IMG/VR virus record: IMGVR_UViG_3300022591_000035
Span: 1 to 34,969 of that record
Length of the DNA: 34,969 nt
Strand: one strand, 5' to 3'
Origin: a virus
Of the stretch, positions 1 through 34,969 are shown one piece after another (the stretch's first letter is position 1; each line of letters begins with the position of its first letter). Made by a program: the position numbers and the translations under genes. A model generated the notes under the pieces. That model saw only the letters and a program-made list of their open reading frames with translations, ran no database searches and had not been told where the DNA came from.

Positions 1-66
1 GGCCTCAGGCCTTGGGCCTAGGGACTCAGGACTCAGGCCTAGGGCCCGAGGCCCTGGGTCCGAAGG
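1..66. repeat. Heptad repeat array R1
   Basis: Nine consecutive 7-bp units beginning at base 1 (GGCCTCA, GGCCTTG, GGCCTAG, GGACTCA and variants) in strict 7-nt register. The array is read in frame by the polymerase gene as a Gly/Leu/Pro/Ala linker. It is the same family as the arrays at 10921, 26702, 30957, 31031, 32629, 32906, 33693 and 34601. Confidence 0.85.
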
Positions 67-2099
67 TCATCCCCACGCTGGCTCCGGGGATGGTCCTCGC
101 GCAGTGGAAGTATCGGGCACTGGTGGTCACAGATCTGAAGCGGGTGAAGAAGGAGTGCGGGAGCAGGGAGTACCAGGACGTACCCGTGTGGAGCTTCACC
201 ATCGCTCCGACGGAGCAGGAGGTCCTCGACCGCCTGGACTGGCTGTACGGGAAGCTGGAGCGGCTGGAGCTCTCGGAGCAGCTGTGGGTGGAGTTCGACC
301 TGGAGACCAGGGCCGGGCATATCGCCTGCGCGGGGATCTCGTGGTCGCGGACTGAGGCACTGTGCATTCCGCTGATGTGCGAGGAGGACCGCCGGGGGTA
401 CTGGAGTCCCGAGGCCGAGGGGCGAGTGGTGCATAGACTGTATAAGGTGCTCACGCACCCGAGGGTGGCGGTGCGGTGGCAGAACGGCACCTACGATGCG
501 CAGTACACTTGGCGCTGGTGGCACTTCATCCCGCACGGGGTGCAGGACACGATGATCTCCCAGCACACGGCGTTCGTGGCACTGCCTAAATCTCTCGCGT
601 TTCAGGCGTCGATGTACTCTCCACATTTTGTGTACTGGAAGGACGATGGAAAGACTTGGGGGGAAAAGCAGGACGAGCGGCAATTGTGGCACTACAACTG
701 TACCGACTGCATCCGCACCAGAGAGGTCGGGGAGGAGGAACTCCGTGTTATCCGGGAGCTGGGCCTGGAATCGGTCGAAGCTTTCCAGCAGAAGCTCTTC
801 TGGCCTGTGCTCCAGGCAATGAACCGGGGGATCTTGGTGGACCAGAAGCGGCGGGACCGGCTGGCGATGGAGGTGCAGGAGGCGATCACCGAGCGAGAGG
901 AGTTCTTGAAGCGAGTCCTGGGCGTGGAGATCAACATCAACTCCTCCCCGCAGATGCAGGATCTGTTTTACAACGTCCTGGGGATCTCCCCAATAATCTC
1001 TCGCGCAAGGAAGAGTGTACGGGGACACGTGACTTGTGATGATGAGGCCCTGCAGATGATCGGGAAGAGGGAGCCGATTCTCCGCCCCATCATCGGAGCA
1101 ATAGCAGATATTCGGACGCTGGGAGTTTTCCTCTCGACCTTCATCCTGGCCCGGCTGGACACGGACAAGCGGATGCGGTGTAGTTACAACATCGGCGGGA
1201 GCAACAGTGGGAAGGCCGCTCCCTACACCTATCGGTTGTCCAGCTCGCAGAACGCCTTCGGCGGCGGAGCGAATCTCCAGAACATTCCCTCGGAGAAGTC
1301 GAAGTCCGTGGGCAAGGCGGTGGCCAGGGGGATGACCTTCGCGCTGCCAAACATGCGGAGCATGTACGTTCCGGACCCAGGGATGACCTTCTTCGACATG
1401 GACTTGGACCGCGCGGATCTGCAGGTGGTGGTGTGGGAGGCCGAAGACGAGGAACTGCGCACCGCCCTGCGCATGGGAGCGGATATACATCTGCTTAATG
1501 TGTATGCAATTGACCGGAAAGAACCGCCGCCTCTAGAGGAGCTGGTGGAGACACATCCGCGCTACGCCGACCACCGGGGACCAAGGAAGCATAAAAGGGA
1601 GTTCGCAAAGGTCTTCGTGCATTCCTCAAATTATGGCGGTGGAGCGCGAACAGTAGCCGCGAACACGGGGCGCTCTGTACATGATATAGATAGAGCTCAG
1701 AAAGCTTGGTTCGACGCTCACCCAGGGATCAAGCGGTGGCATGAGCACACACTGCACCAGATCCAGTCCCGCCGGTACGTCGAGAACAAGTTCGGGTATC
1801 GGTGGCACATCTTTGATCGACTCGAGCAGGCCCTACCGGCGGCTCTGGCCTGGGTGCCACAGTCAACTGTGGGCTGCTACATCAACCGGATTTGGATGGC
1901 GCTGTACGAACAGGTGCCGGAGGTCGAGGTGCTGATCCAGGTACACGACTCTCTAGCCGGACAATTCCCTACCAGCAAGCGGGAAAGTCTTATTGCTCGC
2001 ATCACAGAAGTCTCTCACATCGCCATTCCCTACGACCCGCCGCTGGTCATCCCCTGCGGAATCAAAACATCAGAGGTCTCTTGGGGAGATTGTCATTAG
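3..2099 (+). CDS. polA: Family A DNA polymerase with 3'-5' exonuclease; 5' end probably outside window
   Basis: Replicative family A (Pol I/T7-like) DNA polymerase. Seen: exonuclease motifs FDLET (Asp codon 297), NGTYD (Asp codon 495) and YNCTD (Asp codon 705), then the polymerase domain. Its motif A is DMDLDRADLQ (catalytic Asp at 1401), motif B is REFAKVFVHSSNYGG (from about 1599) and motif C is QVHDSLAG (Asp at 1947). Three positions differ from E. coli Pol I: Glu710 becomes Asp, Phe762 becomes His and Glu883 becomes Ser. The frame is open to the left edge. The segment VIPTLAPGMVLAQWKYR followed by a DLKRV stretch resembles the C-terminal motif of uracil-DNA glycosylase-like proteins, so the gene may be a fusion starting upstream. 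If not, ATG at 90 (669 aa) is the best internal start, though its ribosome site is poor. Codons 1-20 are made of 7-bp repeats. The stop overlaps the next GTG by one base. Confidence 0.93.
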   Translation, partial: PQALGLGTQDSGLGPEALGPKVIPTLAPGMVLAQWKYRALVVTDLKRVKKECGSREYQDVPVWSFTIAPTEQEVLDRLDWLYGKLERLELSEQLWVEFDLETRAGHIACAGISWSRTEALCIPLMCEEDRRGYWSPEAEGRVVHRLYKVLTHPRVAVRWQNGTYDAQYTWRWWHFIPHGVQDTMISQHTAFVALPKSLAFQASMYSPHFVYWKDDGKTWGEKQDERQLWHYNCTDCIRTREVGEEELRVIRELGLESVEAFQQKLFWPVLQAMNRGILVDQKRRDRLAMEVQEAITEREEFLKRVLGVEININSSPQMQDLFYNVLGISPIISRARKSVRGHVTCDDEALQMIGKREPILRPIIGAIADIRTLGVFLSTFILARLDTDKRMRCSYNIGGSNSGKAAPYTYRLSSSQNAFGGGANLQNIPSEKSKSVGKAVARGMTFALPNMRSMYVPDPGMTFFDMDLDRADLQVVVWEAEDEELRTALRMGADIHLLNVYAIDRKEPPPLEELVETHPRYADHRGPRKHKREFAKVFVHSSNYGGGARTVAANTGRSVHDIDRAQKAWFDAHPGIKRWHEHTLHQIQSRRYVENKFGYRWHIFDRLEQALPAALAWVPQSTVGCYINRIWMALYEQVPEVEVLIQVHDSLAGQFPTSKRESLIARITEVSHIAIPYDPPLVIPCGIKTSEVSWGDCH

Positions 2100-2227
2100 T
2101 GAAACCCTCAATATGGCACGTCAACGGCTTCTGGTATTGCGGGTACTACAAGCGGGTGCAATGGGCTGGACGGGGAAGGACTCCTCGCGAGGCGTATGCT
2201 CGATGGAAGTGGAGAGAGTATGCCTAG
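2099..2227 (+). CDS. 42-aa conserved-looking phage protein
   Basis: GTG start at 2099 overlaps the last base of the polymerase stop (TAGTG), with GGGGAG at 2083-2088 placed 10 nt upstream. The 42-residue product is rich in Trp, Tyr and basic residues. It holds the pattern NGFWYCGYYKR followed by GRGRTPREAYARWK, which resembles small phage proteins of unknown function with a G-x-TP-x-EAY-x-x-W signature. It has no membrane segment. Its stop overlaps the ATG of the following gene by 8 nt, consistent with translational coupling. No function is proposed. The Cys and aromatic cluster might fit a small nucleic-acid-binding fold, but that is inference only. Confidence 0.6.
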   Translation: MKPSIWHVNGFWYCGYYKRVQWAGRGRTPREAYARWKWREYA

Positions 2228-3422
2228 AGTTCTTGACAACTGGCTTGAAGCTTACCTGGCATATACAAAGGGAACAGAGACTCCTCGCGTCATGCACTTC
2301 TTCGCAGGAGTCAGTGCCCTAGCGGGCGCTCTACGGCGTAGGGTCTGGATTGACCAGCTTCGCTTCACCTGGTATCCCTCCTTCTACATTGTCTTTGTGG
2401 CGGACCCTGGCATTGTCAGCAAGTCCACAACCGCAGACCTGGCGATGGATCTCCTCAAAGCTGTCCCCGGGATAAAGTTTGGACCGGATTCAGTGACTTG
2501 GCAGTCCCTCGTTACATCCTTCGCTGGAGCATGTGAATCATTCGAGTACCAAGGAAATTTCATTCCCATGTCTCCCGTGACATTCTGTGCTTCAGAGTTT
2601 GGAAGTCTCCTTGACCTTCAGAATCAGGAGATGATTAATCTGTTCATCGAGCTCTGGGATGGAAAGAAAAGGTATGATAAGCAGACAAAGATGTCAGGAT
2701 GCGATGTAGTGGAGTGTCCATGGATTAACCTTATAGCCTGCACCACGCCAAGCTGGATAGCCACAAACATGACCGCACTAGCAACCTCGGGGGGACTAAC
2801 CGCTCGCACCCTCTACGTCTATGGAAAGGGAAAAGAGCGACTTGTAGCTCAACCTCGCAAGCAGAGCTCCCAGGGCCTCCAAGAACAACGAGCCCACCTC
2901 ATCGAGGACCTGGAGTACATCTCCATGAACCTGTGCGGAAACTTTCTTTTTACACCAGAAGCTGATGCCTGGGAAGAGAAATGGTATGAACAACTTTGGC
3001 GGAAAGAGTATCAAGCGGATCTTCCGGACTGGAAAAAATTCTACATCGGAAGAAAGCACACGCATCTCAACAAACTAGCCATGATTATGTCGGTAGCCAG
3101 AGGGGATAGCTTAGAGATTACCGAGGCAGATTTCATCTTATCGAATGTAATGCTCCAGACTCTTGAACTCGATATGGATCAGGTCTTCGCAAACGTAGGG
3201 AAGAGTTCAACGGCTTTCCAAGCTGGAAAGCTGATCGAATATGTGCAGGCAAAGGGGGAAGTGTCCTACGAGGAATGCTATAGAGTGATGCACTCAGCCT
3301 TTCCCAACGCCAAGGATTTTGAGGGAATTGTTGCAGGAGCCTTGAAAGCAGGGTACATCTCGTTGAGTCAGCAAGGTTCATCTGTTTGTTTGAAAATCAC
3401 AGGAGAGAAATATGTCGGATAG
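2220..3422 (+). CDS. DUF3987-like primase/helicase candidate (P-loop protein)
   Basis: A 400-aa protein, start chosen at ATG 2220 because GGAGAGAG (2211-2218) lies just upstream and it overlaps the 42-aa gene stop. The N-terminal half follows the DUF3987 layout (phage and plasmid primase/helicase-associated ATPases): WLEAYLAYTKGTETPR, a Leu/Ala helix, RRRVW, WYPSFYIVFV and then a P-loop-like ADPGIVSKSTT (residues 61-71). A downstream LIACTTPSWI fits the following strand (sensor-like). The C-terminal 70 residues look like a winged helix. The position between polymerase and dTMP synthesis supports a replication role, perhaps as the replicative helicase or its loader. GC content is about 47%, well below the polymerase gene, suggesting separate acquisition. 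The P-loop is slightly non-canonical (DPG instead of GPxG). Confidence 0.6.
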   Translation: MPRVLDNWLEAYLAYTKGTETPRVMHFFAGVSALAGALRRRVWIDQLRFTWYPSFYIVFVADPGIVSKSTTADLAMDLLKAVPGIKFGPDSVTWQSLVTSFAGACESFEYQGNFIPMSPVTFCASEFGSLLDLQNQEMINLFIELWDGKKRYDKQTKMSGCDVVECPWINLIACTTPSWIATNMTALATSGGLTARTLYVYGKGKERLVAQPRKQSSQGLQEQRAHLIEDLEYISMNLCGNFLFTPEADAWEEKWYEQLWRKEYQADLPDWKKFYIGRKHTHLNKLAMIMSVARGDSLEITEADFILSNVMLQTLELDMDQVFANVGKSSTAFQAGKLIEYVQAKGEVSYEECYRVMHSAFPNAKDFEGIVAGALKAGYISLSQQGSSVCLKITGEKYVG

Positions 3423-3558
3423 CGAGTGGGTACATCTAGTGGCGTCTCTAGTCGGGATTATCTCAGCATTGTTACTGGTGAAGATATGGTTGGAGAAGAC
3501 AATAGATGAGGGAGACGAAGGCGGAGGCGAAGACGAGGATGGAAGAGGACTAAAATGA
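3412..3558 (+). CDS. 48-aa single-pass membrane protein
   Basis: ATG at 3412 with AGGAG at 3401-3405. It overlaps the end of the previous gene, and its TGA overlaps the thymidylate synthase ATG (ATGA at 3555-3558). The product has a short N-terminus (MSDSEW), one hydrophobic helix (about residues 9-27, [15 protein letters not shown]), a short amphipathic stretch and a strongly acidic Gly/Glu/Asp tail ([14 protein letters not shown]). The double start/stop overlap argues that it is translated. A one-helix early phage protein might act at the host membrane, but nothing in the sequence identifies a target. It could also mainly couple translation of its neighbours. Confidence 0.6.
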
Positions 3559-4361
3559 AACAATATCTTGAGTTGATGGAATATACTCTACGAGAGGGTA
3601 CGCTCCGCGCAAACCGCACTGGCACTGACGCTCGCTCAACCTTCGGCTGGCAAATGCACTTCGATCTCAGCGCTGGCTTTCCTCTGTTGACGACCAAGAG
3701 CTTGTCCCTGCGGTCAATCCTCCACGAACTACTGTGGTTTCTACGAGGAGAAACTAACATCCGCTCTTTGCAGGAAAAGGGTGTGCATATCTGGGACGAG
3801 TGGGCCGACGAGAAGGGTGATCTCGGTCCCGTCTACGGAGAGCAGTGGAGGCGCTGGAAGACTGCGGATGGGCAAGTAATTGACCAGATTGCTTTACTCG
3901 TCGAGAACCTGAAAAGTGACCCGGATTCTCGTCGGCATCTGGTTATCGCCTGGAATCCTGGCGACATCAGACATATGGCTCTCCCTCCCTGTCACATCTT
4001 CTTCCAGCTCTACGTCCAACCTGCGAATCCTCGACCTCGTCTCTCCTGCCAAGTGTATCAGTGCAGTGCGGACATCTTCTTGGGAGTTCCCTTCAACATC
4101 ACCTCATATGCTTTGCTGACGATGATGCTAGCGCAGGTCTGCAACTATCAGCCGGGAGACCTTCTCTACATCCTGGGTGATGCACATCTCTACTGTAATC
4201 ATGAGGATCAGGCGAGACTTCAACTGAAGCGAATTCCCCGGACTCTTCCCAGGATGCGCTTGAACCTCGAGGTCACGGACCTGTTCGACTTCACTTTCGA
4301 AGACTTCACTCTCGAAGGCTACGCTCCCTATCCGCACATCGCAGCGCCCATCGCCATCTGA
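3555..4361 (+). CDS. thyA: Thymidylate synthase (ThyA-type)
   Basis: Converts dUMP and 5,10-methylene-THF to dTMP and DHF. The 268-aa length matches the family (E. coli 264). Seen: [11 protein letters not shown] near residue 21, [18 protein letters not shown] (residues 78-95), the phosphate-binding pair [11 protein letters not shown] (R126, R127), the catalytic motif [14 protein letters not shown] with Cys146, [13 protein letters not shown] whose Asn181 selects dUMP over dCMP, and the C-terminal ending API.I. The usual YQRS motif reads YQCS: the phosphate-binding arginine (E. coli R166) is Cys170, codon TGC at 4062-4064. The ATG overlaps the 48-aa gene stop. Dihydrofolate reductase follows 7 nt later, completing the folate cycle. 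The Asn and the Trp pair argue for a true dTMP synthase rather than a dCMP hydroxymethylase. Confidence 0.95.
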
Positions 4362-4368
4362 GCAGAGC

Positions 4369-4863
4369 ATGGTGAAAAGAGTGTCCCTGCTAGCGGCTGT
4401 TTCCCGAAACCGTGTCATCGGCTACCAGCAACGTCTTCCCTGGAACTTACCGGCAGACCTACAACATTTCCGCGAAATAACCTGGGACAAAACGGTGATT
4501 ATGGGGAGGAAGACCTGGGAGTCACTGCCAAGAGTCTTGCCGCGCCGACAGAATATCGTGGTCAGTCGTAATGCAAGTTTACTTACTCCCGGAGCTACCC
4601 TAGTCCGGTCGATCAAGGAAGCGTTCGCCCTAGCCTCAAGTGAAATCTTTGTCATTGGGGGAGCTGATCTCTACCAGCAAACTCTCCCCCTGGCGCACAG
4701 ACTCTTCCTAACCGAGGTCCAAGTGGAAGTACCTGGCGATGTCTTTTTTCCTGAAATCAATGCAGGAGAGTGGATAGAGATCTCGCGTCAATCTTTCGAG
4801 GGCAAACCTGCCTTCGACTTCGTAGTCTACACAAGCATGCGTATTGCAAGGAAAGGATGTTGA
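4369..4863 (+). CDS. folA: Dihydrofolate reductase
   Basis: Regenerates THF from the DHF made by the adjacent thymidylate synthase, using NADPH. At 164 aa it has the typical bacterial type I length. Seen: LLAAVSRNRVIGYQQRLPWN, the LPWNLPADLQHF active-site helix with Trp25 and Asp30, the NADPH-binding VIMGRKTWESLP, RRQNIVVSRN, the second Gly motif IFVIGGADLYQ (about residues 92-102), and the C-terminal strand FDFVVYTS. All key residues are present. It follows thyA by 7 nt and precedes the DUF3310-like gene by 2 nt, so the three form one unit. GC is lower than in late genes. The thyA-folA pair is common in large-burst phages that raise dTTP supply. Confidence 0.95.
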   Translation: MVKRVSLLAAVSRNRVIGYQQRLPWNLPADLQHFREITWDKTVIMGRKTWESLPRVLPRRQNIVVSRNASLLTPGATLVRSIKEAFALASSEIFVIGGADLYQQTLPLAHRLFLTEVQVEVPGDVFFPEINAGEWIEISRQSFEGKPAFDFVVYTSMRIARKGC

Positions 4864-4865
4864 AG

Positions 4866-5231
4866 ATGAGTGCAAATGAAAAAGAAGTCGGTGGTCAACA
4901 CTACAAAGCTATGGGAGTGCAACCCTGGGACGCTATGCGGGGCTGTATGACACCTGAAGCTTTCGACGGATATCTCAGGGGAAGTGCCCTAAGCTATCTG
5001 ATGAGAGGGAAGGAGTTGGACCTGGAAAAGGCGATTCACTGCCTGGAGAAGCTGCGGGAGGTTCGGCACGCGCGGGATTGCTCGTCGGCGCTGGAGGGGA
5101 AGACTCCGCCGTACATCCCAGGGGACCACGGTGGGGCATCGTATCTGCCGGAGTACTTCGGCAAGGTCAAGGCTAGTATAGCAAACCCTTCGCATACCCC
5201 ATACGACGTAGAATTGGGAGTTGGTCTTTGA
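4866..5231 (+). CDS. DUF3310-like protein (SaV-like)
   Basis: A 121-aa protein. The N-terminal 65 residues follow the DUF3310 pattern: GGQHYKAMGVQPWDAM, then LRGSALSYLMRGKELDLEKAIHCLEKL. In this family, short phage proteins related to T7 gp1.7 nucleotide kinase share HYK-x-G-I-x-P-W-D and an LxKAIxYLE helix. The second half is poorly structured and unlike the family, so it may be an extension. Two starts are possible, ATG 4857 (overlapping the folA stop) and ATG 4866. I chose 4866, with GAAAGG 9 nt upstream. Placement after thyA and folA fits nucleotide metabolism, but the activity is unproven. Its last 59 nt overlap the end of the opposite-strand PurD-like gene. Confidence 0.7.
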   Translation: MSANEKEVGGQHYKAMGVQPWDAMRGCMTPEAFDGYLRGSALSYLMRGKELDLEKAIHCLEKLREVRHARDCSSALEGKTPPYIPGDHGGASYLPEYFGKVKASIANPSHTPYDVELGVGL

Positions 5232-6480
5232 GCCGATCTCCTATGTCAGTTCGATAAATGACTGAGTTAGGGATCTCCAGGGATTTGACCACCTGGTAAG
5301 CGGCATCCTTAGCCTCCGTCACCCGCTCGCCGGTCCCGTGGCAGACACAGAGGTAGTCTCCCGCGCTGACCGGCATTTCTTCCTCCACGATTTGACCCTT
5401 GCGCAGAGCAGGGGCGGTGCCATCCCGCACGGAGCAGAGGGAGATGTGCGGGAGATTCCGCGCGGTTAGGCCGTAGAGAGGGATTCCCGAGACCTCCTCC
5501 ACCGGGCGGTTGCCGTAGGGGAAGTCCGGCAGGGCCATCACCACTCCCAGGGCGACGCCGGGGAGAATCTGCAGGGTGTCCCGGCCGTTGTGCTTGTCCA
5601 GCATCCACTCGGCGGGATCGCCGCCGTGGAGCTCGCCCTGAATGTGGAAGAGCGGCCAGCCGAGGCGCATCGTGAACTCCAGGGGCCAGGGATTCCCCTT
5701 CGCGTCGATGATGCAGTTTACGTCGCAGTAGCCGAGGTAGCCGAGGGCAAGAAGGAAGTCGGTCAGGGGGAATAGAACCTGCTCCGCGAGGAGGGACTTC
5801 CGGGTATAGCGCAGGACCGTGCCCATCTCTCCGGTCGAAACACCGAGATCTCCGTTGCACAACTTCTTGAACTCCCAGTTCTCGCACACCTGGGAGGACC
5901 ACCCGTCGGGACCGAACCAGCCGCCGACGCCCATCTCGATCCCCTTGACGAAGGGCTGGAGGATGAACTCCTTCTGGACCTTGCCAGTTTTCTTCCAGCG
6001 GCGAAGCATGTATATCATGTCAGCGGGTCCGCGGGAGACGTAGGACAGGTCTTTGGCGAGGTCGCCGTTGGGCTTGGACACGTAACGCGCGGGTAACGTG
6101 GCCACGTGCCGTTCTGCCTCCTCGTAACTATGAAAGATTGTCCCGCCGATGCTGGGAATGCCAGCTTGCTGGAAGACGGACTGGCCCTTGTCCCGCTGGA
6201 GCTCCCATTGGGATGCCTGCCGGTTGCAGCCGAAGATCGGGAATCCCTTGCGGAAGAAGGTCTCTAAGTCCTCCTGCGCATAGGAGTTGTCGGACATGAA
6301 GATCAGGTCCGCCCAGCGCATGGAAGGGCGCCAGTCCTTCACGCGGGGCACAATGCCCTCGCCGGTACGCAAGTCCTTGGAGGACGGGGAGAAGAACAGC
6401 CGAACCTGGTGCCCGGCGGCAAGGCACTTCATCGCCCAGGCCAGGGAAATCGGAGTCTTGTCTATGATGAGAATTTTCAC
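5173..6480 (-). CDS. PurD-like ATP-grasp ligase (GAR-synthetase fold)
   Basis: A 435-aa protein with the complete order of phosphoribosylamine-glycine ligase motifs in divergent form. There is an N-terminal Rossmann-like MKILIID start. The ATP-grasp lysine strand is RYVSKPNGDLAKD (residues 132-144). EFILQPFVKGIEMGVGGW fits the purine-binding strand, and NGDLGVSTGEMG (209-220) parallels the PurD DTGPNTGGMG loop. PWPLEFTMRLGWP parallels LEFNxRFGDPE, with the metal-binding Asn replaced by Thr270. The C-terminal YRTDIGDRL (409-417) parallels the PurD end. PurD joins glycine to phosphoribosylamine; the substrate here is unknown given the altered loops. GTG start at 6480 overlaps the upstream stop (GTGA), with AAGGAG 9 nt before it. 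It is the last gene of the late operon, odd for purine synthesis. Confidence 0.72.
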   Translation of the reverse strand: MKILIIDKTPISLAWAMKCLAAGHQVRLFFSPSSKDLRTGEGIVPRVKDWRPSMRWADLIFMSDNSYAQEDLETFFRKGFPIFGCNRQASQWELQRDKGQSVFQQAGIPSIGGTIFHSYEEAERHVATLPARYVSKPNGDLAKDLSYVSRGPADMIYMLRRWKKTGKVQKEFILQPFVKGIEMGVGGWFGPDGWSSQVCENWEFKKLCNGDLGVSTGEMGTVLRYTRKSLLAEQVLFPLTDFLLALGYLGYCDVNCIIDAKGNPWPLEFTMRLGWPLFHIQGELHGGDPAEWMLDKHNGRDTLQILPGVALGVVMALPDFPYGNRPVEEVSGIPLYGLTARNLPHISLCSVRDGTAPALRKGQIVEEEMPVSAGDYLCVCHGTGERVTEAKDAAYQVVKSLEIPNSVIYRTDIGDRLKDQLPILRRMGYAKGLLY

Positions 6481-9400
6481 GGCAGGGACTCCTTCTGGAG
6501 TTTATCTTTCAAGCGGAGGAGGCGCTTGGTCTCAGCCGGGGAGGTGGAATCCTCGATGCGCTCGTCCAGGGACTTGTCCAGGGACTGCTCGGCAGCGGAG
6601 CGGTGGGAGTAGGCGCTCGCGGAGGAGGACTTGTTGCGCTGCTGGGCCTTGGCGACCTTGCTCGGATCGGATTTCTTCACCACGTCGAAGAGTTGGCTCA
6701 GCCACCAGTCGGAGAAGGACTGGCGGCCTTCGATAACAGGGGACATACCGGCGGGATTGAATTGCTGCTTGCCGATGAACTTGGCGGTGTCGGTGGCCTG
6801 AAGAGCGGGGGAATCCTCGGGGTTGCGGATCTGTCGGCGGAAGTAGAAGTCGGTGTTGACACCGGGGCTGGCCTGGAGGAGGGCGTAGGGGACGGGAGAG
6901 GGAGTGATGATCGCCATGAAGGCGGCTTCGGGACGTTTCTCCCCACGATGGATTTTCCCGGCGTCTTCGAGGTAATGCAGGCCGCCCGCGCGGCGGATCT
7001 CATGCTCCTCGTCCCCGGTCATCTTGGTGTAGATCGCGTCGAGTAGTGGGTACATGACGGCTAGGCTGAACACGTACCCGGCGATATGGTTGAGGGACTC
7101 GACCTGGTGCCCCTTCTCCGCGAGGCCCTTCACCGAGTTCCCTAGGGCGGAGAGGGCCCCGTGGTGGTAGCGACTGAACACGGTCAGGGCCTTGTTCTGC
7201 ATGAACTCGGAGACCCAGCGCTGCTTAGGCCCAACGCCGAAGAGGGAAATGCGGGAGGGCAGCTTATACGTCGGCATGAACTTGTCCACCTGCTGGATGG
7301 CTTCGGGCAACTTCATGCCTTGGTTCAGGTGCTCCAGAATGCGGGCGGTGTAGAGGATGTCCCGCGTAGCCCACATCCCCATGTTGGACATCTGAGACCA
7401 GCCGTCGAAGAACTGCACCGGAGCGAGGCCGGCCTTTTTCAGAGAGGAGAGGAAGTCAGGGTCGGCCTTGGCCTTGGTGATGTAGGCGTCCATTGTCTTG
7501 GTCATCCACCCGTCGAGCAAGGTTTTGGGGTAGAGAAGGCTCCCGTTGGCCTTGGCAATTTCTCTTTGGAGGTGGTCCTGCTTCAGGACGGAGGTCGTGG
7601 CGTCGGACAGAGCCTTGAGCCGAGCGGGGTTGGGAATCATCCCGGTCAGGCCGGACTCAGTGATGTAGTGCACGGCCTCGTTGTCGATATGCTTAATAGG
7701 AATGAGCATGAAGGACTTGATGGCGAAGTTCGTGAGGCCGTGGAGGACACCGACGAGGCTGCGCGGGTCCGGGGAAGGCTTGAGGAAGTCCTCGAGGACC
7801 TCGGCGAGCTGCGGGTCTGCCGCGAACTTATCCAGCACGGGAAGGCGCTCGGTGTACTTGATCCGGCGGTGGCCCTCAGCGGGGTTCTTGGCCTTAGAGG
7901 TCATAGACTTCCAGACAGGGGATTCCATCACGCGGTTCAAGGTGTCGAGGAGGTTGGCGTATTTCTTAAGCTCTGCGGCCTTGACCCCTGCGATGAAGAT
8001 CGGATTGTCCACGTACTTGAGGTTAGTGGCGGACTCGATTGCGCGCTGGTTGGGGACCTGCTCCACAGGGAGGCTCATGAAGGTCATGCCGGGGCGCAGG
8101 GGCTTTTCCTTCGGGGAGAGCATCGTGGCCTTTTTGTTGCTCCAGGCGAGGACGGAGCCATCCTTGCCCTGGGAGATGATCAGCGGGCGGCCGTCGGGAC
8201 CGGGAATCTGGAAGATGGACCGGGCGCGCAAGGTGCTGGGCTTTCCGCCGAGGCCCTGGGAGCTCCCCAGGGTGGAATTGGTGAGCCCGCCGAAGAACTT
8301 CTCCCAGAACCCACGGAGAGGGATGCGCCCGTGCCAGTCCACTAGCAGGGGGTTGTTCGGGTCGACCTTGGCAATGCGGCGCCAGCTGTCCTGGACCGAG
8401 GCGCGGGTGGGAACGTAGTACTTGTCATAGAGCTCCCTGGCCTTGCCTTCGAGCAGATGGGGTTGGTCTAGGTGGTCCTGGATCTTCGAAGCGATCTCCG
8501 GGGTCAGGCCTTCGGCCTGGGCGGCTTTCTGGAGCTGCATGTTTTCCATCTCCGCGTTCTGGTCACGGCCCCAGGTGCCCTGGACTTCCCGCTGGAGCTT
8601 CTCCAGGGTGTCGATGGTGGAGGAGGACTGGAGGTTGCGGTAGGCCTGCTCGACCTGCCGGGCGGCCTCCTCCCCGCGCTTCTGGAGGATGGCCATGAGC
8701 CCCTCGCGGAGGTCCCGCTCGGAGTTGAGGAGCTGCCGCGCGGCCCTCACCGGATCGAAGGTGAACATTTCGACGACCGAGGAAGAAGGAACCGGCACAC
8801 TGATCCATTCCCCGTCTGCAGTAGGCTTTCCTCCCAATTGCTTCAAATACCTTAAAACATCTCTCCCGTAGCGGTCGTATATGGATTGATTACCTGGGTC
8901 AATAAACTTTCCAGTGTCTGAATTACGTTCCCACCCTTCCCCCTTCGCCATCGTATCCGTAGTTGCAAAACGTACTTCTCGATCCCCCTCTTCTGCAGCT
9001 CTTGCAAGAGTCTCTCGCACAATTCGCTGATCCCATCGCTTGAGCAGTGGGTCGAGAGCCTGTATCCGTTCCTTTGTGTCGAGAGCCAGCTCCTGCTCCA
9101 GAATGCGGGTATCAAGTTTACTCTGAATTCGGTACGCAAGATAATGGAAGTTGTTTTCTCCCGAGGAAACCCACTCCGGAAACCGTTCCTTAAGCTCCTT
9201 CAAACCTCGCGGAAAATCTTCTGGGCCTTTAGTGGAATGAACGAGTTCAAGAAGATCGTCCCGACTCTTTTGAAGATCCGAGAGTGCCTGTCCTTTCGGC
9301 GAAGATTTATCAATGGATGGGATGAGGTCACTCTGGATCTCGACAACATGCTCCACTCCATCCCGGATGAAGGAGCGAGTGAAGCCAAGTTGTCGGGTAG

Positions 9401-11234
9401 TATCAAAGTGGTCCTGATTAGTGGAGCGTATACCATTAGCCATGACCCGTTCTACTGCTCCTGGGTCCATGTGTTGAGGAACTTCCCAAATACGGGTTAT
9501 AGGATTGTTTGCAGTCTTCAATGGATCAATTCGCTCAAGCCCCATGTCAGCCCATTCTGGAGTCTCTCGAGGAGTAAGCTTGAAATCTCCTACTGCCAGC
9601 TTAAAGCCATCTATTAGAAACTTAGCAGAAACTTCCCCCTCCAGGGGCAGAATGTTGTGGAAAAGTTTTCGCTCTGCTTCAGAAACGTCCGGTCGCCGAA
9701 GCTGCTCCTCAATCATCTTGACCGGAAAGGAGATGCGCCTTGGGTCTAGGCGGCCAAGGGTCTTGGCGGTGTAACGCTCTTGCTGGAGGAGAGGGCCAAG
9801 AGCACTTGTTGCTAGGTGGATGAGTTCTTCCGGCGGTCGAGCCGTATTAAGCTCGATTACTCCGTGATACAGAGGAGGGATATCGGGATTTGTAGCGGGA
9901 GGGGGAACTTGCTCCTTCGGCTTTTCAACAGACTTCGACTTGAGCTCCGCGAGAAACTCCGCAGGGTCCACCGGGTCTCCCCGACGCAGCTCCTCGCGCT
10001 TACCCTTGAGCTCCGCAGCCTTGTTCGAGAACACGGCGGCTTGGCGCTCTCCGACTTCCCCGCCACGAGCCAGGGCCTGCTTGGCCATTTCTTCGTAGTG
10101 GGAGATGGCGCGCTCGAGTGCCCGGCCTTGGCCGTAGGAGGTGGTGGGGGTTTCCTCCTTGGGCTCGAGAGTGAACGCCTCGCCCTCGGGGAACTCTCCA
10201 TGCTCGTCTCCGTATACCACTTCCTTGGCCATCGGGGAGGAAGCGGCCTCGTCCAGGTCCTTCCCATCTTGGCGCAGGGACTCGTATCCCTCCTTCTTCT
10301 TCATCTTGCGAATCGGGAAGGGGTTGGAGTCGTTCACCTGCCGCTTCAGCGACTCGACGATGCTGCCTTCTTCGGTCAGCGGGCTGGTGTCTTTGGCGTG
10401 GGCGATCTCCTGGGCCTTGGCTAGGATGTCGGCGGAGGACACCCCGCTGTCGGCGGCGGCCTCGTGCAGGGTGGTTTCGGGCTTTGTCGCGGAGACCTTG
10501 AGCCCGCCCTTCATGAAGGGGAGGAGGGCAACCACGGCCTCGGGGAGAGCCTGTCCCACAGCCTGGGCCTTCCAGGCGTCTTTCTCCGACATGCCGGTTT
10601 TGCGGGCGATGTTGTAGAAGTCCTTGCCGGCATTCTCCCCGGCGGTGTGCAGGGCTTCGCCGACGACCTTCTGCGCCAGGTCGGCGTGGGCGTTGTGGGG
10701 AAGGTGCAGAATGTCTCCTGTCATCTGGTACCCGGAGAGGTAGGACTCGGCTGCGGTCGCAGGGCTGCCGGTGACTTTGTCGTAGGCAATCTTCAGCGCA
10801 CCGATGATGGGAGCGGTGAAGAACTGCGCGACCCCGCCGACGACGAACTGGGTGAGGCCCTCCAGCGGTTTGAATCCTTGGTCGATGTCGTTGTGGAGTT
10901 TATCAGTGACCTTGGTCAGCGCCTCGGGCCTCGGGCCTTGCGCCTCGGGCCTAGGGGCTTGGGCCTCAGGCGCTGAGCCTTGGGCCTTGGGCCTCGGGCC
11001 CTGCGCATCCGGATCAACGAACCTCGCGGGCTCCGCCTTCGGCTCCTCCGCCTTCTTCGCCAGCACCGGGATGTTCTTGCGGTCCAGGGGAGTAGGGCCT
11101 CCCTCCTCCCGGATCAGTCCCGCCGCGCGCTCGTCTCGCTGGGGCTGCGCCAGCTGCGTCTGCGCCTTGATGTCTTTCCAGGAGCCGGGCTTGGTGTCCT
11201 CCGGGGAGACGGTGTCGGGATCAATGAAGGGCAC
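6477..11234 (-). CDS. 1585-aa virion/ejection-type protein with large polyvalent protein domain
   Basis: Very long protein at the end of the tail/ejection block, the usual place for a DNA-ejection or inner-core protein delivered with the genome. N-terminal 110 residues are disordered, and residues about 75-105 are translated heptad repeats (AQGPRPKAQ-type). Residues about 505-805 hold motifs of large polyvalent protein-associated domains: HVVEIQSDL (about 629), then LLKRWDQRIVRETLARAAEEG, VRFATTDTMAKGEGW and SIYDRYGRDVLRYLKQLGGK (about 785). This block sits in DNA of about 47% GC while the flanks are above 60%. The rest is helical. A hydrophobic YVFSLAVMYPLLDAIY near the C-terminus could enter a membrane. 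No protease, lysozyme or kinase motif is certain. GTG start at 11234 overlaps the upstream gene by 14 nt. Confidence 0.75.
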   Translation of the reverse strand: MPFIDPDTVSPEDTKPGSWKDIKAQTQLAQPQRDERAAGLIREEGGPTPLDRKNIPVLAKKAEEPKAEPARFVDPDAQGPRPKAQGSAPEAQAPRPEAQGPRPEALTKVTDKLHNDIDQGFKPLEGLTQFVVGGVAQFFTAPIIGALKIAYDKVTGSPATAAESYLSGYQMTGDILHLPHNAHADLAQKVVGEALHTAGENAGKDFYNIARKTGMSEKDAWKAQAVGQALPEAVVALLPFMKGGLKVSATKPETTLHEAAADSGVSSADILAKAQEIAHAKDTSPLTEEGSIVESLKRQVNDSNPFPIRKMKKKEGYESLRQDGKDLDEAASSPMAKEVVYGDEHGEFPEGEAFTLEPKEETPTTSYGQGRALERAISHYEEMAKQALARGGEVGERQAAVFSNKAAELKGKREELRRGDPVDPAEFLAELKSKSVEKPKEQVPPPATNPDIPPLYHGVIELNTARPPEELIHLATSALGPLLQQERYTAKTLGRLDPRRISFPVKMIEEQLRRPDVSEAERKLFHNILPLEGEVSAKFLIDGFKLAVGDFKLTPRETPEWADMGLERIDPLKTANNPITRIWEVPQHMDPGAVERVMANGIRSTNQDHFDTTRQLGFTRSFIRDGVEHVVEIQSDLIPSIDKSSPKGQALSDLQKSRDDLLELVHSTKGPEDFPRGLKELKERFPEWVSSGENNFHYLAYRIQSKLDTRILEQELALDTKERIQALDPLLKRWDQRIVRETLARAAEEGDREVRFATTDTMAKGEGWERNSDTGKFIDPGNQSIYDRYGRDVLRYLKQLGGKPTADGEWISVPVPSSSVVEMFTFDPVRAARQLLNSERDLREGLMAILQKRGEEAARQVEQAYRNLQSSSTIDTLEKLQREVQGTWGRDQNAEMENMQLQKAAQAEGLTPEIASKIQDHLDQPHLLEGKARELYDKYYVPTRASVQDSWRRIAKVDPNNPLLVDWHGRIPLRGFWEKFFGGLTNSTLGSSQGLGGKPSTLRARSIFQIPGPDGRPLIISQGKDGSVLAWSNKKATMLSPKEKPLRPGMTFMSLPVEQVPNQRAIESATNLKYVDNPIFIAGVKAAELKKYANLLDTLNRVMESPVWKSMTSKAKNPAEGHRRIKYTERLPVLDKFAADPQLAEVLEDFLKPSPDPRSLVGVLHGLTNFAIKSFMLIPIKHIDNEAVHYITESGLTGMIPNPARLKALSDATTSVLKQDHLQREIAKANGSLLYPKTLLDGWMTKTMDAYITKAKADPDFLSSLKKAGLAPVQFFDGWSQMSNMGMWATRDILYTARILEHLNQGMKLPEAIQQVDKFMPTYKLPSRISLFGVGPKQRWVSEFMQNKALTVFSRYHHGALSALGNSVKGLAEKGHQVESLNHIAGYVFSLAVMYPLLDAIYTKMTGDEEHEIRRAGGLHYLEDAGKIHRGEKRPEAAFMAIITPSPVPYALLQASPGVNTDFYFRRQIRNPEDSPALQATDTAKFIGKQQFNPAGMSPVIEGRQSFSDWWLSQLFDVVKKSDPSKVAKAQQRNKSSSASAYSHRSAAEQSLDKSLDERIEDSTSPAETKRLLRLKDKLQKESLP
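8820..9720. other. Low-GC island inside the 1585-aa gene
   Basis: Sample 60-nt counts give about 42-52% GC here, against 62-72% in sampled lines on either side. The reading frame continues without a break. The island matches the block carrying the EIQSD and YDRYGRDVL motifs, so it looks like a domain acquired or exchanged in frame. The left edge near 8815 is sharp; the right edge grades out by about 9900. Confidence 0.6.
10921..11005. repeat. Heptad repeat array R2
   Basis: About twelve 7-bp units of the GGCCTNG family (for example CTCGGGC, CTTGGGC, CTAGGGG). They are translated on the minus strand as a Pro/Arg/Gln/Gly/Ala-rich linker in the disordered N-terminus of the 1585-aa protein. Confidence 0.85.
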
Positions 11235-12351
11235 TGGAGCTCACCTTCCCCTTTTCGCGACCGGCGGCGATCACCTGCGCTCGAGTCATCCCTGGATTCG
11301 CGATCAGAGCGCGGGAGATCCAGTCTTCTTGTGTCGGCGGGAACTTCATCTTTCCGGCTTGGAGGCGAGCTTCTTTCAGTTCCGCCGCGGCCAGTTCCTG
11401 CACATGCGGATCGTTGATGTTGTTGGCGCGGTTCTTGGCCTTCTCCTGCAGAACAAAAGCGAGCTCGTAGGTGAGTTCCTTGGCGGTGTCCTTGTCTACG
11501 CCAAGGAAGTACTTCTGCACGAGCTCCGCGGCCTTGACCTCCGCAGCCTTTCCGGCCTCGGCCTCGCGCTTGGCGGTCTGGGATTGAATCCCCTCGGTGC
11601 GGGCCTTGATGTTTTCCACCTGGGCCTTACGCTGCTCTTCCTCGTTGAGACGTTTTTCGTTGCGCAGGAGGGTCTCTAACTTGTGATGAGTCTGAGTCTC
11701 CTGATCCCTGGCCTTGATCAGTCCGTTGTGCAGGGCCTTCCGCGCCTCCGAAGTGTTAGGCATGTGCTTGACCTCCTCCGGCAGTTCCTGGCCGTGGCGG
11801 GAGAGCTCCGCGGCAAAGTCCTGGAGGATGTAGGGGAAGGACTCGTCCGTGGCATGGGCCAGGCGCTCCTCGTACTGCGGGATGAGGGACATGAGGAGTT
11901 TGCTCTCCTGCAGATGCCTCTGCGCACCGGCGGAGGTGAACTTCTCCCGCGCCACGGCCAGGGTCGCCGCGTGCTGCATGTACTTTTCCCCGCGCGGATC
12001 TCCGAAGCGGTTGAAGATCTGAGCCAGGTCCGTGTCGGTTTGGATCTGCTCATCGAGAACCCCGGCGATGTTGGCCTCGTGTCCGGGACGCTCCGCGATA
12101 GCCTTCTTGTTCTCGTAGTACTCAGCGAGAGCCTTCCGCGACTGCTCCTCGTACTTGAGCTTGATCTGCGCGTCCTTGTTCTGGATGGCTGCGCCTTCGA
12201 CGTGGGCCTGGGTCAGGGCCAGGCCGGCCAGGGCCTGCTCCCGGCGGATAGGGGCCTGGGCGAGGTTCTCCTGCGTCAGGGCGAGGTTTGCCAGGCCCTG
12301 CTGGTACTCCAGTCCCCCTTGTACTGGGGTGGAGGAAAGGTCTTCTGCCAT
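11221..12351 (-). CDS. 376-aa helical virion/ejection-type protein
   Basis: Almost entirely alpha-helical, rich in Ala, Glu, Gln and Lys, with long predicted coiled-coil stretches (for example around EETQTHHKLETLLRNEKRL-like sequence and NIKARTEGIQSQTAKREAEA). Near the N-terminus a short unit repeats: LANLALTQENLAQ and LAGLALTQAHVEG, both starting with a Leu-Ala-x-LALTQ core. ATG 12351 has GGAG about 9 nt upstream, and the gene overlaps the next start by 14 nt. Its place between a Gly/Ala-rich protein and the 1585-aa protein matches the three-protein ejection cassettes of podoviruses (P22 gp7, gp20, gp16 or T7 gp14-16 by position). Sequence alone does not identify a family, so the role is inferred from context. 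Confidence 0.7.
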   Translation of the reverse strand: MAEDLSSTPVQGGLEYQQGLANLALTQENLAQAPIRREQALAGLALTQAHVEGAAIQNKDAQIKLKYEEQSRKALAEYYENKKAIAERPGHEANIAGVLDEQIQTDTDLAQIFNRFGDPRGEKYMQHAATLAVAREKFTSAGAQRHLQESKLLMSLIPQYEERLAHATDESFPYILQDFAAELSRHGQELPEEVKHMPNTSEARKALHNGLIKARDQETQTHHKLETLLRNEKRLNEEEQRKAQVENIKARTEGIQSQTAKREAEAGKAAEVKAAELVQKYFLGVDKDTAKELTYELAFVLQEKAKNRANNINDPHVQELAAAELKEARLQAGKMKFPPTQEDWISRALIANPGMTRAQVIAAGREKGKVSSSALH

Positions 12352-12363
12352 CGTATACTCCGC

Positions 12364-13254
12364 TTAGGACTGGAAGAGCTTGGAGAGATCCCCAACAGCA
12401 CTGGTGGTAGTTTTGAGCGCGGTAGCTTGGCCCGCGAGCTGGGTCTGAGCGCCGGCGCCGGGGGTTCCTCCAGCCAGGCCGGCCAGGCGGGCCAGCTCCT
12501 GGTTGTAGAAGTTCCCGCCATACTGCTGGAGAGACGCCATTGCGTTCCCACTCCCGGTGAGGCCCTGCGCGGCCAGCGTCCTCTGCACGGCGGTCAAGCC
12601 GGCTTGGTAGCCAGGAATTTTCGATACGTCTCCTGGGTTAGCTTGGAGTTGCTGTAGCTGTTGAGCGTACCCGGCGCGATACGGACCCATGGGGTCGGCT
12701 TGGGCTCCGAGCTGCTGGGCCTGCTTGGAGATCTGGTTTCCTTGGTAGATGGAGTAGAGGTCGGTGGCACCTTGCAGCCCTTTCGCAGCGGTGTTGATAG
12801 CAGGGGAGATGGATTTGACCTGAGACCAAATGTCGGAGAGAGAGAACCCGCCGGAGGCTGACCCGGAGCCTGCGCCGGCGACGTTGAAGACATTGGAGAG
12901 AGAGGAGGCCATAGTCCCGGCGGTGCTGAGCCCCTCGGCCAAGCCCGCGCCGGCGCCGACACCTCCCGCCACAGCCCCGCCGGCATCGCCGAGCACTCCG
13001 CCAGCTTGGGCCAGACCCGAGCCCAGGTCCATGCCGACGCCCAGGCTGCCGGTGGAGGCAGCTCCACCGGTCAAGCCAGCCGCTTCGGAAGAGGCCAGGG
13101 CCTCTCCGCCCAGGGCGCTGGAGGCGATCTCCCCACCAGCCACCGTGGCGCCAAGGCCGGAGGCGACAGCTGATGCGCCAAACCCCATCCCGATAATCCC
13201 GAGAGCAGGAGCGATGGCGCTAACCAGCCCCTTTAGAAATGAACCGAAAGACAT
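12364..13254 (-). CDS. 296-aa Gly/Ala-rich virion/ejection-type protein
   Basis: N-terminal 120 residues are Gly/Ala/Ser-rich and hydrophobic (FLKGLVSAIAPALGIIGMGF, then many GG and GA pairs), able to span or insert in a membrane. The C-terminal 120 residues are helical: QADPMGPYRAGYAQQLQQLQ, IPGYQAGLTAVQRTLAAQG, GSGNAMASLQQYGGNFYNQ. This order (membrane-active N-terminus, then a dP-x-R-x-x-Y ... GY-x-x-GL ... QG-x-x-GSGN pattern) is seen in many phage structural proteins thought to be ejected with the DNA. ATG 13254 is preceded by AAGGAG with 9 nt spacing. It lies between the coiled-coil protein and the 376-aa protein. The family assignment is from memory of the pattern. Confidence 0.7.
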   Translation of the reverse strand: MSFGSFLKGLVSAIAPALGIIGMGFGASAVASGLGATVAGGEIASSALGGEALASSEAAGLTGGAASTGSLGVGMDLGSGLAQAGGVLGDAGGAVAGGVGAGAGLAEGLSTAGTMASSLSNVFNVAGAGSGSASGGFSLSDIWSQVKSISPAINTAAKGLQGATDLYSIYQGNQISKQAQQLGAQADPMGPYRAGYAQQLQQLQANPGDVSKIPGYQAGLTAVQRTLAAQGLTGSGNAMASLQQYGGNFYNQELARLAGLAGGTPGAGAQTQLAGQATALKTTTSAVGDLSKLFQS

Positions 13255-13272
13255 AGGGTGTACTCCTTTAGA

Positions 13273-13554
13273 TTACGGATCGAGGGCGATGATCTCGGAG
13301 TCGAGAGTCGAGATCTGCCCGCTGAGGGTAGAGATGCTGGTGGTGTGAGCAGCGACGGTGGTTTGGAGGACGCCGACCTGGGTCTGGAGGACGAGGACCT
13401 GCGCCTTCAGGGTAGTCACGTCGGCGGAGGTGCTGGTGGAGACACTGAGAAGTTCCGCTATCGTGATGAACCACTGCAGCCAGACCGGATCGAAGGTTCC
13501 TGTCTCGGCGTTGACTGGGGAGGTCCAAGTCGGGGGAGGCGCGACCTGGCTCAT
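13273..13554 (-). CDS. 93-aa coiled-coil tail-associated protein
   Basis: N-terminal segment with Pro-rich start and the motif DPVWLQWFITIAELL, common in short phage tail-region proteins. It is followed by a hydrophobic heptad region (VTTLKAQVLVLQTQVGVLQT and on) that predicts a parallel coiled coil, probably trimeric because of the Val/Leu core. ATG at 13554 overlaps the stop of the gp10-like gene (ATGA). In P22 the gene after gp10 is the tail needle gp26, a trimeric coiled coil. This protein has the right place and fold type but is less than half the length, so a needle role is only a suggestion. Confidence 0.7.
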   Translation of the reverse strand: MSQVAPPPTWTSPVNAETGTFDPVWLQWFITIAELLSVSTSTSADVTTLKAQVLVLQTQVGVLQTTVAAHTTSISTLSGQISTLDSEIIALDP

Positions 13555-14918
13555 ACGGTGCCCAGGAGGAGAGAGAGGTCAACCGCCTGCAGACGGAAGC
13601 GAGTTGCCGCGTGGTGGCGGAGGTTCCAGGCCCGGCGCCGGAAAGACCCGCAGTCGGTGAGCATCGGGCGGCGGTTGCCGAGCGGGACGGAGCGGAAGTT
13701 GCTCCAGGTCTGGTAATCGTCGTCGGAGTAGCGGACCTGGAGGGAACTCCCCGGCACCTGATCAGCGATGAACTCCATGGTGGAGAGGTACTTGGTGTAG
13801 CGGGTTCCTGCGTCAAAGTTGGGAGTTACTAAGTCCAGGGTGATGATGCTCCCGTCGTCGGTGAGAAACTCCTGATCCATCGTGTAGGTGGTGCCGTTGG
13901 AGGTGTGCTGAATATAATGCTCGAGCGTATAAGTGTAGATAGCGGCAGCGATAGGGAGGAAGTTTCCCTGGGAGTCGGTCCACTGTGACCAGATGTTCTC
14001 AGAAAGATCGTAGACTAGAGTTAGGTTCGAGGCTGGGATGGTCAGGCCGTACATGATATGGCCGCGATTCTTGCGGTACCAAGAGCGCATGTCGGTGAGA
14101 TCAGCGGTGCTGAGAAGGCGTTCTACGGGCTTGGTGGATATGACGGTTGGTTTCAGGGCGTTGCAGGCGATGACCTGGACTGCGCTGGAGCGGTTGCGGC
14201 TGAGCCAGAAAAGGGTGCCATCGATGTCTTGGAGGGAGTACCCGTTCGCGCAGCCGTAGGGGATGTTCGCGGCGGGGACCGGAAGGAGGGGACTCCCCAC
14301 GGCGTTCGCCGCGTCGTAGAAGAACTGCGTGCTCCACGTCTTAAGTGCGACAACGTAGACGAGCTGCTTCGCCAGAGCAACCGCGATGTCGGGCTCGGCT
14401 CTGGCCTGGATGACGTTGAGAGCGTCCCAGGACAGGGGATTGTTCAGGTCGCTTCCCCAGATGTTGCTCTGCGGGTCCATCACGTACAGGGTGGAGTCGA
14501 GGAAGCAAGATCCATAGCAGGTGATGGCGGGATAGTTGGAGGCAACCTGGGTGACGGTGGTCCCGTCATAGACGTAAGCGGCAAGACCGTTCTGCATGAA
14601 GAGATAGTCGGGAACGCCTTGGGTTTGGGTGAAGGAGTACAGTCCCGCGTTGCTCACTGTCATGAGGGGAGTGAAGTCCTTGAGGAGGGTGTCGCCGAAC
14701 ACGCTATACAGGTGGTCCTTCCAAAGGTACAGCCCACGGCCGACTCCTGGACCGAAGGAGTGAAACTGCGTCAGGCCCGGACGCTTGAAGATCCAGTAGT
14801 CCCTCTCCCCTACTTTCTCGACGTAGCCGTTGACGAGCTTCGCGTCCTTGGTGGAGGTAGTGTCCCGGTTGTCGGGCATAGCGAGGAGTGGGAGTCTCAG
14901 TGGCAGGGCGTCAGGCAT
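13551..14918 (-). CDS. P22 gp10-like tail hub / packaged-DNA stabilisation protein
   Basis: A 455-aa protein that looks like the phage stabilisation protein family (P22 gp10), the beta-propeller hub that plugs the portal-gp4 tunnel and carries the tail needle. Typical N-terminal features are visible: KLVNGYVEKVG, FKRPGLTQF, GVGRGLYLWKDHLYSVFGD, followed by repeated beta-rich blades such as YLFMQNGLAAYVYDG and GTLFWLSRNRS, and a C-terminal DDDYQTWSNFRSVPLG. Start ATG 14918 is chosen because it overlaps the gp4-like stop (TAATG) and begins directly before the conserved region. A longer frame reaching 14993 lies inside the upstream gene and has no support. The stop overlaps the coiled-coil gene. 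Confidence 0.85.
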   Translation of the reverse strand: MPDALPLRLPLLAMPDNRDTTSTKDAKLVNGYVEKVGERDYWIFKRPGLTQFHSFGPGVGRGLYLWKDHLYSVFGDTLLKDFTPLMTVSNAGLYSFTQTQGVPDYLFMQNGLAAYVYDGTTVTQVASNYPAITCYGSCFLDSTLYVMDPQSNIWGSDLNNPLSWDALNVIQARAEPDIAVALAKQLVYVVALKTWSTQFFYDAANAVGSPLLPVPAANIPYGCANGYSLQDIDGTLFWLSRNRSSAVQVIACNALKPTVISTKPVERLLSTADLTDMRSWYRKNRGHIMYGLTIPASNLTLVYDLSENIWSQWTDSQGNFLPIAAAIYTYTLEHYIQHTSNGTTYTMDQEFLTDDGSIITLDLVTPNFDAGTRYTKYLSTMEFIADQVPGSSLQVRYSDDDYQTWSNFRSVPLGNRRPMLTDCGSFRRRAWNLRHHAATRFRLQAVDLSLLLGTV

Positions 14919-15622
14919 TAGATGAATCTCCCGGTGGAGAAGGACGCTCTTTGATCCGGGGTGAAGAAGGTCGGAGCGTCCTCCACGTCCCAATTCTCGA
15001 GGGTCAGGCGGTAGGTCAGGGCCTTGGTCTCACAGCGTTGGACGATAGCATCGGGCATCCCGGTGCAGATCTCAGCGGCCAGGCCCCACTGAAGGGCGAG
15101 GAACCACTCCGAAGGGAAGTTCAGGGTGTCGAGCAGGCCGACGGGAGTGGAGATCTGCTGCTGGACGATAAGGTGCAGGGTTCCGGTTGCGGCCAGGTCG
15201 TCGGGAACCAGCCAAGGGTAGACAATGAGCTGCGGAAACTGCTTATCGACGAAGTAGGAGTTCGGCGGTCCGGTCTGGACATTGGTGGAGAGTCGGGTGT
15301 ACTCGTCGCGGGACAGAGGTTGGAGGGGACGTTTCACCGCGCTGGAGTCGGAGTAGTAGGCTTGAAGGACACGGAGGTTGCGCGTGGTACCCAAAGCGGT
15401 GGAGTAGGCGGCCTGCCCTGAGACCAGGACCACGGAAAGATCCACCTGGGTCCAAAGTTTAAGTCCCTGCGTCTGGAAGACTCCGATGAGATCCCCCAGG
15501 CGGGCGAGGTTCCCGGCGAGCTGCTCAGAAGAGGGTTCGTCTCCCTCCTGGAGCTTCCCGGCGTTCTGCATGGCGAAGCAGATGCAGCGGTAGGCGGAGT
15601 TGAGCGGGAGGGGAGTGGTCAT
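14918..15622 (-). CDS. P22 gp4-like head-tail adaptor
   Basis: A 234-aa protein between DUF1353 and the gp10-like gene. It starts with a helical region (AYRCICFAMQNAGKLQEGDEP, then LARLGDLIGVFQTQGLKLW) and continues into a beta-rich part with PSEWFLALQWGLAAEI and a C-terminal helix. This is the layout of gp4-type tail accessory/head-completion proteins that sit under the portal and receive gp10. Several 230-aa versions occur in P22-like podoviruses, while P22 gp4 itself is shorter (166 aa) and has muramidase activity. I see no clear muramidase motif. ATG 15622 overlaps the DUF1353 stop by 4 nt. Confidence 0.72.
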   Translation of the reverse strand: MTTPLPLNSAYRCICFAMQNAGKLQEGDEPSSEQLAGNLARLGDLIGVFQTQGLKLWTQVDLSVVLVSGQAAYSTALGTTRNLRVLQAYYSDSSAVKRPLQPLSRDEYTRLSTNVQTGPPNSYFVDKQFPQLIVYPWLVPDDLAATGTLHLIVQQQISTPVGLLDTLNFPSEWFLALQWGLAAEICTGMPDAIVQRCETKALTYRLTLENWDVEDAPTFFTPDQRASFSTGRFI

Positions 15623-15999
15623 GGAGGAGATCCTTTCAAGAAGAACGGTTCACCGAATAGACGTACTGCGAGGTAGATGGGATAGCGCCTCCACCAGGGG
15701 ATGCCAGAGACCTGCATAGCCTCGAGGAGAACTTCATCGGCTAGGAAGCGAGGGGCCTTGGCCGGAGAGGTGTAGAGCCAATCGTGAAGGACCGCGGCCT
15801 CATGCGCGGAATCTCCGAAGAGATCGAAGATGCCAGGTATTCGTGGAACGCTGGCGAAGTCAGTCTCGAAATCCGTCGGCACGGTGTAGGTGGTACGGGC
15901 TACGTCCGACTGGTAGATCAGCGGTTGCAGCACACGCCACTTTCCGCGGCCGGAATCATCAACAAGTGTTACAATCAAGGGAGTCTGGAAGGAGCTCAC
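15619..15999 (-). CDS. DUF1353 family protein
   Basis: A 126-aa protein with the DUF1353 hallmarks: an N-terminal SFQTPLIVTLVDD, then VPTDFETDFASVPRIPGIF, HEAAVLHDWLYT, ADEVLLEAM and a C-terminal RRYPIYLAVRLFG. The family occurs widely in phage tail and lysis regions and has no established function. The conserved DFxTDxASVP and HDxLY blocks suggest a catalytic or metal site. I place the start at GTG 15999 because family members begin just before the SF-x-TPL strand. The longer frame to 16056 would overlap the upstream gene by 41 nt. It lies downstream of an XhlA-like membrane protein. Confidence 0.85.
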   Translation of the reverse strand: MSSFQTPLIVTLVDDSGRGKWRVLQPLIYQSDVARTTYTVPTDFETDFASVPRIPGIFDLFGDSAHEAAVLHDWLYTSPAKAPRFLADEVLLEAMQVSGIPWWRRYPIYLAVRLFGEPFFLKGSPP

Positions 16000-16015
16000 G
16001 GGAAAGGCTTTCAGG

Positions 16016-16267
16016 CTATTTAAAGGACACGTGCTCGAGAAGCCAGTTGAAGCCACTGACAGATCCCGCAGTCAGCGCAACGATCCCGCCGAACATCACT
16101 CCGATGACCTTACGCGAACGCCAGACGGTGATGAGCTCTTTGAGCTCTGCGGCCATAGTTGCCTGCTCAGTGACATGGTTATTTACGATGTTGGTGAGAG
16201 CGTCAAGCTTATTTTGCATGCTATGGAGCTCTTCTGTGAGATACCCAATGATGAGCTCATCCCCCAT
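16016..16267 (-). CDS. 83-aa XhlA-like membrane protein (possible holin accessory)
   Basis: Residues 1-50 form an amphipathic helix/coiled coil (ELHSMQNKLDALTNIVNNH, ELKELITVW), followed by basic RSRK and one hydrophobic helix (about 54-72, VIGVMFGGIVALTAGSVSG). This arrangement matches XhlA/hemolysin-type single-helix proteins found in phage lysis cassettes, where they assist holins. Its ATG overlaps the SGNH gene stop by one base. No endolysin is recognised nearby, so a lysis role is uncertain. It might instead anchor a virion or superinfection protein. Confidence 0.7.
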   Translation of the reverse strand: MGDELIIGYLTEELHSMQNKLDALTNIVNNHVTEQATMAAELKELITVWRSRKVIGVMFGGIVALTAGSVSGFNWLLEHVSFK

Positions 16268-18033
16268 CAGGGGTGCAACCAGGTGATGTTGAGCCAGGTT
16301 GCTCGGTTTGTTCCGTAGCTGACCTTGGTGTTGGCGGCGAGGTGAATCCAGACGCCGATGGCTACCGTATCTCCGACGGCGAAGCGCATGCTGCTGTGAA
16401 GCCCCGTGCCGAAGTAGGAGGGGGTGGAGCCGTTGGAGAAGGTCGCCTGGCCTTCGAGGACCGAATTCCCGGCAGCTGTGCCGTTGACCAGGAGGTAGAG
16501 CAATCCGTACTGCTCACCGGTGGCCCACTCGAACCCGACAACAGCATCGACCTGGTAGACCCCGGCGGTAGGGATGGTGTAGGCGCTGCCGCTCCAGGTC
16601 CCGCTCCCGATGTTCTCCATCGTGGTATCGTAGTTGATGACGGAGAGGGTTGTGGCACCGACGGCCTGCGCGGCGGCTAGGCGCAGGGAAATGCGCGGGA
16701 TGATGGAGGCGCTGGCGGTGACGGTGAGTGGTCCGTACATCTCGTTGCCGACTTTGTAGCGCAGGGTGGTTGAACCCAAGGCCAAGGTGCTCCCGACTCG
16801 ATCGACTTTTTGCCAGGAGCCTTTGGAGTCGGAGGAGATACTGAGGGCGGTCCAGGCGCCACCGCCGGCGGAGTAGTAGCAGGCTTGGTTCGGCGGCCCG
16901 GCGTAGACGCCGTAGACTAGGGTGGCGGCATCGCTCTGCGTCAAGGTCGTAGGGTTGATGTAGAAGTCGCTTTTGTAAGGGAAGTACCAGTTTACCGGGT
17001 CCAAGGACCGGAAGGGACCGGCAGTGACGGTGAGAAGCTCTGCGTCCGCGACCACCGGGTAAGCGGGAATCCAGTCGGTGCCGCTGGCGGTGAGGACTGT
17101 GGTGAAGAGGGTGTCCGGATCGTTCCAGATGCCGGTGTTGGCGGCGGCGATGTTCGGGAAGAGGGTAGTGATCCAGGACTGCGCCTTGAGGCCCTTGAGA
17201 GCGTAGCCCAGGTGGATGAGGGAGCCAACTGCGCGAGGGTGGAGGCCGTCGGGTCCGGTCCCTCCGAGCCGGGCCGCACGGAAGTAGTTGAGAGTGATGG
17301 AGCCATCGTGGCCCTGCGCTGGGCTGAGGGCGCGGACGTAGGTGTCGAGGCTCAGCCAGTTGTCATAGTTCCCGCGAATGGTCGCGCCAGTGTCGTGGGA
17401 GAGTTGCTCGGAGCAGTACAGTCCCGACTGAACCCCGCCGATGCCGGTGAGCTCCATCCAGCAGGGAGTCACGGCTTTGTTGGGCAGAGTGGTACCGGGC
17501 GTGGAGTAGTTCCCGCTGTCGTAGCAGAGTTCACTCGCATAAATGATCTTGGCGTTGGGGAGTCCCGCGCGCAGGGCCGCGAATAAGGTAAGTGCGTCGG
17601 CCTTGACCTGGGTCAATGTCCTCCCATCGAAGTTGTTGAGGAGATCGTTCAGACCCAGAGCGACGATGACCAGAACCGGAGCAGCGGCGATGGCCGCCTG
17701 CACAGCGGTGTTGGAGCCAAAGTAGGCTGTGGTGTTGGCGCGGTAAAAGGTGTGACCGTCGATGCCGAGGTTTATGATCTGAGTGAAGGCTCCATTGTTG
17801 CGCAGAACGTCCTCGAGCAGCGTAGGCCAGGAGGGCTCGAGCATGGTGTTCTGCTGCGCGATGCTGTCCCCGATCACGACAACGGTGCTAGGAAAGGCCG
17901 GCATGGTCGAGGCGACGTAGGCGGAGACCACCGACAGGGTCTGCTTCTTGGTTGTGGAGGACTGAACCATAGGAATGATTTCAGCTCCGGTGAGGGTGCT
18001 GCTGGAGGGCAGAGCGGAGATCTTTGTAGCCAC
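16267..18033 (-). CDS. Tail protein with SGNH hydrolase and C1q-like head (copy A)
   Basis: A 588-aa virion protein. Residues 1-45 (ISALPSSSTLTGAEIIPMVQ) are the usual adaptor found at the N-terminus of phage tail fibres. Residues about 50-280 are an SGNH/GDSL esterase: block I VVVIGDSIAQ (Ser57), block II INLGIDG, block III GLND (Asn129), block V GPDGLHP (Asp262, His265). All catalytic residues are present, so it could de-acetylate or de-acylate a surface polysaccharide. The C-terminal 130 residues look like a C1q/TNF-type jelly roll (YTIPTAGVYQVDAVVGFEW). GTG start 18033 has CGGAG 7 nt upstream. A paralog lies upstream at 18360. GC is high throughout. Confidence 0.88.
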   Translation of the reverse strand: MATKISALPSSSTLTGAEIIPMVQSSTTKKQTLSVVSAYVASTMPAFPSTVVVIGDSIAQQNTMLEPSWPTLLEDVLRNNGAFTQIINLGIDGHTFYRANTTAYFGSNTAVQAAIAAAPVLVIVALGLNDLLNNFDGRTLTQVKADALTLFAALRAGLPNAKIIYASELCYDSGNYSTPGTTLPNKAVTPCWMELTGIGGVQSGLYCSEQLSHDTGATIRGNYDNWLSLDTYVRALSPAQGHDGSITLNYFRAARLGGTGPDGLHPRAVGSLIHLGYALKGLKAQSWITTLFPNIAAANTGIWNDPDTLFTTVLTASGTDWIPAYPVVADAELLTVTAGPFRSLDPVNWYFPYKSDFYINPTTLTQSDAATLVYGVYAGPPNQACYYSAGGGAWTALSISSDSKGSWQKVDRVGSTLALGSTTLRYKVGNEMYGPLTVTASASIIPRISLRLAAAQAVGATTLSVINYDTTMENIGSGTWSGSAYTIPTAGVYQVDAVVGFEWATGEQYGLLYLLVNGTAAGNSVLEGQATFSNGSTPSYFGTGLHSSMRFAVGDTVAIGVWIHLAANTKVSYGTNRATWLNITWLHP

Positions 18034-18036
18034 GAG

Positions 18037-18354
18037 TTACTCCGTTAAAAGGGGGAGATTGAGTTCGGAGAGAATGGAGTAGGACAAAGGGTCTCCCCAG
18101 AGCTCCGGGGAATTCTCAGTGATGAGGGGCTGCGGGACAGCGCGGAGTAGGTCAGACTCGGGCTGAGCCAGTGGGACGGTCTGCACATCCTGGGCTCCGC
18201 GGACGAGCTCCTGCAGGTGCCTGGGCTCCCAATGCTCCGGACAGACGTAATACCCCTGCCAGTGGCGTCGCAGGGCAGAAGCCTTGCGCTTTGCACCGCA
18301 TTGGTAGCAGACTGCGTTGTAGTCGCCATGGGCGTAATAGTCGGCTTGGGGCAT
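18037..18354 (-). CDS. Zinc-ribbon phage protein (copy A)
   Basis: A 105-aa protein starting DYNAVCYQCGAKRKAS. It has a likely metal site formed by Cys16, Cys19, Cys38 and His41 (CYQC and CPEH). RHWQGYYVCPEHWEPRH follows, the signature of a small phage protein family of unknown function often found among tail genes. The C-terminal half is variable and Pro/Leu-rich. It ends 3 nt before the SGNH copy A start and begins 5 nt after SGNH copy B ends, so each SGNH gene has its own zinc-ribbon partner. ATG 18354 has no strong ribosome site, suggesting coupling to the upstream gene. The same-length paralog is at 20132-20449. Confidence 0.82.
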   Translation of the reverse strand: MPQADYYAHGDYNAVCYQCGAKRKASALRRHWQGYYVCPEHWEPRHLQELVRGAQDVQTVPLAQPESDLLRAVPQPLITENSPELWGDPLSYSILSELNLPLLTE

Positions 18355-18359
18355 GGAGA

Positions 18360-20132
18360 CTAGGCGTGAAGGTATGTTGCGCTGAACCAGGTGGGATAAG
18401 TGTTGTTATTAAACTCTACATTCAGACCGTAGGTACTCAAGGTAGCGAAAACCTGAAGAACTTCACCGGCAATGCAAGTTATCGGAACCGTTACAGTAAG
18501 CCCTAAGTAAGGCCCTGGCGTGTCAGCCTGTGTATAGACATTAGCTCCCGGAAAATTACCAAACGTGCTGGAGTTGATTGAGAGAAACCCATTACGAGCA
18601 AGATTTACGCGCGGATAGAAAGTCACTGTGGAACTTACTAGATAGACACCGGGTAGAGTAACGTGCAGAGCAATTCCATCCCAGACGCCGAAACCTTGAT
18701 TAGTCAGAGTAGAGTCAAAGGTAATATAATCAGTACTGTATTGAACGGAGTTCCGAGCAAAAGCAAAGAAGGCTGGGAGGGAGCCTCCACCGCCTCCTGA
18801 CGAAGCACTGACTGTTAGTGAAACAGGTCCGTAGATTTCCGTGAAGGCTCCGCCACCGACCTTGTAGCGATAGACGTGGGAGCCCTGTGAGAGAGCTGCC
18901 CCGTTGGTAAGGTTCTGCCAGTTCCCTTTGTAATCGGAGGTGACGCTGAGCAGTCCCCAAGCTCCGCTGTTGTCAGAGTAATAGACAGACTGGCTGGGAG
19001 GTCCACCAGAAGCTCCTATAAGGATAGTGGAAGAAGCGTCGTGGGTTACAGTGGCAGAGGGGGAGGGAGTAAAGTAGAAACTGGTCTTGAAAGGGTAGTA
19101 CCAGTTCACTGGGTCGAGCCGGCAGAAGGGACCGTTGGCCCTGGTCATGTTCTCCTCGACGCTGGAGAAAGTGTTGGTCAGAGTCCAATTGGAGACGCCA
19201 GACGAAAGGACAGAGAGGAAGAAGGCGTCGGGGTCGAAGGTTGAGTCACTCGCCTCGGTGTTGAAATCAGGGAACAAGGTCTTGATCCAGGACTGATTCT
19301 TAAGGCCCTGGAGAACGTAGGCCGCATGAATCATGGCTCCGGCTTCGTTCGGATGGAGTCCGTCAGGACCCATACCACCGAGTCTGGCAAGACGGAAACT
19401 GTTGATTGTGAGGAACCCGTCTACACCCTGCGTGGGAGTCAGCCCACGGATGTAAGCGTCGATACTGAGCCAACTGGCAAGCTTGGTGCGATAGGCGGGG
19501 TCGACGCTCTGGATCAGGTTTTCCGGGCAGTAGGCGCCGGCGAAGATCCCACCGATGGAGGTGGTGTTCCAGAGAGCAGGGATAACCCCCTGGTTGGCGA
19601 GAGTCGTTCCGGGATTGGGGTAGTGGTAGTCATCGTAGACTAGCTCCCGCCCATACACGATCTTGGCCTGGGGGAGAGTCGCGCGCAGGTAGCCGAACAG
19701 ACCCCCGGCGTCGATCTTGATATCGTCCGTGGTATAGGCCTGAAACAGCGCATCATTGGCCCCGAGGGCTACGATCACCAGAACCGGATTAAGGGACACG
19801 CACTTCTGCGGGATAGTTTTTCCGTTGTACGGAGTGTTCACGTTGGTGTCGTGAAAGCCGTAGCCGCCGTGCGCGAGATCCACTACGGTGACGTTGGCTC
19901 CAGCCTCGACCAGCAGGGCCTGCAGGAGGTTCGGCCAGAAGTGCGGGAGCATCGGGGACTGCGCCGCGTGACTATCCCCGATAATGACGACGTTGGGGAG
20001 GAGCGTGGAGGAGACCGAGGCGGTGACGGCGGCTACGGAAGCCTGCCGGGTGGAACCGTTCTGGACCACAGGGACGACTTCAGCACCGGTGAGCGGGTCC
20101 GCCGGAGGGAGTTGCGAAATAGTTACGCCCAT
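18360..20132 (-). CDS. Tail protein with SGNH hydrolase and jelly-roll head (copy B)
   Basis: A 590-aa paralog of the protein at 16267. It shares the N-terminal adaptor (ISQLPPADPLTGAEVVPVVQ) and the SGNH core: VVIIGDSHAAQ (Ser54), GAND (Asn126), GPDGLHP (Asp257, His260), plus shared stretches such as QSWI-x-TLFP, RLDPVNWY and YRYKVG. The catalytic residues are intact. The C-terminal 150 residues again look like a beta-sandwich head (LHVTLPGVYLVSSTVTFYP) but differ strongly from copy A, and are encoded by DNA of about 47% GC against about 60-68% in the SGNH part. That suggests the receptor-binding head was exchanged. ATG 20132 overlaps the zinc-ribbon stop (TAATG). Confidence 0.87.
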   Translation of the reverse strand: MGVTISQLPPADPLTGAEVVPVVQNGSTRQASVAAVTASVSSTLLPNVVIIGDSHAAQSPMLPHFWPNLLQALLVEAGANVTVVDLAHGGYGFHDTNVNTPYNGKTIPQKCVSLNPVLVIVALGANDALFQAYTTDDIKIDAGGLFGYLRATLPQAKIVYGRELVYDDYHYPNPGTTLANQGVIPALWNTTSIGGIFAGAYCPENLIQSVDPAYRTKLASWLSIDAYIRGLTPTQGVDGFLTINSFRLARLGGMGPDGLHPNEAGAMIHAAYVLQGLKNQSWIKTLFPDFNTEASDSTFDPDAFFLSVLSSGVSNWTLTNTFSSVEENMTRANGPFCRLDPVNWYYPFKTSFYFTPSPSATVTHDASSTILIGASGGPPSQSVYYSDNSGAWGLLSVTSDYKGNWQNLTNGAALSQGSHVYRYKVGGGAFTEIYGPVSLTVSASSGGGGGSLPAFFAFARNSVQYSTDYITFDSTLTNQGFGVWDGIALHVTLPGVYLVSSTVTFYPRVNLARNGFLSINSSTFGNFPGANVYTQADTPGPYLGLTVTVPITCIAGEVLQVFATLSTYGLNVEFNNNTYPTWFSATYLHA

Positions 20133-20449
20133 TAAGTCATGTCCAATGTTTCGCCGGTCTCCGTGACCAGCGTGTAGGAAAAGAAATCACCGCTTCCGAA
20201 AGGCATCCCGTCGAGGAGAAGCGGCTGCTGAATCGTGATGAGAATGGCGGTGGGTGGCTGGGACCAGGGCACTGTCTGTACATCAACGAGCCCTCGAACC
20301 CACTCCTGCGGATGCCGGGGCTCCCAGTGCTCCGGGCAAACCAGATACCCCTGCCAGTGTTTCTGGAGCTGCGACGCCTTCCGCTTGGCTCCACACTGAT
20401 AGCATACAGCGTTGTAATCGCCGACGGATAGGTAATCTGCTTGTCCCAT
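20132..20449 (-). CDS. Zinc-ribbon phage protein (copy B)
   Basis: A 105-aa paralog of the protein at 18037. The first 45 residues are nearly identical in pattern: GDYNAVCYQCGAKRKAS, HWQGYLVCPEHWEPRH, with Cys16, Cys19, Cys38 and His41. The remainder has diverged but keeps DVQTVP. ATG 20449 is preceded by a 64-nt gap without a gene. The stop overlaps the SGNH copy B start. Pairing of each zinc-ribbon gene with an SGNH gene suggests a chaperone, adaptor or minor tail role. That is inferred only from linkage. Confidence 0.82.
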   Translation of the reverse strand: MGQADYLSVGDYNAVCYQCGAKRKASQLQKHWQGYLVCPEHWEPRHPQEWVRGLVDVQTVPWSQPPTAILITIQQPLLLDGMPFGSGDFFSYTLVTETGETLDMT

Positions 20450-20513
20450 GTGTGGCCTGGTAATTTAAGGGTTATGTGAACAGTATTAGTTTGTTATCAT
20501 CGTACAGAGGGGA

Positions 20514-22154
20514 CTAGATTTTTTTTGCTACTCTAATTACAGCAAATCCGTAGGTTGCCGTACAGGATACAGATATACCTCCTGAGTCAATAACAATATC
20601 GGACAGTAATTTTACATTCTGAGAGTCAAGCATTGAACAGCGCCAATTATCGCAACACGCCGGCAAAATAACGCGAGATAAGTCAGATGTTTTGTGAAAA
20701 TCAAGGATTACAACAATAGAATCACCATCTGCAAACCACGTTGCGACGGTTGCATCTGGAACAATTTCCGCGTTATAAACGTGATGAAACCCTATACCAT
20801 TATAAGTTTCATTAGCCGAAGGCTGATGTCCAGAACTGACAAATCTGGGGTATTGCTTTTTCGTACTAGCGCTAAGTAACCCGCCTGCTGTTGCAGTAAC
20901 TGCCGCAGCACGTTTTACACGAGTGCCCATTCCTGTCAACGGACTGTACCCAAGAACTATGCCGGCTTTATTAACTCCATTAAGACTTGTAATCTGCGCC
21001 ATTCGAGACGGAGCAGATACTGGATCGAGCCAGGTTGCTTGCGCAGTATCGAAAATAGTTACTGTGCTAGATATGTCTACAAGCAACTTGTAATCAACGC
21101 TGTTTATAGTACCAACGCCAGGCACGTATTGATTAAGAACGCCTACATTTACAGGAGGCCAATCCTGCACGATTGCTTGATAATCCAAGTTTACTGCTGA
21201 ATTCCACACAATTGTCTGATTAAGCGTATGCGCTCCCGTCGAGTGGAACGAATGGATGTTCTTCAGAGAACAGTCTACCTGTATGGAGTCGTCGTTAAAT
21301 GCGGGATTTGCGCCAACGTGTGCCGTGATAAAAACAATTGACGCGACTGGATTTGGCACAGAGTAAGATTCATAAATCTTGAAAGATGTATTTGGAAAGT
21401 AAATAGCATCTACAAGGTGATTTACTACTACGCTATCTATCTCGACCCGAAGTGATCTGTTGCTCAAATACGGAAGTATTCCTGTTATCGTATCCGCAGA
21501 AATTACGATACTTGCTGTATTTGTTGCTCCTGTGTTGTGTGTTAGCGTTTGTCCTGATAGCGATGTGCCATAAAAACTCCACTGCGCAGATGTCCCTGTA
21601 TTATCAGAGATCACCCATAGCGCATCAACACTGATGATCTCGATAATGTAAAATTTTCTGCTTGACGGGCCATTCCACGTAGACCCTATATCAGAAACTG
21701 TTTTACCGTGTCCGACTTGCGTAATCGAGTGGCCAACGAATGGTCCGTGATTTCCGCCTATATACGTACCATTATATTTCAGCGGACCAACTGAATCAGC
21801 CTGACTTGCTATGACCGTTCCTGATGTATAGGCGGCCAGAATTGCTGCACTGGTATTTGCCGTGGCGATTGGGATCGTCCTTACCCCGTAAAAATCCACA
21901 GGTCCGTTAACAGTTGTATCGGTGCTGTAAATCCTGACGCGGTGCACCGAGTCTAGCGTAGCGCTCCAGGGAGCGCGTAAATAGGCTGATGCTGCTGAGA
22001 TGGTCACGGACTTGATTGGGTCTTTCACTGCACCGAGAGTATATCCTTGAGAGGCTGAAAGATTAATCTCTCCAGTGATGGGATCGATAGTCTCGTAAAC
22101 TGCATTAGCCCCGTTATAAGGCCCAGCTACCTGCGTATTGACAGAAAAACTCAT
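20514..22154 (-). CDS. 546-aa low-GC tail/receptor-binding candidate
   Basis: Beta-rich protein of 546 aa, Ser/Thr/Asn/Val-rich with no recognised catalytic motif and few charged residues, as expected for a trimeric fibre or spike. The middle contains strand pairs such as RVRIYSTDTTVNGPVDFYG and TLTHNTGATNTASIVIS. The end (ISVSCTATYGFAVIRVAKKI) could be a compact trimerisation strand. A sampled line gives about 45% GC in a 60% GC neighbourhood, marking it as recently acquired. It sits between the minor virion genes and the duplicated SGNH modules. A receptor-binding role is the best guess from position, composition and GC. ATG 22154 follows the upstream stop by one base. Confidence 0.62.
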   Translation of the reverse strand: MSFSVNTQVAGPYNGANAVYETIDPITGEINLSASQGYTLGAVKDPIKSVTISAASAYLRAPWSATLDSVHRVRIYSTDTTVNGPVDFYGVRTIPIATANTSAAILAAYTSGTVIASQADSVGPLKYNGTYIGGNHGPFVGHSITQVGHGKTVSDIGSTWNGPSSRKFYIIEIISVDALWVISDNTGTSAQWSFYGTSLSGQTLTHNTGATNTASIVISADTITGILPYLSNRSLRVEIDSVVVNHLVDAIYFPNTSFKIYESYSVPNPVASIVFITAHVGANPAFNDDSIQVDCSLKNIHSFHSTGAHTLNQTIVWNSAVNLDYQAIVQDWPPVNVGVLNQYVPGVGTINSVDYKLLVDISSTVTIFDTAQATWLDPVSAPSRMAQITSLNGVNKAGIVLGYSPLTGMGTRVKRAAAVTATAGGLLSASTKKQYPRFVSSGHQPSANETYNGIGFHHVYNAEIVPDATVATWFADGDSIVVILDFHKTSDLSRVILPACCDNWRCSMLDSQNVKLLSDIVIDSGGISVSCTATYGFAVIRVAKKI

Positions 22155-22155
22155 G

Positions 22156-22797
22156 TTAATTCCCTATCAGACACTGGACAGTGGCACCTGTTCCTGTTAT
22201 TGCAGAGACAACTGCACGAACATAGCGCCAGGACGCTTGGGTGGTGAAGCCGTCGGTGAAGGTCGGAGTCGCCTGAGCGGTAGTTCCGCTCAGGGTAATG
22301 ACTCCCATTGCGGTAGAGCACCAGTTCAGGTTGTAGAAGGTTAGAGCAGTCTCAACTAGAGTACTGGTAGCGGCTGCACTAAGAACCAAGGAACCTGCAT
22401 TGGTAACGGTTTGAACAACTGTGCCTGCGGGAATGTTAGCACCCACTACCAACATTCCAACACTGACAGCTACGTTGGACAGAGCAGGAAATTGTGCAAC
22501 GCCTCCAGCAAAGTTTCGAGTGGAACTTGTGATAGTGGTACTGGAGGCGGTGGTGTTAATTCCTCCGATGACCATGCCACTTCCTGTCAAAGGGTCGTCC
22601 GAAACCTGCAGCGTCACTGTGCCGGTGATTGCGTTTCCGATGGTGGAGGAGAGGATAGCCTGAAAGGTCGAGTACGGGGATTCTTTGAAAAGTGGGAGAC
22701 TGCTCTGATTAGTGGTGGTGCTGAGGGATAGAGCAGCTCCAAATGGAAAGTACCTGGGTAGATCCCCTGAAAAAAGTTTAGTGCTAGCACTGCTCAT
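22156..22797 (-). CDS. 213-aa virion-type protein with phage surface domain
   Basis: Beta-rich Ser/Thr/Val/Ala protein. It contains the pattern SVGMLVVGANIPAGTVVQTV followed by AGSLVLSAAAT, a variant of a small domain common in phage virion proteins (VG-x-x-V-x-G-x-x-I-x-x-GT-x-V). A second copy type is inserted in the beta-helix protein at 23871. I place the start at ATG 22797, three nt after the upstream stop, rather than the TTG at 22803 that overlaps it. It is likely a minor head, tail or decoration protein. GC is intermediate. Confidence 0.65.
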   Translation of the reverse strand: MSSASTKLFSGDLPRYFPFGAALSLSTTTNQSSLPLFKESPYSTFQAILSSTIGNAITGTVTLQVSDDPLTGSGMVIGGINTTASSTTITSSTRNFAGGVAQFPALSNVAVSVGMLVVGANIPAGTVVQTVTNAGSLVLSAAATSTLVETALTFYNLNWCSTAMGVITLSGTTAQATPTFTDGFTTQASWRYVRAVVSAITGTGATVQCLIGN

Positions 22798-22799
22798 TG

Positions 22800-23132
22800 T
22801 CAAACTCCAATCTTAGTAAAGTCAAGGGCCAAGAAGATATTTCCCCTACCGACGGTGCTGAGAAGAATCTGGTCCCCGGCCAGGCCTCCCGCCCACTCTA
22901 GGCTGAACTTGCCGCGCGCCTCCAGGGGGAGGCAGTGGCTGTCCGGCCAGGAAAGAAAACACTTCACACCAGATTCGACAGAGAATTCCACGGAGTCCAG
23001 GCGCAGGCGAGAGGGGGTAGGAGATAGAACTGACATGTCGAGAAGCGGAGCATCTCGGAGATTCGTGACCAGCCCGGAGATGAGGTAGGAGACGTTGGAA
23101 TGCCCGTCTCGAATCAGTTCTATGCGGAGCAT
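22800..23132 (-). CDS. 110-aa hypothetical virion-region protein
   Basis: Start at ATG 23132 with AAAGGA about 7 nt upstream; a longer frame would overlap the previous stop. The sequence is beta-rich (MLRIELIRDGHSNVSYLISG, LRLDSVEFSVESG, GRGNIFLALDFTKIG). It has several single Cys and Trp residues but no motif I recognise. It lies between two beta-rich structural candidates with tight spacing. Probably a minor structural protein; function unknown. Confidence 0.6.
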   Translation of the reverse strand: MLRIELIRDGHSNVSYLISGLVTNLRDAPLLDMSVLSPTPSRLRLDSVEFSVESGVKCFLSWPDSHCLPLEARGKFSLEWAGGLAGDQILLSTVGRGNIFLALDFTKIGV

Positions 23133-23142
23133 TGAGATTCCT

Positions 23143-23847
23143 TTACTGGCCAGTTGGCCGCTCAATCCAGCCCACATCCGTGGTGTAGGTCTGTGCGGTA
23201 GCTGCCCAGGATAGTCCCCACAGGCCGAGGGTGTAGGTCCAGCCTGGAGCGATGACCACAGGAGGGAGAGGGACTAGGATCTGCTTAACCAGGGAAGTAG
23301 TCCCGATAAGCTGACCTGCCGACACCGGCTCGCCGAAAGCGAAGGTGTAGGAGTCGAGGATGATCGGAATAGAGTTGGCTACCGTGCCGGTGTGGACAGT
23401 GCGGGCTGCACTGGTATCCGCCGTGGCGGTGAGAACACCACCGTAGAGGAGGGCCTTGGAGGATGTGGAGGAGGAGCTGTTCGTGTTGCGTGGTGCGGCA
23501 AAGGCTGTGCCCAAGGCAGTGAGCTTCGGGTTCAGGCTGTCCAAGGTGCCAACATGCTGAACCGTGGTGGCGCCTGTGGTGACGCCGGTGATGAGGACTT
23601 TGATGTAGCGGAGGTAGATGTTATACGCGAAGGGTCCGCCGGGAGTGGCGGAGTTGGTAATGGCTAGGATGGGATTGGCCTTAGCCAGGGTAGGAGTGAT
23701 CGTCGCAACAGCGTGGGCGATTTGCGCGGGAAGATTGGCGGTGAAGAAAGAACCCTCGTCGCAGGCGCCATAGTCGCCAGGGAAGATAACGATGCCCTTA
23801 TTGGACGAGGAGGTGTAGACAGCCAGATTCGGAGAACCAAGAGACAT
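23143..23847 (-). CDS. 234-aa virion-type protein
   Basis: Beta-rich, Thr/Ala/Gly-rich protein (GPFAYNIYLRYIKVLITGV, TVQHVGTLDSLNPKLTALG, VVIAPGWTYTLGLWGLSWAA). This composition and the repeated hydrophobic strands fit a capsid-surface, fibre or tail-sheath-like structural protein. Its position two genes downstream of the major capsid gene supports a virion role. ATG 23847 has a clear AAAGGAAA site. I do not recognise the family. Confidence 0.65.
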   Translation of the reverse strand: MSLGSPNLAVYTSSSNKGIVIFPGDYGACDEGSFFTANLPAQIAHAVATITPTLAKANPILAITNSATPGGPFAYNIYLRYIKVLITGVTTGATTVQHVGTLDSLNPKLTALGTAFAAPRNTNSSSSTSSKALLYGGVLTATADTSAARTVHTGTVANSIPIILDSYTFAFGEPVSAGQLIGTTSLVKQILVPLPPVVIAPGWTYTLGLWGLSWAATAQTYTTDVGWIERPTGQ

Positions 23848-23870
23848 GCTGATTTCCTTTCAGGGGAAAG

Positions 23871-25049
23871 TTAGGCGGCAGCCGGGTTGATCAAAGCAGA
23901 GGCGTCGGCTGCTCTGGTGATCATGGAGTAGTTGTTGGTGAAAGCCAACTTGGACCCGGTGTTGATCCAGACGCCGGTGGCTCCAGAAAGTCCCGTGCCG
24001 ATGTAATTGTCGAAGCAGTGCCCGGTCCAGGCCGTGCCGGTGGTGGAGATGCCGGTCGGGATGGTAGTGCTGACGCCGAGGCGCTGGGTGCGATTCCGGG
24101 CCAAGGTGAAGTTGGTGAGGCTGGCGGAGCCGGTGGAAAGGATGATCGGGCCTTCGGTGACGGCCGTGGTCGGGGAGTACATCGTGGAGTCGGCGATGGT
24201 CCAGCGGTCCTGAGCCACAGTCGTCGCAAAGGCGACGGTGGGGGAGACTGTGGAAAGGCTGTACCAAGTGGAGTTCAGGAACTGGAACCCGTCCGACCCG
24301 TTGGCCGTGGAGGTCGGCGTGTAGAGGGACAGGAAGCCGAGGGTGCTGCTCAGGTCGCGGAACTCGCAGTTGTCGAGGGTGAAGTCCGTGGCGTTGGACT
24401 GCATGGAGGCAGAGGCCACCGTGGCGGCTCCGGTGACGCTGTAGGTGCCCGCGCCGTTGGCGGTACCGGAGATCTGAGCGGTGACGACTGTGCCCTGGGT
24501 TACGCCGGTGCCGGTGAGGGTGGCGCCTACGTACAGGCTACCCGTAGGTGCGGTGACGGTCAGGACGTTGGCGGCGACTACGCCGGTAAAGCTGCAGGTC
24601 GCGGCGGTGAAGCACGAGGCGATGCTGAGGAAGTTCCCGAGGAAGAGGCAGTTCTGGAAGGTGATGCCCGCGCCTGCGATGGTGATGGTGGAGGTCGCGG
24701 CAGTGTCCAGCACAAACGTCGGGCGAAAGGGGCCGGAGCCCAGGCCGATGACCGCTACGCCGGAGACCGCGAGGCTAACCGCCGTGGCCGTGGAGATGGT
24801 TTCGCGGTGTCCCGCTCCAATCATGATGATGTCCCCTCGTCCAGGGACGCACTGCGCGACGGCGAAGTTCAGTGTAGCATACGGTTCGAGGAAGGTGCCG
24901 TGCTGGGAATCGCTCCCGTACTTCTGGCGTGGGAGAAGGGTCTGGGAGTTGTCCAGCCAGAACACGATGCCCGGCTGGGCCTGGAGGATGGGGATTCCGC
25001 GAACACGGAAGCCGTGCGAGAACCCCTGCGGGAAATTGGAAGAAGGCAT
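23871..25049 (-). CDS. Beta-helix virion protein with inserted surface domain
   Basis: A 392-aa protein whose centre and end read as parallel beta-helix turns (GVAVIGLGSG, ITFQNCLFLGNF, FTLDNCEFRDL, FQFLNSTWYSL, FTNNYSM), as in pectate-lyase-type phage proteins. The N-terminus has KYGSDSQHGTFLEPYATLNFAVAQC, a pattern often placed before such helices. Residues about 149-216 are a separate Gly/Thr-rich unit (TGVVAANVLTVTAPTG, LTGTGVTQGTVVTAQISG) found repeatedly in phage virion proteins and apparently inserted between helix turns. It directly follows the capsid gene, so capsid decoration or a head fibre is as likely as a tail spike. ATG 25049 has AAGGAG 7 nt upstream. Confidence 0.7.
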   Translation of the reverse strand: MPSSNFPQGFSHGFRVRGIPILQAQPGIVFWLDNSQTLLPRQKYGSDSQHGTFLEPYATLNFAVAQCVPGRGDIIMIGAGHRETISTATAVSLAVSGVAVIGLGSGPFRPTFVLDTAATSTITIAGAGITFQNCLFLGNFLSIASCFTAATCSFTGVVAANVLTVTAPTGSLYVGATLTGTGVTQGTVVTAQISGTANGAGTYSVTGAATVASASMQSNATDFTLDNCEFRDLSSTLGFLSLYTPTSTANGSDGFQFLNSTWYSLSTVSPTVAFATTVAQDRWTIADSTMYSPTTAVTEGPIILSTGSASLTNFTLARNRTQRLGVSTTIPTGISTTGTAWTGHCFDNYIGTGLSGATGVWINTGSKLAFTNNYSMITRAADASALINPAAA

Positions 25050-25067
25050 TTGATACTCCTTAAGGGC

Positions 25068-25089
25068 GCTGCGACCTTATAGCCGCAGC
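25068..25089 (-). other. Hairpin between capsid and beta-helix genes
   Basis: Inverted repeat GCTGCG/CGCAGC (6 bp) with a 10-nt loop in the 68-nt gap after the major capsid gene. There is no T-run, so it is at most a weak terminator or an RNA-processing/stability element that could lower expression after the capsid gene. The remaining bases of the gap hold only the AAGGAG site for the next gene. Confidence 0.35.
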
Positions 25090-25117
25090 ACAAGTTGGGG
25101 GAACACCCGAGGAAAGT

Positions 25118-26038
25118 TTATGGACCGTTGGAGCCGAAGATGGCTCGCGGGTCAGTGCAGCCGAGGGAGAAGCGCATGTAGCTGGCGGCTTTAGCGTTCT
25201 TGGTATCGAAGTCGTTATCCTTGTCGAACTCCGGATGACTTCTCCAAAAGAATTGAAGACCGTTCATGGCGTTGGTTCGGATGAACCAGGCGTGCGGAGC
25301 AGTGAAGTAGTGATTGAGCTTGATACCGCGCGGGAAGGCGTTTGTGGCCTTGAGCACGTTGATGTTGTTGTTGGAGGTGTCGGACTGGAGAATGGACTTG
25401 AGAATCCGGTGGGCGTTGTACCACTCCTGCCGAGGGACGTGCAGAGACTGCGGCATGAAGTTGACGAGCAGCCCACGGTCGGTTGTCACACCCATGATTT
25501 GGATGCAGATATCTTCCAGCGCGGACTCGGACAGGTCGGCGGCGGGGGAGAGGATGTTGCTGTAGGTACCGCCGGTCACGAACGGGTGAGAGGCGCTCAG
25601 CAGTGGCTGCCCGTCAGCGAGGGTGTAGCTGGTATTGAAGGCGCGGTTGTAGAAGGTCGCTGCGAGGTTCTCCACCGTCTGGGTCATAGAGAAGGCGTTG
25701 GCCTTGACCCGGCGAGTGGCGACCTGCTCGTACAAGTTGTCGTCGATCTCCTCTTTGGTGCAGATGTACCCGAGGCCATAGGCGACGTGGATGTAGCGGG
25801 AGACGTAGCCCTGGATCTCCGAGTCGTAGGTGAGAGGAGAACCCTCGCCCTTGACCACGCCGAGGCCGAAGCCGGTGATCTGCACGTCCTCTTCGTACGC
25901 TTGGTGGGAGTCGAGGATGTCGAAGAGGTCGGTGTACTCCGTCGGGTGCTCGTTGAAAATCTGGCCCCAGAGGGAGTGGATGCCAGGCCATAGGGTCTTG
26001 GGATGCGACCCGGTAGTGATGATGCCGCCGATTGCCAT
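25118..26038 (-). CDS. Major capsid protein
   Basis: A 306-aa protein in the expected place after scaffold and decoration genes. Sequence features fit HK97-fold capsid proteins of the Mu gpT-like kind: LWPGIHSLWGQIFNEHPTEY near the start (N-arm), EEIDDNLYEQVATRRVKANA (spine-helix-like), a beta-rich P-domain with NILSPAADLSESALEDICIQ, then LLVNFMPQSLHVPRQEW and KLNHYFTAPHAWFIRTNA, ending in a conserved aromatic/Asp-rich region. ATG 26038 has AAGGA about 7 nt upstream. There is no cleavable N-terminal domain, so the separate scaffold at 27290 presumably guides assembly, with the phage GroES helping folding. Confidence 0.85.
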   Translation of the reverse strand: MAIGGIITTGSHPKTLWPGIHSLWGQIFNEHPTEYTDLFDILDSHQAYEEDVQITGFGLGVVKGEGSPLTYDSEIQGYVSRYIHVAYGLGYICTKEEIDDNLYEQVATRRVKANAFSMTQTVENLAATFYNRAFNTSYTLADGQPLLSASHPFVTGGTYSNILSPAADLSESALEDICIQIMGVTTDRGLLVNFMPQSLHVPRQEWYNAHRILKSILQSDTSNNNINVLKATNAFPRGIKLNHYFTAPHAWFIRTNAMNGLQFFWRSHPEFDKDNDFDTKNAKAASYMRFSLGCTDPRAIFGSNGP

Positions 26039-26054
26039 GATAGGTCCTTATAGG

Positions 26055-26684
26055 TTAGACGCCGAGCGTTCCGCCGCTGAGCTCATGCGCATTGATGGAG
26101 ACCAGGAGGCGCTGTCCGGAGGAGTAGGGGACATTGTCCATGCGCTGCACGCAGCCCATGATGCGGAGGTTCAGGGAGGCGGTGGTCGTCACGCCGACGT
26201 TGTTAAGAGTGGTGCCGGAAAGGTTGCTGCCACTTGCCGCTGCCGCGTACACGAAGTTGGCATTCTTATTCATCGAGGAGGAGGTGAGCGCGGTCCCGCT
26301 GTAGACCTCCTGAATTTCGTAGATGACCGTGGGGTCTTCGCAGACCGCGACGTACCAGTTGGTGCTTTGCGCAGCCGCCGGACGCTTGAGAACAGTAAGG
26401 TCCGAGGGGGAGATAAATGGCCCACCCTGGAGTTGACCGCCGGGCACGACGGCGGAGCCGAGAGCAACGATGACTCCACGTGCGGGGTTGCCGGCTGTAG
26501 CCAAGGTGACTGCGGGAATCCCGTTCGCGTCGGCGCCGGCGTAGGAGGCAACGAAGTCTCCAATCGCGTAGGCATTGGTGTCAGCGGCAAGAATGCAAAA
26601 GGTCCGAGCTTTGCCGTTCCAGGAGGAACCGTCAAAGTGACTGACCGGGGATGCTCCGAAGGGAGCGTTGATGTTGGTGGCCAT
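26055..26684 (-). CDS. 209-aa capsid decoration-like protein
   Basis: Directly upstream of the major capsid gene (16-nt gap), Ala/Gly/Ser/Thr-rich and beta-rich: ILAADTNAYAIGDFVASYAG, ATAGNPARGVIVALGSAVV, WYVAVCEDPTVIYEIQE, then ASLNLRIMGCVQRMDN. The GDFV ... ARGVIVAL ... WYVAVCEDP order is typical of phage head-stabilising or decoration proteins encoded beside the capsid gene. ATG 26684 has AAGGA 7 nt upstream. Assignment rests on pattern and position. Confidence 0.7.
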   Translation of the reverse strand: MATNINAPFGASPVSHFDGSSWNGKARTFCILAADTNAYAIGDFVASYAGADANGIPAVTLATAGNPARGVIVALGSAVVPGGQLQGGPFISPSDLTVLKRPAAAQSTNWYVAVCEDPTVIYEIQEVYSGTALTSSSMNKNANFVYAAAASGSNLSGTTLNNVGVTTTASLNLRIMGCVQRMDNVPYSSGQRLLVSINAHELSGGTLGV

Positions 26685-26701
26685 ACGTTGATCCTTTGTG
26701 G

Positions 26702-26763
26702 TTAGGCCCCAGGCCCAAGGCCCCAGGCCCGATGCCTGAGGCCTGAGGCCCTAGGCCCTGGGT
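26702..26763. repeat. Heptad repeat array R3
   Basis: About nine 7-bp units (GGCCCCA, GGCCCAA, GGCCTGA, GGCCCTA types) filling the gap between the decoration-like gene and the 179-aa gene. The TAG stop of the 179-aa gene (26751-26753, minus) lies inside a CCTAGGG unit. Confidence 0.85.
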
Positions 26764-27290
26764 GTTGGACGAGTGGAGTGAATAGATGACTGTTTCACGT
26801 ACCTGTTGGAGAAGTCCCCTCCCCCCTCTGCCCCGACGGTGCCTCGGTGAATCTGCTGGTCGATGTTGTCAGATATCTTCTGGATCTCCCCCTGATCTTC
26901 CTGGAAGAGCTCCTGCGGGATCTTCATGAGGTAGGCGCGGAGGGGCCGTCCTTCTCCAATGTCCCCTACGACGAGGCTAACCCTGGTCCCCAGGTCCGTG
27001 TTGCCGGTCTCAGTGTTGACCGTGCCGAAGGAGAAGCTGTTCAGAGCCACCTCCGAAGACTCCACGAACTGGTACCCGCCTTGCAGGGCCTGAGCGATAC
27101 GCCCCTGCAGGTCGTTGAACCAGTGGCAGTGGTACCCAGGGATGTCCGGCACGGACATCTTGGTGCGCGGGACTGAAAGGGGAGTTCGTGCCCGCTTCGC
27201 CGTCTGCTCGGCCTTGACCTGCGCGGGGGAGTTCGCCGGGTTGGGTACGTCGCCGGCAGCCGCCGGCTTTACGATAGTATCTGTCTGCAT
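26751..27290 (-). CDS. 179-aa conserved head-region protein
   Basis: Contains SVPDIPGYHCHWFNDLQGRIAQ, ALQGGYQFVESSEV, TGNTDLGTRVSLVVG and LRAYLMKIPQELFQEDQ. This motif order belongs to a conserved phage head-cluster protein with the pattern PGYH-x-HW-x-ND ... GNTDLG, located between scaffold and capsid genes in several podoviruses. No function is established. The C-terminal tail (STRPTPRA) is encoded by heptad repeat DNA, which also supplies the stop codon. ATG 27290 overlaps the scaffold stop (TAATG). Confidence 0.75.
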   Translation of the reverse strand: MQTDTIVKPAAAGDVPNPANSPAQVKAEQTAKRARTPLSVPRTKMSVPDIPGYHCHWFNDLQGRIAQALQGGYQFVESSEVALNSFSFGTVNTETGNTDLGTRVSLVVGDIGEGRPLRAYLMKIPQELFQEDQGEIQKISDNIDQQIHRGTVGAEGGGDFSNRYVKQSSIHSTRPTPRA

Positions 27291-28102
27291 TATTCAGAGC
27301 TTCCAAAGTAGTCTTGAGTGTACTGCCGCTGCCAGTCCTTGAGCGTCGGGTAGGCTTTGGTTCCGACAAGGCGCTTGGCGAAGCGTTCGCACGCCTGCTT
27401 GGCATCAGCGGGAAGATCAGAGTAGGAGTGCCCACCGCCGCGAGACTGCGTAGCCCCTCCGCGCGATCCTTCGACCTTGTCGGAGCGAGCGGGTGTGCCG
27501 AACTTCTCCTCGACTTCTCGCCCCACAGCGTCGAGGAACTCCCTCCCCCGGAGCTCGGGCTGTGTGGCGCGCAGGTACTGTGCCGAGGCGTTGGCGTACA
27601 GGGTCTTCTCCTTGTCCGGCCCGTACCACGACCCGCTGTCCTTTACCCACTGCACGAACACCGGGTCTTTCGCGGGGTCGGCCTGCGGGAGCGGCTCGGG
27701 CTCTTTGAACCTCACCGCCGGCTTGAGGGACTGAATTGCCTCATCAATCTCCACCACGGTGTCGAAGTCCTGTTCAGCCAGCGCGGTCTTCTTGTCTGCC
27801 TTCAGCGAGGCCAGAGCGCGCTCATACTGCCGCTTGGAGTCCTCCTCGTGGTACTGCCGGAACTCCGACATAGCCTCCTGCGCTTGCGTGAGGAGCTGCT
27901 GCGTGCGGGTTACATCCTGCCGGAGGGAGGCAACCTCATTCGTCAGCCTCTCGTTGGTCTTGCGGAGCAGCGGCAGAACAATTTTCCCACGATCGAGGAA
28001 CTCCTGCGCATCGACCCAACGCTCAGGGTTTCCTTTGAAACTGTCCAGAGGCTGCCATCCGATGCGGGCAGCTTCGACTTCGAGAGACAATTCCTCGCTC
28101 AT
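27290..28102 (-). CDS. Head scaffolding protein candidate
   Basis: A 270-aa acidic, helical protein upstream of the capsid gene. Residues about 45-120 form a continuous coiled coil (LLRKTNERLTNEVASLRQDV, QQLLTQAQEAMSEFRQYHEE, DFDTVVEIDEAIQSL). A Pro/Glu/Asp-rich linker follows, and the C-terminal helical segment (DLPADAKQACERFAKRL) could bind the capsid protein. This layout is standard for phage scaffolds. ATG 28102 (MSEELSLEVEAARIGW) is chosen because it overlaps the GroES-like stop (ATGA). A longer frame running to 28252 lies inside that gene. No protease domain is present. Confidence 0.78.
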   Translation of the reverse strand: MSEELSLEVEAARIGWQPLDSFKGNPERWVDAQEFLDRGKIVLPLLRKTNERLTNEVASLRQDVTRTQQLLTQAQEAMSEFRQYHEEDSKRQYERALASLKADKKTALAEQDFDTVVEIDEAIQSLKPAVRFKEPEPLPQADPAKDPVFVQWVKDSGSWYGPDKEKTLYANASAQYLRATQPELRGREFLDAVGREVEEKFGTPARSDKVEGSRGGATQSRGGGHSYSDLPADAKQACERFAKRLVGTKAYPTLKDWQRQYTQDYFGSSE

Positions 28103-28419
28103 GATACTTCTCCCTCGATCCGCAGGAATATATCCCGGTCGTTGACTACGCGGTAGGCTTCTCCGTCGAGGGTGCCCTTGGCCAAGTAACCTGAGTATTT
28201 GCTGTACAGCACCCGATCTCCAACCTTCGCTCGAGGCTCTTGCTCGTCGCACCAGGCCTCAGGCCCTACAGCGACAACTACCGCGCGCTGCTCGGCCAGC
28301 TGCCCGCTCTCCCTGACCTGGTTCGGGATGATCAGTCCCCCCTTGGTCACGGCCTCAGACTCATACGGCTTGACGAGAACTGCCCGGCCCAGAGGGATCA
28401 ATCCGCTTTCGTTAGTCAT
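28099..28419 (-). CDS. groES-like: GroES-like co-chaperonin
   Basis: A 106-aa protein with the Cpn10 order: LIPLGRAVLVKPYESEA, the mobile-loop tripeptide region KGGLIIPNQ (LII at residues 29-31, the GroEL-contacting hydrophobic patch), RAVVVAVGPEAWCD, a roof segment, KVGDRVLYSKYSG, and a C-terminal DRDIFLRIEGEV strand. Phage GroES proteins such as T4 gp31 replace host GroES to fold capsid protein. Here the gene lies between portal and scaffold in the head operon, matching that role. No GroEL gene is in the window, so host GroEL would be the partner. The ATG overlaps the 80-aa gene stop by 8 nt. Confidence 0.88.
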   Translation of the reverse strand: MTNESGLIPLGRAVLVKPYESEAVTKGGLIIPNQVRESGQLAEQRAVVVAVGPEAWCDEQEPRAKVGDRVLYSKYSGYLAKGTLDGEAYRVVNDRDIFLRIEGEVS

Positions 28420-28654
28420 CGCTCAGTTCCTCCTCCAGCCACTCGTAGTCCATGTCGAGGACGAGCTTGAACCCAGCGGTTGTGCCCACGGCTCGCGCGT
28501 TGGCCAGGGCGATTGCTTCACAGCTTTCCCCCTGGCTAAACCCGCCTGACGCCCAGTGCTCATACCCTGCCTGGAGGAGACCCTGCAGGGCCTGCTCCAC
28601 CGCCCGAGTGACCGGGTGCTGCTTCCATTCCTGGAACTCCTGCTTGTTGACCAT
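28412..28654 (-). CDS. 80-aa hypothetical protein overlapping portal 3' end
   Basis: Starts at ATG 28654 inside the last 95 nt of the portal gene in another frame, then continues to overlap the GroES-like start by 8 nt. The product is helical (EFQEWKQHPVTRAVEQALQG, then GESCEAIALANARAVGTTAG) and ends in an acidic tail (YEWLEEELSDD). EW-x-x-HPVT-x-x-x-x-x-x-L is a pattern seen in small phage head-cluster proteins near portal genes. Without this gene there would be an otherwise empty gap of about 140 nt between portal and GroES-like genes. Function unknown. Confidence 0.65.
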   Translation of the reverse strand: MVNKQEFQEWKQHPVTRAVEQALQGLLQAGYEHWASGGFSQGESCEAIALANARAVGTTAGFKLVLDMDYEWLEEELSDD

Positions 28655-30644
28655 CTTTCATCCCCTTCATAGCTAACTCTAAATAGCCTTGGAGTGTTTT
28701 GTCTTGAGACTCCGCAGCTGCGATTTGCGCCTCGAACTCCTTGACGCGTTGGGCGGCTTGGTTTCCACCAGCCTCCGTGAGGGCCTTGGCGGCCTGCGCT
28801 TTGAGCAGGTCGATCTCGGCTTTCTTCTTGTCCTGATCGGACTGAATTTTGATCGCCACTTCGGCGAGATGGGACTTGACTTTGAGCTCCGCAGACTTGG
28901 CCTTGAGCTCCTCCAGCATGACTTTCGGGTTGGGCAGCGGGGGAACCTTGTCCGATCCGGGGAACAGGCGTTCCCAGCCTGGTACCTTCAGGGACTTGAG
29001 CCAGTGGCGTTCCACCGCATCGCGGTCGTAGCCGTTGGTGGCGGCGGCAGAACCCTTGACCATCGTGGCCTGCTGAATCACAGCAGTCTCCGAGGAGAGA
29101 TTCGGGTCGGCGGCGGGGACGATGAGGCTGTCGCTCCCGCGATAGTCGGCCAGGTAGATGGTCTGGAGTTCGCCGGAGCCGAAGGGCTGAAGCGGGTCCA
29201 GGTACCGCGCGTTGAGGATGAAAAGTTTTTTGAACTCACCCTTCATGCAGCGCCATACTCTCTTGAAGGTAGCGTTGTAGATCTTTGAACCTTGCTCCAC
29301 CATCGTGCGGGAGGTCTCCGCCGGAGTGTTCTGTCCGGGGTTCTCTCCGACCATCAAGTCCGTGGAGCCGCTAACCCGGTTGGTGTAGTTGATGAGGAGG
29401 CTGAGCAGAGAAAGCATGACCTGAGAGGGCTCCCGCACAGGGAGGGGCATGATGCTCTTCTGCAGATCCTCCCCAGTGGAGTCCACCCGCATCCACTTGA
29501 GCGGGGAAAAGGAGTACTCCCCTCCACGGAGCTTCACCCCTCGGCCGAGAAAGCCGCCTGAGGTGTTCTGCATAGTCGCGGTGTCGGTGAGCTGGTTGAT
29601 GAGGGTGTTCACTGATTCGTTCAGCGGGCCTAGCAGCACCCCGAAGCCCAGGTCATAGATCCCTCCGTCCGGCGACGGGATGAAGCCGTACTTGGTGAAG
29701 TACTCTATCGAGCGGATGGTGGCGATTCTCCCGCTGATGCGCTCAATGTCCTGCTCCTCGAACCGCGTGACAATGCGGAGGACTGCCCCAGAGGACTCCT
29801 CCACCGTGATGATGTAGGGCTCATCGTACCCGTCCCCGTCGAGATCGAGGGATACGTGCTGCTCCAGCCCACGGAACGGGGTGGTGTAGTCCTCGGAAGG
29901 CGGCGGAGTCATCCCCGAGCGCTGGTCGGACTGACCATGCTCCTCATGGGAGAGCGGCTGCGACCCTGCCGTAAACCATTCCTCGGAGAGCACGTCTTGA
30001 TAAATCCCGCGCACGCACCGTTCGTGGATTTCATTCCGACTGAGCAGAACGACGTGGGTCTTCCGCGGGCACTCCTCCACGGACTTGGCATAGTAGTTGA
30101 GGACCAAATCCTGCGCCAGTACCAACTCACTCACATTGTGCCGGCGGTTGGAGCTGAAGTAACTCTTCTTAAACTGACACCCGACGATCGGCAGGGCGAG
30201 GAGAAGCCGATCATGCCCCTCTTCCCAGCCTTCATCCTGCTCCATGCACTGCCAGGACATATGCGCGGAGATGCGATCCGCCTGAGCCAGCTTCTCCCCT
30301 TCAGGATCTTGTCCGACCACCCTGCACTTCACCACATCGGTCCCCTGGATCAGCGCCGGGTAGGCCCGCGCGTGCCACTGTAGGGCGGCGATCGTAACCA
30401 GCGGGAAGCAGATGTTGGAGCAGCCCGGCCAGGGGAAGGACTTGGCCTTCTGGATCTGCAGGGCCAGGTCCATAGCCGCCTGGGTCCGGGCCTCCCACTT
30501 GGCACGGGAGGACTTATCCGCTTGGTACCCGGTCAGCACCAGATCGCCGATGGTGTGCAGATCTTGCTCGGTGAAGCGGTTGCAGAGATTCGCCGCCTGC
30601 ACGGTCTTGCGGTCGAGGGTGAGGTGGTGCTCTAAGTTCAGCAT
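28560..30644 (-). CDS. Portal protein (P22-type)
   Basis: A 694-aa protein, the DNA-entry/exit ring of the head. Features typical of P22-type portals: an N-terminal helical wing with WEARTQAAMDLALQIQKAKSFPWPG and CFPLVTIAALQWHARAYPAL, KKSYFSSNRRHNVSELVLAQD, HERCVRGIYQDVL, and a central helix LLINYTNRVSGSTDLMVGEN followed by PAETSRTMVEQG. A long C-terminal helix/coiled coil (LKAQAAKALTEAGGNQAAQR) forms the barrel. The end is Gly/Pro-rich. ATG 30644 is chosen because it follows the upstream stop by 2 nt and precedes the conserved region; an in-frame extension to 30722 overlaps the upstream gene. The last 95 nt overlap the next gene. Confidence 0.88.
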   Translation of the reverse strand: MLNLEHHLTLDRKTVQAANLCNRFTEQDLHTIGDLVLTGYQADKSSRAKWEARTQAAMDLALQIQKAKSFPWPGCSNICFPLVTIAALQWHARAYPALIQGTDVVKCRVVGQDPEGEKLAQADRISAHMSWQCMEQDEGWEEGHDRLLLALPIVGCQFKKSYFSSNRRHNVSELVLAQDLVLNYYAKSVEECPRKTHVVLLSRNEIHERCVRGIYQDVLSEEWFTAGSQPLSHEEHGQSDQRSGMTPPPSEDYTTPFRGLEQHVSLDLDGDGYDEPYIITVEESSGAVLRIVTRFEEQDIERISGRIATIRSIEYFTKYGFIPSPDGGIYDLGFGVLLGPLNESVNTLINQLTDTATMQNTSGGFLGRGVKLRGGEYSFSPLKWMRVDSTGEDLQKSIMPLPVREPSQVMLSLLSLLINYTNRVSGSTDLMVGENPGQNTPAETSRTMVEQGSKIYNATFKRVWRCMKGEFKKLFILNARYLDPLQPFGSGELQTIYLADYRGSDSLIVPAADPNLSSETAVIQQATMVKGSAAATNGYDRDAVERHWLKSLKVPGWERLFPGSDKVPPLPNPKVMLEELKAKSAELKVKSHLAEVAIKIQSDQDKKKAEIDLLKAQAAKALTEAGGNQAAQRVKEFEAQIAAAESQDKTLQGYLELAMKGMKDGQQAGVPGMEAAPGHSGGGAGPAGSPPGRV

Positions 30645-30646
30645 GG

Positions 30647-30958
30647 CTAGGAGAGTTCGGGGATGACTGCAAGATAAGCGGAGAGGTACAGAGTCTGCCC
30701 CACGCTGGTGTGAGCAGAGCACAGGATCTCATAGATCACCCCTGCGACCCCGGAGGTGAGGAGCTGTCCCACCTGTGCCCCGCTGATGGCGGCCGAGCCG
30801 GAGAGCATACTCGACGGACTCCCGTCCACGCCGCTGTACACCTGCACCGTGCAGCTAGCCGTCGAGATGGTCTCGGTCGGCGCCAGCCGGGAGGTGAAGT
30901 CGAAGGTGTACGTCTCCGTGGAGGAGGCTAACTTCGGGGAGAATATGACCCTGGACAT
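30647..30958 (-). CDS. 103-aa small virion-like protein upstream of portal
   Basis: Beta-sandwich-like protein with KLASSTETYTFDFTSRLA, ETISTASCTVQVYSGVD, a Gly/Ser-rich turn, VIYEILCSAHTSVGQTLYLS and AYLAVIPEL. This pattern (YTFDF-x-S-x-L-x-x-x-ETI ... VYSG-x-D) is recurrent in small phage proteins encoded near portal and terminase genes and is usually unannotated. ATG 30958 lies against a heptad repeat array. The gene ends 2 nt before the portal ATG. Possibly a minor head or head-tail protein. Confidence 0.72.
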   Translation of the reverse strand: MSRVIFSPKLASSTETYTFDFTSRLAPTETISTASCTVQVYSGVDGSPSSMLSGSAAISGAQVGQLLTSGVAGVIYEILCSAHTSVGQTLYLSAYLAVIPELS

Positions 30959-30981
30959 GGGCCTAGGGCCTAGGGACAGGC
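30957..30981. repeat. Heptad repeat array R4a
   Basis: Three to four units (GGGCCTA, GGGCCTA, GGGACAG) between the 103-aa gene start and the end of the 52-aa peptide gene. The TAG at 30970-30972 (minus) that ends the peptide gene lies in a CCTAGG core. Confidence 0.75.
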
Positions 30982-31128
30982 CAGTTGATACCGCTGCCGG
31001 ACCGGGCAGCTATCCGTCGGGGGCTTCTGTCCCAGGGCCTCAGTCCCCAGGCCTGACGCCTGAGTCCTTGGGCCTTGAGCCTTGGCGTGGGCCTTGTGCC
31101 CCTTCCCCTTGCTTTCCTTTTTCATCAT
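30970..31128 (-). CDS. 52-aa basic peptide with repeat-derived C-terminus
   Basis: ATGATG start at 31128 preceded by AGGAGAG, the best ribosome site in this gap. The product starts MMKKESKGKGHKAHAKAQ, strongly basic, then runs through heptad-repeat-encoded residues (GPRTQASGLGTEALGQK) and ends in DSCPVRQRYQLACP. The stop is formed by a repeat unit. It lies 17 nt after the large terminase gene. A short Lys-rich phage peptide could bind DNA or RNA, but translation itself is unproven. Otherwise this stretch would be a 187-nt gap holding only repeats. Confidence 0.42.
   Translation of the reverse strand: MMKKESKGKGHKAHAKAQGPRTQASGLGTEALGQKPPTDSCPVRQRYQLACP
31031..31099. repeat. Heptad repeat array R4b
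   Basis: About nine degenerate units (CCCAGGGCCTCAG, CCCCAGGCCTGACGCCTGAG, CCTTGGGCCTTGAGCCTTGG) coding the middle of the 52-aa peptide on the minus strand. Confidence 0.75.
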
Positions 31129-31145
31129 GCTCTCCTGTAAAAGTC

Positions 31146-32621
31146 CTAATACCCGGTAACTTCCGATCGTCCCGCCTGATGGTTCGGCGGCGCGTGAGCC
31201 ATCTCCAGCTCCTCCTCGTCCATGAACGATTCCTCGTCCAGTTCCGCGAGCTCATCGAACCCCTTGACGAGGATCGCTGTGGAATCAAACTGGTCATCGT
31301 GCAGCGCGTCGCTGGTTCCGGTGAAGCGCAGGTTCTCCGCCTCATACGCGGGATACCACTCCGCCTCTTTGTTAAACCGCATCCCACCTGCGCGCATCCG
31401 CCGCTGGTACGGCCTTCCCCGAGCCGCCTTGTCTCTGACCGGATTGATCACGAAGCAGTTCAGCCAACAGTCCCGGACCTGCATTTCCTTGTAGAGTCCC
31501 GGCGAGACCGATTTCCAGATCGCGCCACCTTCCACGAAGAAAGCATCAGGGTTGTAAGCCAGCTGAATGTCAAACATCCTGTCGGTCCACTCAAGCGCGT
31601 CCCAACGTCCGATCTGCTCATCGAGAATATGCACAAGGTTCCCCGCGTCTTTCCCTCCAATCGTGAAGGAGGTGCGGTTGGCATGATCGCTCTTCGAGAC
31701 CGCGAAGTCACAGCCCACCGCAATCTTCTTCGGGGAGGCCCGATCAGCTTCCCCCATTGGACGGAAGTCATCCTTGCGAAGATACGTATCCTCATTCCCG
31801 AAGGGGTCGTTGAGGTACTCCTGCGAATACCCCGCCGCGTCACCCTGCTCGATGTACCCCTGCCGGACCAGTCGCAGCCGGGCCTCACTCCACATTTCCG
31901 GCCAAAGGATAACCGAGAAGTCATCGAATGCCGGGTGTGCGCGGTAGAGGTGCGTGACCCAGGTTCTGTCCTTCATGATCCGCGCGAGCATCGCATCCTC
32001 GTGCAGGATGGTCCCGTGCCAGCGGATCTTACAGCCACGCCGGCCCAGAGGGAGCAGTGCCCGCATCACCCACCGGCGGAACTTCCTCCTCCGATCGAAG
32101 TTCTCGACCTGCTCATCCTCCTCCATGTCGTCCCCGACGATCAGCCCCGGTCGCCGTCCCCGCCACTTGAGCCCGCGCAGCTTCTGCCCGGCACCCCGCG
32201 CGATGATGCGGAAGGAGTACCCCTTGGGACAGTCCCGCGAGGGCCTGCACTGGACGATAATCTCCCCTTTCGAGTCGGTGAGGAACTTATCAATCATAAA
32301 TGCCGAGCGGAGCTCATCATTGTCCCTGAGCTCTGTCGCGATATCCCCAAGGTGTGCGAGGGCGAGTTCCTCCGTCGCCGAGACGATCAGCACGTGGGAT
32401 TCCACCTGAAAGCACACGGTGGCCAGGATGTAGTCATGCGTCAAGCATGTGGACTTGGAGTGTCCCCTAGGCGCCGCCACCGCTACGTAGGGGTCCGGCC
32501 GGCAGTAGAGCTCCCACCATTCCCGGTGGCACTCCGGCGTCGGCATAGGGTCGTCGTACATGGGAGAGAGGAAGGTCCCTGCAAAGGATTCGACCAAAGG
32601 AGCGGTGAGGGCTACAGGCAT
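31146..32621 (-). CDS. terL: Terminase large subunit
   Basis: A 491-aa DNA-packaging motor ATPase and nuclease. Seen: Walker A-like VAAPRGHSKST (residues about 48-58), Walker B LIVGDDMEED (160-169), coupling motif WHGTILHED (201-209), and nuclease acidic residues in AVGCDFAVSKSD (Asp305), FFVEGGAIW (Glu364) and HDDQFDSTAI (Asp442/443/446). Start ATG 32621 (MPVALTAPLVESF) is chosen, with AGAGAG just upstream. Extending the frame to 32774 would add repeat-encoded residues overlapping the 88-aa gene. It acts at the portal on concatemers or a circular genome; headful or site-specific cutting cannot be told from sequence. Confidence 0.93.
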   Translation of the reverse strand: MPVALTAPLVESFAGTFLSPMYDDPMPTPECHREWWELYCRPDPYVAVAAPRGHSKSTCLTHDYILATVCFQVESHVLIVSATEELALAHLGDIATELRDNDELRSAFMIDKFLTDSKGEIIVQCRPSRDCPKGYSFRIIARGAGQKLRGLKWRGRRPGLIVGDDMEEDEQVENFDRRRKFRRWVMRALLPLGRRGCKIRWHGTILHEDAMLARIMKDRTWVTHLYRAHPAFDDFSVILWPEMWSEARLRLVRQGYIEQGDAAGYSQEYLNDPFGNEDTYLRKDDFRPMGEADRASPKKIAVGCDFAVSKSDHANRTSFTIGGKDAGNLVHILDEQIGRWDALEWTDRMFDIQLAYNPDAFFVEGGAIWKSVSPGLYKEMQVRDCWLNCFVINPVRDKAARGRPYQRRMRAGGMRFNKEAEWYPAYEAENLRFTGTSDALHDDQFDSTAILVKGFDELAELDEESFMDEEELEMAHAPPNHQAGRSEVTGY

Positions 32622-32878
32622 GCTCTCTGGTCCTTGGGCCTTGGGCCTGGGGCCTGACGCGTCGGGCCCAGGGCCTCGGGCGTGAGCGCCTCTTGCAGCA
32701 GCCTCAGCTGCACCACCGGGGAGTTCCCGCCGATGAGCACCCAGTTCAGCGCCGCTACCACCCCGCGCCTCCACTCCGTCTCCACCAGTGTGTGCGTGTC
32801 CATCGTCTCCATCTCCTGCAGGACTCTCCGAAGAGTCCGTACAGGAGTCTCCACATAAACCCCGGTCAGATCAAGCAC
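32612..32878 (-). CDS. 88-aa protein between terminase genes
   Basis: GTG start at 32878 overlaps the end of the small terminase candidate by 8 nt, and its stop overlaps the large terminase start by 10 nt, a coupled arrangement that supports translation. The first 60 residues are helical (VRTLRRVLQEMETMDTHTLV, WRRGVVAALNWVLIGGNSP), with WRRG-x-x-x-A-x-N-W-x-L-x-G often seen in small phage proteins beside terminase genes. The last 25 residues (ALTPEALGPTRQAPGPRPKD) are heptad-repeat-encoded and probably disordered. Function unknown. Confidence 0.7.
   Translation of the reverse strand: MLDLTGVYVETPVRTLRRVLQEMETMDTHTLVETEWRRGVVAALNWVLIGGNSPVVQLRLLQEALTPEALGPTRQAPGPRPKDQRACL
32629..32690. repeat. 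Heptad repeat array R5
   Basis: About nine 7-bp units (CTTGGGC, CTTGGGC, CTGGGGC, CTGACGC, CCAGGGC types) ending 8 nt before the terL start; they encode the tail of the 88-aa protein. Confidence 0.85.
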
Positions 32879-33383
32879 GGCTCAGCACTTCCGCGTCCAC
32901 GACCTCGGGCCCAAGGCCCAAGGCCTGATACCCCTGCCCCTGGGCCCTAGGCCCTAGACCCCGCTGCAGCGCAACCAGCCGTTCCGCCAGATGCTCCAGG
33001 TGATCCGCCGGAGGGGCCTGCACCACATGCACCTGCTGCCCCATGCCCAGACTCTTGGCCCCGAGCTCCATCGCCTTGAGCACCAGTCCGTCCGGCACCA
33101 CGCTCGCCGGCCGATCCAGCTTCTCCATCAGCACCTGCAGACTCCTCTGCGTAACCGCCCGGAACCTCTCCTCGAGCGTCAACCTCAGCTCCGGATCGAC
33201 AATCTCCTCCCGCCTATGCTCCAGCTTCGCCTTAAACGCGTCCGAGCACATAATCGTGCTCACCCACGTCGGACTGTACCCGAACATCCCCGCCAGCTCA
33301 TTCTGCGTGATCCTCGGCTGCGCGATCAGCTGGTCAATCATGTTATCGTGACTGTACCTCAGCACCGGAGGCCTAGCTGCCAT
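32871..33383 (-). CDS. terS: Small terminase subunit candidate
   Basis: A 170-aa protein, first gene of the late operon and just upstream of terL. Residues 15-45 form a helix-turn-helix (ITQNELAGMFGYSPTWVSTI) like the DNA-recognition domain of small terminases. The next region is helical and charged (FKAKLEHRREEIVDPELRL, LEERFRAVTQRSLQVLMEKL), suiting the oligomerisation core. The C-terminus has a helical part (ADHLEHLAERLVALQ) and then about 25 repeat-encoded residues (GLGPRAQGQGYQALGLG). ATG 33383 has AAGGAG 6 nt upstream. It would recognise the packaging start and stimulate TerL. An ordinary regulator is the alternative, but the position favours TerS. Confidence 0.72.
   Translation of the reverse strand: MAARPPVLRYSHDNMIDQLIAQPRITQNELAGMFGYSPTWVSTIMCSDAFKAKLEHRREEIVDPELRLTLEERFRAVTQRSLQVLMEKLDRPASVVPDGLVLKAMELGAKSLGMGQQVHVVQAPPADHLEHLAERLVALQRGLGPRAQGQGYQALGLGPEVVDAEVLSRA
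32906..32965. repeat. Heptad repeat array R6
   Basis: About eight units (CTCGGGC, CCAAGGC, CCAAGGC, CTGGGCC, CTAGGCC, CTAGACC) in the last part of the small terminase candidate gene. Confidence 0.85.
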
Positions 33384-33462
33384 ACCCTACTCCTTTCTCT
33401 CATGCGCCCTGGGCCTGAGTCCTCGGCGCGTCCCGCTAACCCGTCCCCGCTAACCTGCACCC

Positions 33463-33491
33463 ACTATACCATACCTCCTGGGCCTTGTCAA
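33463..33491 (-). promoter_or_regulatory. Sigma70 promoter of the late operon
   Basis: On the minus strand, TTGACA (33491-33486), a 17-nt spacer, then TATAGT (33468-33463): a perfect -35 box and 5/6 -10 box. Transcription would start near 33456, giving a leader of about 70 nt to the small terminase candidate. It is the only strong promoter I see for the 28-kb leftward gene block. Confidence 0.8.
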
Positions 33492-33500
33492 GTGGCCCTG

Positions 33501-33532
33501 GTGGCCAACTATCTCGGGCGTTACCTGGCCAC
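33501..33532. promoter_or_regulatory. Inverted repeat behind the late promoter
   Basis: GTGGCCA (33501-33507) and TGGCCAC (33526-33532) are perfect inverted 7-mers whose starts lie 25 nt apart (18-nt spacer), about 10 nt upstream of the late -35 box. Placement suits an activator or repressor site. A further AGTGGCC at the -35 edge may be a half-site. Confidence 0.4.
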
Positions 33533-33692
33533 ACTCCTCCTGGCCGCAAAAAATCTGGCGGAGCGATAACAGTAAGCTCACTCGCCACGATTTGCCCCTA
33601 CCCGCCCAGCGCGCACCACGCGCAGGCGCACAGGCAGGCGCGCACAGGCACGCAGAGTCTGGACACGCGGGAGAGCGGGCGTGCGTCTAGCC

Positions 33693-33744
33693 TGGGCATG
33701 GGCCTAGGCATGAGGGCGTGGGCATGGGCCTAGGCATGAGGGCG
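33693..33744. repeat. Perfect 26-nt tandem repeat upstream of early promoter 1
   Basis: Two identical, directly adjacent 26-nt copies (33693-33718 and 33719-33744). Each contains the palindromic core GCCTAGGC flanked by CATG/ATG, an imperfect palindrome. The core belongs to the heptad repeat family. The array ends 7 nt before the -35 box, so it could be a pair of operators or simply a recent slippage duplication. Confidence 0.75.
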
Positions 33745-33751
33745 ATGGGGC

Positions 33752-33780
33752 TTGACAACGGGCCTGGGTTGTGCCATGAT
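33752..33780 (+). promoter_or_regulatory. Early promoter 1 (plus strand)
   Basis: TTGACA (33752-33757), 17-nt spacer, CATGAT (33775-33780; 4/6). It shares the 16-nt block TGGGGCTTGACAACGG with promoter 2, 118 nt downstream. It lies directly after the 26-nt tandem repeat. Confidence 0.6.
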
Positions 33781-33869
33781 GGGAACCGTTGAAGGGCAGT
33801 GCGGTCGGGTTAGCAAGGAAAGGGTTAGGCAGAAGCCACCTTAGTACGGCAGGACCAGGAACGTGGGGC

Positions 33870-33898
33870 TTGACAACGGCAAGGAAGTACGGTAAGAT
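33870..33898 (+). promoter_or_regulatory. Early promoter 2 (plus strand)
   Basis: TTGACA (33870-33875), 17-nt spacer, TAAGAT (33893-33898; 4/6). Transcription would begin near 33905, right at the first leader hairpin, so the RNA would start with the hairpins and the hammerhead. Confidence 0.68.
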
Positions 33899-33904
33899 GC
33901 AGGT

Positions 33905-33961
33905 GTCGGTGGGGATTGCCGCCGACGACGGGACAGGGCTAAGGCCCTGGGTGCAAGACCC
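33905..33961 (+). ncRNA. Structured 5' leader with three hairpins
   Basis: Hairpin 1: GTCGGTGG (33905-33912) with CCGCCGAC (33919-33926), 8 bp with one G-U. Hairpin 2: CAGGGC/GCCCTG (33934-33939/33944-33949) with a TAAG loop. Hairpin 3: GGGT/ACCC (33949-33952/33958-33961) with a GCAAG loop. Together with the downstream ribozyme the leader is almost wholly paired. It could protect the 5' end or form a folded domain; no known riboswitch class is recognised. Confidence 0.5.
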
Positions 33962-33987
33962 GGTTCTTTAACAAGGTGGATTCTCCT

Positions 33988-34051
33988 ATCTCCTATACGC
34001 CGGGTTACGCCTGGTGCTGATGAGCGGGCAGTTACCCGCGAAATAGGAGAT
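33988..34051 (+). ncRNA. Type III hammerhead ribozyme
   Basis: All conserved elements are present in order. Stem III 5' strand ATCTCCTAT (33988-33996), then the cleavage-site nucleotide A (33997). Stem I pairs CGCCGGG (33998-34004) with CCTGGTG (34010-34016), 7 bp including two G-U, loop TTACG. Core CTGATGA lies at 34017-34023. Stem II pairs GCGGG (34024-34028) with CCCGC (34035-34039), loop CAGTTA. Core GAAA lies at 34040-34043, and stem III closes with ATAGGAGAT (34043-34051), a perfect 9-bp match. Cleavage is expected between 33997 and 33998. Stem III is the open one, so this is type III. The AGGAG ribosome site of the next gene is inside stem III. I infer that cleavage exposes it. Confidence 0.93.
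34045..34049 (+). promoter_or_regulatory. Shine-Dalgarno site sequestered in ribozyme stem III
   Basis: AGGAG, 8 nt before ATG 34058, is fully base-paired with CTCCT (33990-33994) in the intact ribozyme. After cleavage the pairing strand is on a separate 5' fragment and may dissociate. Two offset copies of TCTCCTAT (33982-33989 and 33989-33996) offer alternative pairing registers. Confidence 0.75.
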
Positions 34052-34057
34052 GGAAAA

Positions 34058-34606
34058 ATGGCAACGACGACGGAGAAAATGGTGAAGTTCCTCGAGCGTA
34101 AGGTGGATTTCGAGGCGGGGATTACCAGATTCACGTATGAAGATAGCAGCCAGGTGACGTATGACCTGGGCGATCTGCCGACGGAGATGGTGTATAATCT
34201 CGCCCTTTGGGGGATTAACGAGAAGGTCGGGAATAGTACAGCCAACTTCGCCAAGGCTAGGGATTGCGCTGGGGCGAGGCGGAAGTGCCAGGCCATCTGG
34301 GATGCGCTCTGCAGGGGTGAGTGGGAGGTCAAGATGTCGGCAGAGGATAGGGCGGCGCAGGCCCTGGCGGCTAAGGCCGAGCTGGTGGATGAGGCGTTCG
34401 TCAGGGAGTATGGCCAGAAATCTGCCGGGGCGTGCGCCGCATATGCGGCGAAGAAGGGCACCACGCTGAAGGTGGCGGCGGATTTCCTGGCAGGGATAGG
34501 GAATATCGCGGCACGGGTGGCGGATATTCAGGCCGAGCGGGCGAAGGCCAAGCCGATGGTGGCCGAATCAGCGGATGAGCTGGTCGATACGCTGTTCGGG
34601 GCCTAG
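34058..34606 (+). CDS. 182-aa early phage protein, ribozyme-controlled
   Basis: First rightward gene after the control region. ATG 34058 follows AGGAG with an 8-nt spacer, inside the hammerhead's stem III. The N-terminal half (KMVKFLERKVDFEAGITRF, LGDLPTEMVYNLALWGINEK, NSTANFAKAR, IWDALCRGEWEVK) resembles a phage protein family of unknown function with an L-x-x-HG/WG-x-N/x-K-x-x-x-S pattern and GEW. The C-terminal half is Ala-rich and helical (AAQALAAKAELVDEAF, TTLKVAADFLAGIGNIAARV). It is acidic overall with no membrane segment. The stop codon TAG is formed by the first unit of heptad array R9. An early host-takeover or DNA-associated role is possible, but nothing specific is shown. Confidence 0.8.
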   Translation: MATTTEKMVKFLERKVDFEAGITRFTYEDSSQVTYDLGDLPTEMVYNLALWGINEKVGNSTANFAKARDCAGARRKCQAIWDALCRGEWEVKMSAEDRAAQALAAKAELVDEAFVREYGQKSAGACAAYAAKKGTTLKVAADFLAGIGNIAARVADIQAERAKAKPMVAESADELVDTLFGA

Positions 34607-34642
34607 GGACTAGGGACTAGGGCCTAGGGCCTAGGGACTAGG
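34601..34642. repeat. Heptad repeat array R9 (cleanest copy)
   Basis: Six perfect units: GCCTAGG, GACTAGG, GACTAGG, GCCTAGG, GCCTAGG, GACTAGG. This defines the family consensus GMCTAGG. Its first unit supplies the TAG (34604-34606) ending the 182-aa gene. Confidence 0.92.
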
Positions 34643-34667
34643 GGTAGCATCCAGCCGTTCAGGGTAT

Positions 34668-34701
34668 CCGCGAGGGTGCCCTGCGGGCTGCGTGTTGCAG
34701 C
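34668..34701 (+). other. Two adjacent hairpins before the 70-aa gene
   Basis: CCGC/GCGG (34668-34671/34683-34686) enclosing AGG/CCT with one bulged G, followed directly by GCTGC/GCAGC (34687-34691/34697-34701) with loop GTGTT. No T-run follows, so a terminator is unlikely. They end 8 nt before the ribosome site of the next gene and may be a structured leader or a processing site. No hammerhead core (CTGATGA...GAAA) is present. Confidence 0.45.
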
Positions 34702-34720
34702 GATTAGATAGGAGATTGAG

Positions 34721-34933
34721 ATGGACAAGCTAGAGCCGAATGTGGTAGTTACGCTGACGCACCAGACTGGCGCTGTGCGGATATGCCCGATCTGGGAGTG
34801 CGAGATGAGCGCAGGCGAGCTGCAGGACCAAGCGCTGAACGTGGGACTGGCGTTTGCAGTGGAAGAGGCCGGCGGGTGGGTGACCGTGCGGGTGTCGGAC
34901 TTTCGGACGCGGGGAGAGCGCGATGAAGCATAG
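34721..34933 (+). CDS. 70-aa early hypothetical protein
   Basis: ATG 34721 with AGGAG at 34710-34714 (6-nt spacer). The ribosome site lies in an ATAGGAGAT block identical to that of the 182-aa gene. The protein is small and beta-rich (NVVVTLTHQTGAVRICPIW, then VGLAFAVEEAGGWVTVRVSD) with a charged tail. I do not recognise a family. The conserved ribosome-site block suggests common control with the preceding gene. Confidence 0.7.
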   Translation: MDKLEPNVVVTLTHQTGAVRICPIWECEMSAGELQDQALNVGLAFAVEEAGGWVTVRVSDFRTRGERDEA

Positions 34934-34958
34934 GCAAGTGGAGCGGGCGCGGAGGTAG
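34923..34958 (+). CDS. 11-codon micro-ORF (tentative)
   Basis: ATG 34923 within the end of the 70-aa gene, after GGGGAG, encodes MKHRQVERARR and stops at 34956-34958. The stop lies on a third TAGGAGAT block (34956-34963), which is probably the ribosome site of a gene beyond the window. It may be a coupling peptide or accidental. Confidence 0.25.
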   Translation: MKHRQVERARR

Positions 34959-34969
34959 GAGATAGGGGT

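Follow-up and report, generated by a model that had tools for sequence, protein, structure and literature searches.

The 34,969-nt stretch of viral DNA analyzed here (the whole of it is called the window) carries a complete type III hammerhead whose open stem is built on the ribosome-binding site of the gene that follows. That the element is a hammerhead ribozyme we regard as nearly certain, and we consider it quite probable that the ribozyme is active. We lean modestly toward a further role, in which the hammerhead ends the leader of the early operon and doubles as a translation lock. Support for the lock comes from sequence, structure, covariation with a relative, and the predicted burial of the Shine-Dalgarno sequence before the cut and its exposure afterward.

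The hammerhead occupies positions 33986–34053 (window coordinates are on the plus strand unless noted) and was read directly and with a mechanical descriptor, which gives 8, 5 and 10 pairs in stems I, II and III. The 5' strand of stem III (33986–33996) consists of CTATCTCCTA and U16.1 (33996), and up to the predicted cut the sequence reads ATCTCCTA-U16.1(33996)-A17(33997). Hammerheads cleave 3' of H17, here an A (A33997) and not a G, which places the predicted cut between 33997 and 33998. Stem I is the hairpin CGCCGGG-TTACG-CCTGGTG (33998–34016), in which CGCCGGG (33998–34004) and CCTGGTG (34010–34016) form seven pairs, two of them G-U, with an eighth (T-G) possible. There follow the core strand CUGAUGA (C3 to A9, 34017–34023, with G8 at 34022), the stem II hairpin GCGGG-CAGTTA-CCCGC (34024–34039, five pairs including G10.1-C11.1, which is G34024-C34039), the core strand GAAA (34040–34043, with G12 at 34040, A14 at 34042 and A15.1 at 34043) and the 3' strand of stem III, TAGGAGATGG (34044–34053). 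Stem III comprises eight pairs (TAGGAGAT, 34044–34051) and the A15.1-U16.1 pair (U33996-A34043), and is lengthened by T33987-G34052 and C33986-G34053. The element thus has the CUGANGA and GAAA core, closed stems I and II and an open stem III, as type III hammerheads do. A preliminary description of this DNA had proposed both core strands, the A at H17, a 7-bp stem I, a 5-bp stem II and a perfect 9-bp stem III, with two G-U pairs in all; these are all borne out, stem III proves two pairs longer, and the cut, G8 and A14 had been correctly assigned. By eye, we saw no pseudoknot between loops I and II; the CAG..A type of loop II is also present in the relative L003 (below) and in other members of our sample, which is suggestive only with regard to tertiary contact between loop I and loop II. 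No Rfam riboswitch was found in the leader, and no domain is inserted into the short, closed hairpins of stems I and II.

The window is that of a tailed phage, with terminase, portal, capsid, DNA polymerase and primase genes, and the hammerhead precedes the first gene of its rightward operon. Upstream are two sigma-70-like promoters, TTGACA-17-CATGAT (33752–33780) and TTGACA-17-TAAGAT (33870–33898), both consensus matches only, with a transcript start expected near 33905. The ribozyme had been placed between early promoters and the first early gene; two promoter-like sites and the first gene of the operon do flank it, the word “early” reflecting promoter type and gene order. Gene 1 (182 aa, 34058–34606), which had no match in Pfam or PHROGs, starts with an ATG at 34058, 8 nt after its Shine-Dalgarno sequence TAGGAG. 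Gene 2 (70 aa, 34721–34933) has in its Shine-Dalgarno region (34709–34716) the same 8-mer, TAGGAGAT, as stem III. A third copy (34956) lacks a clear gene after it and for that reason is not counted as a ribosome-binding site of the operon. Elsewhere in the window, a thymidylate synthase gene adjoins a dihydrofolate reductase gene (3555–4863), and on the minus strand two similar gene pairs (16267–18354 and 18360–20449), each encoding a GDSL-type hydrolase (assigned by a Pfam match for the first of the two) and a small Cys-containing protein, apparently reflect a duplication. Short G+C-rich tandem repeats like GGGCCTAGGGACTA occur at 4–58, 10919–11006, 26704–26758, 33690–33749 and 34599–34643, in intergenic spots and inside one large open frame.

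Several observations indicate that the hammerhead is genuine. First, after the whole window was dinucleotide-shuffled 300 times, a search of both strands gave one loose match (4/6/4 pairs, against 8/5/10 in the real sequence), or 0.003 loose-descriptor matches per shuffled window, in keeping with the earlier judgment that a chance origin is very unlikely. Second, positions 33980–34060 fold with a z score of -5.7; the minimum-energy fold is not the hammerhead, an alternative inner hairpin being favored by 1.3 kcal/mol when the full leader is folded with the hammerhead core forced and loop-loop contacts uncounted. Third, we built an independent covariance model, R1, from 26 diverse type III hammerheads, which we collected by scanning IMG/VR and a single bacterial genome contig for sequence patterns and then aligned, leaving out both the window and L003. 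Since the descriptor was used to select the training set, the pairing within that set is in part built in; this does not apply to the window and L003 scores. R1 finds the window site with 28.9 bits (E 4.4e-6) as its sole match within the window. Run against the window, L003 and L011, it gives three matches: the window site, its counterpart from this same virus in L011, and the L003 hammerhead (34.5 bits, E 8.7e-8). The complete type III hammerhead of the preliminary description is thereby supported by an independent model and a covarying relative. The search with the Rfam type III model that it had called for was negative: RF00008 (Hammerhead_3, gathering score 48.5 bits) gave no match to the window or to a short stretch of it even at E 10. 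The preliminary description had counted the lack of a significant covariance score as a refutation, and we therefore examined whether this model detects phage type III hammerheads at all. At its gathering score it found none in ten contigs, viral or bacterial, where the descriptor places type III hammerheads, although RF02276 detected type II hammerheads in two of them. Since at this cut-off RF00008 misses such candidates at every one of the ten loci, its negative result is not decisive; the current Rfam model overlooks type III phage hammerheads. The window element shares topology and core with Hammerhead_3, but that model gives it no score, and we therefore do not file it under that entry. 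Comparison of the leader DNA with GenBank phages revealed no similarity, as was the case for three other hammerhead loci, and the sole match of a protein search with gene 1 was another contig of this virus; the two contigs are identical where they overlap and thus are not independent.

Further evidence comes from L003 (IMGVR_UViG_3300033067_002415), whose terminase is 70% identical to that of the window and in which reading and descriptor reveal a second, diverged hammerhead in an equivalent divergent leader. Among the 20 stem pairs compared, both partners differ in 10, a single partner differs in 1, and 9 are the same; none is broken, and the core strands are identical. The two hammerheads are alike in their position in the leader, in a boxA-like element, in having the Shine-Dalgarno sequence within stem III, and in loop II (CAGGTA in L003, CAGTTA in the window). 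They differ in the compensatory pairs, found in all three stems, in H17, which is U in L003, and in the first gene. A distant homologue (26%) of window gene 1 is the second gene of the L003 operon, which argues that the ribozyme belongs to the leader rather than to one gene. In L003 one additional U separates A9 from stem II, an insertion of a kind present in L160, and this may count against the lock. Among 24 other terminase relatives, a search with R1 found no type III hammerhead, and Rfam at its cut-offs found no ribozyme in terminase-relative loci; MW202796.1, a sequenced phage with a terminase 42% identical, has no hammerhead in the stretch examined. In L219 (terminase 45% identical), two type II hammerheads lie between early genes on the minus strand (9012 and 10052), one of which precedes a gene judged by eye to be DUF932-like.

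The Shine-Dalgarno sequence of gene 1 (TAGGAG, 34044–34049) is itself part of the 3' strand of stem III, and stem III tracks the Shine-Dalgarno sequence of its own phage, ATAGGAGAT in the window versus CTGGAGGATTG in L003, where the latter 11-mer is found in five copies, each with an ATG 14–15 nt downstream. Shine-Dalgarno and anti-Shine-Dalgarno sequences thus share one stem and would be parted by the cut, as in engineered masking switches. The preliminary description mentions neither this overlap nor the tandem repetition of the stem III 5' strand, the boxA-like element upstream, or the frequent location of phage type III hammerheads at ribosome-binding sites (all treated below). In folding calculations that presuppose departure of the 5' piece, the probability that the Shine-Dalgarno sequence is unpaired rises between uncut RNA and 3' product from 0.00 to 0.67 in the window, 0.00 to 0.37 in L003, 0.00 to 0.21 in L048, 0.00 to 0.53 in L240 and 0.30 to 0.66 in the first ribozyme of L196. 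Where the Shine-Dalgarno sequence lies downstream of stem III, cutting is predicted mostly to change little, L134 and L176 being exceptions. Full or near-full masking is exceptional among the hammerheads collected: it is seen in the window, L003, L048 and L240, and partially in L196, L032, L156, L026 and L050. The genes downstream in L048, L240 and L196 are unrelated to one another and to those of the window, which makes more than one origin of the arrangement probable. The patterns that picked out L048 and L240 require a Shine-Dalgarno sequence, and these two loci hence show recurrence, not frequency. Such selection apparently also explains L024, a 116-kb viral contig with a type I hammerhead whose stem III shares the letters TAGGAG/CTCCTA with that of the window, as the search pattern asked for TAGGAG. 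In L240 (positions 1–2145; Acidimicrobiaceae MAG contig JAERSO010000174.1) the masking type III hammerhead is followed by four type II candidates between genes, three of which pass Rfam RF02276.

These features suggest how a lock could operate. Transcripts from the two promoter-like sites would fold into the hammerhead, and in the uncut RNA the gene 1 Shine-Dalgarno sequence would be paired in stem III with the anti-Shine-Dalgarno strand upstream. Self-cleavage at 33997/33998 would detach that strand from the mRNA, and the 5' piece, which measures about 93 nt and includes boxA and the hairpins nearest the promoter, would depart. The new mRNA would have a 5'-OH at 33998, two short hairpins, an exposed ribosome-binding site and a 60-nt leader, and translation of gene 1 would depend on cleavage and release. 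Because stem III is built on the gene 1 ribosome-binding site, cutting probably permits gene 1 translation. The weak step is release, since the cut stem III duplex is still worth about -17 kcal/mol and the 5' piece could leave slowly without a helicase or ribosome. We consider unlikely a much broader proposal: that hammerheads with the ribosome-binding site as their open stem arose repeatedly in phages, that self-cleavage sets the time at which early translation begins, and that the leader, once released with its anti-Shine-Dalgarno sequence, acts in trans on other early genes that share the Shine-Dalgarno sequence.

A rival possibility is plain processing: the hammerhead would trim or separate phage mRNAs directly upstream of a ribosome-binding site, as many in phages seem to do, with the overlap of stem III and the Shine-Dalgarno sequence being a by-product of close packing. 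The matches listed include 37 non-redundant type III hammerheads, and in 30 of these a Shine-Dalgarno sequence, a start codon and an open frame lie no more than 60 nt from GAAA; the same is true of 18% of positions drawn at random from these strands and of 63 of 116 type I hammerheads. Part of the sample came from patterns requiring GGAGG and is biased accordingly; in the subset from a scan blind to the Shine-Dalgarno sequence, the count, made by hand from the table of matches listed, is 25 of 31. Type III phage hammerheads thus commonly cluster at ribosome-binding sites. Most of them have the Shine-Dalgarno sequence beyond stem III, so masking is not their general purpose, and this favors plain processing. 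Two descriptor matches, L036 and L243, were judged false, with poor context and weak stems. In many phage loci, among them L143, L026, L156, L050, L104 and L172, a strong hairpin at the end of the preceding gene stands directly 5' of the type III hammerhead. The 40 nt upstream of phage type III hammerheads fold with a mean of -11.5 kcal/mol, versus -7.8 kcal/mol at random positions, and the upstream hairpin may act as if to protect the new 3' end. Plain processing is also consistent with the type II hammerheads that L219 carries between its early genes and with prophage hammerheads that flank single genes or blocks, as reported earlier (PMC3088659). It accounts less well for masking that is complete in both the window and L003 and has been kept despite changed pairs, and for a window stem III of 10 pairs versus the usual 4–6 among the matches listed. 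We thus give plain processing a real but minor chance, and the translation lock remains our preferred reading.

Some features of the leader would fit a transcriptional role. Just 5' of a boxA-like element, TTCTTTAACAA (33964–33974), which resembles the rrn/nut antitermination element, is a hairpin, CTGGGTGCAAGACCCGG (33947–33963), that also scored as terminator-like. L003 has CTCTTTAACAA at the equivalent place (minus strand, near 10512), and in both leaders the element sits behind a hairpin, 22–24 nt upstream of stem III, which suggests antitermination by host Nus factors. RNase III makes a comparable cut in rRNA leaders. Self-cleavage might, in this sense, part the boxA/hairpin leader from the mRNA once an antitermination complex had formed. 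A similar boxA-like element lies 148 nt upstream of one L196 ribozyme, but none was found near the other type III hammerheads examined, making this role unlikely as the main one.

Still less probable is that the 5' cleavage product serves as a small antisense RNA whose 3' end pairs with the Shine-Dalgarno sequences of further early genes and tunes the operon. That end would carry a tandem anti-Shine-Dalgarno, TCTCCTATCTCCTA (33982–33995), of which the second copy is the stem III 5' strand and the first complements 10 nt in the Shine-Dalgarno region of gene 2. Gene 2 is calculated to pair with the tail at -16.7 kcal/mol, and the five CTGGAGGATTG copies of L003 at -18 to -19 kcal/mol. Repeated Shine-Dalgarno sequences, however, are also produced by duplication or selection within an operon; L004, a relative free of the ribozyme, has early genes with similar ribosome-binding sites, and there is no sign of a stable 5' piece. 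Finally, that the leader is a folded element that has stopped cleaving, or a chance look-alike, is equally improbable in view of the shuffles, the covariation with L003 and the intact core, even though Rfam gives no match and, in PMC3088659, 4 of 18 consensus-conforming hammerheads were inactive in vitro, the other 14 being active.

How, then, does the window compare with known systems? In the type III hammerheads described from bacteria, phages and prophages (PMC3088659; PMC6155905), the core, three stems, open stem III and gene-adjoining position are as in the window. Hammerheads adjoin genes in phages and prophages (PMC3088659), and a 2017 review treats the role of prokaryotic hammerheads as open (PMC6155905). 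A close precedent is HHphage of haloviruses HF1 and HF2 (PMC3088659), which lies 13 nt ahead of the open frame that comes first in an early transcript; the mapped 5' end of that transcript is within 3 nt of the cleavage site. HF1 and HF2 are archaeal viruses and their core is a variant linked to high salt, whereas the window core is consensus; and the available text describes for them no Shine-Dalgarno sequence in a stem, as there is in the window. Masking of a ribosome-binding site by stem III, with a covarying relative, is likewise found in the window and is not described in the accessible portions of PMC3088659 and PMC6155905. Our search of the open-access literature found no description of a natural hammerhead that masks a Shine-Dalgarno sequence. 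Already known, then, are phage hammerheads near genes, one before an early gene (HF1/HF2) and Shine-Dalgarno masking by engineering; not found described is natural masking.

In bacteria, engineered switches in which a stem of a hammerhead or twister ribozyme contains the Shine-Dalgarno sequence turn translation on upon cleavage (PMC5052635, PMC10966536), and active twister gives 5- to 100-fold higher expression than inactive (PMC5052635). The logic is shared with the window, the ribosome-binding site being buried in uncut RNA and exposed once cut; the engineered devices add a ligand or protein sensor, whereas the window hammerhead is natural and has no known sensor. If the translation lock is correct, at least one kind of hammerhead would have a testable role, in which the stem is the ribosome-binding site and cleavage should switch translation on, and the window would hold a natural counterpart of a switch known to date as an engineered device.
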